Assembly (NCBI GenBank): GCA_009789175.1
Contig: CP046866.1
Coordinates: forward strand, 2,418,001-2,482,000
From: Salinibaculum litoreum
Lineage (GTDB): Archaea > Halobacteriota > Halobacteria > Halobacteriales > Haloarculaceae
Length of the DNA: 64,000 nt
Reading direction: 5' to 3'
Part shown: in pieces, positions 1 through 64,000 of the stretch
Numbering within the stretch: position 1 is the stretch's first letter
Layout of the letters: each line of letters begins with the position of its first letter
The notes under the pieces: generated by a model
The model's database searches: none
What the model was told of the DNA's origin: nothing
Seen by the model: only the letters and a program-made list of their open reading frames with translations
Program-made: the position numbers and the translations under genes

Positions 1-934
1 CGCCGGTGGGGTCGTGGTCGAACCGCCGCCACTGTTCGCCGGAGCGGTCCGGAACGTCGAGACCGGTCGGCGTCTCGTCGGGGTACAGCGACGGACTGGT
101 CACCTGTTCAGTGCTCGCGGGATAGGGGTCGTGGAGGTCGGAGACGGCCTCCCAGCCGCCGCGGTCTCTGATCTCCTCGACGAAGCCGGGACCGACCGTG
201 TAGGGGTAGCTGATGACGGTCAACACGCCGCGGTCGAGGCTGGTCCCGCCGCCACCGCCGGGCGTACTCTCGATACAGGCCCACTCCTGGCCACAGCGGT
301 CGAGATAGCGGCGTTCCAGCAGATTCGCCTCGCCCTCGACGACGCCGTTGCGGGCGAGTTGCCGGTCCTGCGTGGGTGGCGTCTCGTCGATGCCGAACTG
401 TTGGTCCTGCAGGGCGTGGACGAGTTCGTGGACCAGCGTCCCCACGTCGATATCGGCCTCGTCACCGTCGCTGACGACGACGATGCGCTCCTCCGCCGAG
501 GAGTAGTAGCCGAGTACTGCGGACCCGTAGGTCTCTTTGAACACCTCCGTGATGTTGCGGTCCTCACCGACCAGCAGGAGTGCCTCCCAGACCTGATTGT
601 TCCACTTCGATTCGGTCTCGTTGGCCTCGATGAACGAGTCCGCGCGGTACTCCTCGCGGCTGATGATGTCGACCGGGACCCGCTTTTCGAACTCCAGCCC
701 CCGTATCCGCTCGACGCGGGCCATCGCGCGTGCGACGACCATGTCCAGTTCGGACTCGTTGAGGCCGTCGCTGGCGTTGACCTCGAGAGAGTCGTTGTGC
801 CAGTAGCCATCTTCCCAGCCGATACGGTCCTTTTGTGGGTCTGCCGTCGTCCCGCCGGTGTCGTCACCGCCTAGGCCAAAGCCCGAACAGCCGGCGAGGA
901 CGACCAGCACGGCGAGGGTGATGGCTCGTTTCAT
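1..934 (-). CDS. Hvo_1808-family surface lipoprotein, putative zinc metallopeptidase (partial)
   Basis: The gene starts at 934 and runs off the left edge, so the C-terminus is missing. The N-terminus is a lipoprotein signal with lipobox LAGC (Cys15), so the product is probably exported and lipid-anchored. A gluzincin-like HELVH motif is followed about 25-30 residues later by EGEA, the usual layout of a zinc metallopeptidase active site; activity is inferred only. It is clearly paralogous to the next gene upstream (shared RIGWEDGYWHNDS-type N-terminus, RGLEF, HELVHALQDQ). Its ATG overlaps the TGA of that gene (ATGA), so the two are probably co-transcribed and translationally coupled. The family call is from memory of haloarchaeal annotation. 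Confidence 0.8.
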   Translation of the reverse strand, partial: MKRAITLAVLVVLAGCSGFGLGGDDTGGTTADPQKDRIGWEDGYWHNDSLEVNASDGLNESELDMVVARAMARVERIRGLEFEKRVPVDIISREEYRADSFIEANETESKWNNQVWEALLLVGEDRNITEVFKETYGSAVLGYYSSAEERIVVVSDGDEADIDVGTLVHELVHALQDQQFGIDETPPTQDRQLARNGVVEGEANLLERRYLDRCGQEWACIESTPGGGGGTSLDRGVLTVISYPYTVGPGFVEEIRDRGGWEAVSDLHDPYPASTEQVTSPSLYPDETPTGLDVPDRSGEQWRRFDHDPTG

Positions 935-2355
935 CGGTTCCCTCCGCGAACGGACTCAAGGTCGGCAGTCGTCGGGGCGCTGGTAATGGTCACCGTGTCA
1001 CCGGATACGTGTACCTCGGTCGCCGAACTGAAGGGACTGTCGCCGGCAATCCGCCAGACGCCCTCGCCTTGCGCTGTCCCACCCCAGTGGGCGAGCAAGG
1101 CCTCGTAATTCGCCACGAAGCGCTGGGCTGCTGCCGGCGAATCCCAGGTGAGTCGCCAGACGTAGGCCGTCTCCTTGCCGTCGGTGTAGACGTGGAGCCG
1201 GTCACCGGTCCAGCCCCGGACCGCCGGCAGGTCGTAGTTGAACGGGTCAGTGCTGTTCACGCCGGCCCCCTCCAGATTCAGGAAGGTACGGGCGTCGACG
1301 ACTCCGGTCCGGTTGTAGTCGTCGTACAGCGTGTAGGCGAACATGGCGACCAGCGCTGACTGGCCCATCCGCGCGTAGTCGGCCCGGCCTGCGGGGCGCA
1401 CCCGTTCCCAGTCCGCGCCCGTCCGGTCGGCGAGCCGTACGTCACGCGGTTCGAACGTGCCGTAGCGGTCGGGATAGATAACTGCCGTACTCGAAGACGG
1501 CGGCTGCTCGAAGGCGCCGTTCACGGCCGACCAGTCCTGGCCATCCCGGAGCGCACTGACGAAGCCGGGGCCGTCGCTGTAGGGGAAATACTCCAGCACG
1601 TACAGGCCGAGATGGACCGACGGCGCGTCGCCGCCCGAGGCACCCTGGTCAGACTGTGCTTCGGGGAGACACTCCCACTGCTCACCGCAGCGGTCGAGAT
1701 ACGCGAGTTCGACCGAGCGGGCGTCGCCCTCGATGAGGCCGTTCCGGCCGTTGTAGGCGTCCCGGGTCGAGACGGCCGCGTTCGAGAGGTTGAAATGCTG
1801 GTCTTGCAGTGCGTGGACGAGTTCGTGTGCCAGCGTCCCCTCACCATCGAACTGCGGGTTGTCGGCATCGGAGACGATGACGATATCACCGCGGGCGGGG
1901 CTGTAGAAGCCGCCGATGGTCCGGTTTCGGTTCTGGCCCTGCTCGGCCAGCGAGTCCTCCCCGCCGCCGACGAGAAACAGCGCCTCGAACTTCGCGTTGT
2001 CGAACCGCTGGAAGGAGACGTTCCGGTCGGCGCCACCGGCGGTGTAGTTCTCGCGGCTGAGGACGGTCACGTTGACCCGCTCGCGAAACTCCAACCCCCG
2101 TATCTGCTCGACGCGGGCCATCGCCCGCGAGACGGCACGCTCGCGTTCGGTCGCGTTGAGGCCGTCGCTGGCGTTGACCTCGATTGAGTCGTTGTACCAG
2201 TAGCCGTTTTCCCACCCCAGCCGGTCCGTGCTCTCGGGTGTGTCGACGACATCAGTCACGGGGTTCTCACCGCCGCCCGACTCCGCAGTCGGGGCGACGC
2301 CGCTACAGCCAGCCAGCAACAAGGTGATAGCGACAAACAGAACGGCACGGCGCAT
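931..2355 (-). CDS. Hvo_1808-family surface lipoprotein, putative zinc metallopeptidase
   Basis: 474 residues. A short hydrophobic signal ends in a lipobox (LLLAGC, Cys17), predicting a lipid-anchored surface protein. Residues 177-181 are HELVH and Glu209 lies in an EGDA motif, together forming a plausible zinc site. The remainder is haloarchaeal-specific, with a conserved LGWENGYWYND block after the signal. No substrate can be named. It is the first gene of a two-gene tandem with a paralogue (ATGA overlap). The start codon is supported by the signal peptide directly after it. Confidence 0.82.
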   Translation of the reverse strand: MRRAVLFVAITLLLAGCSGVAPTAESGGGENPVTDVVDTPESTDRLGWENGYWYNDSIEVNASDGLNATERERAVSRAMARVEQIRGLEFRERVNVTVLSRENYTAGGADRNVSFQRFDNAKFEALFLVGGGEDSLAEQGQNRNRTIGGFYSPARGDIVIVSDADNPQFDGEGTLAHELVHALQDQHFNLSNAAVSTRDAYNGRNGLIEGDARSVELAYLDRCGEQWECLPEAQSDQGASGGDAPSVHLGLYVLEYFPYSDGPGFVSALRDGQDWSAVNGAFEQPPSSSTAVIYPDRYGTFEPRDVRLADRTGADWERVRPAGRADYARMGQSALVAMFAYTLYDDYNRTGVVDARTFLNLEGAGVNSTDPFNYDLPAVRGWTGDRLHVYTDGKETAYVWRLTWDSPAAAQRFVANYEALLAHWGGTAQGEGVWRIAGDSPFSSATEVHVSGDTVTITSAPTTADLESVRGGNR

Positions 2356-2481
2356 ACCTACGTCCTGTGGCTACACCGAGAAAAGTCGTCCGGCCACCGT
2401 CGAACACCGTCCCCACGCCCGCGAACTGCGGAGAGCCAGTCGCCAGAAAGGCATTTTGATGCGTGAATCCTACACGTCGGT

Positions 2482-3054
2482 ATGGAATTCGACGCAGACG
2501 CCACGGCAGTGGTGGTCGTCGACATGCAAAACGGCTTCTGTCATCCCGATGGCAGCCTCTATGCGCCGGCCAGCGAGGAGGCCATCGACCCGTGTGTGCG
2601 ACTGGTCGAGCGTGCCCGCGAGGCTGGCGTCCAGGTCGTCTACACGCGGGACGTACACCCGCCCGAGCAGTTCGAGGACGCCCACTACTACGACGAGTTC
2701 GAGCGCTGGGGCGAACACGTCCTCGAAGGGTCCTGGGAGGCCGAACTCGTCGAGGGGCTGGACGTGCGCCCCGAAGACCACGTCGTCGAGAAACACACCT
2801 ACGACGCCTTCCAGGAGACCGAACTGGACGGCTGGCTTGCCGCGCGGAACATCGACGACCTCGTCTTCTGTGGGACGCTGGCGAACGTCTGTGTCCTGCA
2901 CACGGCAGGCAGCGCAGGCCTACGTGACTACCGGCCAGTCCTCGTCGAGGACGCCCTCGGCTACATCGAGGAGGACCACCGCGAGTACGCGCTGGACCAC
3001 GCCGACTTCCTCTTTGGCGAAGTGAGTACGCTGGACGGCGTGAACTTCACCTGA
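2482..3054 (+). CDS. Isochorismatase-family cysteine hydrolase (nicotinamidase-like)
   Basis: 190 residues with the complete catalytic triad of the family: Asp14 in VVVDMQNGF, Lys104 in VEKHTYDAF, and Cys137 in CGTLANVCV after the usual cis-peptide region. Members hydrolyse amide or vinyl-ether bonds. Nicotinamidase (nicotinamide to nicotinate, NAD salvage) is the most likely activity but pyrazinamidase, ureidoacrylate or other amidohydrolase roles are possible; the nad genes lie 11 kb away. The start is supported by a T-rich element (CATTTTG) about 27 nt upstream. Its TGA overlaps the ATG of the following GNAT gene, so the two form an operon. Confidence 0.85.
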   Translation: MEFDADATAVVVVDMQNGFCHPDGSLYAPASEEAIDPCVRLVERAREAGVQVVYTRDVHPPEQFEDAHYYDEFERWGEHVLEGSWEAELVEGLDVRPEDHVVEKHTYDAFQETELDGWLAARNIDDLVFCGTLANVCVLHTAGSAGLRDYRPVLVEDALGYIEEDHREYALDHADFLFGEVSTLDGVNFT

Positions 3055-3506
3055 TGGAGATTCGCCGCTACCAGCCCGACGATAGCGAGGTCGTCCAGCG
3101 GCTCAACGAGCGCGTAATTCGGGCCGCCGGAACGGACCCGGAGGACATCCCACGGGCCGACGACGTCGAGGATATCGAAGGGTCGTACATCGGACCCGGC
3201 GGGGAGTTTCTCGTCGCGGAGGTCGACGGCGAAGTCGTCGGGATGGGCGGGTTACGCGTCGACGGCCGAGAGGGTGAACTGTTCCGGATGCGGGTCGCGC
3301 TGGGCCGCCAGCGAGAGGGTATCGGCTCCCGTCTGCTGGCTGCGCTGGAATCGGCCGCCCGCGAGCGCGGCGTCGAACTGCTCCGGGCGGAGACGGCAAA
3401 ACGCCAGTCCGGGGCCGTCGCCTTCTACCCGCGGAACGGCTACGAGCGAGTCGACGCGGAACAGCGCGGGGAGTACACGGTCGTGGGCTACGAGAAAGAA
3501 CTGTAA
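3054..3506 (+). CDS. GNAT-family N-acetyltransferase
   Basis: 150 residues of typical single-domain GNAT length. The acetyl-CoA pyrophosphate-binding loop is visible as RQREGIGSRL near residue 85, followed by the AVAFYPRNGYERV segment typical of the family's C-terminal half. It should transfer an acetyl group from acetyl-CoA to an amine; the acceptor is unknown. The start overlaps the stop of the isochorismatase-like gene (TGATG), indicating translational coupling. Confidence 0.85.
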   Translation: MEIRRYQPDDSEVVQRLNERVIRAAGTDPEDIPRADDVEDIEGSYIGPGGEFLVAEVDGEVVGMGGLRVDGREGELFRMRVALGRQREGIGSRLLAALESAARERGVELLRAETAKRQSGAVAFYPRNGYERVDAEQRGEYTVVGYEKEL

Positions 3507-3541
3507 GCGATTCCCTCCGCAGCGACCCGGAACGGGGACGG

Positions 3542-4369
3542 TTACGCCGGGACGACGTTGACGGTGACCGTCTCCCCGTCCCGCAGGTCGATGTCCTCGC
3601 CGACGAGTTTCACACCGAGCCTGTCGCGGGCACAGAACAACGCGATGCCGGTCACGGGCTCGCCATTTGCCAGCACCGTACACGCGTCCCAGGACACGTC
3701 TCGACCGGAAACGGTGCCCACGCGCCGGCCCGCGAGGTCGGCTCGACTGCTCTCGCCGATGAGTCCGCCGCCGTCGTAGTGTGGGAACCCGCCGTCGAGG
3801 ACACCGCCGCCGCTCTCGATACCGGCGAAGGTCTCGCCGGGGTCGGGGTGGTCGGGGCCGTCCAGCCACGCCCACGTCTCGCCGGTGTCGGCGACCGTCC
3901 CGGTGCCGTCCCACGGAACTGGCTGTGGGTCGACAGCGACATCGATGGGCAACGACCCCGAGGCACGGTAGGGATTAGCATCGGGCGCACGGAATCCGAG
4001 ATGGATGTGGTTGGGAACCCACGGGGCGAAAAAGCCCGCCCGGACGAGCGTCCCCAGCGGGTCGCCGACAGCCAGTTCGTCGCCGGCCCCCACCCCCGGT
4101 TTCACGTGCAACAGGCGTGCGACGTACTCGCCGGTATCGACAAGAATCAGGTAGTCCTCGTCGGCGGCGTAGGGCTTGGGCGGTGCCTCGACGGCACGGG
4201 TCTCGACCACCTCGCCAGCGACAGGAGAGGGCGCAGTCTCGACGGCGTGGCGCTCGTCGCCGGGATACAGGTCGATGGCACAGCCGTGGTCGTGGGCGAC
4301 AAACGGGGAGTTGTACAGCGAGAAACGGCGATACTGGAAGAGTGCGTCCCGGCCGAGCGTGACTGCCAT
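3542..4369 (-). CDS. M23-peptidase-like (duplicated hybrid motif) protein
   Basis: 275 residues. The N-terminal part reads as an M23/LytM-type beta fold: HDHGCAIDL resembles the HxGxD metal motif, followed by SPVAGEVVE (the APVDGVV strand), and NHIHLGF resembles the HxH motif. The second half is a beta-rich domain I do not recognise. M23 enzymes cut peptidoglycan or other peptides; haloarchaea lack murein, so this may act on another substrate or only bind carbohydrate or protein. No signal peptide is seen. I chose ATG 4369 because a strong Shine-Dalgarno (GGAGG at 4377-4381) lies just upstream; a GTG at 4372 is the alternative. Confidence 0.55.
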   Translation of the reverse strand: MAVTLGRDALFQYRRFSLYNSPFVAHDHGCAIDLYPGDERHAVETAPSPVAGEVVETRAVEAPPKPYAADEDYLILVDTGEYVARLLHVKPGVGAGDELAVGDPLGTLVRAGFFAPWVPNHIHLGFRAPDANPYRASGSLPIDVAVDPQPVPWDGTGTVADTGETWAWLDGPDHPDPGETFAGIESGGGVLDGGFPHYDGGGLIGESSRADLAGRRVGTVSGRDVSWDACTVLANGEPVTGIALFCARDRLGVKLVGEDIDLRDGETVTVNVVPA

Positions 4370-4576
4370 CACCGCCTCCTTTGCGCCGACGGGCTTGAAC
4401 CCGACGGCTCGACCAAGGGTTTAGGAGCGATGCCGGGACCAGATGGCGTGTGCGCTGACCAGTGCCGCGAACCGTCACGCGATAGTGCGACGCACCGGTT
4501 CGCGGGCAGTTCCGCGTCGCCTGTTCGCTCTCGCTTTGCCACGGGTGTTTTTGCCACGTGACCCATAGCGTCGGCC

Positions 4577-5221
4577 ATGCGTGTGCTTCGGGACCGCGCG
4601 GAGACCATCGCTGCCGACAACGAACGAACGGCGGCGCTGGTCAAGCAGGCCACCAAGAGTGGGGAACCAGCACTGCGAGTCTGGACACCCCACCAGCACG
4701 TAGCCTTCGGCCGTCGTGACGCCCGTACTGAGGGCTACGACCGCGCTCGCAGGTATGCCGAGCGACACGGCTACCCGGCAATCGAACGCGAGGTGGGCGG
4801 CCGCGCCGTCGCGTTCACCGGGTCGACTATCGCAGTCGTCCACGCCATGCCCGACGCCGACCGCACTGCGATTCAGTCCCGGTACGAGCGGGCCAGCGAC
4901 CGCCTCCGGGACGCACTCACAAGCCTCGGCGTTGACGCGCGCGAGGGAGAACCCGACCGGTCGTTCTGTCCGGGGACACACTCCCTGCAGGCCGGAGGGA
5001 AACTCGCCGGCCTCGCCCAGCGTGTCCACCAATCCGTCGCACTCACCTCGGCGGTCGTTCTCGTCCGCGACCACGACGCTGTCGCGGAGGTACTCGGGCC
5101 GGTCTACGACGAACTCGGCGTTCCGTTCGACCCCGATACCGTCGGCAGCGTCGCCAGAGCAGGTGGTCCGACCGACCCCGAACGGGTCTGTGACGCACTC
5201 GTCGACGCCTTCTCCGCGTGA
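4577..5221 (+). CDS. Lipoate-protein ligase A family protein
   Basis: 214 residues of the BPL/LplA/LipB fold. Conserved features are VWTPHQHVAFGRRD near the N-terminus, the REVGGRAVAFTG loop, and GGKLAGLAQR, which carries the lysine that contacts the lipoyl carboxylate. The expected role is attachment of lipoate (or octanoate) to the E2 or GcvH proteins of 2-oxoacid dehydrogenase or glycine cleavage complexes, or a related transfer. The start fits a TATA-like GTTTTTG about 27 nt upstream (leaderless). No substrate protein gene is nearby. Confidence 0.8.
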   Translation: MRVLRDRAETIAADNERTAALVKQATKSGEPALRVWTPHQHVAFGRRDARTEGYDRARRYAERHGYPAIEREVGGRAVAFTGSTIAVVHAMPDADRTAIQSRYERASDRLRDALTSLGVDAREGEPDRSFCPGTHSLQAGGKLAGLAQRVHQSVALTSAVVLVRDHDAVAEVLGPVYDELGVPFDPDTVGSVARAGGPTDPERVCDALVDAFSA

Positions 5222-5269
5222 CGCGCGTCGGTCCGAGAGACTTAGGAGACCTGGGCATCGACAGTGGGT

Positions 5270-6562
5270 ATGCTCATCAGGGATGCGACGCTCGCGGACG
5301 GCCGAGTCCGGGATGTCCGGGTACGCCGCGAGACGATTGCGGCCGTCGGAGAGGGGCTACAGCAAGAGGACGACGAAGCGGTCATCGACGCACACGACAA
5401 GCGCCTGCTGCCGGGCATGATAGACACACACGTCCACTTCCGGGAGCCCGGCTTCTCACACAAGGAGACGTGGGAGACCGGCTCGCGGAGCGCGGCGGCC
5501 GGTGGCGTCACGACCGTCGTCGACCAGCCCAACACGGACCCGGCGACGGTGACCGGCGGGGCGTTCGACGAGAAACTCGCTCTCGCAGAGCAGTCACTCG
5601 TCGATTTCGGCCTCAACGGCGGGGTCACGCCCGACTGGGACCCGGAGACGCTGTTTGTCCGCCCGCTCTTTGCACTCGGTGAAGTGTTTCTGGCCGACTC
5701 GACAGGAGATATGGGCATCGACACGGACCGCTTTGCCGACGCGCTGGCACAGGCGACCGACCGCGACGTGACCGTCACCGTCCACGCAGAGGACGCCTCC
5801 CTGTTCAACGAGAGTGCCAGACAACGCGACGACGCCGACGCCTGGAGCGCCTACCGGAGACCGCGCGCCGAGGTGGAGGCGATTCGCCGCGCCTGCGAGA
5901 TTGCGGGCCAGCAGGACACACGAATCCACATCGCGCACACGAGCACGCCCAACGGCATCGATGTCGCCAAAGAAGCGGGAATGACCTGCGAGGTGACGCC
6001 CCATCACATGTTCCTCTCGCGGAGCGACCTGACCGAGCTGGGAACACATGGGCGGATGAACCCGCCGCTGCGCCGGGAAAAGCGCCGCCAGCGCGTCTAC
6101 GAGAAGGTCGTCGACGGTACCGTCGACATGATTGCGACCGACCACGCACCCCACACCAGCGCGGAGAAAGACGACAACATCTGGGACGCACCGAGCGGCG
6201 TGCCCGGCGTCGAGACGGCGCTGCCGCTGTTGCTCGCGGAGGCGCGTGCGGGGAACATCACGTATGAACGGGTCCGGGACCTCACGGCAGCGAACCCAGC
6301 CGAGGTATTCGACCTGCCGGAGAAGGGCCGCATCGAGGAGGGCAACGATGCCGACCTCGTGCTGTTCGATGCCTCGGCGACCCGCCCGATTCGGGCGTCG
6401 TCGCTTCACACAAACTGCGACTGGACACCCTTCGAGGGCTGGGAAGCAGTCTTCCCCGACCTGACGATGGTCCGTGGGGAAGTCGTCTACGACGGGACCG
6501 CCGATGACACCTTCGGTGAGCCTGTCGGCAAGAACGTCCGCGGAAAAGCGCCCCATCACTAG
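5270..6562 (+). CDS. pyrC: Dihydroorotase (amidohydrolase superfamily)
   Basis: 430 residues. It catalyses reversible cyclisation of N-carbamoyl-L-aspartate to dihydroorotate in de novo pyrimidine synthesis. The metal site is visible: DTHVHFREPG (HxH), conserved histidines in VHAED, HIAHTST and VTPHH, and the final Asp in ATDHAPH. The length and the LPGMIDTHVHF start motif match the class I (PyrC/AllB-like) enzymes; allantoinase is the main alternative, but dihydroorotase is expected in this phylum. I start at ATG 5270 rather than the in-frame GTG at 5264 because a TATA-like GACTTAG lies about 27 nt before it. Confidence 0.88.
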   Translation: MLIRDATLADGRVRDVRVRRETIAAVGEGLQQEDDEAVIDAHDKRLLPGMIDTHVHFREPGFSHKETWETGSRSAAAGGVTTVVDQPNTDPATVTGGAFDEKLALAEQSLVDFGLNGGVTPDWDPETLFVRPLFALGEVFLADSTGDMGIDTDRFADALAQATDRDVTVTVHAEDASLFNESARQRDDADAWSAYRRPRAEVEAIRRACEIAGQQDTRIHIAHTSTPNGIDVAKEAGMTCEVTPHHMFLSRSDLTELGTHGRMNPPLRREKRRQRVYEKVVDGTVDMIATDHAPHTSAEKDDNIWDAPSGVPGVETALPLLLAEARAGNITYERVRDLTAANPAEVFDLPEKGRIEEGNDADLVLFDASATRPIRASSLHTNCDWTPFEGWEAVFPDLTMVRGEVVYDGTADDTFGEPVGKNVRGKAPHH

Positions 6563-6592
6563 GTAGCGGCCGGGCGATTCTGCGCCCGTACC

Positions 6593-6997
6593 TCACTCCG
6601 GTGGCTCTATCTCACGCCAGGAGTCATCGACGAGTCGTCCGTCCGGGATGGGTTCGAGAACGCCGTAGGCGAACCGATAGCTAGCGAGACCAGTACCCAT
6701 ACCCAAAAGCAGGGCTGCCGCCGGCGATGCGACCACCGCCCACCCCACCACGAGCGCGAGTGCAATCGCAAGCGACCCCAGAAAGACGAGGCCGTACGAG
6801 ACCGGACTGGACTGCTCGAGGAGAGCGAGCACCGGCGTCTGTTCGACGAGATACAGCGTCGGGACGAACGCGGCCGCACCGAACGTCGCAAGAAGGAGAT
6901 TCCAGCCCACGGGACCGCCGGCGAAGAGAAGACCGAGGCTTATCGCTCCGGCAGCGAGCGCGAAGTCGGCCACCAGCGCCCGACTGGGGGAGTCCAT
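6593..6997 (-). CDS. Small integral membrane protein, unknown function
   Basis: 134 residues, with about four hydrophobic helices covering most of the length and a short charged C-terminal tail. I do not recognise a family motif. The start codon abuts the stop of the upstream zinc-ribbon gene with no gap, so the pair is probably one operon. Confidence 0.65.
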   Translation of the reverse strand: MDSPSRALVADFALAAGAISLGLLFAGGPVGWNLLLATFGAAAFVPTLYLVEQTPVLALLEQSSPVSYGLVFLGSLAIALALVVGWAVVASPAAALLLGMGTGLASYRFAYGVLEPIPDGRLVDDSWREIEPPE

Positions 6998-7714
6998 CTA
7001 CTCCTCGGCAGTGAACGTGGTGCCACACTCCGGACAGGACACCTCGTCGTGACGGAGCGCGGCGGAGTGTTCGCGCACGTCGCGCATCACCTCGGAGATG
7101 CGGTCCTCCGCTTCCAGTTCCTCCTCGACGGAGAGGTCGACACCCTCGACTTCCAGCAGGAACTTCGCGACTTCGGTGGCCTCGTACATCACGTCGTCGA
7201 GTTCCTCGGCGGTGAAGAAATCACACATCGCACCATAGAGGAAGGTCGCACCGGCTTTGCGGACCTTCTCCTCGAAGGAGTGTCGGGCCTGGTTGACCGC
7301 CTGAGGGGAGTACGTGTCAGTCATAAACGGGACCAGTTCGGGCAGGTTCTCGCCGATTTTGGTCATTTCGACCCCGGTCTCGGTGCGGAAGTCGGCACAC
7401 AGTCGTGCGATGGCCCACTCTCGGGCGGTGATGTAGGTGCGCTCGCGGAGGAACTCGTTGGCGCGGTCGTAGGTCCCACTGTCGATTTTCTGGAAGCGGT
7501 CGTACTTCCGGACATCCTCGGGGACCCCCGGTTTCGGGTCCGCCGGACTCGCCTCGTCGGCAGTCGAGGTCGCCGACCTGTCCGTGGCGTCTGCAGGGCT
7601 CTCCGTCGGCTGGTCGGCCGTGTCGCCATCGGCTGTCGGGTCGGCATCCCCGTCGTCGACTCGTTCGATAGCCTGCGTGCGGTCCTCGCCCGCGTGCCCG
7701 GACTCGTCAGTCAT
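6998..7714 (-). CDS. Haloarchaeal DUF5806-type protein with C-terminal zinc-ribbon half
   Basis: 238 residues. The first 75 are a low-complexity acidic, Asp/Ala/Thr-rich, probably disordered region. The conserved part starts at PEDVRKYDRF and is helical (DYNRA-like segments, ITAREWAIARLCADFR). The C-terminus has CPECGTTF, half of a zinc ribbon. No enzymatic motif is seen; a nucleic-acid or protein-binding role would be a guess. The family name is from memory. It precedes a small membrane protein gene with zero spacing. Confidence 0.65.
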   Translation of the reverse strand: MTDESGHAGEDRTQAIERVDDGDADPTADGDTADQPTESPADATDRSATSTADEASPADPKPGVPEDVRKYDRFQKIDSGTYDRANEFLRERTYITAREWAIARLCADFRTETGVEMTKIGENLPELVPFMTDTYSPQAVNQARHSFEEKVRKAGATFLYGAMCDFFTAEELDDVMYEATEVAKFLLEVEGVDLSVEEELEAEDRISEVMRDVREHSAALRHDEVSCPECGTTFTAEE

Positions 7715-7794
7715 GGGCGTGACTGCGGGTCGGGGGTGAAAAAGCGTGTCGGCGCTTCGGGAGGCTTTTGCCAGTCGACATCGATACAGCGACT

Positions 7795-8157
7795 ATGCAG
7801 GTCCTTCTGGGCGTCGGCGGCGGAGACCACTCGTTTCGCGCGCTGGCGGAGACCGTCGAGCGCGCCCGTGCGGCCGGTGATGACCTCACCGTGGCCGTCT
7901 ACACGTCGAGTGGGAACGCGCTGTCGGAAATACGGGAGCAAGTCAGGGACCGACTTGACGGGCTCGACTTCGAGGCACCGATTCGAACTATCGAGGGCGA
8001 CCCCGGTAGCGGTCTGGTCGCACTGGCTGAAGACGAGGAGTTCGACCGCATCGCACTGGCCGGGGGAACACGCAGTCCTCTCGGAAAGATACAGCTCGAC
8101 CCCGTCTCGGAGTTCGTGCTGTTGAACGCACCCATGACGGTGACTCTAGTCAGATGA
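7795..8157 (+). CDS. Small universal stress (UspA-like) protein
   Basis: 120 residues with the beta-alpha fold of UspA: MQVLLGVGGGDHSFRAL, a central FDRIALAGGTRSPLGKI loop in the place of the nucleotide-binding GxxG segment, and a final PMTVTLV strand. It is shorter than usual. The start at ATG 7795 (not the in-frame TTG at 7768) is supported by CTTTTG about 27 nt upstream. Its TGA overlaps the ATG of the next GNAT gene (ATGA). Confidence 0.72.
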   Translation: MQVLLGVGGGDHSFRALAETVERARAAGDDLTVAVYTSSGNALSEIREQVRDRLDGLDFEAPIRTIEGDPGSGLVALAEDEEFDRIALAGGTRSPLGKIQLDPVSEFVLLNAPMTVTLVR

Positions 8158-8696
8158 CGCCGGACTTTCCAGACGAAGCCGTCGACGGCTTCCCGACCCC
8201 GCCTCGCGAATTCACCGACGCCGAGGGCCGAGACATCGTCATCGAGCGAACGGACAGCGATGGCATCCCGGCTCTCAAGGAGATGTACGTCGACTTCGAC
8301 CCCGAAGACCGCGCACAGGGTGTCCCACCCATCAAAGAGTCGGCCATCGCGGAGTGGCTCGAGAGCGTGGTTGCCGAGGACTGCCTGAACGTCGTCGCCT
8401 TCCACGGCGACCGGGCGGTCGGCCACGCGATGTTGGTGCCGGATACGACTGGCGCCTTCGAGCTCGCAATCTTCGTGCTCGACGAGTACCAGGGCGCGCT
8501 CATCGGGACCGAACTGGTCCGGTCGCTACTCGGCTGGGGACAGTCAAACGGTATCGAGCGGGTCTGGCTCACCGTCGAGCGGTGGAACGACCCGGCGGTA
8601 CGCCTCTATGAGAAAGTCGGCTTCGAGACGACCGACAGCGCCAGTTTCGAGCTGGAGATGGCGATTCGGCTGGCTCAGACCGACAACACGGGCTGA
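8154..8696 (+). CDS. GNAT-family N-acetyltransferase
   Basis: 180 residues. The GNAT core is visible as FELAIFVLDEYQGALIGTELV (beta4 and the acetyl-CoA loop) and the later NDPAVRLYEKVGFETT segment. The acetyl acceptor is unknown. It is coupled to the preceding UspA-like gene by an ATGA overlap and its 3' end overlaps that of the convergent uspA gene by 22 bp. Confidence 0.82.
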   Translation: MTPDFPDEAVDGFPTPPREFTDAEGRDIVIERTDSDGIPALKEMYVDFDPEDRAQGVPPIKESAIAEWLESVVAEDCLNVVAFHGDRAVGHAMLVPDTTGAFELAIFVLDEYQGALIGTELVRSLLGWGQSNGIERVWLTVERWNDPAVRLYEKVGFETTDSASFELEMAIRLAQTDNTG

Positions 8697-9115
8697 CTGG
8701 CGTACTCCAGGACGTACAGAGCCGCTTTCCCAAGCGTCGCCTCCAGCCCGTCGGCATCGGTTTCTCGCGGAACGACCAGAAAGTCAGCGTCGAGTTCGTC
8801 GGCCGCATCGAGGACGACGCTACCGGGGGTCTGTGAAAGCCGGTGGGCGGAAAAGCCCGCCGCAGACGTGTGTGAGAGCGCGATGTCGTCGAGTCGGTCA
8901 CGGACACGGTCAGTAAACGCACGGTGTTCATCGGCAACCGATTCAGCCGCCACGTCGCCGGTTTCGATGCCACGCGCCACCCGCTGGTCCAGTACGTGGA
9001 GCAGGTGCAGATCCGCATCGTAGCGCTCGGCGATGGCAATCGCGTAATCAACGGCGCGTTCGCTCGCCTCGCTGGTATCGACCGGAGCGAGTACGAGGTC
9101 GATGTCGACGCCCAT
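8675..9115 (-). CDS. Universal stress protein, UspA family
   Basis: 146 residues of standard UspA length. It begins with DIDLVLAPVDTSEASERAVDYA, typical of the family. The usual C-terminal ATP loop G2xG9xG(S/T) is replaced by a sequence without glycines (RETDADGLEATLGK), so ATP binding is doubtful. It is transcribed divergently from another uspA gene at 9201, sharing an 85-bp promoter region built on a perfect palindrome. Confidence 0.85.
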   Translation of the reverse strand: MGVDIDLVLAPVDTSEASERAVDYAIAIAERYDADLHLLHVLDQRVARGIETGDVAAESVADEHRAFTDRVRDRLDDIALSHTSAAGFSAHRLSQTPGSVVLDAADELDADFLVVPRETDADGLEATLGKAALYVLEYASQPVLSV

Positions 9116-9141
9116 TATCTCGGTGTCTATCGGGCACCGGC

Positions 9142-9176
9142 AAAAAGCCGCCGGTACTCGAAGCCGGCGGCTTTTT
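9142..9176. promoter_or_regulatory. Symmetric divergent promoter palindrome between two uspA genes
   Basis: A perfect inverted repeat with 13-bp arms (AAAAAGCCGCCGG and CCGGCGGCTTTTT, 9-nt loop). The T-rich end of each arm lies about 25-30 nt before the start codon of one of the two divergent genes (9115 and 9201), the position of the TATA box in leaderless haloarchaeal genes. The palindrome therefore seems to carry both promoters, and could bind a dimeric regulator. On one strand it also looks like a hairpin with a T tail, but its place between two gene starts argues against a terminator. Confidence 0.55.
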
Positions 9177-9200
9177 TAGGCGGCCCGTGGTAGCTGGCAT

Positions 9201-9674
9201 ATGTTCGAGACGGTGGTCATCGCCACGGATGGCTCGGAAAGTGCCGAGCGTGCCGTCCGGATGGCGCTTGACCTCGCCGACCGATTCGACGCGACCGTCC
9301 ACGCGCTGTCGGTCGTGGATGCGGGCGACGTATCCGCGACACCGGAGGAGCTACAGGACGACCTCGAATCGGCCCTGACAGACGCCGGAGAAGACGCCGT
9401 CACCGCCGTCGAGCAACAGGCCACGGAGGCCGGCTGTGACGTTGTCACCGCAGTTCGTGAGGGTGACCCAGCAGACGAGATTCTCGCCTACGCCGACGAG
9501 TGTGACTCGGATGTCATCGCGATGGGCACCCGGGGCCGCCACGGCGAACACGCCTTCCTGCTTGGGAGTGTCGCCGAAGCGCTCGTCCGACACGCGGACC
9601 GGCCCGTCCTCACCGTCCGCCAGCTCGGCGACGAAGAGGTCGAGGCGGACATGGAAGTGCCGCTGACTGACTGA
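9201..9674 (+). CDS. Universal stress protein, UspA family (ATP-binding type)
   Basis: 157 residues with intact UspA hallmarks: TVVIATDGSESAERAVRMAL at the start and the ATP-binding GTRGRHG ... LGSVAEAL loop followed by RPVLTVR. This is the ATP-binding subclass, unlike its divergent neighbour. Likely a cytoplasmic dimer responding to stress. Start codon at the expected distance from the T-rich arm of the shared palindrome. Confidence 0.88.
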   Translation: MFETVVIATDGSESAERAVRMALDLADRFDATVHALSVVDAGDVSATPEELQDDLESALTDAGEDAVTAVEQQATEAGCDVVTAVREGDPADEILAYADECDSDVIAMGTRGRHGEHAFLLGSVAEALVRHADRPVLTVRQLGDEEVEADMEVPLTD

Positions 9675-9736
9675 CGGCACGGCCGGCGCGCGCGAGCGAC
9701 CGGGGCCTTCTTTTGAACCCGGCTACTGGGAGAGGT

Positions 9737-10828
9737 ATGGACGACTGGCTCATCGACGACGACCGGCTCTCACTCGGGCGCAAATCCGTCCTTCCCGGGG
9801 AGGGCTTTTTCCATCCCGATTCCTTCGAGGAAGAACAGGCCGAACGCGAGGCTGCGGAGACGCTTGCCGAGGCTGGTGTGGTGGTCATCGCGGACCCCGA
9901 CGCCGACGGCCTGGCGTGTACCACGCTCGTCAGAGTCGCCCGCGGCGAGGGCGCACTCCTGCCCGCTGGTCCCCACGAACTGCAAGAGGCCATCGAGTGG
10001 ACCGGCGAGTATGCCGAGGCGGACGCCGAGGTGTATATCTGTGACCTCTGTCCCGACAGCGAGGCCGACCTCGCAGACCTCGATGCGCTTACGGCCCGCG
10101 TCGAGCGGGTCGCGTGGTACGACCACCATCAGTGGACCGACGACCTCGCGACGACCGTCCGGGAGGCCGGCATCGACCTGACGGTGGGGGACAGCGACGA
10201 GGTCTGTACGGCCGACGTGGCACTGGCGGAACTCGCATACGACTTCGACCAGAAGTACGAGGCCCTTGCTGCGGTCACCCGCGACCACGACCTCTGGATT
10301 CGGGAGGACGACCGCTCCGACGACCTCGCCGATTACGCCTACTGGGCCGACCCCGAGGAGTACATCGAGACAGTCCTCAAGTACGGCGCGGACCTCCCCG
10401 AGGAGGTCGAGGACTACCTCGCCGAACAACGCGTCGAGAAGGAGGCACTCATCGAGAAGGCCGTCGAGCGCGCACAACTGCGGGAGGTCGGCGAGTGGAC
10501 CGTTGGGGTGACCTACGGCCGCTGCTCGCAAAACGAGGTCGCCGAGGCCCTGCGCGAACAGGGAGCCGACGCCGCAGTCATCGTCAAACCCGCCGGAAGC
10601 GCCTCCATCCGCGGGACGGAGAACTTCGAGCGCGCTCACGAAGTCGCCGAGCAGGTCAACGGCGGCGGCCACCCCAGAGCGGCCGGCTGCAAGCCCGGTG
10701 TCTACGACGATATGCTCGATTACGCGCACCACTGGACGACCCACGGGGCCGTGGCGAAGCAGGCAATCATTGACGCATTCAAGCGATTACCCGAGGAAGA
10801 CACCGAGGACAGCGAGACCGACAGCTAA
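9737..10828 (+). CDS. DHH-family phosphoesterase (RecJ/NrnA-like)
   Basis: 363 residues. DHH motifs are clear: VVIADPDADGLA (motif I), ICDLCPD (motif II region), WYDHHQW (DHH, motif III) and the DHHA1 domain GGGHPRAAGC near the end. The family includes RecJ-type exonucleases and nanoRNases that cut 2-5 nt RNAs or cyclic dinucleotides with Mn2+. Archaeal homologues include GINS-associated nucleases; I cannot decide among these. The start at ATG 9737 rather than TTG 9713 is backed by CTTTTGAA about 27 nt upstream. Confidence 0.82.
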   Translation: MDDWLIDDDRLSLGRKSVLPGEGFFHPDSFEEEQAEREAAETLAEAGVVVIADPDADGLACTTLVRVARGEGALLPAGPHELQEAIEWTGEYAEADAEVYICDLCPDSEADLADLDALTARVERVAWYDHHQWTDDLATTVREAGIDLTVGDSDEVCTADVALAELAYDFDQKYEALAAVTRDHDLWIREDDRSDDLADYAYWADPEEYIETVLKYGADLPEEVEDYLAEQRVEKEALIEKAVERAQLREVGEWTVGVTYGRCSQNEVAEALREQGADAAVIVKPAGSASIRGTENFERAHEVAEQVNGGGHPRAAGCKPGVYDDMLDYAHHWTTHGAVAKQAIIDAFKRLPEEDTEDSETDS

Positions 10829-10937
10829 GGGTTCGTGTGAGTAGAGTGGGGCGGTTTACGAGCGCGGGCGACACGACGGTCGCACCGGTTTCCCCACATC
10901 GAACAAGCGGGTCGCAGGCCGAATCGGAAAGCGGTGG

Positions 10938-11294
10938 CTAGGCCTGTGAGACGATTTCTTCGAGGTCCGCCCGGCGGCTCTCGTCGGTGGCGAGCTTTCG
11001 GGCAGTCCATTCGAGTTCCGAGAGCAGTGCCTCGTAGCCCTCCTCGGTGAGTTCGTACTCGTTGGTCCGCTTGTCGAGTTCGCTTTTCTCGATGACGCCC
11101 ATCGCGACGAGGTCATCGAGGTTAGGGTAGAGCCGACCGTGGTTCACGTCGGTCCCGTAGTAGTCCTCAAGTTCGCGCTTGATGGCGAGGCCGTAGCGGG
11201 ATTCCTCTGCGAGAATCGTGAGGATAGTCTGTTGAAATGCGGTAAGCTCCGGAGTCACATCCGGCGACTGTGTCTGGCTTTGTGCCTCTGACAT
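10938..11294 (-). CDS. PadR-family winged-helix transcriptional regulator
   Basis: 118 residues. TAFQQTILTILAEESRYGLAIKRELEDYY followed by VNHGRLYPNLDDLVAMGVIEKSE is the PadR winged helix (recognition helix GRLYPNLD), and the C-terminal helix is for dimerisation. The haloarchaeal oxidative-stress regulator RosR belongs to this family, but orthology cannot be judged here. I chose the start at MSEAQ (11294); it sits about 27 nt from GGTATAGG on the minus strand. It is divergent from hisS, and an inverted repeat surrounds its promoter. Confidence 0.82.
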   Translation of the reverse strand: MSEAQSQTQSPDVTPELTAFQQTILTILAEESRYGLAIKRELEDYYGTDVNHGRLYPNLDDLVAMGVIEKSELDKRTNEYELTEEGYEALLSELEWTARKLATDESRRADLEEIVSQA

Positions 11295-11318
11295 ACACGT
11301 ATCCCTACGTTCCACAGG

Positions 11319-11343
11319 GTACCTATACCTGTCACCTAGGTAC
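11319..11343. promoter_or_regulatory. Inverted repeat at the padR promoter, candidate operator
   Basis: GTACCTA and TAGGTAC form 7-bp perfect arms with an 11-nt spacer. The minus-strand TATA-like GGTATAGG of the PadR gene lies inside it, and a plus-strand TTTAAAA (11345-11351) that could serve hisS follows directly. PadR regulators commonly repress their own genes, so auto-regulation is a reasonable inference. Confidence 0.45.
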
Positions 11344-11485
11344 TTTAAAATCTACCAGAGTGTTCATCTAGACTGTACGTCTGTGAGACAATCCCATGCC
11401 GAAGCGGGGCGGTGCTGTGGGGCGGTCAGGGGGTATCGAGGTGTGGACAGAAGCTTTCAAGCGCGCCCTGTGCGAACGCAGGGAC

Positions 11486-12790
11486 ATGTACGACCGTATC
11501 AAGGGGTTTCGTGACTTCTACCCCGCAGAAATGCAGGCACGCCGGCAGGTAATGGACACCATCGAGGGGGTAGCCAAGTCCTACGGCTTCCGCGAAATCG
11601 GAACGCCCGCACTGGAACCCACGGAGATGTACGCCGACAAAAGCGGCGAGGAAATCGTCGAGGAACTCTACAGCTTCGAGGACAAGGGCGGCCGTGGGGT
11701 CGCGATGACGCCCGAGTTGACCCCGACGGTCGCGCGGATGTTCGTCGCCAAACAGCAGGCACTCTCGAAGCCGGTCAAGTGGGTGTCGACCCGGCCGTTC
11801 TGGCGCTACGAGCAGGTCCAGCAGGGTCGGTTCCGGGAGTTCTACCAGACCAACGTCGATATCTTCGGCTCGGAGGAGCCAAGCGCCGACGCCGAGATAC
11901 TCGCAGTCGCGGCCGACGCGCTCACGGACCTGGGCCTGACTGACGAGGACTTCGACTTTCAGGTCTCCCATCGAGACATTCTGGGCGGCCTGCTGGAATC
12001 GTTCGACGCCGATGTGGACACCCGCGATGCGATTCGGGCCGTCGACAAACGCGCCAAGGTCGAGGACGACGAGTACTTCACGCTGCTTTCGGAGGCCGGT
12101 CTGTCCCATGCACAGGCGGAGGAGTTCGACGACCTGCTGGAAACGCCCGAGGACAGCCTCGATGACCTGGTGGCCTTTGCCGGCACTGACCGGGTCGAGA
12201 GCGCAGTCGAGAACCTCCAGAACGTCCTGGCGGCGGCCGAGGACTTCGGCGTCCGGGAGTACTGCACGCTCTCGCTGACGACCGCCCGCGGGCTGGATTA
12301 CTACACCGGCGTCGTCTTCGAGTGTTTCGACTCCACCGGCGAGGTCTCGCGGTCGGTCTTTGGCGGCGGTCGCTACGACGACCTCATCGAAGGGTTTGGC
12401 GGCCAGCCCACGCCCGCAGTCGGCTTCGCACCGGGCTATGCGACGCTTGGCTTGCTCTGTCAGCGCGCCGGCGTCTGGCCCGAAGAAGCCGTCTCGACGG
12501 ATTACTACGTCCTGCAGGTCGGGGACACCCGCGACGTTGCCGCCCGAATCGCACGCGAACTGCGCGCTCGTGGCCACGTCGTCGAGTCGGATGTGTCGGG
12601 CCGGAGTTTCGGCGCACAACTGGAGTATGCCGACTCCATCAACGCCGAGACGGTCGTCATCGTGGGCGAGCAGGACCTCGAAAACGACGAAGTCACCGTG
12701 AAAGACATGGACAGCGGCGACCAGACCACCGCACCCGTCGACGGGTTCCCCGGCGAGGATGACCGGCCGACCTACGACGACTTCGCCTGA
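11486..12790 (+). CDS. hisS: Histidyl-tRNA synthetase
   Basis: 434 residues. It charges tRNA-His with histidine (class II synthetase). Visible motifs: MYDRIKGFRDFYP start, motif 2 region (FWRYEQVQQGRFREFYQ), the histidine-specific RGLDYYTGVVFE, motif 3 (GGGRYDDLIEGFGG) and the C-terminal anticodon-binding domain (residues about 335-434). I start at ATG 11486, where archaeal HisS proteins normally begin; an in-frame ATG at 11396 would add 30 residues without family support. Transcription may begin near 11375 from a TTTAAAA element, giving a leader of about 110 nt. Confidence 0.93.
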   Translation: MYDRIKGFRDFYPAEMQARRQVMDTIEGVAKSYGFREIGTPALEPTEMYADKSGEEIVEELYSFEDKGGRGVAMTPELTPTVARMFVAKQQALSKPVKWVSTRPFWRYEQVQQGRFREFYQTNVDIFGSEEPSADAEILAVAADALTDLGLTDEDFDFQVSHRDILGGLLESFDADVDTRDAIRAVDKRAKVEDDEYFTLLSEAGLSHAQAEEFDDLLETPEDSLDDLVAFAGTDRVESAVENLQNVLAAAEDFGVREYCTLSLTTARGLDYYTGVVFECFDSTGEVSRSVFGGGRYDDLIEGFGGQPTPAVGFAPGYATLGLLCQRAGVWPEEAVSTDYYVLQVGDTRDVAARIARELRARGHVVESDVSGRSFGAQLEYADSINAETVVIVGEQDLENDEVTVKDMDSGDQTTAPVDGFPGEDDRPTYDDFA

Positions 12791-12917
12791 GGGGAACTGC
12801 AGGGGGGAGTCGGCGCTGCCCGGTGGCGTTCGTTGGGCGGTCGATGCCACTGGCTCGCGGGAGGAACGACCAGAACGAGAGCAAACTGTTGTGGGGGTGG
12901 ACCCGGAAGCAGGGAGT

Positions 12918-13181
12918 ATGAGTTCGAAACTGCGCGCGTACGTCGACCACTTTTTGCCACGCGAAATCGTCGGCCCGGTGCTCATCGTCTTCTCGCTCGA
13001 GGGCGTCATCGACGGCCTGTTCACGCGGTTCGTCCCCGACGGGTACGCGACGGTCGGCTGGGGGATTATCTTCCTGCTGTCGCTTGTGGTCATCGCCTAC
13101 TGGGGAACGGTCGACGAGGAGGCGGTCGACGAACTCCACGACCGCCTGGACGAAATAGAAGACGCAGAGACAGCGGACTGA
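12918..13181 (+). CDS. Small membrane protein, unknown function
   Basis: 87 residues with two hydrophobic helices (about residues 15-35 and 45-65) and an acidic C-terminal tail (DELHDRLDEIEDAE). Codon use matches the neighbours. No family recognised. It follows hisS by 127 bp. Confidence 0.6.
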   Translation: MSSKLRAYVDHFLPREIVGPVLIVFSLEGVIDGLFTRFVPDGYATVGWGIIFLLSLVVIAYWGTVDEEAVDELHDRLDEIEDAETAD

Positions 13182-13222
13182 CCGCAGGCGAAAACCGGCG
13201 TGGTATCGGCGAGCCGGTGGGG

Positions 13223-14041
13223 TTACTGGCCCGTCCGGAACGAGTAGTCCAGCGTGTCCGCGGAGTGGGTCAGGCACCCCATCGAAATGATGTCCACGCC
13301 CGTGCGAGCGTAGGCAGGGACATCCTCGACGGAGATGCCACCGCTGGCCTCGGCGAGTACGTCGGGATGGTCGGCACGGAGCGTGTCGACGGCCTCGGCT
13401 GTCTGTGCTGGCGACATGTTATCGAGCAGGACGATGTCCGCACCCGCGCTGGCGGCGCGGGGAGCGTCCGCTGGCTCCTCGACCTCGACTTCGATGTTCG
13501 TGGCGAAAGAGACCCGCTCGCGGAAGTGCGACACGGCCCCCTCCATGCCCATCTCGGCGACGTGGTTGTCCTTGACCATCACCATATGCGAGAGGTCCAG
13601 TCGGTGGGAGTCGCCGCCGCCGGCGACGACGGCGCGTTTCTCGATGCCCCGCAAACCGGGGGTCGTCTTCCGGGTGCCGGCGATGCGAACGTCGTCGGAC
13701 GCTTGCCGGGCGGCCGAGACAGCCGTTTGCGTCTTCGTGGCGATACCGGAGGCATGCCCGGCGATGTTGACCGCGACGCGCTCGCCACGGAGTACCGCAC
13801 GGGCGCTGCCCTCGACGGTCAACACGGCGTCGCCAGCCTCGATGCGCTCGCCGTCCGCGACGGACTGGGCGGCGTCGACCCCGAGGTACGCGAAGACGGC
13901 GACAGCGGCGTCCAGTCCAGCGGCGACACCGGATTCCTTGGCGACGAGTCGGCCCGTGGTCTCGCCAGGGACGTGATTGGTCACGTCGTGGTGGCCCACG
14001 TCCTCGCGGAGCCACTGCTCGATGGTGGTGTCAGTGAGCAT
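13223..14041 (-). CDS. nadC: Nicotinate-nucleotide pyrophosphorylase (quinolinate phosphoribosyltransferase)
   Basis: 272 residues. It converts quinolinate and PRPP to nicotinate mononucleotide, CO2 and PPi, the last step of the NadABC route. Family motifs seen: EDVGHHDVT, HASGIAT, AGTRKTTPGLR, LDNMSP and EASGGISV. It is last in a nadA-nadB-nadC operon: its ATG (14041) follows the nadB stop by a single base. The longer reading frame upstream overlaps nadB and is rejected. Confidence 0.93.
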   Translation of the reverse strand: MLTDTTIEQWLREDVGHHDVTNHVPGETTGRLVAKESGVAAGLDAAVAVFAYLGVDAAQSVADGERIEAGDAVLTVEGSARAVLRGERVAVNIAGHASGIATKTQTAVSAARQASDDVRIAGTRKTTPGLRGIEKRAVVAGGGDSHRLDLSHMVMVKDNHVAEMGMEGAVSHFRERVSFATNIEVEVEEPADAPRAASAGADIVLLDNMSPAQTAEAVDTLRADHPDVLAEASGGISVEDVPAYARTGVDIISMGCLTHSADTLDYSFRTGQ

Positions 14042-14042
14042 C

Positions 14043-15536
14043 TCAGTCGGCGTCGGCCGCGGGCGTCTCCTCCTCGACGAGGTAGTGACACCCGACGGAC
14101 TGGTCGTTCTCGCTTGCGGCACGGGCAATCAGCAGGGAAACGACCGCCGCCGACCGGAGTTCGTACAGCGACCGCGAGGTACGGGTACGGGCGTAGGCGT
14201 CGACCTCGCCTTTGAGTCGGCGGAGGACGGCCTGTGCGCGCCCGAGACCGTCAGGCGAGCGTTCGATGCCGACCTGCTCGTCCATCACCCGGCGCAGGCG
14301 GTGGAACTTCTCGCGGGCGAAGTTATCGGGCAAGGCGGGGTCGCGGTCGAGCAACTCCGGGGCCTCGATGTGCCGAATCTCGTTCCCGACGGCGTCCTCG
14401 CCGGCACGCAGGCCCCAGACCAGCCCTTCGAGCAGGGAGGTCGAGGCAAGCCGGTTCGCGCCGTGGACGCCAGTGCGGGCACATTCCCCGACGGCATACA
14501 GCGAGTCGAGCGACGCCCGGCCGCGGTCGTCGACCGCGATGCCGCCACAGAGGAAGTGCTCGGCGGGCGCAATCGGAATGTGTGGCAGGTCGACGCCGTT
14601 GTCCCGACACTTCTCGGCGAGGTCCGGGAACTCGCCCTCGAAGTCGATGTCGGAGACGTCGAGCACGACTTCGCCGGTCTCCTCGCGTTCGGCTTTGACT
14701 GCACGGGCGACCACGTCCCGCGGAGCGAGTTCGGCGTCCTCGTGGTAGTCGGACATGAACCGCTCGCCGTCGGCGTTTTGCAACACTGCGCCCTCGCCGC
14801 GGACGGCCTCGCTGATAAGGAAGGTGCCGTCCTCGGTGTGGCAGGCGGTCGGATGGAACTGGACGAACTCCATGTCCTCGACATCCGCGCCAGCGAGAGC
14901 AGCCATCGCGATGCCGTCGCCGGTGGCGTCGGCCGGGTTCGTCGAGCGCGGATAGAGTGCGCCGATGCCGCCGGTCGCGAGGATGGTCGACCCCGCGAAG
15001 GTGGGCGCCCACTCGCCGTCGGATTCAAGCATTGCCCCGTAGACCTGGCCCTCGTGGCGGACGAGTTCGAGTGCAGCAGTGTCTTCGAGGATACGTACGT
15101 CAGTCTCGTCGGCGACGTAGTTCAGGAAGGGGACGTGGACGTGTCTCCCCGTCGCGGCGTCGACGTGGAGAATGCGCGGTTCCTCGTGGGCGGCCTCCTG
15201 GCCGTAGTCGTAGCCGTCACCGTTCGTATCGAACTCGATACCGACCGTATCGACGAGCACGTCACGGACGGCGTCGTCGGCGTGTTCGACGAGTACGTCG
15301 ATGGCCTCTTCGTCGGCGGTGTCGTCGGAGGCCGCCAGTACGTCCTGTTTGAACTGCTCGGGGTCGTCACGAGTGACGGCGATGCCGCCCTGTGCCCACC
15401 AGGTCGAGGCTTCTTCGGGGCGCTTTGCTTTTGTGGCGACAGTTACGTCCGCGCCCTGCCGGTCAGCTTCGAGTGCAGCCGCGAGGCCGGCGATGCCTGC
15501 CCCGACGACCAGCACGTCCGTGGTCTGTGTGTCCAT
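14043..15536 (-). CDS. nadB: L-aspartate oxidase
   Basis: 497 residues. An FAD enzyme that oxidises L-aspartate to iminoaspartate for quinolinate synthesis. Seen: Rossmann motif VVGAGIAGLAAALEA at the N-terminus, STWWAQGGIAV, HTEDGTFLISEAVRGEGA region, and the C-terminal helical domain of the succinate dehydrogenase/fumarate reductase flavoprotein family. Located between nadA (10-bp gap) and nadC (1-bp gap). Start at ATG 15536 gives the family's usual N-terminus. Confidence 0.93.
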   Translation of the reverse strand: MDTQTTDVLVVGAGIAGLAAALEADRQGADVTVATKAKRPEEASTWWAQGGIAVTRDDPEQFKQDVLAASDDTADEEAIDVLVEHADDAVRDVLVDTVGIEFDTNGDGYDYGQEAAHEEPRILHVDAATGRHVHVPFLNYVADETDVRILEDTAALELVRHEGQVYGAMLESDGEWAPTFAGSTILATGGIGALYPRSTNPADATGDGIAMAALAGADVEDMEFVQFHPTACHTEDGTFLISEAVRGEGAVLQNADGERFMSDYHEDAELAPRDVVARAVKAEREETGEVVLDVSDIDFEGEFPDLAEKCRDNGVDLPHIPIAPAEHFLCGGIAVDDRGRASLDSLYAVGECARTGVHGANRLASTSLLEGLVWGLRAGEDAVGNEIRHIEAPELLDRDPALPDNFAREKFHRLRRVMDEQVGIERSPDGLGRAQAVLRRLKGEVDAYARTRTSRSLYELRSAAVVSLLIARAASENDQSVGCHYLVEEETPAADAD

Positions 15537-15546
15537 GCCAGTCACC

Positions 15547-16668
15547 TCAGATCTCCAGCATCCGGTCGAGTGCGACCTGTGCGAGGTCTTTCTCTTCGGG
15601 TGCGACCTCGATGACGTTGCGCTCGCGGCCCTCGACGAGTTCTTCGAGGACCCACGCGAGGTAGTTGGGGTCGATTTGCCGCATCGCGTTACAGTCCATG
15701 CAGGCGTCGCCACACAGCGGCAGGACGTTCACCTCGGGGTGCCACCGCGAGAGGTGGTTGGTGAGGTGAATCTCCGTGCCGATGGCCCACGTCTCGCCGG
15801 GGTCGGCGTTGGCGACTGTCTCGGTGATTGTCGAAGTCGAACCGACCACGTCGGCGGCCTCGACGACTTCGCGGCGACACTCGGGGTGGACGACCACGTT
15901 GGCATCGGGATGGTCGTCGCGAACCTGCTCGATGTGCTCGGGGGTGAACCGTTCGTGGACCTGGCAGTAACCCTCCCAGAGGATGATGTCGTTGTCCGTC
16001 GCCGCCTCGGCGGTGACGCCCTCGGGGTCCCAGGGGTCCCACTCGACGATTTCGTCGGCCATGTCGAGACGATGGGCGGTGTTCTCCCCGAGGTGTTTGT
16101 CGGGCAAGAACAGAACCTTGTCGCCCTTCTCGAAGGCGTACTCGAAGGCCTTGTGGGCGTTCGAGGAGGTACAGACCAGCCCGCCCTGCTCGGCACAGAA
16201 TGCCTTGAGGTCGGCGTAGCTGTTCATGTAGGTGATGGGGATGATGTTCTCGTCGGTCGCGGCGGTGAGTTCGGCCCACGCAGCGTCGACCTGCAGGGCT
16301 TCTGCCATCCCGGCCATCGGACAGGATGCCTCCATCGAGGGGAGAATCACGCTCTGGTCGTCGTCGGTGATGATGTCAGCGGATTCGGCCATGAAGGTGA
16401 CGCCGCCGAAGATGACGTAGTCGGCGTCGGCGTTGGCCGCCTCCTTGGAGAGTTGATAGGAGTCCCCGATGAAGTCGGCGTGTTCGACGATTTCCCGGCG
16501 CTGGTAGTTGTGGCCGAGGATGACCACGTCGTCACCGAGTTCGTCGAGTGCTGCCTCGATGCGCTCCGTTCGTTCGTCCTCGTCTAACTCGCGATACGAG
16601 GGCGGGAGCTGTTCGAGGTTGTCATACTTGAAGAGGCTAAGGTCCGTCTCAAACTGCGCTGTTTCCAT
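15547..16668 (-). CDS. nadA: Quinolinate synthase
   Basis: 373 residues. A [4Fe-4S] enzyme that condenses iminoaspartate with dihydroxyacetone phosphate to quinolinate. Motifs: HNYQRREIVEHADFIGDS, the cysteines in GGLVCTSSNA, HPECRREV and CGDACMDC that supply the cluster. First gene of the nadABC operon. I prefer ATG 16668; a GTG three codons upstream (16677) is possible. A small inverted repeat (CACC-TGTT-GGTG) and CTTAGG/TAGACTTAG lie 15-45 nt upstream, a likely promoter region. Confidence 0.93.
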   Translation of the reverse strand: METAQFETDLSLFKYDNLEQLPPSYRELDEDERTERIEAALDELGDDVVILGHNYQRREIVEHADFIGDSYQLSKEAANADADYVIFGGVTFMAESADIITDDDQSVILPSMEASCPMAGMAEALQVDAAWAELTAATDENIIPITYMNSYADLKAFCAEQGGLVCTSSNAHKAFEYAFEKGDKVLFLPDKHLGENTAHRLDMADEIVEWDPWDPEGVTAEAATDNDIILWEGYCQVHERFTPEHIEQVRDDHPDANVVVHPECRREVVEAADVVGSTSTITETVANADPGETWAIGTEIHLTNHLSRWHPEVNVLPLCGDACMDCNAMRQIDPNYLAWVLEELVEGRERNVIEVAPEEKDLAQVALDRMLEI

Positions 16669-16893
16669 TTCGGGCACGATGTCCCACCTGTTGGTGACCT
16701 AAGTCTATGGAAGGGTTCTTTGAAAAGATTTTGTATTCAATATCGGATGTTGGTGGGTCTCAGGAGTGTGTTCGCTCTGTTGACGGGAAAGAAGTTGTGA
16801 TAATTGCCTGTTGTCGGTGAAATGAATCGGTGAGCGACCTGGGAGTGACCACCGAGTGGGGCATCCGGTGGGCTTACCACCCCCGACACCGAC

Positions 16894-18141
16894 ATGTCGG
16901 GCATGACAGACCCTGCCGACCTCGCACAGCGGGTCCGCGAGGGCGAGCTTCGCCTCTACGAGCTAGAAGACCACGCCGACGCCGAGACCGCCGCCGCGGC
17001 GCGCCGCGAGTTGCTGGCCGCCGAGACCGGCGTCGACCTCGACGCCATCGCCGACTACACGTTCGACGCCGAGGGTGTCGACGCCAACGTCGAGAACCTC
17101 GTCGGCGGCGCGCAACTGCCGATGGGAGTCGCTGGGCCGGTCCCGATAGACGGCGGGGCCGCCGACGGGGAGTATTACCTCCCGATGGCGACCACCGAAG
17201 GCGCACTCGTCGCCAGTGTCAACCGCGGACTCTCCGCGATTCGTGCCGCCGAGGGTGCGACCGCCCGCGTCACCGACTCGGGGATGACCCGCGCACCGGT
17301 CTTCCGGGTGGCAGGCGTCGCCGAGGCCGAGACGGTCGTCGAGTGGGTTCGTGAGAACACCGAGCAACTCCGGGAGGCAGCCGAGTCGACGACCAGCCAC
17401 GGCGACCTCACGGCAGTCGACCCCTACGTCGTCGGAGACAGCGTCTTCCTCCGGTTTATCTACGACACCAAGGATGCGATGGGGATGAACATGGCCACCA
17501 TCGCGACGCGGGAGGCCTGCTCGCTGGTCGAAGAGGAAACGCCGGCCGACCTGGTGGCGCTGTCGGGCAACCTCTGTTCCGATAAGAAACCCGCCGCCAT
17601 CAACGCCATCGAGGGCCGTGGTCGAACCGTATCGGCGGACGTGGTTCTCCCACGGGAGTACGTCGAGGAGACGCTCAATACGACGCCCGAAGCGATGGTC
17701 GAGGGCAACACCCGCAAGAACCTCATCGGCTCCGCAAAGGCGGCCTCGCTGGGCTTTAATGCTCACGCCGCAAACACCGTCGCCGCCGTCTTCCTCGCCA
17801 CCGGACAGGACGCCGCCCAGGTCGTCGAGGGGGCAAACGCCATCACGACGATGGAAGTCAGGGGGGGAGACGAGACGGACGCGGACGACGGCGGTGACCT
17901 CTATGCCAGCATCTCCTTTTCGTCGCTGGAGGTCGGCACCGTCGGCGGCGGGACGAAACTGCCCACGCAATCGGAAGCGCTTGACGTTCTCGGCCTCGCG
18001 GGCGGGGGCGAGCCAGCGGGCACGAACGCGGACGCGCTCGCGGAGGTCATCGCGGTCGGCGCGCTTGCGGGCGAACTCTCGCTTGTCGCAGCGTTTACTT
18101 CCCGGCACCTCGCCAGCGCTCACGAAGAACTGGGACGGTAG
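16894..18141 (+). CDS. hmgA: 3-hydroxy-3-methylglutaryl-CoA reductase (class I)
   Basis: 415 residues. Reduces HMG-CoA to mevalonate with NADPH, the committed step to archaeal isoprenoid lipids. Catalytic signatures: ENLVGGAQLPMGVAGP (Glu), GNLCSDKKPAAINAIEGRG (Lys), VEGANAITTMEVRGG (Asp region), and the C-terminal TSRHLASAH histidine. Two starts are possible: ATG 16894 or ATG 16903 (MTDPADL); a CTTACC element is spaced about 28 nt from the second, which would be leaderless. Its stop abuts the stop of the convergent membrane gene. Confidence 0.93.
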   Translation: MSGMTDPADLAQRVREGELRLYELEDHADAETAAAARRELLAAETGVDLDAIADYTFDAEGVDANVENLVGGAQLPMGVAGPVPIDGGAADGEYYLPMATTEGALVASVNRGLSAIRAAEGATARVTDSGMTRAPVFRVAGVAEAETVVEWVRENTEQLREAAESTTSHGDLTAVDPYVVGDSVFLRFIYDTKDAMGMNMATIATREACSLVEEETPADLVALSGNLCSDKKPAAINAIEGRGRTVSADVVLPREYVEETLNTTPEAMVEGNTRKNLIGSAKAASLGFNAHAANTVAAVFLATGQDAAQVVEGANAITTMEVRGGDETDADDGGDLYASISFSSLEVGTVGGGTKLPTQSEALDVLGLAGGGEPAGTNADALAEVIAVGALAGELSLVAAFTSRHLASAHEELGR

Positions 18142-18495
18142 TCAGCGTCCCCGGGCCATCTCGACGAAGAGGAAGACGGCACCGCCGATGACCACCGCCA
18201 GTCCCAGCAACCAGAGCGCGTTGCTCCCGAGCAGCGGGCCGAAGACGACCAGCGTCCAGCCCACCCCGGCGACGCCGTGGGCGATTGCCGCCGTGCGCTC
18301 GCCCTGCCAGTAGAACAGTATCGCGCCCAAATCGAGGGCAACTGCGAGAGTAACGAAAGACAGTGCAGCAACGGGAACGGGGACGCCATCGATGGGAATC
18401 GGCTGCACGAACGGTTCGGCCAGGAAAAGGAGACCTGCAAGCGCCATGAAGCCGCCGACGACCAGCGGCGCGGGATCGAGTTCGTGGACGTTCAT
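18142..18495 (-). CDS. Small integral membrane protein, unknown function
   Basis: 117 residues with about four hydrophobic segments and a short basic C-terminus. No family motif recognised. Its ATG overlaps the TGA of the upstream zinc-ribbon gene (ATGA), so the two are co-translated. Confidence 0.65.
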   Translation of the reverse strand: MNVHELDPAPLVVGGFMALAGLLFLAEPFVQPIPIDGVPVPVAALSFVTLAVALDLGAILFYWQGERTAAIAHGVAGVGWTLVVFGPLLGSNALWLLGLAVVIGGAVFLFVEMARGR

Positions 18496-19019
18496 ACGAG
18501 TCGGTATCCTCCATCGCGCCGTGTCACCGCACCCGACCGCTCCAGCTTTCGGAGGGCTTTGCGTGCGTACTCCGCGGGGACACCGCGTTCGCCGGCGTAG
18601 CTAACGACTGCCTCCTCGTCGGGTGCATCGAGGGTGCGAAGCGCCTCCTCGATGATATCCTTGCGGCTCCCGCCACTCGCCCCGGCACCGCGCTCGCTGC
18701 GCTTGCCCGCCGCAGCGACCGCCGCAGTGTCGACGCCGGCCTCCCGAAGGTAGGCCTCCTCGTCCATGCCGGCGTCGTCGACGTAGTCGGCCATCTCGGC
18801 GAAGGAATCGAGTTCGGCGAACTCCTCGCCGAGGTCCTGCCGGGTCGCGAGCATCGAGGACCGCACCTCTCGGGCGTGGTCCTCGTCGTCAGTGGTGACG
18901 AACTGCCGGCGCTTCTCGTAGGCCCGTGTCGTGCCACAGCGCGGGCACTGGCTGGTCTCCGGCCGCCCTTCCACTATCCAGAGAGCACTGCACTCCCCGC
19001 AGCCGACGACCGCGTACAT
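18492..19019 (-). CDS. Zinc-ribbon protein (DUF5817-type) with C-terminal winged-helix-like region
   Basis: 175 residues. It starts with a CxxC zinc ribbon (VVGCGECSALW ... SQCPRCGTT), followed by a charged helical part (about residues 35-110), a Ser/Gly-rich hinge, and a C-terminal region (KDIIEEALRTL ... KALRKLERSGAVTRRDGGY) that reads like a winged helix. A nucleic-acid-binding role is inferred. The start at MYAVVGCG (19019) fits the family; longer frames upstream have no support. The DUF number is recalled, not checked. Confidence 0.7.
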   Translation of the reverse strand: MYAVVGCGECSALWIVEGRPETSQCPRCGTTRAYEKRRQFVTTDDEDHAREVRSSMLATRQDLGEEFAELDSFAEMADYVDDAGMDEEAYLREAGVDTAAVAAAGKRSERGAGASGGSRKDIIEEALRTLDAPDEEAVVSYAGERGVPAEYARKALRKLERSGAVTRRDGGYRLV

Positions 19020-19329
19020 ACTCGCTTCTGTGACCCTCGGCGTATCAAACCACCGCCTCTCTATGTCAGCATGGCTGTTGCTAACAGTTGCCGTCTGGAG
19101 AGCGCAGGTGAGCATCTGCAGTCGATTGCACTGGCGGGCGGCCAGACGGTCGGGGCTACCGAAGGCGAGCGCTGAATCAAAGGCAGTGCCGGGAGGTCAC
19201 TCGATGTGCTGCTGACGTTGCTATCAGCGAAAAATGCGTTTCGGGTAGGCGTTCCGATGGTCGCGCGGTGAAAGCGCGCGAGTTGTTCGATGTTCTGACG
19301 GCGTCGCCGTCAGAGTGCGAAAGTTGGCT
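19020..19329. other. Intergenic region with short hairpins, no gene seen
   Basis: 310 bp between the divergent zinc-ribbon gene and the 3' end of icd. I see no convincing ORF. It contains three short inverted repeats: GCTGA/TCAGC near 19210-19230, CGCGC/GCGCG at 19262-19280, and a perfect 8-bp hairpin at 19295-19313. The last is probably the icd terminator region. Confidence 0.4.
19295..19313 (-). terminator. Hairpin downstream of icd
   Basis: CTGACGGC and GCCGTCAG are perfect 8-bp arms with a 3-nt loop, starting 17 nt after the icd stop on the minus strand. There is no T run, so this may be an RNA 3'-end structure rather than a classical archaeal oligo-T terminator. Confidence 0.3.
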
Positions 19330-20592
<1,263 letters not shown>

Positions 20593-20618
20593 ATAGTCCG
20601 GTGTTTTTTGTCCTGGGC

Positions 20619-20626
20619 TAAAGTTA
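20619..20626 (-). promoter_or_regulatory. TATA-like element of icd
   Basis: TAACTTTA on the minus strand, 27-34 nt before the icd start codon, consistent with a leaderless transcript. Confidence 0.5.
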
Positions 20627-20752
20627 TGCCGTTTCGCGCGGACCTCGATGATAATTGTGGAAGGATTGCAGCAGTTCAGTGGCCGTCCGTCGTCCCACTG
20701 CTCGGGAAGGGGCGAGGGATGTCTTGCGCGGTAGGAGCGTTCACCGGATGGG

Positions 20753-21056
20753 TCACTCCCGGAGTGCGTCGAGCACCACGCGGAGTTCACCCAGCAGATT
20801 CGTGACCAGTGCCCGGGGGAAATCGCAGTCGAGTCCCGGCGAGCGTGTCCTGGACGGCCACAGACGCGTCCTCGAAGACACCCGGGTCATGGCCACAGAG
20901 AACGCGCCCGGGCCCCAGACCCGCGAAGGTCTCCCAGGGCGCGAAGACCCGCGAGAGGGGGGCCTGCCAGCCGAAGCCACCGCCCAGCGGTCCATCCCAG
21001 CAAGCGCGGACCCGGTATCCGTCGCTGTCACTGCGCCGGAAGGCCATTGCACGCAT
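20753..21056 (-). pseudogene. Small haloarchaeal-like gene broken by a one-base frameshift
   Basis: Reading from ATG 21056 the first frame (MRAMAFRRSDSDGYRV...) has strong G/C third positions for about 73 codons, then codon use collapses and it stops at 20787. In the next frame codon quality resumes (GLDCDFPRALVTNLLGELRV...) and ends at TGA 20753. Removing one base from the CCC run (GGG on the coding strand) at 20835-20837 joins the halves into a roughly 100-residue protein, including AGLDCDF across the join. I do not recognise the family. Either a recent pseudogene or a sequence error. Confidence 0.6.
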
Positions 21057-21107
21057 CGGTGGTCGGACCGGCGATATGCCTTTTCCTCCGGACGGAGACA
21101 CTCTCGT

Positions 21108-21956
21108 ATGCACGTCCTCGTCCACGGCGGTGCTGGCAGCGAACCGGACGAACCCGCGCCCCGCCAGGCAGTCCTGGACGACGCCGCGGCGGCAGGTGCG
21201 ACCGAAGAAGACCCACAGGCGGCGGTCTGTACGGCCGTCCGGCGGCTCGAAGCCGACCCCCAGTTCAACGCCGGCGTCGGCAGCGTCGTCCAGAGCGACG
21301 GGCGGATTCGAACGGATGCGGGCCTGATGACCGGCGACGGTGAGTCGGGCGCGGCCTGTGCGATGCCCGGCATCGAACATGCTGTCGCTGTCGCACGGGT
21401 CGTGAAGACGGCGACACCACACGTCCTGCTCGCGGGCGAGCGGGCAGTCACACTCGCCTCCGAGCACGGCATCGGGACGGACTGTGACCTCTGGACGGCA
21501 AAGACACGCGAACGATGGGACAGAGTAGACCCACCCGACGACCTCACAGCACGACTCGCGTGGGTCCGCGAACAGTTCGGTCAGGGCCACGACACCGTCG
21601 GCGCAGTCGCGACCGACGGCGAGGGACTGGCCGCTGCGACATCGACTGGCGGCCGCTGGTTTGCCCTCGCCGGCCGAGTCGGGGATGTCCCGCAGGTCGG
21701 AGCGGGCTTCTATGCGACGGAGACGGCGGCAGTGAGTACGACAGGCGACGGGGAGGCCATCGCCCGATTCGGACTGGCACGCCGTGTCGCAGACGCGGTC
21801 GACGACGGCGAACGACCGCGACACGCCGCCCGGCGGGTGCTCCGTGGGTTCGCCTCGGCGACGGGTGGGGATGCGGGTGTCATCGTCGTCGACCGCGAGG
21901 GGCGCGTCGGACGAGTAACGAACGCGGCGACGATGCAGACCGCTGCTGAGGACTGA
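21108..21956 (+). CDS. Isoaspartyl peptidase / type 2 L-asparaginase (Ntn hydrolase)
   Basis: 282 residues. Hydrolyses beta-aspartyl peptides or asparagine. Starts MHVLVHGGAG as in the family; the autocleavage site is HD-TVGAV with nucleophile Thr163, followed by the conserved GLAAATSTGG; NAGVGSVVQ and DAGLMTG are also typical. The N-terminal half is shorter than in bacterial EcAIII (about 320), as is common for haloarchaeal members. Start supported by CCTTTTCC about 27 nt upstream. A T-run at 21970-21974 shortly after the stop may end the transcript. Confidence 0.88.
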   Translation: MHVLVHGGAGSEPDEPAPRQAVLDDAAAAGATEEDPQAAVCTAVRRLEADPQFNAGVGSVVQSDGRIRTDAGLMTGDGESGAACAMPGIEHAVAVARVVKTATPHVLLAGERAVTLASEHGIGTDCDLWTAKTRERWDRVDPPDDLTARLAWVREQFGQGHDTVGAVATDGEGLAAATSTGGRWFALAGRVGDVPQVGAGFYATETAAVSTTGDGEAIARFGLARRVADAVDDGERPRHAARRVLRGFASATGGDAGVIVVDREGRVGRVTNAATMQTAAED

Positions 21957-21998
21957 GTCTGCTCCCGTCTTTTTCCGTCCACAGCCCGACAGGACTGT

Positions 21999-22520
21999 GT
22001 GAACGGGGACGACACGACAACAGAACCCACCAGCGGGGACGACGGGCCGGACAGCGACAGGCTCGCGACGGGGTTCGACAGCGCCGAAGCGGCGATGGAC
22101 ACGTTCGTCAACGTCGTCGAACTGGCCGCGGCAGCGCTCTTTGCGTTGCTGTTTGCGGTCGGCGTCTTCGACCTCGGGTTGCAGATTGGGCAGGCGACGC
22201 TGTCAGGGTCCATCACAGACCCCAGAGTGGTCATCGGCTTCATCGACGTTGGACTGCTGTTGCTCATCATCGTCGAGGTGTATCACACTGTCGTCGCCTA
22301 CATCAAGGAAAGCGAGACCCGCCACATCGTCCGGCTGGTCATCTACACGGGCGTTATCGCCGTCGTCCGGAAGGTCATCATCTACCGGACCGACGAGTAC
22401 GCCTCTATCGAGGAGGCGCTGTTCGTGGCAGTCGCCTACAGCATCCTCACGCTCGGACTGGTCGCATTGCTGTACGTGGACCGTCGGACCACCGCTGGCG
22501 ACAGCACCCCGGAGCGGTAA
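21999..22520 (+). CDS. PsiE-like phosphate-starvation-inducible membrane protein
   Basis: 173 residues with an acidic N-terminal tail and four membrane helices; the third-fourth helix region (HIVRLVIYTGVIAVVRKVIIY) matches the PsiE family pattern. Function in the family is not established. A GTG start at 21999 is used; ATG 22095 would remove the acidic tail. It lies between the asparaginase and map genes, each with short gaps on the same strand. Confidence 0.72.
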   Translation: MNGDDTTTEPTSGDDGPDSDRLATGFDSAEAAMDTFVNVVELAAAALFALLFAVGVFDLGLQIGQATLSGSITDPRVVIGFIDVGLLLLIIVEVYHTVVAYIKESETRHIVRLVIYTGVIAVVRKVIIYRTDEYASIEEALFVAVAYSILTLGLVALLYVDRRTTAGDSTPER

Positions 22521-22551
22521 CCATTTCTCCCCCAGCGCCAAAGTGCGGGGT

Positions 22552-23448
22552 ATGACAGATGTGGACTTGGAGAGCGAGCAGTACGAGAAACACAGGGAAG
22601 CCGGCGAGATTCTGGCCACGGTCCGGGACGAGGTCGTCGACCGTGTCGAGGTAGGCGCACGCCACCTCGACGTGGCCGAATGGGCCGAAGAGCGCATCCG
22701 CGACCTCGGTGGGGAACCGGCCTTCCCCGTCAACATCTCTATCGACGAGGAGGCGGCCCACGCTACGCCGGGCATCGACGACGACTCCACCTTCGGCGAG
22801 GAGATGGTCAACTTAGACATCGGCGTCCACGTCGACGGCTGGCTGGCCGACTCCGCGATTACGGTGGACCTCTCCGGGAACGACGACCTGGAAGCGGCCT
22901 CCGCGGAGGCGCTGGAAGCGGCACTCGACATCGTCGAAGCCGGCGTCGAGACGGGCGAAATCGGTGCCGCTGTCGAGGAGGTCATCGAGGGGTATGGATA
23001 CAAGCCGGTCGTGAACCTGACCGGACACGGCCTGGGCCACTGGGAACAACACACCGAGCCCAACATCCCGAACCGTGCGGTCTCACAGGGCATCGAACTC
23101 GAAGCCGGCGACGTAGTGGCAATCGAGCCGTTCGCCACCAACGGCAGCGGCAAGGTCCAGGAAGGGAGCGCGGAGGAGATTTTCGCCCTCGAACGGGAGG
23201 CGTCGGTCCGCAACCGGCAGGCCCGGCAGGCCCTGGATGAGGTGACCGAGCGGTTCAAGACCCTGCCCTTTGCGACCCGCTGGCTGGAGACCGACCGGGC
23301 GGAGATGGCACTGCGACGGCTCAAGCGCAACGACGTCGTCCACGGCTATCCCGTTCTGAAGGAGGACGACGGCTGTCTGGTCAGTCAGAAGGAACACACC
23401 GTCATCGTGACCGAGGACGGCTGTGAAGTGACGACGCGGTCGCGGTAG
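22552..23448 (+). CDS. map: Methionine aminopeptidase, type II
   Basis: 298 residues. Removes N-terminal methionine from nascent proteins. The metal ligands are all visible: NLDIGVHVDGWLADSA (two Asp), NLTGHGLGHW (His), AIEPFAT (Glu) and VSQKEHTVIV (Glu), with HATP upstream. The about 60-residue helical insertion between GSAEEIFAL and HGYPVL defines type II. Start at ATG 22552, 27 nt after CATTTCTC; the much longer open frame upstream overlaps psiE. Confidence 0.93.
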   Translation: MTDVDLESEQYEKHREAGEILATVRDEVVDRVEVGARHLDVAEWAEERIRDLGGEPAFPVNISIDEEAAHATPGIDDDSTFGEEMVNLDIGVHVDGWLADSAITVDLSGNDDLEAASAEALEAALDIVEAGVETGEIGAAVEEVIEGYGYKPVVNLTGHGLGHWEQHTEPNIPNRAVSQGIELEAGDVVAIEPFATNGSGKVQEGSAEEIFALEREASVRNRQARQALDEVTERFKTLPFATRWLETDRAEMALRRLKRNDVVHGYPVLKEDDGCLVSQKEHTVIVTEDGCEVTTRSR

Positions 23449-23768
23449 CAGAAACAGGCCGAGAGCGCGTGGTCGCGCCAGCGACCCGCGCGAAAACGGG
23501 GAAGGGCAGGACTGCTGTGCGGTGGCGAAGGACGCTACGATAGCACCTGCGACCGGTGCGAAACGCGACCGGAGGCCGGGTCTCGGTTGCGAACGGTGAG
23601 CGAAGCGAGCCGTGAGCGGACGACCGTCCGCGAGCAGCCACCGCTCGCGTGGAGGCTGCTCGCGGGAGCAACGCTCTCCCGGTATGTTTCGCTATGTTTT
23701 TTCGCCATCGGGTCTCGCACTCGCGGCTATCGCCGGGAGGCGGACCGCTCCAGCGAAAAAAAAAGTAG
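23449..23768. other. Convergent intergenic region with G+C-rich inverted repeats
   Basis: 320 bp between two convergent genes. No coding frame is convincing. It holds several stems: CGGACG-AC-CGTCCG at about 23617-23630 and a perfect 10-bp repeat GCGAGCAGCC / GGCTGCTCGC at 23630-23663, plus T-runs pointing in both directions. I do not recognise a known structured RNA here. Confidence 0.35.
23756..23764 (-). terminator. Oligo-T terminator of the zinc-ribbon gene
   Basis: Nine consecutive T on the minus strand, 5-13 nt downstream of the stop at 23769, a classical archaeal termination signal. Confidence 0.6.
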
Positions 23769-23969
23769 TCACGCGTTGTTCATCCGCGTCGTCTCCGTGG
23801 TGCCACAGACGCGACACTCGCTGACCCGGTACGGTTCGCGGGAATAGGCTGCGTTCTCGGGGTTGGGACTCTCGGTGAGAATCTCGACGGCGACCTCGTG
23901 GGGAGTCGCACGACCGCAGGTCTCACACTCTTCTGTCACGTCTGCCACTGTGTCGCTGCTGGTGGCCAT
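23769..23969 (-). CDS. Small zinc beta-ribbon protein
   Basis: 66 residues with two CxxC knuckles: EECETCGRATPHEV near residue 15 and SECRVCGTTETTR near residue 52, spacing typical of a zinc ribbon. Such small CxxCG proteins are common in haloarchaea and mostly uncharacterised. It has a clear TATA element 27 nt upstream and an oligo-T terminator downstream, so it is probably transcribed alone. Confidence 0.75.
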   Translation of the reverse strand: MATSSDTVADVTEECETCGRATPHEVAVEILTESPNPENAAYSREPYRVSECRVCGTTETTRMNNA

Positions 23970-23995
23970 CCTGTCTGAACCGATGCCCTGAGAGG

Positions 23996-24005
23996 GTATA
24001 AAAAA
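23996..24005 (-). promoter_or_regulatory. TATA element of the small zinc-ribbon gene
   Basis: TTTTTTATAC on the minus strand, 27-36 nt before the start codon at 23969. One of the clearest promoters in the window. Confidence 0.65.
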
Positions 24006-24200
24006 GGCCGACGCTCCAGTCCGTTCGAACCGTTTTATCGCAAGACATGAGCCGATTTTACCCCTTTGACGCCCGCAGAGTCTACGATACCGTTTATTCT
24101 ACATCCTCAGCCAATCTTTCGCACCTCAGCCTGTGAAGGGCCGAAATGTATTTATATGTGTTTTGCCACACCCAGTCGGGCCGGCTGGGGCAACGAGGGG

Positions 24201-24206
24201 TATATG
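24201..24206 (+). promoter_or_regulatory. TATA element of the HIT gene
   Basis: TATATG, 25-30 nt before ATG 24231, consistent with leaderless transcription. Three further TATA-like sites lie upstream at 24031-24040, 24091-24100 and 24149-24158. Confidence 0.55.
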
Positions 24207-24230
24207 TTGTGGCCGCGAGGACGGGTGTGT

Positions 24231-24773
24231 ATGGAGCAGGTGTTCGCCCCGTGGCGCATCGACTGGGTCGAGCGGGAGGGCAACGACGATATCGACGGCT
24301 GTGTCTTCTGTACGCTGCCAGAGCGCGAGGCAGACCGTGAGAATTACCTGCTGGCCCGTAGCGACGACGCCTACGTCATGCTGAACAACTACCCGTACAA
24401 CCCGGGGCACGCGATGGTCATCCCCCACGAACACACCGGCGAATACCGCGACCTGGGCGAGGACGCGTTGCTGGCCAAAGAGCGGTTGGTCCAGCGGACA
24501 ATCGACGCGATGGACGAGGCGCTGGGACCGGACGCATACAACGTCGGGTACAACCTCGGGGGCGGGGCCGCCGGTGGCTCCATCGACGACCACATCCACG
24601 CACACGTGGTCCCCCGCTGGAACGGCGACACGAACTTCATGCCGGTCGTCGGCGATACGAAGGTGGTCGTCGAGGCAGTGACCGACACCTACGACCGCCT
24701 ACACGAGGCGCTGGCCACCCAGGATGGCGTTCGCGACGAGGGGGAGACACGGGCAGTCGTAATCGAGGACTAG
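24231..24773 (+). CDS. HIT-family (histidine triad) nucleotide hydrolase/transferase
   Basis: 180 residues. Histidine triad HIHAHVVPRW (His121, 123, 125) acts on the alpha-phosphate of nucleotide substrates. N-terminal CVFC (Cys24, Cys27) suggests a zinc site, as in the Ap4A phosphorylase/FHIT-like branch; NNYPYNPGHAMVIP is the conserved first strand-loop. Likely an Ap4A or AMP-conjugate hydrolase. I use ATG 24231 because of the TATA element before it. Confidence 0.88.
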   Translation: MEQVFAPWRIDWVEREGNDDIDGCVFCTLPEREADRENYLLARSDDAYVMLNNYPYNPGHAMVIPHEHTGEYRDLGEDALLAKERLVQRTIDAMDEALGPDAYNVGYNLGGGAAGGSIDDHIHAHVVPRWNGDTNFMPVVGDTKVVVEAVTDTYDRLHEALATQDGVRDEGETRAVVIED

Positions 24774-24885
24774 TGTCATTATATTGCGCGTGCGTTCCGT
24801 CCGTCAATAATTTAATTTTTCTGCCGAATATCGCCAGCCGGGAGCTGGTTACACCCTCTTTGGCCGCGTGCAATCGTAGCCCCTG

Positions 24886-25746
24886 ATGTGGTCCCCAGTG
24901 TCAGACAAATACCCTTCAGAGAGTGGACGACGTCGATTCGTCAAAGGTATCGTCGGCTCAGCAGCGCTCAGTTCGGTCGCCGCGGGCGGAAGTCTAGTGT
25001 TGGATACAGCGACCTCCAGTACGGGTGCCGGCGGCGGGACCGTCGAGTACGTCGGCATCCGGAATACGGACGGGCCAGCGCCCCGCGGGCTCCCAATCGT
25101 GCCGTTGCGGGTGACCGATAGCGGTCACCTCGAAGGACGGTGGCCGGACCCCGAGACGATAACCAAGCGGGATGGAACGGAAGTCACTGTCGCACGCGAA
25201 GATGTCGGTGGCATCACGTACGACACCCGGTGGTTCCAGTACTGTGGCGTCCAGTCGTTGCCCGGCATCGCCCCCGACGCGGAGGCGGACAATAGTTTCC
25301 GCGTCAAAGGGGGGTACGACTGGGCTAGCTCCCTCGAACAGGGGGCAAAGGTGGCTGTCGAGGACTTCGAGGGCTACGAACAGTGGGGCAACGGCATCGG
25401 ACAGGACGGACTCGGGATGCCGCTGAACGCCACCTGGCGAACACCGGAGGAGGGACGCGCCCTCTCGGTCGAGATTCTGCGGACGCCCGAGTTACCCCGG
25501 ATGATTGCCGGCGAGGGACCGTACGGGAACCTCTCGGCGGATGTACGGTCCTTTCTCGATGCGGCCACAGCGCAGGATTGCATGGCGTGGGTTGACAAGT
25601 GTACACACTTTTGCTGTGTCCCCGGCTTCAAATCCTCCGAGTACCCCGGTGCCGAGGACGCGGTCTACTGCCAGTGCCACCAGTCCGTCTACGACCCGTT
25701 CACGCCGATGAAACAGTCGTTCGTCGCGCTCCCGCGTACCGACTGA
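24886..25746 (+). CDS. petA: Rieske [2Fe-2S] protein with Tat signal
   Basis: 286 residues. The N-terminus has a Tat-like signal (SGRRRFVKGIVGSAALSSV), so the protein is folded before export. The Rieske site is at the C-terminus: Cys239-x-His241 and Cys262-x-x-His265 bind the cluster, Cys244 and Cys264 would form the disulfide. Length and N-terminal domain match the Rieske subunit of haloarchaeal cytochrome bc complexes, but no cytochrome b gene is next to it. Homologues I recall begin MSDxKYP, so GTG 24898 is an alternative start. Confidence 0.82.
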   Translation: MWSPVSDKYPSESGRRRFVKGIVGSAALSSVAAGGSLVLDTATSSTGAGGGTVEYVGIRNTDGPAPRGLPIVPLRVTDSGHLEGRWPDPETITKRDGTEVTVAREDVGGITYDTRWFQYCGVQSLPGIAPDAEADNSFRVKGGYDWASSLEQGAKVAVEDFEGYEQWGNGIGQDGLGMPLNATWRTPEEGRALSVEILRTPELPRMIAGEGPYGNLSADVRSFLDAATAQDCMAWVDKCTHFCCVPGFKSSEYPGAEDAVYCQCHQSVYDPFTPMKQSFVALPRTD

Positions 25747-25838
25747 CGCCGGTCGGGGGATTTCTTCTCGTGGGCGGGATCGACCAGTCGGGACAGTGGC
25801 AAAGCGGTTTAACCCCGTGGCTGTGAACCACAGCCCAG

Positions 25839-26771
25839 ATGTCCCGACGGAGCGCGCTACGCCGGGTTGGCCTGCTCGTGTTGGGAGCCAACCTCCTGCT
25901 GGTCGCCGCCAAGGGCGGCGTCTACTACTGGACCGGAAGCCTCGCCGTCGGGTCGGAAGCGGTCAACAGCCTCGCCGACAGCGTCTACAGCTTCGTCATC
26001 GTCGCTGGGCTGTATCTGACGACCCGGCCGCCGGACTTCGAACATCCCCACGGCCACGAGCGCATCGAGCCGTTCGTCTCGCTGTTTATCGCGCTGGGTA
26101 TCTTCGCCGCCGGCGGCGCGGTCCTCTATCAGGCCGGGACGGCGCTGGTCGATGGCAGCCCGGAGGTGAGCCGTGGCCCGGCAGCGGCGGGCGTACTCGT
26201 CGCCTCGGGAATCATCAAGTACGTGCTCTATCGCTACTGTCTGCGGGCCAGCGAGGCGAACAACTCCCCGGCGCTGGCGGCGACGGCCGTCGACAACCGC
26301 AACGACATCCTCACCGCGAGTGCGGCGCTCGTGGGCGTGCTTGGCTCGCTGGCCGGGTATCCGATTCTGGACCCGCTGGCTGCGGTCGTCGTCGCAGTGG
26401 GTATCCTCTACACCGGCGTCGAAGTGGTCCGGGACAACGTCGACTATCTCGTCGGCGCTGCGCCACCCGAGGAGCTACGGGTCGAGATTATCAGACGGGC
26501 ACTCGCCCACCCCGACGTGGAGGGAGCCCACGATGTCATCGCCCACTACGTCGGCCCGGAAATCGACGTGAGTCTCCACATCGAGGTAGAGGGCGACCGG
26601 ACACTGCTCGAAGCCCACCGCATCGAGACCGAGGTCGCACAGTCCATCAGTGCCCTGCCGGAAGTGGACGAAGCCTTCGTCCACGTCGACCCGAAGGAGG
26701 CCGGTGAGTGGAAACCCGACGACGAGGTCAACCGTCTCGTCGGCCGTCGGGTCCGTGATGACGAGGAATGA
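25839..26771 (+). CDS. Cation diffusion facilitator (CDF) metal/H+ antiporter
   Basis: 310 residues with six predicted membrane helices and a cytoplasmic C-terminal domain. CDF signatures: GSEAVNSLADSVYSF in TM2, HPHGHERIEPF in the cytosolic loop and AVDNRNDILTASAAL in TM5; the first TM2 metal ligand is Asn instead of the more usual His/Asp. Expected to export Zn, Mn, Fe or similar divalent cations; the metal cannot be told. TATA-like GGTTTAAC lies 27 nt upstream. Confidence 0.87.
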   Translation: MSRRSALRRVGLLVLGANLLLVAAKGGVYYWTGSLAVGSEAVNSLADSVYSFVIVAGLYLTTRPPDFEHPHGHERIEPFVSLFIALGIFAAGGAVLYQAGTALVDGSPEVSRGPAAAGVLVASGIIKYVLYRYCLRASEANNSPALAATAVDNRNDILTASAALVGVLGSLAGYPILDPLAAVVVAVGILYTGVEVVRDNVDYLVGAAPPEELRVEIIRRALAHPDVEGAHDVIAHYVGPEIDVSLHIEVEGDRTLLEAHRIETEVAQSISALPEVDEAFVHVDPKEAGEWKPDDEVNRLVGRRVRDDEE

Positions 26772-26823
26772 CGGGCGAAAAACGGTGTCACCAGACCGGC
26801 AATAAACCGACGCAGCCGGGGAG

Positions 26824-26829
26824 TATATG
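26824..26829 (+). promoter_or_regulatory. TATA element of membrane histidine kinase gene
   Basis: TATATG, 27-32 nt before ATG 26856. Confidence 0.55.
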
Positions 26830-26855
26830 GTGATGGCCTCGCTAAAGAGTCCCAC

Positions 26856-28562
26856 ATGGCGACGACGCCGGGTGAGACGACACAGCTGGTCTACGTTGTG
26901 ATATTCGGGCTCGCAGCAGCCGTCAGCTTCCTGAGCATCCTCCGCGCCCGCAAGGTCGACGACAGGGAGACGCGATACGGGCTCGTCGGGCTGCTTGTCG
27001 GCAGTGGCGGCTGGGCCGCGTCCCACGCAGGCCTGTTCGTCCTCCCGACGGCGGGGCTCCGTATCGGCTCCTACGCCGTCGGATTGGTCCTGGGTTTCAG
27101 CACCGTCTTCTCGTGGCTGTACTTCTGTTCGGCGTACTCGGGCCGGAACTACCACCGGACGCCGCGACTGCGCTGGGCAGGGCTGGCGACCTATCTCACC
27201 GTCGTCGGGGTCAAGGTAACCAATCCGCTACACGAGCAGTACTTCGTGGCGACAGTGGTCTCAGAGTCCCCGCTGTACGTGGAGATACAACAGCAGGCGT
27301 TTCACTGGATGGCGACCGGACTGGCCTACGCGCTTGCGGGCGTGGGCCTGTTCATGCTGTTCGAGCGCTACGCCGAAGCCGGCTACAACACTCGGCCCCT
27401 GGTGGTACTGACGGGGCTGACCGCACTGCCGGTCGTGTTCGATGTCGCGGGGTTCACGAGCGGCATCGTATTGAACGTCATCTACGCGCCACTGGGTGTA
27501 GCCGTCTTCGCCATCGGTGTCCTGTTCGTCTATCAGGACCGCTTTCTGGCGGTGCAACTCACCGGTGACGTGGACGAGCCGTTCGTCTTTCTCGACGATG
27601 AGGGTCACATCCGGGATTTCAACGAGCGTGCGCGTGCGCTGTTCCCTGCCCTCGAAGGGTCCCGCAACGAGCCAGCGGGTGAAGTGCGCGGGCTAGAGAC
27701 TGTCTTCGGGTCGGAGGGAGATGTCCTCGACGTGCGCGTCGACGGGGAAACCAGGCATTACTTCGTGGGGTCGAGTTCGTTTACCCTCGGCGGGAGCGAC
27801 ATCGGCGAAGTACTGTTGTTCTCTGATGTGACCGACATCGAACAGCAGCGCCGGGAGCTACAGCGACACAACGAGCAACTGGAGGAGTTTGCCGCCGGCA
27901 TCCGTCACGAACTGCGCAACTCCCTGCAGGTCATCAAGATGCGGGTCAACGCCGCCGGCGGCGCACTCGAAGACGGCGAGGTGTCGACGGCCCGGGAATC
28001 ACTGTCAGCAGCCTCGGACCGGACCAACCGGATGTCCCGCACAGTGTCGGACCTGGCGACGCTGGCACAGTACGGCAAGAGCATCGGCAGCCGCGACCGG
28101 ATTCCGTTCCGCGAGACCGTCGAGGGCGCGTGGTCCACCGCCGAGACGAGCGACCTCTCGCTGGCTATCGAAGGGGAGGGCACCGTCGAAGCCGACCCTG
28201 CCCGGCTCCAGAACCTCTTCGAGAGCGTCTTCGTATTTGCCAGACACAACGAGGCCACGACGGTGACGGTCGCACTGACCGAAAGCGGGTTCGTCGTCAG
28301 CGACGACGGGACCCGCCCGGCCGACGAGAACCTCGGCCAACTGTTCGATTATGGACATGCCGTCCCGAACGCAGAGGCGGGGATGGCTCTGCCAAACGTC
28401 GAAACGCTGGCGGAGGTCCACGACTGGTCGGTGGACATCGACGATAGCTACTACGAGGGAGTCCGGCTCGTCATCTCCGGCGTCGCCGTCACGCTGACTG
28501 GGACAGCCAGCGCCGAGGCAGCGGAGGGAAACGGCGGCCCACAGGTATCAGACGGCCAGTAG
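26856..28562 (+). CDS. Membrane histidine kinase-like protein with degenerate ATPase domain
   Basis: 568 residues: seven N-terminal membrane helices (to about residue 230), a PAS-like segment (EPFVFLDDEGHIRDFNERA), a short coiled coil, an H-box (RHELRNSLQV) and a HATPase-like end. The catalytic part is degraded: the N-box region reads LQNLFESVFVFARHN, where normal kinases have paired Asn, and the G1 box is SDDGTRPADENL rather than DGPGIP. It may be a sensor that is only phosphorylated by partners, or a signalling scaffold. No response regulator is adjacent; the beta-propeller/ABC operon follows. Confidence 0.8.
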   Translation: MATTPGETTQLVYVVIFGLAAAVSFLSILRARKVDDRETRYGLVGLLVGSGGWAASHAGLFVLPTAGLRIGSYAVGLVLGFSTVFSWLYFCSAYSGRNYHRTPRLRWAGLATYLTVVGVKVTNPLHEQYFVATVVSESPLYVEIQQQAFHWMATGLAYALAGVGLFMLFERYAEAGYNTRPLVVLTGLTALPVVFDVAGFTSGIVLNVIYAPLGVAVFAIGVLFVYQDRFLAVQLTGDVDEPFVFLDDEGHIRDFNERARALFPALEGSRNEPAGEVRGLETVFGSEGDVLDVRVDGETRHYFVGSSSFTLGGSDIGEVLLFSDVTDIEQQRRELQRHNEQLEEFAAGIRHELRNSLQVIKMRVNAAGGALEDGEVSTARESLSAASDRTNRMSRTVSDLATLAQYGKSIGSRDRIPFRETVEGAWSTAETSDLSLAIEGEGTVEADPARLQNLFESVFVFARHNEATTVTVALTESGFVVSDDGTRPADENLGQLFDYGHAVPNAEAGMALPNVETLAEVHDWSVDIDDSYYEGVRLVISGVAVTLTGTASAEAAEGNGGPQVSDGQ

Positions 28563-28672
28563 CAGCCGTCAACGGTGGCTTTTCCTCCGGGACAGCGCGT
28601 AGCACCCGACGACAGCAGCGCACACCCACCTTCGCTGGTCAGTCGGAACCTATCCTACAAAGAAACTGAGGT

Positions 28673-28694
28673 ATAGTTGGGTCAGCCGAACTAT
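28673..28694. promoter_or_regulatory. Inverted repeat upstream of the beta-propeller/ABC operon
   Basis: ATAGTT and AACTAT, perfect 6-bp arms with a 10-nt spacer, just upstream of a TATA-like AATAAATG (about 28711-28718) that is 27 nt before ATG 28744. Possible operator. Confidence 0.35.
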
Positions 28695-28743
28695 CAACGC
28701 AACTGATAAAAGAATAAATGGGCGTAGACTCGCAATCAGATAG

Positions 28744-31738
28744 ATGACACAGAGACGGACGCTGCTGGCAGTTGCGGCGTGCAGTGTCGCCGTACTGTCT
28801 GTCCTCGCTGTTGGCGTTGCCGGGTCAACGCAGAGACAGACAACACAGCCCGTAACGGTCACACCACCGACCGACGAAACGCCGAACACCCACGACGGTG
28901 CTCTGGCATCATCGCAGCCGACCGTTCCGGGCGAGGTAACGACGGCACCGACGTTCACCGACGGGCGCGTCCTCGTCGGGACCGACCGCGGGCTGGCAAT
29001 CTTCTCAGATGGGCAACTCGAACACCACGTCCGGACACAACCGGTCCAGCGGGTCGTCTCGGTCGGCGACGGCACCGCTGTCGTACTGGTCGACAACGAG
29101 TATTTCCCGAACGTGAAAGCCATCGACATCGAGTCCGGGGACGTGGCCTGGAGCGCGAGCCACACCGTCGAGGTGTACAGCCCGGACTTCGGCGAGGTGA
29201 CCCGGCAGGCCCGGCCTGCCGACGCAGCGCCGGCCGGTGACGTGACCGGCGACGGCACGACGGACATAGCAGTGGCGGCCGGACAGTCGGTCGTCGTCCT
29301 CGACGGCGAGACCGGCGAGACTATCTGGGAGTACGACCACGGTGTCGCCGTCTGGTCGGTCGACGCCGGCGACGGGACGGTCTACGCCGGGACACAGGAC
29401 GGACGGGTCGGCCCACCTGTTGAACGCCGACGACGGGAGCACGGTCTGGAGCGAGCAGGTCGTCGAGTTCGACGACCAGGCACTCAACGAGTACTACGGT
29501 CGCCTCCTGCAGGACGGCCGGTTGACCCTGCCAGGTGACGCGCTGTTCTCGGCGGTCGAGGCGACCGTCATCGAGCGCGGGGACGGCGTCGACGTGGCCG
29601 TGACCGTCGCCGTCGAGGAGTTCCCCCGGCGGGTCGGACTCCAGGACACCCGCCAGAGCGTCCACCTTCTCGACGGAGACAGCGGCCAACAGCAGTGGTC
29701 GAACCGGGATATCGGCCTCGGGAGCACGGGGTCGGTGGCATACAGCCCCGACAGGTCGGCACTGCTGGTCCCACAGGGCCCGAAGGGGGCGACGCAGTCA
29801 GTCGTCGCATTCGATGTCGGGAGCGGGGAGCGCAGCGAGACCGGCTATGACGTGATTCCGCCGCGGGACCGCGCAGTCCAGGACGGGAGCACCGCGTACG
29901 TCGCCACCGACGGCGACCGCATGGCGCTGGCGACGACCGCGGGAGCGCTCCGTGTCGGGAGCGCCGACGGGACCGTCGACTGGAGCTATCCGGCCTTCCG
30001 GAACGTCGAGGTGCGCACGCACGACTTCACGGGTGACGGCGTCGAGGACCATCTGTTCGTCTCCCGGGACGCCATCGAGCGGCCCGGCGGGCCGGTGCAG
30101 AGTCGCGGCCTCGTGCTCCGTGATGGGGCCGACGGCTCACTCGTCTGGAGCGTGGCGGCCGACGCCGAGGAGTTCGAGACAACGGGCGGGTACGCCGACA
30201 TCCAGTTGCTCGACGACGGGGAGGGTGGAACCGACCTGCTTGCAGTCCGGTTCCCCTCCGGGGAGGGAGAGGACGCGCCCGACCCCAGCCTGGCCCTCAT
30301 CGACGGCGAAGACGGAACCGTCGAAAACACACAGCCGGACAACATCCGCATCCAGAGCGTAATCGCACTCGGTACGGTCGACGGCCAGCGGTCGCTGGCG
30401 ATAACCTTTGGCGGCGGTGTCGGGCTGCTCGATCTGGATGGCGGCAGGGAGTTCGGCGGGTTCAGCTACGGCAGGCCGCCAAACGAGCAGGTCACCCAGT
30501 GGCGTCCCTTCGATGAGGGGAGGCCCGCACGATACGTCCCCGTGGGCGACGGCGACGATGACGGCACCCGCGAGATGGTCGCACTCTCCCGGGAGGGCCG
30601 GGTCGCGACCGTCGACATCGAGTCGGCACAGTCCATCGAGACGCGCCACCGGGCGGAAATCGGCAGTAACGCCAGAGTTCGCGGCGTCCAGCCGGTCGGC
30701 GACCTCACCGGCGACGGCTACAGCGAGGTCCCCATCGAGACCGAGGGTGAAGACGGCCCAGCGGTGGCGATTTACGCGCCGGGACAGGGCAAAATCATCG
30801 AGCGCATCGAGCAGGCACGGCCGGACGACCTCCGGCGTGTCGCGGGCGACGTGACCGGAGACGGCGTACCGACTGCGGTCGTGTCCCAGACGCGCGGCGA
30901 TCAGCCGGCAGTGGGCGTCTACGGCGGCATGGAGCGAACAGTCCGTCACGAGTTCGACGAGCGGGGGAACTACCGGCAGGCCGGCATCGAATCCGTCTCC
31001 CCAGTCGCCACGGCGGGTGATGTCGACGGCGACGGAGCCGACGAGGTGGCCGTCGTCGAGGCCTCTTCCGAGGGCGGCGCTCGGGTCAACCTGACCGACG
31101 CTGGAACCGGCGAGGTAGTCGACTCAATCGCCCTCGAACCGTTCGAGGGCGACCGTTCCCGGACGATACCCGGCATCTACGCGCAGTCGATTCCCGACCG
31201 CAACGGCGACGGCAGCCCCGAACTCGGCGTCGTCACCGGCGTCGACGGCAACAACGACCTCGCCGTCCGACACTACGTCATCGACCCACAGGCCGGCGAA
31301 GTGTTGCTCGGCGGGAAGGGACGTGCCGTGGAGTTTCTCGCAGTCCGGGAGAGCGGAGTCGGTGTCGTCTCCCCCGGCGGGTCGGTGTCGGTCGTCGACC
31401 CGACGACCGGCGTGTCGATTACGAACACCGACGCCAGCACGAACACCGACGTGACGTGGTCGTTCGACGAGGACAGCGCCCACGTCTCCCGGGTCTATGT
31501 CGACGGACACCCGGTGGCGCTGACCAACGGGACCGAGGCGACGGTCCGTCTGCCACCCGGCGAACACACGATACAGGTCCGGGCGACCAACGCCGACGGC
31601 GTCACGGTCTATGACACCACCACCGTCGAGGTGGAGGGCGGGTCTTCGATGGACCTCGTGTTGTACGGCGTGACGCTTGCCGCCCTCGCGGTGTTGCTCG
31701 TCCCGTACGCGGTGCGACGCTACAGGAGGCGACCATGA
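28744..31738 (+). pseudogene. Exported FG-GAP/PQQ-like beta-propeller protein, frameshifted
   Basis: The first frame (28744-29538) gives a signal peptide and one propeller blade up to VYAGTQDGR; the coding frame continues in the +1 frame from about 29408 to 31738 (SAHLLNADDGSTVW...). Deleting one G of the GGG at 29405-29407 restores a protein of about 997 residues. It carries seven calcium-type loops of the DxTGDG(x)2(D/E) kind (for example DVTGDGTTD, DVDGDGADE, DRNGDGSPE) and ends with one membrane helix and a basic tail, so it faces outward. Its TGA overlaps the ATG of the ABC ATPase, so it probably works with that transporter. A sequence error is as likely as a real mutation. Confidence 0.75.
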
Positions 31739-32679
31739 TAGAGACGACAAACCTCACCAAACGATACGGCGAGTTGACGGCGGTCGACAGTGTGGACCTC
31801 ACCGTCGAGAGAGGCGACATCCACGGCTTCGTCGGCCCAAACGGTGCCGGCAAGTCCACCACCATGCAGATGCTGGTCGGGCTGGTCTCACCCAGCGAAG
31901 GCGAGGCGACCATCGGGGGCGAACCCGCCGGCAGCCTCGCCGCCTCGGAACTCATCGGCTACGCACCACAGGAACCGGCCTTCTACGAGTCGATGACTGG
32001 CCTGGACTATCTGGTCTACATGGGCAAAACAGCCGGTATGAGTGGCGACATCGAGGGCAGGGCCCGCGAACTCCTGGAGCGGTTCGACCTCACGGATGCC
32101 GCCCGGCAACCCATCGGCGGGTACAGCGGCGGGATGGCCCGCAAACTGAGTCTCGCACAGGCGATGATTCACGAGCCGGAACTGCTGATTCTGGACGAGC
32201 CGACGGCGACGCTCGACCCGGAGGGCCGGGCGGCCGTCATCGACTCGCTGGAGGCGATGACCGACGAGGGGATGACCGTCTTCGTCTCCAGTCACGTGCT
32301 GGCGGAACTGGAGCAGTTCATCGACACCGTGACGATTCTGGTCGACGGCAAAGTCGCAACGTCGGGCCCGGTCGGCCAGATTCAGGACCGCGTCGCCGCC
32401 GACACCTACCGCGTGGACTCGACGGACAACGACCGACTGGCCGACATCCTCGCCGAACACGACGCCGTCGAGCGGGTGACTCGGGCCGAGGACGGGAGCC
32501 TGCGGGTGACGCCGACCGACGGCGAGTCGTTCACCACCGAGCTCCAGCGGACCATGGCCGACGCCGGCATCACCATGCAGTCACTCGAACAGGAGGGCGG
32601 TCTCGAAGAGGCCTTCCTCGACCTGCTGGACGAAGCGGAGGCCGAACCCGCCAGCGCGGATGCGGAGGTGGAGGGCTGA
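31735..32679 (+). CDS. ABC transporter ATP-binding protein (ABC-2 type)
   Basis: 314 residues. Walker A GPNGAGKST, signature YSGGMARKLSLAQ, Walker B LLILDEPTATLD, and H-loop SSHVL. The about 90-residue C-terminal extension is typical of drug/polysaccharide/copper-type ABC-2 exporters (NosF, CcmA, DrrA). Operon: coupled by ATGA to the beta-propeller gene and by TGATG to the permease. Confidence 0.9.
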   Translation: MIETTNLTKRYGELTAVDSVDLTVERGDIHGFVGPNGAGKSTTMQMLVGLVSPSEGEATIGGEPAGSLAASELIGYAPQEPAFYESMTGLDYLVYMGKTAGMSGDIEGRARELLERFDLTDAARQPIGGYSGGMARKLSLAQAMIHEPELLILDEPTATLDPEGRAAVIDSLEAMTDEGMTVFVSSHVLAELEQFIDTVTILVDGKVATSGPVGQIQDRVAADTYRVDSTDNDRLADILAEHDAVERVTRAEDGSLRVTPTDGESFTTELQRTMADAGITMQSLEQEGGLEEAFLDLLDEAEAEPASADAEVEG

Positions 32680-33608
32680 TGCGGGTCCCCACCATCTTCC
32701 GGAAGACGTTCGCGGACTTCTCGAACCCGAAGCTACTGGTGGCGTACTTCCTGCCGTTTCTCGCAATCGGTGGCTTTCTGGCGCTCGGGTTTGCGAACAA
32801 CCTCCCCGACGACATCGCCGCGCTGCCGCTTGCACAGCAGGAGGCGCTGCTGTTTGACACCTACGCCGCCCTGTCTTTCTTCTGGGGCGTCGGCATCCCG
32901 CTTTTGGTCGTCGGCGCTATCCTCAGTGCGAACACGCTGGCGCTTGAGGCCGAGCGTGGCACGCTTCGCATCCTCCTGAGCAAGCCCATCCGCCGGTGGG
33001 AGGTCGTCGTCGGCACCTTCCTCGCCATCCTCGCGTTCTCGCTTTTGATGGCGCTGGCGAGCATGCTCCTGGTGGGCGTCGCGCTGTATCTGCTCTCGGA
33101 GGCAAGCGCTGCGGCCATCGGCGGCGGCATCTTCGCGCTCGTCCCGGGGAACCTCGTCTTCGCCGTCTTCGTCTCCATCGTCGCCGCCGGCCTCGGGACG
33201 GCACTGGCCGTGTTGACCCAGAATCGCCTGCGCACCGCGCTCGGTGGGGTCGTCCTCCCGGTGCTGTATTTCGCCTTCCTGCCGATTCGGGCGCTCGGCG
33301 GGCCGTCCTACGAGGAGTACTACCTCTATATCGTCGACGTGAGCTATCACTTCGGGCATGCCTTCGTCCTCGCACACGAGGCAGTCGGCAGCGGCTTCAC
33401 CCCGGAGACACAGGCCTCGCTGGCAATCTGGACCGGCGTCTACGACCCCAAGCGGCCACTGGTGGACCCGCTACTCGGTGGGATGCCAACCTCGCTTGAC
33501 CCCGTGGGCTACGTCCCGCCGGTCGCCTCGCTGGTGGGATTGCTCGTCGTCTCGCTTGGCCTGTTCGGGTTCGCGCTCTACCGGTTCGAGCACATGGACG
33601 TGTCCTGA
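32679..33608 (+). CDS. ABC-2 type transporter permease (NosY-like)
   Basis: 309 residues with six predicted membrane helices. The segment EAERGTLRILLSKPIRRWEVVVG is the conserved loop of ABC-2/NosY permeases. Starts on the overlapping TGATG of the ATPase gene. With the exported propeller protein it forms a three-gene unit resembling the NosDFY layout, where an outward-facing repeat protein is paired with an ABC-2 exporter; the substrate is unknown. Confidence 0.87.
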   Translation: MRVPTIFRKTFADFSNPKLLVAYFLPFLAIGGFLALGFANNLPDDIAALPLAQQEALLFDTYAALSFFWGVGIPLLVVGAILSANTLALEAERGTLRILLSKPIRRWEVVVGTFLAILAFSLLMALASMLLVGVALYLLSEASAAAIGGGIFALVPGNLVFAVFVSIVAAGLGTALAVLTQNRLRTALGGVVLPVLYFAFLPIRALGGPSYEEYYLYIVDVSYHFGHAFVLAHEAVGSGFTPETQASLAIWTGVYDPKRPLVDPLLGGMPTSLDPVGYVPPVASLVGLLVVSLGLFGFALYRFEHMDVS

Positions 33609-33699
33609 CGCTGTGAGCAAAGGCGGGGGCTACGAGACCACCTGCGGGCGAGACGGCAGGAGTCGGGAGAGGCGGATAGGGTGGGCCACATCGGACGGG

Positions 33700-35253
33700 T
33701 CAGCGATAGAGGTTCAGCCGCTGGAAGACCGCCCCAAGCAACACGGCGACGGGGATGATTTCCAGCCGTCCGACCCACATGTTCAGTATCAGCATCCCCT
33801 TTGCGGCCCGTGGCATGTCCGCACCGGTGATACCCGAATCAAGGCCGACGTTGCTCTGTGCGCTCATCACGTCGAAGATGACGTATTCGAGGGGATACGC
33901 GGGTGAGAGAACGCGCAACAGCACCCCGACACCGATGGCGAGAAACAGCAACCAGAGAACGAACACGACTGTCGCCTCGGTGTACTCTCGCTGTGCCTGC
34001 TGTTCACTGAGTCGGCGGTCGCCGAGTTGCAGGTATCGGACCGCACTGCGTGGCTGAAAGACATCCCGAACCTGCCAGGCAGTGCCTCTGACGAGAGTGA
34101 CGACACGGATGAGTTTCAGGCCGCTCACCGTCGACCCGGCCGCCCCACCGGTGAGCATCCCGAGACAGGTGAGCAACGTCGCACTGGTGTCCCACGCTTT
34201 CTCCGTGCCGGCACCGACGGTTGCAGTGCCAAATCCCGTGTTCGAGGTGGCGGAGACGAACTGGAACAGCCCGGTTCGGAACGTCTCCTCGATTGTCGCG
34301 TACTGGCCGTCCGCGAGGAGCAGCCCGGTCAGCGCGAGAGAGCCCACACCGAACCAGAGGAACACCCACCGCGTCTGCAGGTCGGCGTAGAAATTCCGCA
34401 CCTCGCCGTTGAATATCAGGTAATGAATCGGGAAGGCGATACTGCCTGCGACCATCACCGGGACGACGGCGTATTCGATGAGCGGGCTGTCGTAATGGCC
34501 AATCGAGTCGGCATGGACGGAGAACCCACCCGTCGCGATGCCGGTCATGCCGTGGTTGATTGCATCCCAGAGTGGCATGCCGGCGAGAAGGAACAGGAGA
34601 ATCGACCCGAGAGTGAGCCCGACGAATATCTTCCAGATTTCCTGGACAGTCGTCACAATACTCGGGTGAATCTTCTCCGAGCGCGCTTCGCTCTCGTACA
34701 GTGTGTAGGAGCCGCCGCCACCACCGCTCCGGCGGAGGATGGCGACAGTCAGGACGATGACACCGACGCCGCCAACCCACTCGATGAGCGACCGCCACCA
34801 GTGCAGCGAGCGCGGGAGTTGCTCTTCGACAGTCGCCACCGTCAGTCCCGTCCCGGTGAACCCGCTCATGCTCTCGAACAGCGCATCCAACGGGTGAAGG
34901 AACACGGCGGTCGTCCCGTCCATCGGTGGCGTGTTGGCCCAGACGGGATAGGGGTCGACCTGTATCGTCCAGGCGATAAAGAGAAACGGCAAGCCGCCGA
35001 GGATGCCGGTGACTCCCCAGGCAGTGGCTGCGGTCACCATCGCTTCCCGCTTTTTCGGGGGGTCGGCGTCCCGATACCGACGTGTGAAGAGGGTCCCGAT
35101 GCCGGCCGTCAGAACGGCCGAGGCGAGGAACGCAGGGATAGCATAAAATTCCCCGTTCACTGCCGCAACGACGACAGAGACGACCATCATCAGGGAAACG
35201 GCCTGTACGATGCGACCAACGTCACGTCCGACGGTCCGTGTATCAATTCTCAT
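33700..35253 (-). CDS. trkH: TrkH-family potassium uptake protein
   Basis: 517 residues. K+ translocating subunit with four M1-P-M2 repeats; pore segments are visible as MSGFTGTGLT, MTGIATGGFS, ATSNTGFGT and AQSNVGLDSG, each with the selectivity glycine. Two extra N-terminal helices as usual. It works with an RCK-type TrkA ring; trkA lies just upstream in the same direction (94-bp gap). Start ATG 35253; the longer frame to 35301 has no support. Confidence 0.92.
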   Translation of the reverse strand: MRIDTRTVGRDVGRIVQAVSLMMVVSVVVAAVNGEFYAIPAFLASAVLTAGIGTLFTRRYRDADPPKKREAMVTAATAWGVTGILGGLPFLFIAWTIQVDPYPVWANTPPMDGTTAVFLHPLDALFESMSGFTGTGLTVATVEEQLPRSLHWWRSLIEWVGGVGVIVLTVAILRRSGGGGGSYTLYESEARSEKIHPSIVTTVQEIWKIFVGLTLGSILLFLLAGMPLWDAINHGMTGIATGGFSVHADSIGHYDSPLIEYAVVPVMVAGSIAFPIHYLIFNGEVRNFYADLQTRWVFLWFGVGSLALTGLLLADGQYATIEETFRTGLFQFVSATSNTGFGTATVGAGTEKAWDTSATLLTCLGMLTGGAAGSTVSGLKLIRVVTLVRGTAWQVRDVFQPRSAVRYLQLGDRRLSEQQAQREYTEATVVFVLWLLFLAIGVGVLLRVLSPAYPLEYVIFDVMSAQSNVGLDSGITGADMPRAAKGMLILNMWVGRLEIIPVAVLLGAVFQRLNLYR

Positions 35254-35347
35254 CGGTGGGCTATGGTGTGTTACTGCTGGTTCGGAGACGGATTGAGGCA
35301 ATCGGGCGTGGTGTGCTGGCGATATATCAGGAGATGGCCGTCACGTC

Positions 35348-36037
35348 TCACTGTGCGATGTGGTCCTCGTCGTGGCCGAAGATATCTGTGAGCGCCGGCG
35401 TCGCGCCGACGGCAGAGTAGACTGTCAGTAAGTCCTCTGGCTCGATACGCGTCTGACCCCTGGGAGTCAACGGTTTGTCCTCGCCCTCGCGCTCGATGGC
35501 GACTATCAGCACGTCGTCCGACAGCAGCCCCGCCTCGCCTGCGGCATCGAGGGTCTTGCCGGCAATGGGCGCGTCGTCCGTGACAGTGATTTCGAACACC
35601 TCTGCGCTGTCCCCGATGCGCATGTAATCGACGATAGCCGGCCGGGCGACAGCCCTGTAGAGATAGCCAGCAATCAACTGCTGGGGGTTCTCGATGGTGT
35701 TCACGCCGATTTGCCGGAACAGTGCCATGTGCTCCGGATTGTGAACGACCGAGGTCACCACCGGGATATCGAACTCCTCGGCGAGCAGACAGACCATGAC
35801 GTTGGTCGCGTCCTGGTCTGTCGTCGAGATGATGGCGTCGGCACGAGTGGCCCCCGCCTCTTCGAGAGCCTCCTTGGTGGTGGCGTCGGTGTTGAGCACC
35901 AGGCAGTCGTATGCGCTGGCAATTTCGTCTGCTTTCTGTGGTTCACGCTCGATGACGACGACTTCGTTGCCGGAGCGGGTGGCGATATCGATAAGCGGTG
36001 TCCCGATATCGCCCGCCCCAACGATGATGAGATACAT
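35348..36037 (-). CDS. trkA: TrkA-family K+ transport regulator (RCK_N + RCK_C)
   Basis: 229 residues. RCK_N Rossmann domain with GAGDIGTPLIDIA and the acidic end of beta2 (VVVIERE) for NAD(H) or ATP; C-terminal RCK_C (AEVFEITVTDDAPIAGKTL ... LTPRGQTRIEPEDLLTVYS). Cytoplasmic gating subunit for the neighbouring TrkH. Sits in a uspA-trkA-trkH group on the minus strand. Confidence 0.9.
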   Translation of the reverse strand: MYLIIVGAGDIGTPLIDIATRSGNEVVVIEREPQKADEIASAYDCLVLNTDATTKEALEEAGATRADAIISTTDQDATNVMVCLLAEEFDIPVVTSVVHNPEHMALFRQIGVNTIENPQQLIAGYLYRAVARPAIVDYMRIGDSAEVFEITVTDDAPIAGKTLDAAGEAGLLSDDVLIVAIEREGEDKPLTPRGQTRIEPEDLLTVYSAVGATPALTDIFGHDEDHIAQ

Positions 36038-36083
36038 TGTTACCTGTCTGTTGGAAACCGCAGTCGACCGGTCAGTAGCCTGT

Positions 36084-36527
36084 TCATGTCGCAGCCTCCT
36101 CGCGGTCCGGAAGGACCAGAATCGGAACGTCGCTGGTCTCGACGAGTGTGTGGGTTACGTCACCCGAGAGGAGCTTCTGCCATCGGCTGCCGCCACGGGG
36201 AGTGAAGACGATAGCACTCGCGTCCCGTTCGTGAGCCGCCTCGATAACCGTCGCAGCGATGTCTCTCCCGTAGAGAATCCGGGTATCGAGGGAAACATCG
36301 ACAGTTTCGAACGCGTCACGGACAGTATCGAAGATGTCCCGTGCGACCCGTTCTCGCTGCTCGACGGACGCTTTATCGGGTGCTCCGCCTGCCTTCTCGA
36401 TAACGTGGACAACGATGACCGTGGACTCACCCTCTTCGAGGTGTGCAGCGAGTGCCGCCGCAGTCTTCGCTGCGTCGTCCCGGCTCCCGATTGGAACCAC
36501 GATACGCTGGAAGAGTCGTGTCGACAT
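36084..36527 (-). CDS. Universal stress protein, UspA family
   Basis: 147 residues. RIVVPIGSRDDAAKTAAAL start and FTPRGGSRWQKLLSGDVTHTLVE with VPILVLPDR at the end, a UspA domain with partly conserved ATP loop. Its place directly before trkA and trkH suggests it modulates K+ uptake or shares osmotic control. One base separates its start from the stop of the upstream gene. Confidence 0.85.
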   Translation of the reverse strand: MSTRLFQRIVVPIGSRDDAAKTAAALAAHLEEGESTVIVVHVIEKAGGAPDKASVEQRERVARDIFDTVRDAFETVDVSLDTRILYGRDIAATVIEAAHERDASAIVFTPRGGSRWQKLLSGDVTHTLVETSDVPILVLPDREEAAT

Positions 36528-36528
36528 G

Positions 36529-36879
36529 CTACGACTCACCCGACCCGGCGTGTACCATCCCGAGGTACTGCCACCGATACTGCCCCTCCTCGCCCGGGAG
36601 ACCGGGTTCCCAGTTGACCAGATACGCGAATGGCCCGCGCTGGTCGCCGGTCTCGTCAGGCCGTTCGACGATAGCGATGGTGTAGGTACCGTGGTCTTCA
36701 GTCCGGACGAGCCGTTCACCCGGACGCGATTCGATTGCCTCAGTGAGTTCGGGATGATCCTGAAGCAACCGCTGGGCGTACTCGATTGTCGCTCGGAGCT
36801 GACGATCACTGCAGTCTTCGAGCCCCATCGTAATCTCGTCGGGAACTGCATCTTTGGGGTCTGGGCTATGTGCTGTCAT
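36529..36879 (-). CDS. Small uncharacterised haloarchaeal protein in the trk operon
   Basis: 116 residues, soluble, acidic. A central part (DRQLRATIEYAQRLLQDHPELTEAIE) is helical and the C-terminal half (GTYTIAIVERPDETGDQRGPFAYLVNWE) is beta-like. No motif recognised. It is the first gene of the minus-strand trk group and is divergent from the Lrp-RCK regulator. Start chosen at MTAHSPD; upstream in-frame residues are rich in Arg/Pro and look non-coding. Confidence 0.62.
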   Translation of the reverse strand: MTAHSPDPKDAVPDEITMGLEDCSDRQLRATIEYAQRLLQDHPELTEAIESRPGERLVRTEDHGTYTIAIVERPDETGDQRGPFAYLVNWEPGLPGEEGQYRWQYLGMVHAGSGES

Positions 36880-37058
36880 TGGTCTGGGGAGTGGCGACGG
36901 CCCGCTGGTGGTCAACCGCATGGTCGGTGGCCGTCCACGACGTGATTCCTGCCTGTACCGTCTATAGCCCGATAGATTTTCGCCAGGTAATAAATATTGG
37001 CTTCTCAATTTCGTGTAGCAAAATAATAGGGCAAGATATTTTTGCAGAGCGAACGCGC

Positions 37059-37901
37059 ATGTCAGTCGAAGACAGCACGAGGAGCTATGATGACCACACC
37101 AGTCCGCTGCAAGAGCGAGAGTTAATTATGGGAATTGACCGTAGGTCCGGTATGGACCACCGGGTTGACGAGATCGACAAACGCATCCTCTACTATCTGG
37201 CACAAGATGCCCGGAACACGAACGCGACGGCTATCGCCGAGGAGATGGAGGTGACGCCCGCGACAATCCGAAACCGCATTCAGCAACTCGAAGAGAAGGG
37301 TATTTTGCGGGGTTATCTCGCCGATATCGATTACAAATCGATAGATGGCCACGTCAGCTACCAGTTCACCTGTACGGCCCCGATTCCGGACCGCGACAAA
37401 ATCGTCCAGGCAGCACTGGAAGTCAGCGGCGTGATTTCCGTCCGGGAGTTAATGACCGGCAAAGAGAACATCGCGATTACTGTCGTCGGGTCCGATACGG
37501 ACGACATCGGCCAAGTTGCGGGGACGCTTTCGGACCTCGGACTGGAGATCGAAGACGAGAGCGTCATCGAAGCCGAGTACCACCGACCCTACGACCCGTT
37601 CGGCCCCGAGGACGTGCCACGTGGACCGTCGGTGACGGATTTCATGAGTCTGGCCGGAGAGTCGGAAGTCATCGAGTTTACCGTCTCCGAGGGAGCCGAC
37701 ATTGCGGGACGAACCATCAAGGGAGCGGTCGAAGAGGGGTTACTGGCCGATGAACTGCTCGTCGTGGGCATCGAGCGAAACGGGGAGGTACTCACACCGA
37801 AAGGTGAGACGACAATCCAGACGGGGGACGTAATCTCGCTGTTCTCCCAGCGGGAGTTACGGACAGACGACTTGCACGTGTTCGGAGCCGAAGAGCCATG
37901 A
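37059..37901 (+). CDS. Lrp/AsnC-type regulator fused to an RCK_C (TrkA-C) domain
   Basis: 280 residues. N-terminal Lrp HTH (DEIDKRILYYLAQDARNTNATAIAEEM ... PATIRNRIQQLEEKGILRGY), a middle RAM-like part, and a C-terminal RCK_C domain (EVIEFTVSEGADIAGRTI ... LTPKGETTIQTGDVISLFS). RCK_C domains bind small ligands such as c-di-AMP or ions in other proteins. Divergent from the uspA-trkA-trkH operon, it is the obvious candidate regulator for it. Start uncertain: ATG 37059, 37128 or 37152 (MDHRVDEID, where most Lrp proteins begin). Confidence 0.85.
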   Translation: MSVEDSTRSYDDHTSPLQERELIMGIDRRSGMDHRVDEIDKRILYYLAQDARNTNATAIAEEMEVTPATIRNRIQQLEEKGILRGYLADIDYKSIDGHVSYQFTCTAPIPDRDKIVQAALEVSGVISVRELMTGKENIAITVVGSDTDDIGQVAGTLSDLGLEIEDESVIEAEYHRPYDPFGPEDVPRGPSVTDFMSLAGESEVIEFTVSEGADIAGRTIKGAVEEGLLADELLVVGIERNGEVLTPKGETTIQTGDVISLFSQRELRTDDLHVFGAEEP

Positions 37902-37932
37902 GACAGAGCGCGGACGCCACTCGGGCAGGACG

Positions 37933-38049
37933 ATGAAGTGTGAGCGGTGCCGGGAAGACACATCACTCCAGCGGGTCGACGTAGACGGGTTTACAGGATA
38001 CCTCTGTGCGGACTGTCGGGACGCCTGGAGCCGACTCCAGTCCGAGTAG
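37933..38049 (+). CDS. 38-residue CxxC-CxxC zinc-finger protein
   Basis: ATG 37933 to TAG 38047-38049, 38 residues. CERC at residues 3-6 and CADC around residue 28 form a small zinc finger; haloarchaeal genomes encode many such micro-proteins. Third positions are G/C-rich. It follows the Lrp-RCK gene by 31 nt on the same strand and its stop abuts the stop of the convergent methylthiotransferase gene. Confidence 0.6.
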   Translation: MKCERCREDTSLQRVDVDGFTGYLCADCRDAWSRLQSE

Positions 38050-39309
38050 TCAACACAACTCGCCGAGCGCGTAAACGGTGTTGTGGCCGGTAATCTCGGC
38101 GGTGACGATATCGCCGAGTTCGGCGTGGTCCTCGGCACCCGGAATCGCCACCTGCCGATAGGCGCGGTCGTAGCCCACAAGCGAGTCGCCGGTGCCGTCC
38201 TCGACGAGCAACACCTCGCTCTCCTGGCCGACCATCGCCTCGTAGGCCTCGCCGACGACATCCATCTTCACCTCGGTCATCTCCGAGGAGCGGTCCTTCT
38301 TGGTCTGGCCGCCCAGCCCCTTCATCTCGGCGGCGTCGGTGCCGGGCCGCTTCGAGAAGCGGGTGACGTTGATTTTCTCCGGGCGGGTCTCACGCAGGAG
38401 GGCGAGACTCTGCTCGTGGTCCGCGGGGTCCTCGGTGGGGAAACCGACGATGAAGTCCGTCGAGAGCGTCCAGTAATCGAGATGGTCTTCGAAGGTCTCG
38501 ACGACCTCGACGTACTCGGAGACGGTGTGCTGGCGGCGCATGTCCGCGAGCATGTCGTCGCTGCCCGACTGCACGGGCGCGTGCAGGAAGTTGTAGAGTT
38601 CGTCGTACTCGGCGAAGACGCGGGCGAGTTCCTCGCGGACGCCGTGGACGCCTTTCGGGTTGGCCATGCCGACGCGGACCCGAAACTCGCCGTCGATGTC
38701 CGTACAGATGCGCTCCAGAAGTTCCGGCAGCAGGCTCTCGCCCTGATTGCGGTCCCAGCCGTAGACGCCGGTGTCCTGGCCGGTGATGCGGATTTCCTTC
38801 GCGCCGGCGTGGACGAGCGCGCGGGCTTTCTCGACGTTTTCCTCGATGGACGGGGAGTCGATACGGCCGGTCGCGTGTTTGGTGATACAGTACGAGCAGT
38901 CGGACATGCACCCGCGGGCGATGGGGAGGATGCCGACCACGCCGTCGACGACGGGTTCGGTGTCGGGCGTGACGGTGGGACACTCGCCGTTGCGGACGTG
39001 TTCGGGCACGTCGTCCCAGTGGAGAATTTCGGCGTCGACGCCGGCCTCGCGGAACTCGTCACCCTGTGCGAGCGCCATACAGCCCGTGATGACGAGGTCG
39101 GCGGGCGTCTCCTCGTCGAGTTCCTGCGCCCGGGCGAGCATGTTGCGCTCGGTCTTCTCGACGACGGTACAGGTGTTGAGAATCGCCACGTCGGCGTCTT
39201 CGGGACCGTCAGCGGGGTGGTGGCCGCCGTCGCGGAGTGCCCGCTCGATTTCGCGGCTCTCACCACGGTTCGACGTACAGCCGTACGTCTCGATGTGATA
39301 GCGGGCCAT
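38050..39309 (-). CDS. tRNA t6A37 methylthiotransferase (MtaB/CDKAL1-type, radical SAM)
   Basis: 419 residues. N-terminal UPF0004 domain with cysteines (ETYGCTSNRGES, LNTCTVVEKTE, TGCMA) for one [4Fe-4S] cluster, radical SAM CMSDCSYC (CxxxCxxC) for the second, and a C-terminal TRAM domain (MVGQESEVLLVEDG...). Converts t6A37 of tRNAs to ms2t6A. The archaeal/eukaryal e-MtaB group is expected; MiaB/RimO are less likely given phylum. Confidence 0.9.
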   Translation of the reverse strand: MARYHIETYGCTSNRGESREIERALRDGGHHPADGPEDADVAILNTCTVVEKTERNMLARAQELDEETPADLVITGCMALAQGDEFREAGVDAEILHWDDVPEHVRNGECPTVTPDTEPVVDGVVGILPIARGCMSDCSYCITKHATGRIDSPSIEENVEKARALVHAGAKEIRITGQDTGVYGWDRNQGESLLPELLERICTDIDGEFRVRVGMANPKGVHGVREELARVFAEYDELYNFLHAPVQSGSDDMLADMRRQHTVSEYVEVVETFEDHLDYWTLSTDFIVGFPTEDPADHEQSLALLRETRPEKINVTRFSKRPGTDAAEMKGLGGQTKKDRSSEMTEVKMDVVGEAYEAMVGQESEVLLVEDGTGDSLVGYDRAYRQVAIPGAEDHAELGDIVTAEITGHNTVYALGELC

Positions 39310-39423
39310 TACCCAGGCCTAGTCGTGACCGGGCAAAAGCACCACGGAACGCACCGCAGGGGAAGCGACGACAGGAGGGGCCGACACCACTGTTTTGTCC
39401 ACCGAGTCGTTAGCGTGTACTAC

Positions 39424-41016
39424 GTGGCTTCCTCCCGTCCAGACACTGGCGCTTCCTCGCTCGTCCCCGCCCGCGTCGCCGCGCTGGCACCCACGCGAAT
39501 CGAGACTGCCGTATTCGTCTCCGGCGTCGTCAGCATGGGGCTTGAAATCGTCGCCGGCCGCCAGCTCGCCCCGGCCTTTGGCAACAGCGTCTACACCTGG
39601 GGCAGCATCATCGGCGTCTTCCTGGCGGCGCTGGCACTCGGCTACTGGATTGCCGGCCGCCGGGCAGCGGCCCGCGCCTCGCGGAACGCGCTGGCACTCG
39701 CCTTCGTCGGGACCGGCGCGTTCGTCGTCCTGCTCGTCGGGGGCGGCGAACTCTTTCTGTCCGGGGCCGAGGACATCCCGCTGCCCGCGCGGTTCGCTCC
39801 ACTGGTCCCCGTGACGGTCCTCTTTGGCCCGCCGACGGTCCTGCTTGGCTTTGTCAGCCCGTACGCAGCGGAACTGGTCGAGGCGGAGAGCACCGGCGAC
39901 GCCTCCGGCCAGGTGTACGCCCTGGGGACCGCCGGCAGCATCGTCGGCGCGTTCGGGACCACGTTCCTGCTGATTCCCGAGTTCGGCGTCGTCGCTATCG
40001 AGTTCGGGTTTGGCCTGCTCGTGGTGGCGATGGCGCTGGGGCTGACCAAACCCAGCGCGAAGACGACGTGGGTCTCGACCGCGCTAGTCGCAATCAGCCT
40101 CGTCGTCGCCTTCACCGTCGCCGGCGGTCTGGTCCCCGGCGTCGGCGGCGACGTAGTCTACGAGACACAGACCCAGTACCAGCAACTGCAGGTCGTCGAC
40201 CAGGGTGACACCCGGACGTTGTATCTCGACGACACGCCCCACAGCGCGATGTATCTCGACTCCGAGCGCTACGTCTTCGAGTACAGCCGCTATCTCCACC
40301 TGCCGATGCTGGCCGTCGACGACCCCGAAGAAGTCGACCGGGTCCTGTTCATCGGCGGCGGGGGCTTTTCCTCGCCCAAACGCTACGCCGATGAGTACAA
40401 CGCCACGATAGACGTGGTGGAGCTAGACCCCGAGGTCATCCGGGTGGCAAAGCAGTACTTCGGCGTCGAGGAGTCGGAGATGAACATCCACGCGATGGAC
40501 GGCCGGGCGTTTCTCGAAGAGACCAACCGGACCTATGACGTGGTCGTCCTCGATGCCTATCGGGCCGACCGGGTTCCCTACCACCTGACGACGACGGAGT
40601 TCATGCGGCAGGTCTCCGACCGGATGGACGAGGACGGCGTGGTCGTCGCCAACGTCATCTCCGGCCGGGACGGCCCCGAGTCAGCGTTTTACCGCGCCCA
40701 GTACCGCACGATGGACTTCGTGTTCCCCCAGACCTACAGCTTCCCGACCGACGACAGAAGCGGCGTCCAGAACATCGAACTGGTGGCGACCAAGAACCGC
40801 GAGCAACTCAGTCAGGCCGAGTTCAGGGAGCGCAACCGAGAGCGTGCCATCGGGCTGAACCTCTCCGACGAACTCGACCAGTACCGGGGCGATGTCGATA
40901 CCGGCGACGCACCGTTGCTGACTGACGACTACGCGCCGGTGGACAGCCTGCTCGCCCGGCAGGTCGACCAGCAGTACGCCCCCGACCGAACCGACAACGC
41001 GAGTGCAGCGGGATAG
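39424..41016 (+). CDS. Membrane spermidine-synthase-like methyltransferase-fold protein
   Basis: 530 residues. About seven to eight N-terminal membrane helices (GLEIVAGRQLAPAFGNSVYTWGS is typical of the fused family), then a cytosolic spermidine-synthase fold (residues about 240-500). The Gly-rich loop is FIGGGGFSSPKRY where true SpeE has GGGDG, and the catalytic region reads VLDAYRADRVPYHLTT. So binding of decarboxylated SAM and putrescine is doubtful; it may act on another substrate. GTG 39424 is preferred: TGTTTTGT lies 27 nt upstream. GTG 39415 is possible. Confidence 0.8.
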   Translation: MASSRPDTGASSLVPARVAALAPTRIETAVFVSGVVSMGLEIVAGRQLAPAFGNSVYTWGSIIGVFLAALALGYWIAGRRAAARASRNALALAFVGTGAFVVLLVGGGELFLSGAEDIPLPARFAPLVPVTVLFGPPTVLLGFVSPYAAELVEAESTGDASGQVYALGTAGSIVGAFGTTFLLIPEFGVVAIEFGFGLLVVAMALGLTKPSAKTTWVSTALVAISLVVAFTVAGGLVPGVGGDVVYETQTQYQQLQVVDQGDTRTLYLDDTPHSAMYLDSERYVFEYSRYLHLPMLAVDDPEEVDRVLFIGGGGFSSPKRYADEYNATIDVVELDPEVIRVAKQYFGVEESEMNIHAMDGRAFLEETNRTYDVVVLDAYRADRVPYHLTTTEFMRQVSDRMDEDGVVVANVISGRDGPESAFYRAQYRTMDFVFPQTYSFPTDDRSGVQNIELVATKNREQLSQAEFRERNRERAIGLNLSDELDQYRGDVDTGDAPLLTDDYAPVDSLLARQVDQQYAPDRTDNASAAG

Positions 41017-41126
41017 TCAGCACCAGAGGACCATTATCGTGAAACCGCCCGCACGGCCACCGGAGACGACAGTGGCTGTTTGAGTTATCGACCGGCCTTA
41101 GCATCCCCAGTACGTCCGCCTCGACA

Positions 41127-41348
41127 ATGAGCGTTCGCGACTCACAACCGGAAGTACCGACCTGGCTGGCCGCCGCCCTCGTTGCGCTCGTCGGGCTGGT
41201 GGCCATCTACGGCATCCTCCTCGGGGGAAATCTCTTCGCACCGATTGCATGGCTGCTCTGGCTGGGCGGCATCGGGCTGTCGCTGTTCGTGGTCTATCTG
41301 TTCTGGCGGTTCGTGCTGGCCGTCGAGCTGATAGCCGAGAAGCTCTGA
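41127..41348 (+). CDS. Small two-helix membrane protein
   Basis: 73 residues, two hydrophobic helices (about 13-35 and 40-64), no recognised family. Follows the spermidine-synthase-like gene by 110 bp. Confidence 0.55.
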   Translation: MSVRDSQPEVPTWLAAALVALVGLVAIYGILLGGNLFAPIAWLLWLGGIGLSLFVVYLFWRFVLAVELIAEKL

Positions 41349-41461
41349 GAAGCAGAGAACAGTTCACAAGGTGGTCGGGTCTACGATTGCGGAATGGCCC
41401 TTCTATCCACTAAGCGTTCGTACACAGCATATTTTTGAGGCTTGTGAGGTAACTTAGACGT

Positions 41462-41653
41462 GTGTCTCGTAAAACGTCGGTAGAGTGGCTTACACTTATT
41501 GCCACGTTTAGTCTCCTCTGCGTAGCAGTCTACGCTTTCCTGTATGAACTCACAGTTCAGATGACTCTACTGAGTGGAGTCTTGCTGGTGTTAGTGGTCG
41601 TGTTGTGGGTAGTAGAACGTACCTCGGTTTTGGCAGTCGTCAAGACGAACTGA
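41462..41653 (+). CDS. Small two-helix membrane protein (GTG start)
   Basis: 63 residues with two membrane helices. GTG start, supported by CATATTTTTG about 27 nt upstream. The base composition here is visibly more A+T-rich than the neighbours and third positions are not biased, suggesting recently acquired or fast-evolving DNA. No family recognised. Confidence 0.5.
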   Translation: MSRKTSVEWLTLIATFSLLCVAVYAFLYELTVQMTLLSGVLLVLVVVLWVVERTSVLAVVKTN

Positions 41654-41789
41654 GAAGTGCGTTTACCGCCTGTACTGACCAATTCCTGAGAGAGCAGTAC
41701 AAGTATGTCAACAGTTCTCTAACCTCGAAAGCTGACAGTGTAGTCTGGCGGGAAAGGATTAATGCCACTCGGTTGAAATATCTCTGCTC

Positions 41790-42221
41790 ATGAGAGGGGG
41801 ACTCAGTGACCGAGAGTTCTGGCTTGGACAAGACCGACGCGAGTCGCTGGCGTGGTTCACGTTCGCTGTCGCGTATGGACTGCTGATGGGGGCGCTTCAC
41901 GCTCCAGGGACGACACAAGTCGCTTCCGGGCTTGGACTTCCAGCAGGGTTTGTGGTGAATCCTGGGTTTTGGGGGCCACTCGTACTGCTTCCCGCAATAG
42001 TTGCAACGTATCGCAATGATGGCGTTCTCGTCGCCTATGTACTCGTTTGGAGCCCAATCGCCGCGATGTCTGTTGCCACAGCACTCTGGTCGTTTAATGA
42101 GTTGTCAATAATTACACAGATTATTGGCTCGTTGATTGTTTCTCTCGTAGTTGCTGGTGTTGCTGTCATATGTGGTTCGGGTGCAAGGCGGTTCTCTGAC
42201 GACTTTGGTAACCGTACCTGA
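41790..42221 (+). CDS. Membrane protein of unknown function
   Basis: 143 residues with about three to four hydrophobic segments after a charged N-terminus (DREFWLGQDRRE). TATA-like GATTAATG about 27 nt before the ATG. Like its upstream neighbour it lies in the A+T-richer stretch. After the stop there is an inverted repeat AGCGGCA / TGCCGCT that may be a 3' structure. Confidence 0.55.
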   Translation: MRGGLSDREFWLGQDRRESLAWFTFAVAYGLLMGALHAPGTTQVASGLGLPAGFVVNPGFWGPLVLLPAIVATYRNDGVLVAYVLVWSPIAAMSVATALWSFNELSIITQIIGSLIVSLVVAGVAVICGSGARRFSDDFGNRT

Positions 42222-42355
42222 GAGAGCGGCAAACACATGTGCGAGCTGAATGCCGCTATGCTCTCTCGACGCTGGAGTGAGCGACCCCTGGAAGAATGGT
42301 ACAGGTGTGCCAACTGGTCTATGACAGCTTGAAAGCGCGACAGTCCAGCCTGCCG

Positions 42356-43018
42356 TCACTCCTCGGTCTCGCGCCACTCCGAGACGATAACGTCGCCGCT
42401 TGAGGCGCCGATGCGCTCGGCGCCGGCCTCGAACATCGCTTTCGCCTCGTCCCACGACCCGATGCCGCCACTGGCCTTGACGGGCAGATACTCGCGCATC
42501 ACTTCGACAGCCGCGACCGTGGCCCCGCCCTCCGAGAATCCGGTAGCGGTCTTGACGTAGTCCGCGTCGGCCTCGGCAGCGAGTGCACAGACCCGTCGGA
42601 GTGCATCCTCGGAGAGCAGCGGTGCCTCGACGATGACCTTCACCGGGACGGGGACGGCAGCGACCACCTCGGCGATGTCTTCCCGGACGGCGTCGTGTTC
42701 GCCAGCGCGCAGGCGGCCGATGTTGGCAACCATATCCAGTTCGGCGGCTCCATCCTCCCAGGCCTGCTTGGCCTCGGCACACTTCACGGCAGTCGTATGT
42801 TGGCCGTGGGGAAAGCCGACGACAGCGGTCAGGTCGACGCCGGGAGCGTAGGCTGTGGCCGCGGCCACGTAGCAGGGTGGAAGGCAAGCCCGCATCCCCT
42901 CCCGGAGTGCCGTATCGAGTACCCTCGTCACGTCCGCCCACGCCGTCGTCGGGCCAAGAACCGTATGCTCGATTCGTGATGGCACGTCGTCGGGAATGCG
43001 GTCCGGTGTGTCGTCCAT
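42356..43018 (-). CDS. deoC: Deoxyribose-phosphate aldolase
   Basis: 220 residues. Splits 2-deoxyribose-5-phosphate to glyceraldehyde-3-phosphate and acetaldehyde. Seen: [62 protein letters not shown] (Schiff-base Lys) and VKASGGIG (second Lys). Start ATG 43018; the very long frame upstream is antisense to DUF63 and udp. Together with the uridine phosphorylase gene it points to nucleoside breakdown. Confidence 0.92.
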
Positions 43019-43123
43019 GCGGACACAGACAGGCGGGGGGACCAAAACTCCCGGCGTCGGCGGCGATACCCGGACAGCGGGCGACCGAAAAGGCTTTTCA
43101 CGGTGGCTCGTGGCGTCTCCGAT

Positions 43124-43993
43124 ATGCAGGTACCGTTCGAGGGGTTCGTTATTCCGTCGCCGGAATACGTGGCGCTGCTCGTGGTGGGGACCGCCGTCGT
43201 GCTGGCACTGCTCTATGCCATCCAGCCGCCGGTGACACAGCGGACCGTGCTGGCGTTCGTCCCGTGGGTAATCAGCGGGTCCGCACTGCACGTCTTCTTC
43301 CTGCTTGGCGAGCAGTTCGACGCACAGGTCTATCCGCCGTTGCTCGAACCGCTGTTTTCCGCACCGGCTGTCTACCTGACGACGTTTGTCATCATGGGGG
43401 CCGTCTGGGTCGGGTCGGCCATCGTCGGGATGGGCGCCCAGTCCAGCGCCGAAAGCGGTGACAAGATAGCCAAGTACCTCGGCCTGCTGGGTCTCGGGGT
43501 GATGATTCCGCTTGTGGGGCTCGTCTTCTGGCAGGGCCAGGACCCCGCCGTCGGCCCCATGGAGCCCGTCTTCCCGCTTGTCGGCATCATCCTCACGATG
43601 GTGCTCACCTTCGTCACCTACATCCTCATCGGGACCTGGCGGACCCACATCATCGCGGAGGCACGGCTGGCCGGCGCGCTGGTCATCTTCGCGCACATGC
43701 TCGACGGTGTCACCACCGCCATCGGCGTGGACTTTCTCGACATCGCGGAGCGGTCGCTGGCCTCCCGGCGCATCATCGAGTTCGCCGCCGACCTCCCGAC
43801 AGCCGAGACCATCGGTGCCGGCTGGCTGTTCGTCGTCGTGAAGCTCCTGCTCGCCTCGCTCATCGTCGTCGGATTCGCCGACTTCGTCAGCGAGGAACCC
43901 ACCCGCGGAAACCTCTTTTTCGCCATCATCATGGCACTCGGCCTCGGTCCGGCGATGAACAACATCTTCCTGTTCATGCTCGGTGTCGTCTGA
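43124..43993 (+). CDS. DUF63 family membrane protein
   Basis: 289 residues, about seven to eight membrane helices. The segments [18 protein letters not shown] and the [17 protein letters not shown] end match the archaeal DUF63 family. Function unknown. ATG 43124 fits GGCTTTTCAC about 27 nt upstream; the GTG at 43103 is less likely. It lies between deoC (divergent) and udp (same strand). Confidence 0.82.
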
Positions 43994-44045
43994 AAGCGAC
44001 CCGCCAACGGACCGACTTTTGTAGCCCCCACGCCAACGCCGCGCT

Positions 44046-44783
44046 ATGGGTAAACAGCCACACCTGCTCGTCGAGGACGGCGAGCTGGCAGACATCGCAC
44101 TGGTCCCGGGTGACCCCGGCCGGGTCGACCGCATCGCCGACCACTGCGAAGACGCCGAAACGGTCGCACAGAACCGCGAATACAAGCTCGTCAACGCCAC
44201 ATACGAGGGCGTCGAGGTGACAATCTGCTCGACCGGCATCGGCTCGCCGTCGGCCGCCATCGCCGCCGAGGAACTCTCGGCTGTCGGCGTCGACACCCTG
44301 TTGCGGGTCGGGACGACCGGTGCCCTCCAGGAGGGCATCGCCATCGGAGACATGGTCGTCGCCACCGGCGCAGCCAAAGACGAGGGCACGACCAAACGCT
44401 ACGAGGACGAAACCGTGCCCGCAGTCCCCGATTACGAGGTGCTGTCGGCCCTCTCCGACGCCGCGGAGAGCCGGGAAGAAGACGGCGGCGGGGCCGTCCA
44501 CGTGGGACCGGTCGCCACCGACGACGCCTTCTACGCCGAGACGGAGGCGTACGTCGACGACTGGGAGGCGGCGGGCCTGCTGGCCGTCGAAATGGAGGCT
44601 GCGGCGCTCTTTACACTCGCACGCCGGAAGGGGATGCGCGCCGGTGCCATCTGTACCGTGGATGGCAACCTCGTCGAGGGGACCCAGAAAGGCGAGACCG
44701 ACGACGACGAACTCCCCGCGGCCGCGAGAAACAACGTCGAACGGGCAATCGACATCGCACTCGATGCGGTGACACGACTGTAG
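44046..44783 (+). CDS. udp: Uridine phosphorylase (nucleoside phosphorylase family)
   Basis: 245 residues. NP-I fold: [16 protein letters not shown] (phosphate site), [27 protein letters not shown], and [12 protein letters not shown] (ribose-binding Met-Glu-x-Glu). Closest to uridine phosphorylases; purine specificity is possible. Cleaves nucleosides to base and (deoxy)ribose-1-phosphate. ACTTTTGTAG lies 27 nt upstream. Confidence 0.88.
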
Positions 44784-44813
44784 CGGCCCCTCGCGTTACG
44801 GCCCGCCACACTG

Positions 44814-44822
44814 CATTTTTTA
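44814..44822 (+). promoter_or_regulatory. TATA element of the HPP-UspA gene
   Basis: CATTTTTTA, 24-32 nt before ATG 44846. Confidence 0.5.
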
Positions 44823-44845
44823 CCGTCCCAGTCAGTAGGAGAGCC

Positions 44846-46330
44846 ATGGAATCGCGGTGGCGGACACTCCTGCGGCGTCTCAAGCGATTCGAGCGCCGGG
44901 AGGTGCGGGAGCTTCGAAACTGGCTGCGCCAGACGCGGAACCTCGTTCACCTCTCGATTTTGCTGCTGGTCCCGCTGGTCATCGGGTTCGTCACCCTGCT
45001 GACCAACACGCTGTCTGCCCTCTCCTTTCTGCTTTTCCCGCCGCTGGCCTCGGGTGCGTACACGCTGTTTGCCAACCCGGAAGGGGAGTACGCCTCGCCG
45101 CTGCGTTTCGTCGGCGGGCTGACCGCGGGAGCGGTCTGTGGCTGGGTCGCGTTGCTCGTTGCCGGAACGGTGTACACCGTCGAATCCGGTGAAATCAACG
45201 CTGTCGGGGCAGCACTGTCCGTGTTCCTGACGGGGGCGGTGACCTGGGGACTGGACATCGAGGAACCGGCGGCCTTCTCGACGGCACTGCTGACGCTTTT
45301 CGTCTCCGCACAGATAGAGTCCCCCGGCGTCTACGTGTTGAGCATCGCCGTCTCCAGTGGCCTCGTCGCGGCGGCGTTTCTCGGCTGGCGGTCGGCCGTC
45401 TACGAGCGACGCGCCCGGTACCTCTACGAGTCGACACGGGGCGACGACCACGTTCTGGTGCCGATGCGTGGCGAGACAGCGCCGGAGACGGCGATGCTCG
45501 GTGCCAGGCTGGCCGCCGCCCACCGGGCCGGGAAGGTGGTCTTGCTCGATGTCGTCGAGGACGAACAGCGCGCCCGGGCGGAGTGGTCGCTGCTTCGCGA
45601 ACACGGCGACGTGCGGCTGGCCGGTGGCGGGCCGACAGACGGGGAGGCACTCGACCGGAGCGGCCGGGACGCACTCGATACGCTCGGCGGGCCGGCCGCC
45701 TCGGAGGCCGTCAGCGAACTCGAACGGGAGGCCAGCCGTATCGAGACGCAGGTCGGCGTCCCCTGCGAGGTCGTCGTCGCCGCCAACGGCACGACGCCGG
45801 CAGCGAGCACCGTCCTCAAGACGGCGCGCGAGGCCAACTGTGACCTGATTGCCACGCCCTACGAGACCGAACACGGCTCCGTCTCCGGGTTCGTCCGCGG
45901 TCTCTTCCGGGGTGACGTGGATGCCATCGTCCACCGCTCGTGTGACGGAGCCACCGACTGGAAGCGCATCCTCGTCCCAGTCAGAGGGCCAAGCGGGGTC
46001 GCCCACAGCATGCTGGATTTCGCGCTCCGACTGGCCGGCAGGACCGGCGAGGTGAGCGTCGCCACCTGCATCTCCTCGCCGAAACGCCGCCGCCAGGCGG
46101 AGGCGATGCTCGCGGACCTCGTCGAAACGTTCGACGGGAACATCGAGACCCGGGTCTCGGAGGCCAGTATCGGGCGCTTTCTCACCGACCACACGGGGGA
46201 GTACGACCTCGTCTTGCTCGGGGCGAGCCAGGACCGCAGCGCCGCCTCGCGCTTCGTCTCGCCGCCGACCTTCGAGCGCATCGACAGCGACACCATCGAC
46301 GCCGACGTGGCCATCGTCGACCGACACTGA
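44846..46330 (+). CDS. HPP-family membrane protein fused to UspA domains
   Basis: 494 residues. Charged N-terminus, then four to five membrane helices with the HPP-type stretch FPPLASGAYTLFANPEGEYASP, then two tandem UspA-like domains from about residue 200 (HVLVPMRGE ... and KRILVPVRGPSG ...). HPP proteins include nitrite or anion transporters in chloroplasts, but in archaea no substrate is known. The fusion suggests that the membrane domain is controlled by a nucleotide-sensing cytosolic part. Confidence 0.78.
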   Translation: MESRWRTLLRRLKRFERREVRELRNWLRQTRNLVHLSILLLVPLVIGFVTLLTNTLSALSFLLFPPLASGAYTLFANPEGEYASPLRFVGGLTAGAVCGWVALLVAGTVYTVESGEINAVGAALSVFLTGAVTWGLDIEEPAAFSTALLTLFVSAQIESPGVYVLSIAVSSGLVAAAFLGWRSAVYERRARYLYESTRGDDHVLVPMRGETAPETAMLGARLAAAHRAGKVVLLDVVEDEQRARAEWSLLREHGDVRLAGGGPTDGEALDRSGRDALDTLGGPAASEAVSELEREASRIETQVGVPCEVVVAANGTTPAASTVLKTAREANCDLIATPYETEHGSVSGFVRGLFRGDVDAIVHRSCDGATDWKRILVPVRGPSGVAHSMLDFALRLAGRTGEVSVATCISSPKRRRQAEAMLADLVETFDGNIETRVSEASIGRFLTDHTGEYDLVLLGASQDRSAASRFVSPPTFERIDSDTIDADVAIVDRH

Positions 46331-46382
46331 GCCAGCCCCGCCAGCGACGGAACCGACGACAAGGGACTGAACGGTGGCGTGG

Positions 46383-47546
46383 TTACTCCTCTTCGTCCAT
46401 GATGCGCTCGGCGATGCTCTCGACGTCGGATTCGCCGAGCGCCGAGCGCACGAGCAGGCGACCGCCGATGACAGCCGGGCTCAGGACGGTATCGGCCCCA
46501 GCCCGCCGGAGTTTCTCGACGTTCTCCCGGCCGGTGGCGGCGGCGACGATGCGGCCGTCGGGATTGAGTTCGCGTGCGGTCAGGATAGCCAGCGCGTCCT
46601 GTGCGTCGTCGTTGGTGGCCGCGATGATGGCGCGGGCGTCCTCGATAGCGACCTCTTCGAGCGGGTCGTCGTCGCTTGGCTCGCCCAGCAAGACGTCGAT
46701 GTCGTGTTCGCGCAGCCACGAAGCGCGAGTCTGGTCGGGCGTGACGACGACGAACTCCACGTTGCCGTCGACGAGTTCTTCGACGAGCGGTTCCGTCAGG
46801 TCGCCGTAGCCGAGCACGACGACGTGGTCTTCCAGCAGTTCGTATTGGGTTGTCATGGTTCCGAGTGCAGCCGAAAAGCGGGCTTGAATCGCGGGGCCGA
46901 GCACCGACCCGAGCGCGAGCGCGAAACTCGCAGTCCCGAGGACGACAAGCGAGATACCGAACAGACGAGCCTTTGCGGACTCCGGGATGGCATCGCCGTA
47001 GCCGACAGTGCTCGCGGTGACGATAGTGTAATACAGCGCGTCCAGAAGCGTCGAGATGCCGGTAAATTCCTCGCGGAGCGTGTAGGTCCCGGCAGTCCCG
47101 TAGACGAGTGTCCCCACGAGCGAGGCTGTCGCGGCCAGTTGTGCCGTCGAGACGGAGACGTGACGGTCGAACCGTCGGACGTTCAAAAGCACCGTCGGTA
47201 GGGACAGCACCGACAGCACGACCAGCGGGACCGAGACATCACTGGCCTGGACGAGCCCCTGGATAGCAGTGACCGGCAACAACACCACCGTCGCGTACCA
47301 GCCCGCACGGTATCGTCGGCGCAGCGCCCACGCGCCGAACAACAGCAAAAAGCCGGTAAGCGTCCCAGTAAAGCCGGCGGCCGTCTGTGCAGCTTCGGGG
47401 ACATGTTCTGCGAGCGGGCCGGTGGTCTGCTGGACGCTGATGTTGGCGATACCGGTCGCCAGCGACAGCACGGCGACGACAGTGGTCAGCGTCACCGCCG
47501 CACGCGCCCCCAGCAGTTGCCGGCGCGTGGGCTCGTCTTTCGCCAT
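46383..47546 (-). CDS. Two-pore-helix potassium channel with TrkA-N (RCK) domain
   Basis: 387 residues. Four to five N-terminal helices, then an ion-channel pore with selectivity filter TVGYGD between two helices (about residues 160-230), then a cytosolic RCK_N domain (VVVLGYGDLTEPLVEELV). The C-terminal RCK_C seems absent; the two convergent/divergent RCK_C proteins next door could complement it. Likely a K+ channel gated by ligand binding. Start ATG 47546. Confidence 0.87.
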   Translation of the reverse strand: MAKDEPTRRQLLGARAAVTLTTVVAVLSLATGIANISVQQTTGPLAEHVPEAAQTAAGFTGTLTGFLLLFGAWALRRRYRAGWYATVVLLPVTAIQGLVQASDVSVPLVVLSVLSLPTVLLNVRRFDRHVSVSTAQLAATASLVGTLVYGTAGTYTLREEFTGISTLLDALYYTIVTASTVGYGDAIPESAKARLFGISLVVLGTASFALALGSVLGPAIQARFSAALGTMTTQYELLEDHVVVLGYGDLTEPLVEELVDGNVEFVVVTPDQTRASWLREHDIDVLLGEPSDDDPLEEVAIEDARAIIAATNDDAQDALAILTARELNPDGRIVAAATGRENVEKLRRAGADTVLSPAVIGGRLLVRSALGESDVESIAERIMDEEE

Positions 47547-47703
47547 GTCCCCTCCTCGCTGCCCTGTCCTGTAAAGTGTGCCGGCATTCGGGCCGGCACA
47601 GGCACGCCTTACCGCCCACAATCGGGAGTCTGTCCGAAGAAGCCGGCGGACACGCGTCAGACGCGCCGACAGTCATTTACTGCCCGACCGCCTGCGTGAA
47701 CGT

Positions 47704-48966
47704 ATGGCGTCGTTGCCCGTGGAGATTCTGCTCGGCATCTATCTGGGGCTGCTGGTAGGGATGGTCCCGGCGCTGGTCTCCTGGGCACTCGGGTTTGCGT
47801 TCAAATACGTCACCGACGTGACGATTCCCGGCTTCGGTGTGGTGGCACTGGCCATCGCGCTGGCGGGAGTCAACGGCGGGTTGCTCGCGCTGGCCGACCA
47901 GTCCATCACGAGCAATCCCAACGCACCGCGGGTCATCACCGCAATCGTCGTCGTCGGCATGATCTCACTCTACGCCCACAGCAAGGGCGACAAGATGGGG
48001 GCGAGCACGCCCCACCGGCTTTCGTTCTCGAATCTCCGGAAGCGAACGATTTCGAAAGACCTCGCGGACCTCATCGGCGGCGGCGACGAGGTCCGGATTC
48101 GCGTCGTCGGCGAGGTGGCCGACATGGAAGGGTATCCGCCGCTGCCCGAGGAACTGCGGGCGAGATTGCGGAGTGCCGAACTCACCTTCCCGGCGGACGT
48201 TCCCATCGACGAACTGGAAGCGCGGATGGCCGACCGCCTGCGCACCGAGTACGACCTCGGCGACGTGTCGGTCACCATCGACGAGGGCGGGCGGGCAACA
48301 GTGGTCGCGGCCCCACCGTTCTCGGGGCTCTCAAAGCGGATTACCGACGGCCGCCACGCCGTCTCGGTCAGCGGACTCATCCCGACGGGGCTGGCCCGCG
48401 GGGACGAAGTGACGGTCATCACGGCCAACGCACAGGTCAGGGGGACCGTCGTCAGCGCCAACTCCGGCACAAGCGAGAGCGAGGAGCCGGATATCGAACC
48501 CCGAATGACCGACGAACCGGCGGAAGACGACGAAGAGGAGACGCCGAAACCGGTCCGGGCACCGACCACCAGCGGCGGGGAGGGCCGGCTGACGGTGGCC
48601 GTCACCCGGACGGACGTACAGCCGCTGTTGCGGGCCGACCAGGCGAAGGTGGTCGTCGAGTCCCGTGGCACCCGCCGGGAGTACGAGGTCATCTCCCTGC
48701 TCCGGCGGGCGGACAAGCGTTTCCGCCGGTTCACGGTGCGGGCCGGGAGCAAACTCGCCGGCCACACCGTCGGGTCCGCACGCCTGCAGGAAGCGTACGG
48801 AGTGGCCGTGCTGGCGGTCAGGAAAACCGACGGCTGGACCATCGCACCACAGGGCGACACCACGCTGGCCGAGGGCGACGAACTGTTCGCGGTCGGCACT
48901 CGCGGAGACCTGGAGGAGTTCGCCGGGTCGACGACAGCCGAGCGGGTTCCAGGGGGTGACGACTGA
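47704..48966 (+). CDS. Membrane protein with RCK_C (TrkA-C) domain
   Basis: 420 residues. Three N-terminal helices, a cytoplasmic region of about 200 residues of unknown fold, an acidic linker (around residues 255-285), and a C-terminal RCK_C domain (RRFTVRAGSKLAGHTVGSARLQ ... IAPQGDTTLAEGDELFAVG). No pore motif. Overlaps the next gene by TGATG, so both are co-translated and may form a complex. CATTTACTG lies 27 nt upstream. It is divergent from the potassium channel gene. Confidence 0.78.
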   Translation: MASLPVEILLGIYLGLLVGMVPALVSWALGFAFKYVTDVTIPGFGVVALAIALAGVNGGLLALADQSITSNPNAPRVITAIVVVGMISLYAHSKGDKMGASTPHRLSFSNLRKRTISKDLADLIGGGDEVRIRVVGEVADMEGYPPLPEELRARLRSAELTFPADVPIDELEARMADRLRTEYDLGDVSVTIDEGGRATVVAAPPFSGLSKRITDGRHAVSVSGLIPTGLARGDEVTVITANAQVRGTVVSANSGTSESEEPDIEPRMTDEPAEDDEEETPKPVRAPTTSGGEGRLTVAVTRTDVQPLLRADQAKVVVESRGTRREYEVISLLRRADKRFRRFTVRAGSKLAGHTVGSARLQEAYGVAVLAVRKTDGWTIAPQGDTTLAEGDELFAVGTRGDLEEFAGSTTAERVPGGDD

Positions 48967-51233
48967 TGGTCGTCCTCCAGTCGCTTATCGGGCGCGTGAC
49001 CGGGCTGGTCGCACAGCTCGTCGGTCTGGGGATTTTCGCCGCCGTACTGGCAGCCGCGGCGGCCGTCGTCCACCGCTGGTACGTCCGGGAGGGGATTGCT
49101 CGCGCGCTCGCCCTCCTGGTCGGGTTGAGCGGCGTCGCCGTCTACCTCAACACGACGACGGCACTCGGGACGGTCATCGCCGGGTCCAGTGCGCCGACGG
49201 AGACACAGGTCGCGCTGTTCAACATCAGCGCCTTCATCGTCGGAGCCGGCGGCGCGTTGCTCGGCCGGACCGTCGGCGACCGCTTCGGGACCGACGTACT
49301 GCTGGGGGAGGGCTTTGCCGACATGGAGGCGGACGTGGGCCGTCTCGTCCAGTCGGTCGGCCGGGTGGTCGTCGTCGAACTCCCGACCGAAATCGACGAT
49401 ACCGTCGGCTACGACCCGGTTGCAGCCGAAACGAAGGAGGAACTGGCGGGCAAGCGGTTCGTCTTCCCCCGCCGGCTCACCATCGGTGAGTTGCGCGAAC
49501 GGCTCGTCACCCGGCTGAAAGCCGACTACGGCGTCGGCCACGTCGATGTCGAACTCGACGACGACGGCACCGTCGAGTACCTCGCCCTCGGGAGCCGTGC
49601 GGCAGGCATCGGGCCGACGCTGCCGCCGGCGACGAACGCCGTCGTCATCCGCGCCGACCCCGCTTTCGCCGCCAGCGCCGGCGACCTGGTACAGGTCTGG
49701 GAGACCGACCCCATGCGGCGGGTACTCACCGCGGAGTTGCGCGGCGTATCCGAGGACACTGTGACCATCGCCATCGACGCCGCGGACACCCAGAAAGTCG
49801 ACCCGACGCGGGAGTACCGGCTGGTGACCCTTCCCGTCGAGGACCGCCCGGACCGGGAGTTCGCCTCGCTGTTGCGGGCGGCCGAGGAGACGTTCAGTTC
49901 CGTCACCGTCGAGGCCGGCAGCCCGCTGCATGGCATGCCGGTCGGGGCGCTGGATTTCACCGTGGTCGCGCTCAAGCCGGAGGGGGAACAGCCCCGTGCC
50001 ATCCCGGACCGGACGACCGTACTCGCACCGGGTGACGTGGTCTTCGCTATCGCCCGGCCCGAACACCTGCGCCGGCTGGAGGCGGCCGCCCGGCCGCTTG
50101 ACCCCTCGCTGGTCAGCAGCCCCGCCCCACAGCAAAGCCCCCAGCCGGCTACCGGCGACACGACCGCAGACGACGCCTCCGACAGCGACCAGACGACCGA
50201 CCAGTCCGGCGACGACCAGCCCAGTCCTGCCCAGGAACCGGCGGCTGACCCCACAGCCGACGAGACGGAGATGCCCGACGAGACAGAAGTGCCGCCAGCG
50301 GAGGCAGCGACCGGGGCAGAGACCCCCGAGGACGACGCAGAGCCCGAAAGTGCGCCGCTTGCCGGCGACAGCGACGGGACGGACAGCGAAGGGTCGGCGA
50401 CACCGGACCCGGACGACACGGACGACGCGGAGCCGGCCAGTGCCGCGGCAGACGACGGCGAGGACGCGGACGACGGACAAAGCGGTGGAGTCGGGTCCTC
50501 CTCGTTCCAGCAACTCAAAGCGGAGTTCGAGTCCGGCGACGCCGACTGGGCCGAGGAGGACGAGCGCCCGCCGAGCGAGGACGAGTCGGCGACTGCCGAT
50601 GCGACGGCGGACGCGGACAGCGAGGGTGCCGCGTTCGAGGGCAACGGCGTGGACACGCTGGATGTGGGGGACGAAGACACGGGGGATGGCCCCGATGAGC
50701 TGGACAGCGACGAAGACATCGACGGCCTGGCACTGGAGGACGACACCGAAACGGGGAGTGACACTGTCGAGACGGACAGTGGCGGACTCGATAGCGGCGT
50801 CGGGTTGGAAGATGCGAGTTTCGGGGACGAGGACGACAGCGAGCCCGAAGCGGACAGCGACGACGGGTTAGCCGGTCTGGATTTCGACGACGATGACGAC
50901 GATGGGCTAGATGAGTTGAGTTTCGACGACGATGAGGACGACGGGGGCGACGACCTATCCAGTCTGAGTTTCGACGACGATGACACGGAAGAGGGGTTCT
51001 CGCTGGACGAGGACGACGATGCAGAGGGCGAGACAGGGGAGAAAAGCGATGGCGACAGCGACGACGACGCGGAGGACAAAAGCAATAGCGACGACGATGA
51101 GGACGACGACGGCGGCGGGGGCGGCGGTGCAGCGTCGTTCCAGCAACTCAAAGAGGAGTTCGAGTCCGGCGACGCCGACTGGGAGGACGATATCTCAGAC
51201 AGCCCGGGCGGGGACATGCGACTGGACGAGTAG
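48966..51233 (+). CDS. Membrane RCK_C protein with long acidic tail
   Basis: 755 residues. N-terminal membrane part (about three helices), a cytosolic region, an RCK_C domain ending near residue 375 (SVTVEAGSPLHGMPVGALDF ... VLAPGDVVFAIA), then about 370 residues of extremely Asp/Glu-rich, probably disordered sequence. The tail holds two copies of a 17-residue motif, SFQQLKxEFESGDADWx, at about residue 513 and at the C-terminus. Translationally coupled to the preceding RCK_C gene. The motif might dock a common partner. Confidence 0.75.
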   Translation: MVVLQSLIGRVTGLVAQLVGLGIFAAVLAAAAAVVHRWYVREGIARALALLVGLSGVAVYLNTTTALGTVIAGSSAPTETQVALFNISAFIVGAGGALLGRTVGDRFGTDVLLGEGFADMEADVGRLVQSVGRVVVVELPTEIDDTVGYDPVAAETKEELAGKRFVFPRRLTIGELRERLVTRLKADYGVGHVDVELDDDGTVEYLALGSRAAGIGPTLPPATNAVVIRADPAFAASAGDLVQVWETDPMRRVLTAELRGVSEDTVTIAIDAADTQKVDPTREYRLVTLPVEDRPDREFASLLRAAEETFSSVTVEAGSPLHGMPVGALDFTVVALKPEGEQPRAIPDRTTVLAPGDVVFAIARPEHLRRLEAAARPLDPSLVSSPAPQQSPQPATGDTTADDASDSDQTTDQSGDDQPSPAQEPAADPTADETEMPDETEVPPAEAATGAETPEDDAEPESAPLAGDSDGTDSEGSATPDPDDTDDAEPASAAADDGEDADDGQSGGVGSSSFQQLKAEFESGDADWAEEDERPPSEDESATADATADADSEGAAFEGNGVDTLDVGDEDTGDGPDELDSDEDIDGLALEDDTETGSDTVETDSGGLDSGVGLEDASFGDEDDSEPEADSDDGLAGLDFDDDDDDGLDELSFDDDEDDGGDDLSSLSFDDDDTEEGFSLDEDDDAEGETGEKSDGDSDDDAEDKSNSDDDEDDDGGGGGGAASFQQLKEEFESGDADWEDDISDSPGGDMRLDE
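50502..50550. repeat. 49-bp coding direct repeat, copy 1
   Basis: Matches 51135-51183 at 48 of 49 bases (C versus A at position 20), encoding the SFQQLK(A/E)EFESGDADW motif. Near-identity at synonymous sites points to recent duplication or conversion. Confidence 0.8.
51135..51183. repeat. 49-bp coding direct repeat, copy 2
   Basis: Second copy of the repeat at 50502-50550, at the C-terminus of the same protein. Confidence 0.8.
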
Positions 51234-51339
51234 GCAGGGCGGGGACGAAACTGGCGCGTGAGAGTTTCAGGAACCCGATTTCGCCGGGCCTCCCGGCGAC
51301 CGTGATACATATGTAGCTACCTCCCTACACTCTTTGTGA

Positions 51340-51807
51340 ATGAGTTTCGACCCGCGAGGGTCCCTGCGACGGGCCGTCGGACGGACGAAGCGGCTCCTGC
51401 GGCGAGCGTTCGACCAGCAACACAGTACCGAACGTGTCGCACGGAGCTTCAGTCTCGGCCTGTTCGTCGCCATGCTCCCGACGGTGGGAATCGGGCCGAG
51501 TATTCTCCTCGGACTGTCGACGCTTGTCGACCGACTCAATCGGCTGGCACTGATTGCATCGGTGGCCGTCTGTAATCCGCTGGTGAAACCGGCCATCTAC
51601 GTCGCCAGCCTCGCCGTGGGTTTTGGCTTACTGGGGCCGGTCGAAGGTGCCAGTATCACTGACGCCTCGCTGGCGGCCGCACCGGACGTGGTGGTCCGGC
51701 TGCTCCTCGGAAACGTCATCCTCGCAGTCGTGGTCGCGGTGCCGGGCTACGTGCTCGCACATCGTACCGTCGACCACTACAGAAAACGAGACACAGCGGT
51801 CGCCTAG
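51340..51807 (+). CDS. DUF2062 family membrane protein
   Basis: 155 residues, two to three helices. ERVARSFSLGLFVAMLPTVGIGPSILL and AVCNPLVKPAIYVASLAVG fit the DUF2062 pattern (short membrane proteins with conserved NP). Function unknown. TATA-like CATATGTA lies about 27 nt upstream. It converges with the HxlR gene (1-bp gap). Confidence 0.8.
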   Translation: MSFDPRGSLRRAVGRTKRLLRRAFDQQHSTERVARSFSLGLFVAMLPTVGIGPSILLGLSTLVDRLNRLALIASVAVCNPLVKPAIYVASLAVGFGLLGPVEGASITDASLAAAPDVVVRLLLGNVILAVVVAVPGYVLAHRTVDHYRKRDTAVA

Positions 51808-51808
51808 A

Positions 51809-52171
51809 CTACCGCTCTGGCGGGTCGGACACGTCGACCCACTCGTCGGCCCACGATTCTATCGCGTCGAAGACGGGACACAGCGACTGCCCTTTCGCGG
51901 TCAGCGAGTAGTACGTCGCCACGGGCGCAGCCTCCTCCATGCGCCGGTCCACGAAGTCCAGTTCCTGCAGGTCATCGAGCACCCGCGAGAGCGTACGCGA
52001 ACTCGCACCCGTCGACTCCTTGAGTTCGTTGAACCGCTTTTCTCCCGCCGAAAGGTCGTGTAACACGACCAGCCGCCACTTCGAACCGATCTGCTCCAGC
52101 GAATCGATGACCGCACACGGCCCCTCGTCGGCGACCGTCTCCTGTTCCAGATGCGTCGTCTCCGTAGCCAT
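51809..52171 (-). CDS. HxlR/DUF24-family transcriptional regulator
   Basis: 120 residues. Winged helix: VIDSLEQIGSKWRLVVLHDL, RFNELKESTGASSRTLSRVLDDLQELDFVDR, wing with YYSLTAKGQSL. Cys19 in EGPCAVIDSL sits at the position of the redox-sensing Cys of Bacillus YodB and CatR, regulators of quinone and diamide response. A second Cys (SLCPVF) is in the C-terminal helix. It is divergent from doxX and likely controls that cluster. An inverted repeat overlaps its promoter. Start at ATG 52171. Confidence 0.85.
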   Translation of the reverse strand: MATETTHLEQETVADEGPCAVIDSLEQIGSKWRLVVLHDLSAGEKRFNELKESTGASSRTLSRVLDDLQELDFVDRRMEEAAPVATYYSLTAKGQSLCPVFDAIESWADEWVDVSDPPER

Positions 52172-52206
52172 ACTCGTTATTTCTCTCCCACCATCATCAA
52201 GGTTCG

Positions 52207-52221
52207 TATCCGAACCGGATA
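52207..52221. promoter_or_regulatory. Inverted repeat upstream of the HxlR gene, candidate operator
   Basis: TATCCG-AAC-CGGATA, perfect 6-bp arms, 36-50 nt before the HxlR start. It overlaps GGTTCG-TATC-CGAACC (52201-52216). The position fits auto-regulation by a dimeric regulator. Confidence 0.4.
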
Positions 52222-52308
52222 ACACAACGATACCAGCTGGCAGAGTGTCATGGTGGCATCGCTGTCACCCCACAGCACCGCAGCCACCCGGTAACACTGA
52301 TGTCAGAT

Positions 52309-52324
52309 CACATATATGTATGTG
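52309..52324. promoter_or_regulatory. Palindrome over the TATA box of the doxX leader, candidate operator
   Basis: CACATA-TATG-TATGTG, perfect arms, containing a TATA-like CATATATG whose spacing (about 27-30 nt) points to a transcript start at the leader ORF ATG 52346. A near-identical core (CATACATGTATA) occurs in the promoter of the VOC dioxygenase gene. Confidence 0.5.
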
Positions 52325-52345
52325 GGCGGCCAAGCTACGAGTGCA

Positions 52346-52417
52346 ATGAGTACGAGCCGTGCAGTCGAGGGCGAATCGCTTCACAGTCACCGCGGGGCTA
52401 CGGAGGTGCGTGTCTGA
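52346..52417 (+). CDS. 23-codon leader ORF coupled to doxX
   Basis: ATG 52346 to TGA 52417, 23 residues (MSTSRAVEGESLHSHRGATE... ). The ATG sits where a leaderless transcript from the CATATATG element would begin, and its TGA overlaps the doxX ATG (TGATG). It may serve only to load ribosomes on doxX, or be a regulatory leader peptide. No homologue known to me. Confidence 0.45.
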   Translation: MSTSRAVEGESLHSHRGATEVRV

Positions 52418-52830
52418 TGGTCGAGTCGGGCATCGCCGCGGTTGCCTTACTCGTCGGGCGGGTGCTGTTCGGGGGGCTGCTGGCCGTCCAGGGGTTGAAT
52501 CACTTCACGGGAACTGAGGAGATGGCGGGCTACGCACAGGCGAAGGGGCTGCCCGCGCCGAGGTTTAGCGTCCTCGCCTCGGGCGGGTTGCTCGTCGCCG
52601 GCGGGCTGGCCCTCGTGGTGGGCGTCCTGCCGGGCGTCGCCGCGGGTGCCATTGCGCTTTTCCTCGTCGTCTCGGGAGTCGCGATGCACGACTTCTGGGC
52701 TGTCCCCGAAGACCAGCAGCAAGACGAGATGGTCCAGTTCATGAAAAACATCGAGCTGGCGGGCGCGGCGCTGGTCTTTCTGGCCGTCTCCACGCTTGAG
52801 TGGGGTTACGCGCTGGGTGTCGGACTGTGA
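52417..52830 (+). CDS. DoxX-family membrane protein
   Basis: 137 residues, four helices; GRVLFGGLLAVQGLNHFTG and the MHDFWAVPEDQQQDEMVQFMKNIELAGAAL segment are typical of the DoxX/MhqP/CatD family. In Bacillus, DoxX members sit in the MhqR and CatR regulons that respond to quinones and catechols; the molecular role is likely electron transfer or redox protection at the membrane. Translation is coupled to the leader ORF. Confidence 0.85.
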   Translation: MVESGIAAVALLVGRVLFGGLLAVQGLNHFTGTEEMAGYAQAKGLPAPRFSVLASGGLLVAGGLALVVGVLPGVAAGAIALFLVVSGVAMHDFWAVPEDQQQDEMVQFMKNIELAGAALVFLAVSTLEWGYALGVGL

Positions 52831-52883
52831 TGGGCCACAGACTGATTGGGTACAGGCTCCTAAGAGGGTAGCGTGACCACTCC

Positions 52884-53522
52884 ATGACTGGCCCACACCA
52901 GGACCAACCGCTCGTGACCGCCGGCACCGACCTCGACGAGGCGGCGGCGGCGCTGGTGGCGGTCCACGGCCGCGGCGCAACCGCACAGAGTATCGCCCAG
53001 ACCGGCCTGCAACTCCACCAGCCCGGTCTCGCCGTGCTGGCCCCACAGGCCGCCCGCAACAGGTGGTACCCGCGGTCGTTTCTCGAACCCGTCGAGACGA
53101 ACGAACCCGGGCGCAGTTCGGGCCTGCAGGCCGTCGGCGACGCCATCGAGACGGCCGCGGAGGCGGGGATTCCCGTCGAGAACGTGCTGGTACTTGGCTT
53201 CTCGCAGGGAGGCTGTCTCGCCAGCGAGTACGTCGCCCGCAACCCCCGCCGCTACGGCGGTGCGGTCGCCTTCTCGGGCGGACTCATCGGCGAGACCGTC
53301 ACGGAGAGTGCCTTCGAGGGCGACCTCGACGGGACGCCCTGTTTCCTGGGCTGTTCGGATGTCGACCCCCACATCCCGGAGGAGCGCGTCCACGAGACCG
53401 CCGCCGTCTTCGAGCAACTGGGCGGCGACGTGGAGACCCGCATCTACGAGGGGATGGGCCACGGCGTCAATCAGGACGAACTCGATTACGTGAGCGGGAT
53501 GGTCGAGTCCCTGCTGGACTGA
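52884..53522 (+). CDS. Alpha/beta hydrolase, carboxylesterase/phospholipase (MhqD-like)
   Basis: 212 residues. Catalytic Ser107 in GFSQGG, Asp in GCSDVDPHIP and His in GMGHGVN; oxyanion segment ALVAVHGRGATA. Belongs to the small carboxylesterase/lysophospholipase group that includes B. subtilis MhqD. Lies 53 bp after doxX on the same strand. Confidence 0.85.
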   Translation: MTGPHQDQPLVTAGTDLDEAAAALVAVHGRGATAQSIAQTGLQLHQPGLAVLAPQAARNRWYPRSFLEPVETNEPGRSSGLQAVGDAIETAAEAGIPVENVLVLGFSQGGCLASEYVARNPRRYGGAVAFSGGLIGETVTESAFEGDLDGTPCFLGCSDVDPHIPEERVHETAAVFEQLGGDVETRIYEGMGHGVNQDELDYVSGMVESLLD

Positions 53523-53540
53523 GCAGGGTCCGGCAGACAG

Positions 53541-53978
53541 CTACCCGGCTTCCTGTGCGAACCCGGCAGCGGCCAGCAGCGACAGAAAGAGCAACATGGG
53601 GACGTGGCCGAGAAAGACCAGAAAATACAGTATCGAGAGGTCGATGCGGCCGAAGTAGGAGAGGATGAGTTCCGGGACGGTCCACCACGTCGCGGCCGCC
53701 ACGAGAAAGGAGAGTCCGACCAGAATCGAGAGCCAGTCGGTCGGCGCGAGCAGGAACTGGACGTACCGGTCGACGCCATCCGACCCGTAGACGAGCGCAC
53801 CGAAAAGCGCGATAGCCGCGACAGACAATCCGACGGCCGTGAGCGGGTCGGGCGGAACCGACTCGGTGACCACCCGACGGACCACCTGCCAGTTCAGGGC
53901 GAGATACGGCGGTACCGCTACCAGGAGGTACAGACCGACGAAGACCGCGACTCGCTTCCCCCGCCCCCTGGGGAACAT
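53541..53978 (-). CDS. Membrane protein of unknown function
   Basis: 145 residues, about four helices. Converges with the hydrolase gene. Minus-strand CATATATG at about 54006-54013 lies roughly 30 nt before the start and suggests its own promoter. No family recognised. Confidence 0.6.
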   Translation of the reverse strand: MFPRGRGKRVAVFVGLYLLVAVPPYLALNWQVVRRVVTESVPPDPLTAVGLSVAAIALFGALVYGSDGVDRYVQFLLAPTDWLSILVGLSFLVAAATWWTVPELILSYFGRIDLSILYFLVFLGHVPMLLFLSLLAAAGFAQEAG

Positions 53979-54032
53979 CGTGATAGAACTTTAACACACG
54001 TCGACATATATGCTGCGGGGCAGGCAATCGGG

Positions 54033-54866
54033 TCAGGCCCGGACGATGCGCACTTCGATGCCGTCAGGGTCAGTCACCGCGACACCGTCATCGAGACGGC
54101 GCGTCTCGTGGTCGCTCTCGGAGAGGCGCTGTCGGGCGTCGACCAGCGCCGCGTCGGTCGGCACCACGAGTTCGAACCAGTCGACGCCGCGGCCGGTCGC
54201 CGGGTCCGAGCGGTCGTTCCAGACGTTCAGTCCGATGTGGTGGTGGTAGTCGCCGGCGGCGACGAAGAGGGCACCGTCGAGTTCCTGGCGGACGCCGAGT
54301 CCGAGTGTGTCGACGTAGAATGCGCGGGCGGCCGCGAGGTCGGTCACTTCCAGATGGACGTGGCCGATGTCGCTCCCGTCGGGGACCGTCTCCGCGCCGG
54401 CCGCCTCGTCGCGCAGGTCCCCGAGTGCGAGCGGGAGCGTGTCCATCTGGACGCGCCCGTCGGCGGTCGGCCAGACGCGTTTGGGCTGGTCACAGTAGAT
54501 TTCGACGCCGTTGTCCTCGGGGTCGTGGAGATACAGTGCCTCGCTGACCCGGTGGTTCGAGGCACCGGTCAGACGCCACTCGGCCTCGATGCGTTTCAGC
54601 GCGTCCGCCAGCGCACGCCGGTCCGGAACGCGGACAGCGGTATGGAAGAGGCCGGCCTCGGTGCTGGTCCGGGCCGGTGTTCCGGTGGCTCGCTGTACCA
54701 CGAGCAGCGAGTCGCCGCCGGCACCGAGAACGACGCGGTCAGCCGCCTCCTCGATGGGCGAGAGCCCGACGACAGACTGATAGAAGTCGACGACACCGTC
54801 GAGATTGGCCACGCGAAGCGCCACGCGGCCGACGGCCGTCTCCGGGGGCAACGAATGTGCTGTCAT
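54033..54866 (-). CDS. VOC-family ring-cleaving dioxygenase (CatE/MhqE-like)
   Basis: 277 residues with two glyoxalase/VOC modules. The C-terminal module has the metal set HVHLEV (His), YHHHIGLN (His) and GIEVRI (Glu), as in catechol-2,3-dioxygenases. N-terminal module has AVGRVALRV, FHTAVRV and GVEIYCD. Expected to open catechol or hydroquinone rings with Fe(II). Start ATG 54866. The upstream CATACATGTATA palindrome resembles the doxX promoter element. Confidence 0.82.
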   Translation of the reverse strand: MTAHSLPPETAVGRVALRVANLDGVVDFYQSVVGLSPIEEAADRVVLGAGGDSLLVVQRATGTPARTSTEAGLFHTAVRVPDRRALADALKRIEAEWRLTGASNHRVSEALYLHDPEDNGVEIYCDQPKRVWPTADGRVQMDTLPLALGDLRDEAAGAETVPDGSDIGHVHLEVTDLAAARAFYVDTLGLGVRQELDGALFVAAGDYHHHIGLNVWNDRSDPATGRGVDWFELVVPTDAALVDARQRLSESDHETRRLDDGVAVTDPDGIEVRIVRA

Positions 54867-54886
54867 ACTGGCGATTCGGCAGCCAG

Positions 54887-54907
54887 CAGTATAGGCATAC
54901 ATGTATA
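54887..54907 (-). promoter_or_regulatory. Promoter and candidate operator of the VOC dioxygenase gene
   Basis: Minus-strand TATA-like CCTATACTG (54887-54895) at 21-29 nt before ATG 54866, directly followed upstream by the palindrome ATACATGTAT (54897-54906). The 12-mer CATACATGTATA differs from doxX CATATATGTATG at two positions. Confidence 0.45.
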
Positions 54908-54973
54908 CAGTTGGGAGTGTTCGGTGCGTTGGGACACCGTTTTGCCGCTGGGGCGAGATTGTCTACCCAGTAC

Positions 54974-55555
54974 ATGCCAGCGGAGACATCGGACCTACTC
55001 CCGAAAGCACTCGTCGTCGACGACGAGAAGGAAGTCGCAGACGCCTACGCGCTCCGATTACGGGGCCAGTGTGCCGTCGAGACCGTCTACGGCGGCGAGG
55101 CTGCACTCGAAACCGTCGAGGAGGGGGCCATCGACATCGTTCTGCTGGATAGACACATGCCCGGCCGGTCGGGCGACGAGGTGTTGACCGAACTCCACGA
55201 ACGCGGGTTCGACGGCCGAGTCATCATGGTGACCGCCATCGACCCCGGGTTCGACGTGCTGGATATGCCGTTCGACGACTACCTCTGCAAGCCGGTCGAA
55301 CGCGAAGACGTCCGGGCGGCCGTCGACCAGCAATGCACCATCCTGGGTTATGAGACGCTCGGGGAGTATTTCAGTCTCGAATCGAAGTGTAGCGTCATCG
55401 AGTCGGAACTGCCCGCAGAGAAACGCGAGGACCACGAGGAGTACCAGAACGCGAAAGCCCGCGCGGAGACGCTCGAAGCGCGCGCACGCCGTCTGCTCGG
55501 TGACCCCGCGGAGTTGATGGAGGACTTCGAGACGGTCGACCGCGAGAGTCGGTAA
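54974..55555 (+). CDS. Response regulator with HalX domain
   Basis: 193 residues. Receiver domain with acidic pair Asp16/Asp17, phospho-acceptor Asp59 (LLDRHMPGRSG), Thr87 and Lys106, then a C-terminal helical HalX domain (SLESKCSVIESELPAEKREDHEEYQ...). HalX response regulators have no known DNA-binding domain; output is unknown. First gene of the signalling island. Confidence 0.9.
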   Translation: MPAETSDLLPKALVVDDEKEVADAYALRLRGQCAVETVYGGEAALETVEEGAIDIVLLDRHMPGRSGDEVLTELHERGFDGRVIMVTAIDPGFDVLDMPFDDYLCKPVEREDVRAAVDQQCTILGYETLGEYFSLESKCSVIESELPAEKREDHEEYQNAKARAETLEARARRLLGDPAELMEDFETVDRESR

Positions 55556-55593
55556 GCTATCACCTGCCACCGACGACGGCTCGGCCAAACCAA

Positions 55594-56001
55594 TCAGTCG
55601 TCGGCGATCAGCCGCCGAGACGACCCGTTACCTGCCGTCTCCCCGGTGTCGACCGAGACGCTCACACCGTCGGCACCGAACTCGAAGTCGATTCCCTCGA
55701 CGACGGCGTGGAACTGCTTGCAGTGGTGACCGTTCGGGTCGAGACGCTGCGTCGAGTCGACCAGTCCGGCCTCCTCCAGCCGTTCCAGACGCCGGTAGGC
55801 CGTCGGCTTCGAGACATCGGCCGCGTCGGCAATCTCGCTCCCGGTCCGGGGCTGTTCGGTGACGACCCGGAGCACACGGCGCGCGTACTCGTCACCGAGC
55901 AGTTCGAGCAACTGCTCGGCAGCCACGGTGGGCATGCTGTCGGCGGACGTGGTCGCTCGGGTGTTCTCTGCTGGGCGGGACATCGGGCGTTGCTGGCTCA
56001 T
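55594..56001 (-). CDS. Winged-helix (ArsR-like) transcriptional regulator
   Basis: 135 residues. LLELLGDEYARRVLRVVTEQPRTGSEIADAADVSKPTAYRRLERLEEAGLVDS is a clear winged helix. C-terminal beta-strands may dimerise. No metal-binding Cys pair of classical ArsR. Convergent with the HalX gene (38-bp gap). Target unknown. Confidence 0.82.
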   Translation of the reverse strand: MSQQRPMSRPAENTRATTSADSMPTVAAEQLLELLGDEYARRVLRVVTEQPRTGSEIADAADVSKPTAYRRLERLEEAGLVDSTQRLDPNGHHCKQFHAVVEGIDFEFGADGVSVSVDTGETAGNGSSRRLIADD

Positions 56002-56115
56002 ACAGGTGTGAAGTAACGCTGTTCTACTGGTCCCCCATGCTAGCTATTTGGATTCCGTGGCGAACAGTATCTAGTAATACAGACTGGCGGGCCTCACCCC
56101 CGTCCAGCGGGGCAA

Positions 56116-57747
56116 TCAGGACAGCGGCTCCTGGGGGAGGGCAAGCCGGACCGCAGTCCCGCCGTCGACAGCGTCGACAAAGGAGAGGTCCCCACCGAGT
56201 TCGCGGACGGCCCAGTTCGTCGCCCAGAGGCGGATACCGGTGCCGTGTTGCAGTGGCGTCTCCGTGCCCGCTTCGACGGCGGTCCGCTCCTGTTCGGGGA
56301 TGCCGGGACCGTCGGCGGTCACCGTGACGGTCAGGGGATACTGCTGGGCTGAGGCGTCGGCCGCCAGCGTAATCCCAACCTGAGTGACCGCATCCCCGCC
56401 GTAGTCGAGGATTGCCTCGATAACAGTTTCGACGGCGAAGGCGAGTACCTCGGCGTCGCTCTCGATGACGACGCGCTCGGGGGCGTCGACGGTGGCGGTC
56501 ACACCGGGCCAGCCACCGTTGCTGTCGGCTGTGTCCGCGAGGACAGTCACGAGGTCGACCTCGCTTCGGTCGCGGTCGCGCTCCAGCAGGTCCTGAATTC
56601 GCTTTGCGGTCTCGCCAACGTCGGTCAGCGAGTCGACGGCGTCGGTCGCGGTATCGAGATGGTCCGCCAGCCGGTCGTCGTCGAGTTCGTCGGCGACGGC
56701 CTCGGTGTTGGCGGTGACGACACTGGCCTGATTGCGGAGGTTGTGCCGGACGAAGCGGTTGAGAACCTCCAGACGCTGGCGGCGAATCTCGCGGTCGGTC
56801 ACGTCCCGCAGGCTCACCATCGCACCCGTCTCACGGCCGTGCTGGTCTGTGAGTGAGGTCACCTGCGGGTCGAACTTTCGCAGGCCATCATCGGTCCGTA
56901 TCTCGACGGTCTCGCGGTCACGCAACGCCGCAAGGGTCACGCCCAGAGCGGCCTCGACGGGCCCACCGAGAGCCTCCTCCCCGGTCAGGAGGCGCTGGCT
57001 GGCCGTCTCGTTGCGCATCACCACTCGACCGTCGTTGTCCGCGACGAGAATGAGGTCGTCAGTCTCGCGGGCGATAGCACGCTCGCCGATGGTCCCCGCC
57101 GCGGGCGTCGCATCGAAGATATCGTACCGGAACAACGCGAGGGCAACAGCCAGACACACGCCGACCATCCCGGTCGCGTAGATACCGAACAGAAGCGTCT
57201 CGCCCGCGCGCTCGGTCAGGATGCCGAAGGTGTTCATCGTGGCCGGCGGGATGAGACCGGCCGCTGCGAGGACACTGCCCTGTCCCAGCGAGATGTGACC
57301 GTACCGTCGTGTGGCCCGCAGAACGAGAATCCCGCCGACGACGGACAGCGCCGTGTAATAGGCGAACACGAGGATGCCAAGCGCCTCGATAAAGGGGGCA
57401 TCAGCACCCACGGCAAGTACCCAGAACCACGGCACCAGTCCGATGATAGGGACAAACAGGGCGGCGAGCGTACGCCGGGTGACCGTCCGCCCGGTGTACT
57501 GCAGGGCAAACAGACACCAAAGCGAGATGGCCACCACCCAGTACAGGCCGGCGACCGTGCCGCTCAGCCCCGTGACGGCAACGACGGCGGCGTCGAGCAG
57601 CGGTAATGCACCCCACACCGCCACGTAGATGCCAAAGAGCGTCGCCCCCGGTTCGTCCCACCGTCGATGGCTGAGATAGCCGAGGCCACAGAGGGCAACG
57701 CCGGCGACCATCGCTGTCGCGAGGAACACGTCCGAGAGGCCAACCAT
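56116..57747 (-). CDS. 7TM membrane histidine kinase, divergent paralogue 1
   Basis: 543 residues: seven N-terminal helices (to about 215), PAS-like part with KFDPQVTSLTDQHGRETG, H-box RHNLRNQASVV, HATPase. G1 (TADGPGIPEQE) and G2 (PLQHGTGIRLWATNW) are present, but the N-box reads VIEAILDYGG, without the catalytic Asn seen in its paralogue (IENALEHAE). Kinase activity is therefore doubtful. Shares DVT(D/E)RE(I/L)R(R/K)QRLEVLNR with the divergent gene. Confidence 0.85.
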   Translation of the reverse strand: MVGLSDVFLATAMVAGVALCGLGYLSHRRWDEPGATLFGIYVAVWGALPLLDAAVVAVTGLSGTVAGLYWVVAISLWCLFALQYTGRTVTRRTLAALFVPIIGLVPWFWVLAVGADAPFIEALGILVFAYYTALSVVGGILVLRATRRYGHISLGQGSVLAAAGLIPPATMNTFGILTERAGETLLFGIYATGMVGVCLAVALALFRYDIFDATPAAGTIGERAIARETDDLILVADNDGRVVMRNETASQRLLTGEEALGGPVEAALGVTLAALRDRETVEIRTDDGLRKFDPQVTSLTDQHGRETGAMVSLRDVTDREIRRQRLEVLNRFVRHNLRNQASVVTANTEAVADELDDDRLADHLDTATDAVDSLTDVGETAKRIQDLLERDRDRSEVDLVTVLADTADSNGGWPGVTATVDAPERVVIESDAEVLAFAVETVIEAILDYGGDAVTQVGITLAADASAQQYPLTVTVTADGPGIPEQERTAVEAGTETPLQHGTGIRLWATNWAVRELGGDLSFVDAVDGGTAVRLALPQEPLS

Positions 57748-57835
57748 CGTCCCGATAGTCAGATAGCCGACCCAAAGTGGTTTCGCTCGCGTAGAAGTGG
57801 GAGTGTTTTTTCAGAAGCGGCTGAAATGTAGAGGT

Positions 57836-59476
57836 ATGGCCGTCACCCTCGGGGATGGACTGTTCGGCGTCACCATCCTGGTGGGGCTTGCGCTGTGTTG
57901 GCTCGGCACCTACTGTTATCGCCGGTGGAACGAGCCCGGTGTGACAGCCTTCTCGGCGGTGGTCGTGTTGCTTGGCCTGGGGGCGACCAGCGGCGGTGTC
58001 ATCGCGCTCGTTCGGGACCCGCTCATCCCCAACAGCGGCACGCCGCTGTGGGCGAGTGTGGCAATGACGGGCTGGGTGCTGGCGATGATTCCGTGGATTC
58101 TGTTCGCACTCCAGTATACGGGCCGGTACACCCAGTTCCGCCGGCGAACCGTCGCCGCGATAGCCATCCCGCCCGCGGGCGTGGTCACGTTACTCCTGGC
58201 ACAGACGGTCCACATCGTCACCCCCGGCGTCGTCTTCTCCGTCCTCGGGACGATCATCATCCTCTACGTGTTCGCACTCTCCGTCGTCGGCGGGTTTCTC
58301 CTGTTGCGGACGACCGCCGAGTACGGTCACCTCTCTGTCGCACTCGGCGTCTCGCTGACCGTCGGTGGCCTCGGGCCGCTGCTTGCGCTCAACTTCGTCA
58401 GCATCCTCGCCCAGGAGACCAACACCCTGACCGTCATCACCAACTATCTGCTCGCCTTTCTCGTCCCGGCGACGGGGTTCCTGCTGGCGGTGTTCAGATA
58501 CGACATGTTCCAGTCCACACCGGCGGCCGGTGCGCTCGGGGAGCGCGCGATTCCGCGGGAAACGGACGACCTCGTGTTCGTCGTCGACCGCGCAGGCAGA
58601 GTGATAAAGCTCAACGAGACCGCAGCGACGCGGCTGGGCGTCGACCGGACGACCCCGCTCGGTGACCCCTTCGAGGAACTCCTCGGCGAAACGGTCGACG
58701 AACTGGCGGACACCGAGACAGTCGAACTGGAGACAGCCGTCGGCAAGCGGAAGTTCGACCCGCAGGTGACCGCGTTCACCGACCAGCACGGCCGCCGGCT
58801 CGGACGGCTGGTGAGCCTGCGGGACGTGACCGAGCGGGAACTGCGCAAGCAGCGACTCGAGGTGTTGAATCGTGTTCTCAGACACAACCTCCGCAACAGA
58901 GTCGACGTCATCAAGAGCCGCGCCGAGGCGCTCAAAGAACACGACAGCGACCACGCGGTCGCGATTCGTGACTCGGCGGACGGGCTGGCCAGCCTGAGCG
59001 CGAAAGCGCGTGCGACCGACAAACTCCTCTCGGAGCCCGCGACGGGTGCCAGCAACGACCTCGTGGACGTCGTCCGGGCGCTCGTCGATACCGACCACGG
59101 GTCAGAGGAAGTCACACTCGACCTGCCGGAGACCGCGCCGCTGGTGACCGACTGGGGGGCCGTGCGAGCCGCCGTCGAGAGCGCCATCGAGAACGCGCTC
59201 GAACACGCCGAGTCGTCGGTGGCCGTCGCTATCGAGTCCAACGAAGACGGCTACACGGTCACCGTGGCCGACGACGGCCCCGGCATCCCCGAGTCCGAAC
59301 TCGCCTCCATCGACGCCGAGAGCGAGCGGCCACTCCAACACGGCACCGGGCTCGGACTCTGGAAGCTGAAGTGGGCGGTCACCAAACTCAACGGCGAACT
59401 CTCCTTTGACACCACCGACGGGACGACCGTTCGCATCACCGTTCCGGACCAGTCCGACCACCCGGAGTCTGTATAG
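57836..59476 (+). CDS. 7TM membrane histidine kinase, divergent paralogue 2
   Basis: 546 residues, same layout as its divergent neighbour: seven helices, PAS-like FDPQVTAFTDQHGRRLG, H-box RHNLRNRVDVI, N-box IENALEHAE (intact Asn), G1 VADDGPGIPES, G2 PLQHGTGLGLWKLKW. Predicted active. The start at 57836 leaves an 88-bp shared promoter region. Likely input: a membrane or membrane-derived signal; the partner regulator is unknown. Confidence 0.88.
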   Translation: MAVTLGDGLFGVTILVGLALCWLGTYCYRRWNEPGVTAFSAVVVLLGLGATSGGVIALVRDPLIPNSGTPLWASVAMTGWVLAMIPWILFALQYTGRYTQFRRRTVAAIAIPPAGVVTLLLAQTVHIVTPGVVFSVLGTIIILYVFALSVVGGFLLLRTTAEYGHLSVALGVSLTVGGLGPLLALNFVSILAQETNTLTVITNYLLAFLVPATGFLLAVFRYDMFQSTPAAGALGERAIPRETDDLVFVVDRAGRVIKLNETAATRLGVDRTTPLGDPFEELLGETVDELADTETVELETAVGKRKFDPQVTAFTDQHGRRLGRLVSLRDVTERELRKQRLEVLNRVLRHNLRNRVDVIKSRAEALKEHDSDHAVAIRDSADGLASLSAKARATDKLLSEPATGASNDLVDVVRALVDTDHGSEEVTLDLPETAPLVTDWGAVRAAVESAIENALEHAESSVAVAIESNEDGYTVTVADDGPGIPESELASIDAESERPLQHGTGLGLWKLKWAVTKLNGELSFDTTDGTTVRITVPDQSDHPESV

Positions 59477-59518
59477 CTAGATTCCACCACTAAGGGTTGG
59501 CCCGTCCAACAGTCTGTT

Positions 59519-59575
59519 ATGAATCGGTTACGTCGCCCGGGTGTACGCGCTGCTGGACTTGCCAGGGAGGAGTAG
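59519..59575 (+). CDS. 18-codon leader ORF before a PAS histidine kinase
   Basis: ATG 59519 to TAG 59575. It begins about 27 nt after CACTAAGGG and is followed by the kinase ATG at 59582. A Shine-Dalgarno-like GGAGG (59566-59570) inside it could serve the kinase. Weak evidence for a translated peptide; more likely a ribosome-loading leader. Confidence 0.3.
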   Translation: MNRLRRPGVRAAGLAREE

Positions 59576-59581
59576 TAGCCA

Positions 59582-60547
59582 ATGAGCGACTGCAGCCCCG
59601 ACCGACGGTCCTTCCCCGTCGAGCGCTACCCGGACCCCGTCTGTACGTACGCCATCGTCGACGGAGAGCCGGTCGTCTGCAGCGTCAACACCGCCTTCGA
59701 GTCGACGCTCGGGGCCGTCGAGACGGACGTGTCCGTCCGTGACGCCCTCGACACGCTCGGGGTCGCCGTCGAAGGTGTCGATGACGTGGCCGACGCACTC
59801 GCCGACGGCACGGATTTCACCGCGATGCTCGAAACCGGGGATGCAACCGGGCGGCGCTACCCGGTCAGAACAGTCCCCCCTGAAGAGGGCGACCCGGGCG
59901 TTGTAGTCTTTACAGAGCCCGCGGGCGACGAGTTGGGTATCGACCACGTCGCAAGCGTCGTCAGCCACGACCTGCGGAACCCGCTGGACGTGGCCAAGGC
60001 CCGGCTCGAAGCCGGGCGCGAACTCGGCGGGGACGAACACTTCGAACACGTCGCACAGGCCCACGAGCGCATGGAGCGCATCATCCAGGACGTCCTCACG
60101 CTCGCCCGCGGTGACGACGTGGTCAACCCCTCCGAGCCAGTCGATTTGGGTGCTGTCGCCGAGTGTGCCTGGGAAACCGTCGACACCGAAGGGGCGACAC
60201 TGGCGGTCGCCGACGACCTGCCGACGGCCGTCGCCGACACCGACCGCGTGACCCGCCTGTTCGAGAACCTCTTTCGCAACTCGGTCGAACACGGCGGAAC
60301 GACCGTCAACATCACCGTCGGCCGCCGCGAAGATGGTTTCTACGTCGCCGACGACGGCCCCGGCATCCCCGACGACGAGCGCGGGCAGGTCTTCGACCCC
60401 GGCTACAGTTCCGACGACCACGGCACCGGACTGGGGCTTGCTATCGTCGCCCGTATCGCCGATTGCCACGGCTGGTCGGTCGAGGCCACCGACAGCGACA
60501 GCGGCGGCGCGCGAATCGAGGTCCGCGGGGTCGACCCCGCAACGTAG
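59582..60547 (+). CDS. Soluble PAS histidine kinase
   Basis: 321 residues, no membrane helix. N-terminal PAS-like part (YPDPVCTYAIVDGEPVVCSVN), HisKA H-box VSHDLRNPLDVAKARLE, N-box LFENLFRNSVEHGG, G1 VADDGPGIPDDE, G2 SSDDHGTGLGLAIV; all catalytic boxes intact. Cytoplasmic sensor kinase; partner unknown, the HalX protein in the same island is a candidate. Confidence 0.88.
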   Translation: MSDCSPDRRSFPVERYPDPVCTYAIVDGEPVVCSVNTAFESTLGAVETDVSVRDALDTLGVAVEGVDDVADALADGTDFTAMLETGDATGRRYPVRTVPPEEGDPGVVVFTEPAGDELGIDHVASVVSHDLRNPLDVAKARLEAGRELGGDEHFEHVAQAHERMERIIQDVLTLARGDDVVNPSEPVDLGAVAECAWETVDTEGATLAVADDLPTAVADTDRVTRLFENLFRNSVEHGGTTVNITVGRREDGFYVADDGPGIPDDERGQVFDPGYSSDDHGTGLGLAIVARIADCHGWSVEATDSDSGGARIEVRGVDPAT

Positions 60548-60575
60548 CAGGGACTCGGCGGGTCCGTGCCCCGGG

Positions 60576-60583
60576 GATTAATG
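60576..60583 (+). promoter_or_regulatory. TATA element of the Bat-type regulator gene
   Basis: GATTAATG, 23-30 nt before ATG 60606; supports that start over the GTG at 60588. Confidence 0.5.
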
Positions 60584-60605
60584 TCACGTGTGCCGACGTA
60601 CATCC

Positions 60606-62135
60606 ATGGACGAACGCTTCGAGCGCGCACCGGTGGGGCTGCTCGACGTGGCCCCGGGTGGAACGGTGCGCGCCGTCAACGACGCCGCAGCCGAGTTGCT
60701 GGACGTGGACCCGGCGGCGGCCGTCGAGTCGTCTCTCAGGACGGTGTTTCCCGACTCCGTGGAGGCCAGTGTCCCCAGAGCGTTCGATTCGTCCCCCATC
60801 GAGGAGGAGTCCATCGAGGAGTACTACCCCGCACTGGACCGGTGGCTGTCGGTCACTATCGTCCCGCAGGAGGAAGGTGCGACCATCTACTGCCGGGACG
60901 TAACCGAGCGGTATCACACCGAGCAGCGCCTGGCCGAACGGGAGACCGACCTGAACCGCCTGACAATCATCAACCGCCTCATCTCCGAGGTGCTGGCCGA
61001 ACTCGTCGACGCGTCCACCCGCGAGGAGATTGCGGCGACTATCTGCGAGCGCCTGGGCGAGACCGATATCTACGAGTTCGCGTGGGTCGGCGAACGCGAT
61101 CTGGGCACCGACGAAGTGGTCGTTCGCGCGGGCGCTGGCACGACTGGGCGGACCTTCGAGGCAATCGAGGCCTGTCTGGACCGCGGGGACGGCGTCCCCG
61201 AGCGCCGCGCGATGGAGACGGCCAGTCCGGCACTCGTCCAGCCTATCGGCGAGGACGAGGCAGTCCCCGAGTCCGTCCGCCGGGCGGCCTTCGCCGACGG
61301 CCTCCAGTCGTTGCTCGCCATCCCCCTCTCCTATGGCTCTAGCGTCTACGGCGTCGTCGGGGTCTACACCGCCGACCAGGAGGCCTTCTCCGAGCGCGAG
61401 CGCGCGAGTTTCGAGACGCTGGGCGAGATGGCCGGGTTCGCCATCAACGCCACGCGCAACCGGAACCTGCTGCTGTCGGACACCGTCGTCGAAGTGACGC
61501 TGTCGGTCGGCACCGCCGAACCCCTCCCGGCGGTCGCCGCCGACCACGACGCGGTGCTTGCGGTCGACGGCCTCGTCGTCCAGGAGGACGGACTGCGCTG
61601 TTATCTCACAGTCGAGGGGGCCGACCCCGAGGCGGTCGCAACAGCCTGTGGTGAGTATGACGGCATCGACTCGACGCGAGTCATCGGTGACCACGGCGAC
61701 GCCGGCACCGTCGAGGTGGCTGTCGGCGACACGACGCTGTTGGGGCGGCTGGCGTCGCTGGGCGTGACCATCGAATCGGCGACGTTCACCGACGGCGGCG
61801 AGGTCACCGTCGAACTCCCGCCGGAAGAGGACGTCCGCCGAATCGCGGAGACGGTGACACGCAGCCACGACGCGGACGTCATCGCCAAACGCGAGCGTGA
61901 ACGCGACGTGACCACCGCCAGGGAGTTCCGGGACGAGCTCAGCGAACACCTGACCAACCGACAGGAAAACGCCCTCCGAACGGCGTTTTTCGCCGACTAC
62001 TTCGAATCGCCACGGGGCAGCAGCGCCGAGGAAGTCGCCGAAGCGATGGACATCACCGGCCCGACGCTGTTACACCACCTCCGTGCCGGTCAACGGAAAC
62101 TGCTGTCGGAGTTTCTCGATGTCCGCGAGGAGTAA
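60606..62135 (+). CDS. Bat-type (bacterio-opsin activator-like) PAS-GAF-HTH regulator
   Basis: 509 residues. PAS domain (ERAPVGLLDVAPGGTVRAVNDAA), GAF domain (about residues 135-290), a bacterioopsin-activator middle domain (DTVVEVTLSVG...) and C-terminal HTH_10 (LTNRQENALRTAFFADYFESPRGSSAEEVAEAMDI). Members are transcription activators that sense light, redox or small molecules; the target gene is not evident. End of the signalling island. Confidence 0.88.
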   Translation: MDERFERAPVGLLDVAPGGTVRAVNDAAAELLDVDPAAAVESSLRTVFPDSVEASVPRAFDSSPIEEESIEEYYPALDRWLSVTIVPQEEGATIYCRDVTERYHTEQRLAERETDLNRLTIINRLISEVLAELVDASTREEIAATICERLGETDIYEFAWVGERDLGTDEVVVRAGAGTTGRTFEAIEACLDRGDGVPERRAMETASPALVQPIGEDEAVPESVRRAAFADGLQSLLAIPLSYGSSVYGVVGVYTADQEAFSERERASFETLGEMAGFAINATRNRNLLLSDTVVEVTLSVGTAEPLPAVAADHDAVLAVDGLVVQEDGLRCYLTVEGADPEAVATACGEYDGIDSTRVIGDHGDAGTVEVAVGDTTLLGRLASLGVTIESATFTDGGEVTVELPPEEDVRRIAETVTRSHDADVIAKRERERDVTTAREFRDELSEHLTNRQENALRTAFFADYFESPRGSSAEEVAEAMDITGPTLLHHLRAGQRKLLSEFLDVREE

Positions 62136-62232
62136 CGATGCCCACAGTGGTGTGGCCCTCTCCACTCCGTCGCACGTGCCGCTGTGACAGTCGTTGTGAG
62201 CGCAGTTGCTGACTCGGAAACTGTGCGCTCCC

Positions 62233-62239
62233 TTTTAAG
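62233..62239 (+). promoter_or_regulatory. TATA element of the second ABC-2 operon
   Basis: TTTTAAG, 25-31 nt before ATG 62264, consistent with leaderless transcription. Confidence 0.55.
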
Positions 62240-62263
62240 TTTCCGCTAGTGTCAGGTTTCCCT

Positions 62264-63172
62264 ATGGCAGCAATCGAAGCCACAAATGTCTCCAAGCGAT
62301 ACGACACGGTCATCGCCCTGGACCGTGTCAACCTCACAGTCGAGGAAGGCGAGACGTTTGGCTTTCTCGGCCCGAACGGAGCCGGGAAGTCGACGTTCAT
62401 CAACGCCTTGCTCGATTTCGTCAAGCCCACCGACGGGTCCCTCTCGATTTTCGGACACGACTGCCAGCGTGAGGGGGTCGCCGCCCGCAATCGCATCGGC
62501 GTTCTCCCCGAGGGATACTCGGTATTCGAGCGGCTGACCGGCCGCCAGCACGTCGAGTACGCCATCGAGTCGAAAGACGCCGACGACGACCCCATCGCGT
62601 TGCTCGACCGGGTGAACATGCGCGACGCCGCCGACCGCAACGCCGCGGACTACTCGAAAGGGATGGCCCAGCGACTGGTGCTGGCGATGGCGCTGGCCGG
62701 CGAGCCGGACCTCCTGCTTCTCGATGAGCCGACGACAGGACTTGACCCCAACGGGGCCGCGGAGATGCGTCAAATCCTCAAAGAGGAAAACGAGCGCGGA
62801 GCGACCATTTTCTTCTCCAGTCACATCCTCGAACAGGTCGAGGCCGTCTGTGACCGGGTTGGCATCCTCCAGGCCGGCGAACTCGTCGCCGTCGACACCA
62901 TCGAGGGGCTGCGGGAGTCACTGGGCGGCGGGACGAAACTCGTCATCACACCCAGCCAGCTCCAGAACGGCACGCTACAGGCCATCCGGACCGTCGAGGG
63001 CGTCGAGACGGCCGTGATGCGCGAGGACACAACCATCGAGGTAACCTGTACGAACGACGCGAAGATGGACGTACTGGTCGAACTGCGCGACGCCGGGGTG
63101 GACGTGGTGAACTTCCGCACGGAGGAGGCCTCACTCGAAGACATGTTCGTCGAGTACACGAACAACCGATGA
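62264..63172 (+). CDS. ABC transporter ATP-binding protein (ABC-2 type)
   Basis: 302 residues. Walker A GPNGAGKST, signature YSKGMAQRL (variant of SGG), Walker B LLLLDEPTTGLD, H-loop SSHIL; C-terminal extension as in the exporter group. ATGA overlap with the permease. The start at ATG 62264 (MAAIEAT) fits the TATA spacing. Confidence 0.9.
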   Translation: MAAIEATNVSKRYDTVIALDRVNLTVEEGETFGFLGPNGAGKSTFINALLDFVKPTDGSLSIFGHDCQREGVAARNRIGVLPEGYSVFERLTGRQHVEYAIESKDADDDPIALLDRVNMRDAADRNAADYSKGMAQRLVLAMALAGEPDLLLLDEPTTGLDPNGAAEMRQILKEENERGATIFFSSHILEQVEAVCDRVGILQAGELVAVDTIEGLRESLGGGTKLVITPSQLQNGTLQAIRTVEGVETAVMREDTTIEVTCTNDAKMDVLVELRDAGVDVVNFRTEEASLEDMFVEYTNNR

Positions 63173-63978
63173 GCTGGACAGTCATCGCCCGACAGGACGG
63201 CCGTCAGACCCTGGGTGCCAAGTCGGTGAAGTACCTGCTTGGCCTGCTGGTGCTGGTCGTCATGCTGACGGCGTACATCTATCCCATCACCGGCGAGGAG
63301 CCGATTACGACCGCCCGCTTTACCGGCTACGTCACCGGCTGGCTCACGACGCTGGTGCCGCTTGTCGGCATTCTCGTGGGCTACAACGCCGTCGTCAGCG
63401 AACGCGAATCCGGCGCACTTCGGCTCTCGCTGGCGCTGCCCCACAGCCGCCGGGACGTCCTCGTCGGGAAGCTTGCGGGTCGTGCGGGGGTGCTTGCCGG
63501 GACGGTACTGGCAACGCTCGTCGCCGCGGGCGCACTCGTCGTCTACCCCTACGGCGACCTCGAACTGCCGCGGTCGCTCGCCTTTATGCTGCTCACGGTC
63601 GGATTCTCGCTGCTGTGGACCGCCCTTGGTGTTGCCGTCTCGCTGTCGGTCGCCACCAAGCGACAGGCGCTCGTGTTGGCGTTTGGCTTCTTTTTCATCT
63701 TCGTCTTCGCGTGGGGGACCGTCGAGAGCGCACTGGAGTTGGGGCTGAACGCCGCCGGCGTCATCGACGGCGACCTCCCCGGTGCCGTGCAGTTTCTCTT
63801 CGGGCTCTCGCCGAACCAGGCGTATACGACCGTCACTGATGGCTTTCTCAACCCCGCCGCCAGCGTCTCCGGGCCGTGGTATCTAAACGAGTGGGCCGCA
63901 CTCGTCATCTTCCTCGCCTGGCTGGTCGTGCCGCTGGGGCTTGCCTACCTGCGCTTTTCCGGGAGGGACCTCGCATGA
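63169..63978 (+). CDS. ABC-2 transporter permease subunit
   Basis: 269 residues, about six helices; the conserved SERESGALRLSLALPHSRRDVLVGKL loop identifies the family. Coupled to the ATPase gene and to a following permease gene by ATGA overlaps. Substrate unknown. Confidence 0.87.
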   Translation: MSWTVIARQDGRQTLGAKSVKYLLGLLVLVVMLTAYIYPITGEEPITTARFTGYVTGWLTTLVPLVGILVGYNAVVSERESGALRLSLALPHSRRDVLVGKLAGRAGVLAGTVLATLVAAGALVVYPYGDLELPRSLAFMLLTVGFSLLWTALGVAVSLSVATKRQALVLAFGFFFIFVFAWGTVESALELGLNAAGVIDGDLPGAVQFLFGLSPNQAYTTVTDGFLNPAASVSGPWYLNEWAALVIFLAWLVVPLGLAYLRFSGRDLA

Positions 63979-64000
63979 CCTGGCAGGATATCGCCCGCAA
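63975..64000 (+). CDS. Start of a further ABC-2 permease gene (partial)
   Basis: ATG 63975 overlaps the stop of the preceding permease (ATGA) and reads MTWQDIARK before the edge, similar to the N-terminus of the upstream permease (MSWTVIARQD). Only nine codons are visible; the call rests on context. Confidence 0.5.

Follow-up and report, generated by a model that had tools for sequence, protein, structure and literature searches.

A conserved haloarchaeal HxlR–DoxX–esterase unit resembling the YodB/CatR and MhqR quinone-response systems

The stretch of Salinibaculum litoreum DNA analysed here (64,000 nucleotides; hereafter the window) carries the gene of an HxlR/DUF24 regulator close to genes for a DoxX-family membrane protein, a small carboxylesterase, a 145-residue membrane protein and a VOC-family protein. 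Since YodB, CatR and MhqR control ring-cleaving dioxygenases, the MhqD esterase and catDE (PMC6798810, PMC6212828), this neighborhood raises the question of whether archaea possess a quinone or catechol defense module of the same kind, as an original prediction from the sequence proposed, and of which genes belong to it. All five predicted genes are present (Table 1). The conserved unit is smaller than the five genes claimed, consisting of hxlR and a divergent doxX–esterase operon (52417–53522, + strand).

Table 1. Features of the locus, numbered from the first letter of the window
Feature	Position	Strand	Remarks
HxlR/DUF24 winged-helix regulator, 120 aa	51809–52171	-	PF01638 74.9 bits (Pfam cut-off 20.8); ATG start taken
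Operator-like inverted repeat GGTTCG-TATC-CGAACC	52201–52216		hxlR–doxX intergenic; 30 nt upstream of hxlR
Putative TATA element of the leader–doxX transcript	52311–52320	+	28 nt before the leader ATG
Leader ORF, 23 codons, MSTSRAVEGESLHSHRGATEVRV	52346–52417	+	stop/doxX start overlap TGATG; GGAGGTG inside
DoxX-family membrane protein, 137 aa	52417–52830	+	PF07681 47.9 bits (Pfam cut-off 23.6)
Phospholipase/carboxylesterase-like alpha/beta hydrolase, 212 aa	52884–53522	+	PF02230 71.6 bits; Ser107-Asp161-His193
Predicted helical membrane protein, 145 aa, doubtful member	53541–53978	-	convergent with the esterase gene
Two-domain VOC extradiol-dioxygenase-like protein, 277 aa, probably a bystander	54033–54866	-	PF00903 60.3 bits

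Conservation of the neighborhood

In a panel of 97 relatives, with genes counted as linked when they lie within 5 kb of one another, HxlR and DoxX are linked in 45 of the 70 genomes that contain both (22 genera; 0.36 expected) and HxlR and the esterase in 19 of 62 (9 genera; 0.27 expected); these expectations assume random gene placement, and the number of genera gives the fairer measure, since relatedness makes the genomes non-independent. The divergent arrangement of HxlR with DoxX and the esterase is confirmed at the locus, with linkage far above expectation; for these three, the conserved co-occurrence proposed as a check of the original prediction is borne out. We also inspected 80 named haloarchaeal loci picked by HxlR similarity, and in 57 of them the regulator is divergent from DoxX, an MhqD-like esterase and/or an MhqO-type dioxygenase. 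The partner sets include DoxX alone (21 loci), dioxygenase with esterase (12), esterase alone (8), DoxX with dioxygenase (4) and all three (3). Haladaptatus is among the relatives that carry the complete module. At the other 23 loci, this search found none of the three enzymes divergent from HxlR. About half of these are the Haloferax loci, all but one of which fall in this group; one of the 23 has a sub-threshold DoxX relative and one a flavin reductase in that place. In the Haloferax loci, for example L054 (8374–8817), the HxlR orthologue lies beside a convergent Rrf2-type regulator rather than DoxX or the esterase. Unlike DoxX and the esterase, the flanking DUF2062 gene is not conserved beside HxlR. 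Elsewhere in the window, a 755-aa protein encoded at 48966–51233 combines a TrkA-C domain with a strongly acidic tail in which the motif SFQQLKxEFESGDADW occurs twice.

The dioxygenase linked to HxlR in relatives, about 310–365 aa in length, is distinct from the VOC protein of the window. Its nearest solved relative is Bacillus subtilis MhqO (PDB 3oaj, E = 2.1e-89), and it also matches the 2,6-dichlorohydroquinone dioxygenase 4huz (E = 1.1e-45). The window operon, composed of doxX and the esterase gene, does not include a ring-cleaving dioxygenase; a single MhqO-type homologue is encoded elsewhere in the genome (C1:1700162–1701151), without the operator.

The VOC gene and the 145-residue membrane protein

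The original prediction placed a VOC dioxygenase with catechol-dioxygenase metal ligands in the module. The gene and its histidine ligands are indeed there, with His169 and His208-210 conserved in 33–34 of 34 orthologues; Glu271, a putative ligand placed at the end of the alignments, is conserved less evenly. The protein scores below the catechol 2,3-dioxygenase equivalog cut-offs, with 50.6 versus 320.2 bits for TIGR03211 and 51 versus 321.4 bits for HpaD. Its adjacency to HxlR is not conserved: the two genes lie within 5 kb of each other in 1 of 41 other genomes (0.17 expected) and within 8 kb at none of the 80 named loci, and the VOC gene is absent from the locus of the sister genome of the same genus. 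It is transcribed towards the doxX–esterase operon, not with it, and the operator repeat was not found in its promoter. Members of the family are common, with 47 strong matches when this genome is counted with the panel, but they are usually unlinked. Given the lack of an operator, of conserved HxlR linkage and of a counterpart at the sister locus, the VOC gene of the window is probably a bystander.

A few VOC genes do have related neighbors. In one other genus (g6) the VOC gene adjoins the esterase gene, and in G069 it adjoins an MhqO-type match. In G012 (L123, C14 5380–6867), a DoxX remnant and the VOC gene that follows it stand divergent from an HxlR paralogue, with a variant operator repeat, and in G068 (L124, C79 4629–5706) a DoxX remnant precedes a CatE-like VOC gene; both remnants are parts of the C-terminal half. 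These cases are more than chance would give and point tentatively to an earlier CatDE-like association, CatD being a DoxX-family protein. They do not place the VOC gene of the window in the HxlR regulon.

The 145-residue membrane protein is likewise present at the locus, and its membership in the module is doubtful, as its homologues are restricted to its own genus and one other (g18) and no operator match occurs in its promoter. In g18, the homologue lies directly upstream of the esterase gene on the same strand in two of three genomes (L119, L120). Pfam returned only a sub-threshold Abhydrolase_9_N match. An AlphaFold2 model from two sequences reached a pLDDT of 49.6, too poor for a fold search.

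Regulator, operator-like repeat and esterase

The best solved relative of the window HxlR is YodB (PDB 5hs7, E = 1.8e-13), and the nearest NCBIfam models are RrpA and RrpB, both below their cut-offs. The protein contains two cysteines, Cys19 and Cys98. As predicted, Cys19 occupies the YodB/CatR sensor position, and it is invariant among all orthologues checked. An equivalent cysteine is also found in 16 of 16 more distant paralogues read, with L182 counted as positive from its sequence. Because all paralogues checked share it, Cys19 is no indicator of quinone sensing, for which it had been put forward; judged from the alignments, it supports membership in HxlR/DUF24 and not quinone specificity. 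Cys98, kept in 83 of 104 orthologues, is the only other cysteine and differs in alignment position from the C-terminal cysteines of YodB, Cys101 and Cys108, so a YodB-like partner is not seen in the window protein. Such a partner is not required in QsrR-type alkylation. At locus L039, a second HxlR copy (11004–11279), 53% identical to the first and 3 kb away from it, lacks the sensor cysteine.

The shared promoter regions of hxlR and its divergent operons contain a conserved inverted repeat, GGTTCG-N4-CGAACC, adjoining the TATA region. Of the 81 hxlR upstream regions, 29 match at least 11 of the 12 core bases, where first-order random sequences would give 0.4, and a first-pass position weight matrix (PWM) built from these 29 places 61 of the 81 above the 99% null. 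An iterated matrix, with 77 of 81 regions, was dropped as likely overfitted, and we used the first pass and the exact core counts. A second dyad, GTNACCNGGTNAC, is present in 16 of 81 regions (0.1 expected). The perfect core at 52201–52216 is the only perfect copy in this genome and by far the best PWM match within the window; a genome scan at one mismatch gave 37 further sites, which we left out of the operator evidence. Related elements also precede dioxygenase-first and esterase-first operons in relatives. In the genomes of several relatives, the TATA element is followed by the repeat and then by the start of the divergent transcript, an order that would suit repression; in the window it lies on the hxlR side. 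The repeat thus appears to join hxlR and the divergent operon as a candidate operator.

The window esterase matches PF02230 (71.6 bits) and PDB 4h0c (E = 2.2e-49), and its Ser107, Asp161 and His193 are invariant across 30 homologues. It belongs to the family of MhqD in the broad sense, yet it falls far below the NCBIfam MhqD equivalog cut-off (17.3 versus 325 bits).

A short leader ORF before doxX

Absent from the earlier claim is a leader ORF before doxX, a new observation. In 26 of 31 HxlR–DoxX loci, the window included, a TATA-like element is followed by an ATG after 26–30 nt, and the spacing falls in this range in 26 of 26 loci where both were found. This is the spacing of a leaderless archaeal transcript, and the doxX mRNA is therefore probably leaderless. 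In 19 of the 31 loci, the ATG opens an ORF of 21–32 codons whose stop codon overlaps the doxX start, usually as TGATG (the window and L034, L037, L039, L043, L048-L051, L053, L070, L071, L080, L087, L090, L092, L108, L110 and L112). In seven others, doxX itself begins at this ATG and is slightly extended. Apart from TEV-like ends, which the GGAGGTG motif encodes, the leader peptides are not conserved, and the likely function therefore lies in their being translated rather than in the peptide. Haloferax volcanii is known to translate gene pairs with overlapping stop and start codons by termination–reinitiation (PMC6728339), and we infer that the leader–doxX overlap of the window works in this way too. 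The locus resembles the H. volcanii pairs in its overlapping codons and Shine–Dalgarno-like motif; it differs in that the upstream partner is an unconserved ORF of 21–32 codons opening a probably leaderless mRNA (PMC6728339).

Discussion

The genes, their conserved linkage, the conserved repeat and the leader ORF can be read directly from the genomes, and we favor, with a probability of about 0.6, the interpretation that they form a haloarchaeal quinone/electrophile detoxification regulon resembling the YodB/CatR and MhqR systems. The predicted defense module is partly supported: it gains from its HxlR–DoxX–esterase core, from the MhqO-type partner of relatives and from the repeat, and loses the VOC gene as a member and the cysteine as evidence. 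The locus would act as a two-transcript electrophile-defense switch. HxlR, bound to inverted repeats of the shared promoter region, would repress both its own gene and the leader–doxX–esterase transcript; a quinone or similar electrophile would modify Cys19 and release HxlR from the DNA, whereupon DoxX and the esterase would be made. The leader ORF would start a leaderless mRNA and pass its ribosomes to doxX by termination–reinitiation. In relatives, the same operon would also supply the MhqO-type ring-cleaving dioxygenase, whose presence there makes a (hydro)quinone, a catechol or their thiol adducts the most likely substrate. The window species, if it uses such an enzyme, would draw it from the separate gene at C1:1700162–1701151.

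Our main competing explanation, which we consider distinctly less probable than the quinone regulon, is that the HxlR module is directed at disulfide or oxidant stress in general (hypochlorite, diamide, peroxide) rather than at quinones. DoxX would then be a redox partner in the membrane and the esterase a hydrolase of broad purpose. The broadly redox character of the regulator's relatives, with RrpA and RrpB as nearest models, is consistent with this, as is the prevalence of DoxX as a partner, often without a ring-cleaving enzyme (21 of 80 loci); the recurring pair of MhqO-type dioxygenase and esterase beside the regulator points instead to aromatic electrophiles.

Two further explanations fare worse. 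That the entire five-gene stretch, the 277-aa VOC protein included, is one catechol/quinone regulon seems improbable: the protein is extradiol-dioxygenase-like, and its relatives follow DoxX remnants in G012, with a divergent HxlR paralogue, and in G068, or lie beside the esterase in one genus, whereas the window gene lacks an operator, is transcribed towards the operon and is missing from the sister locus, and HxlR linkage is confined to 1 of 41 genomes and 0 of 80 loci. We find it very improbable that the module supports growth on an aromatic compound rather than defense. Ring-cleaving dioxygenase and hydrolase families are known from catabolic operons too; against this, the divergent operon has only one to three genes in shuffled combinations, with no constant further pathway genes.

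If the quinone/electrophile regulon is real, most haloarchaeal genera would have a defense regulon open to experiment, for which both an operator and a sensor residue are predicted; the leader ORF would lend itself to examining termination–reinitiation as a means of control. More speculatively, and in our estimate rather unlikely, the locus would combine MhqR-type enzymes under a CatR/YodB-type regulator with leader-ORF translation that sets DoxX output, possibly in response to stress. The literature we searched yielded no archaeal HxlR–DoxX pairing or haloarchaeal precedent; a ring-cleaving dioxygenase appears in an oxidative-stress data set from Haloferax, where no link to HxlR is shown (PMC12482152).

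Like the CatR/YodB–catDE system of B. subtilis, whose operon encodes a catechol dioxygenase (PMC6212828), the haloarchaeal unit pairs a DoxX-family gene with an HxlR/DUF24 regulator, a predicted repressor with an N-terminal cysteine. Unlike that system, the window operon comprises doxX and an esterase gene, the CatE-like VOC gene stands apart without an operator, and the promoter is archaeal and followed by a leader ORF. With the MhqR regulon of B. subtilis and Staphylococcus aureus (mhqNOP, mhqED, mhqRED), many haloarchaeal loci share the pairing of an MhqO-type dioxygenase with an MhqD-like esterase; the regulator is HxlR/DUF24 instead of the MarR-type MhqR, the operator differs and the dioxygenase of the window species lies outside the operon. 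By analogy, the haloarchaeal unit would thus place, in many relatives, enzymes of the MhqR system under a regulator of the YodB/CatR kind, with a functional likeness to both that these resemblances suggest.
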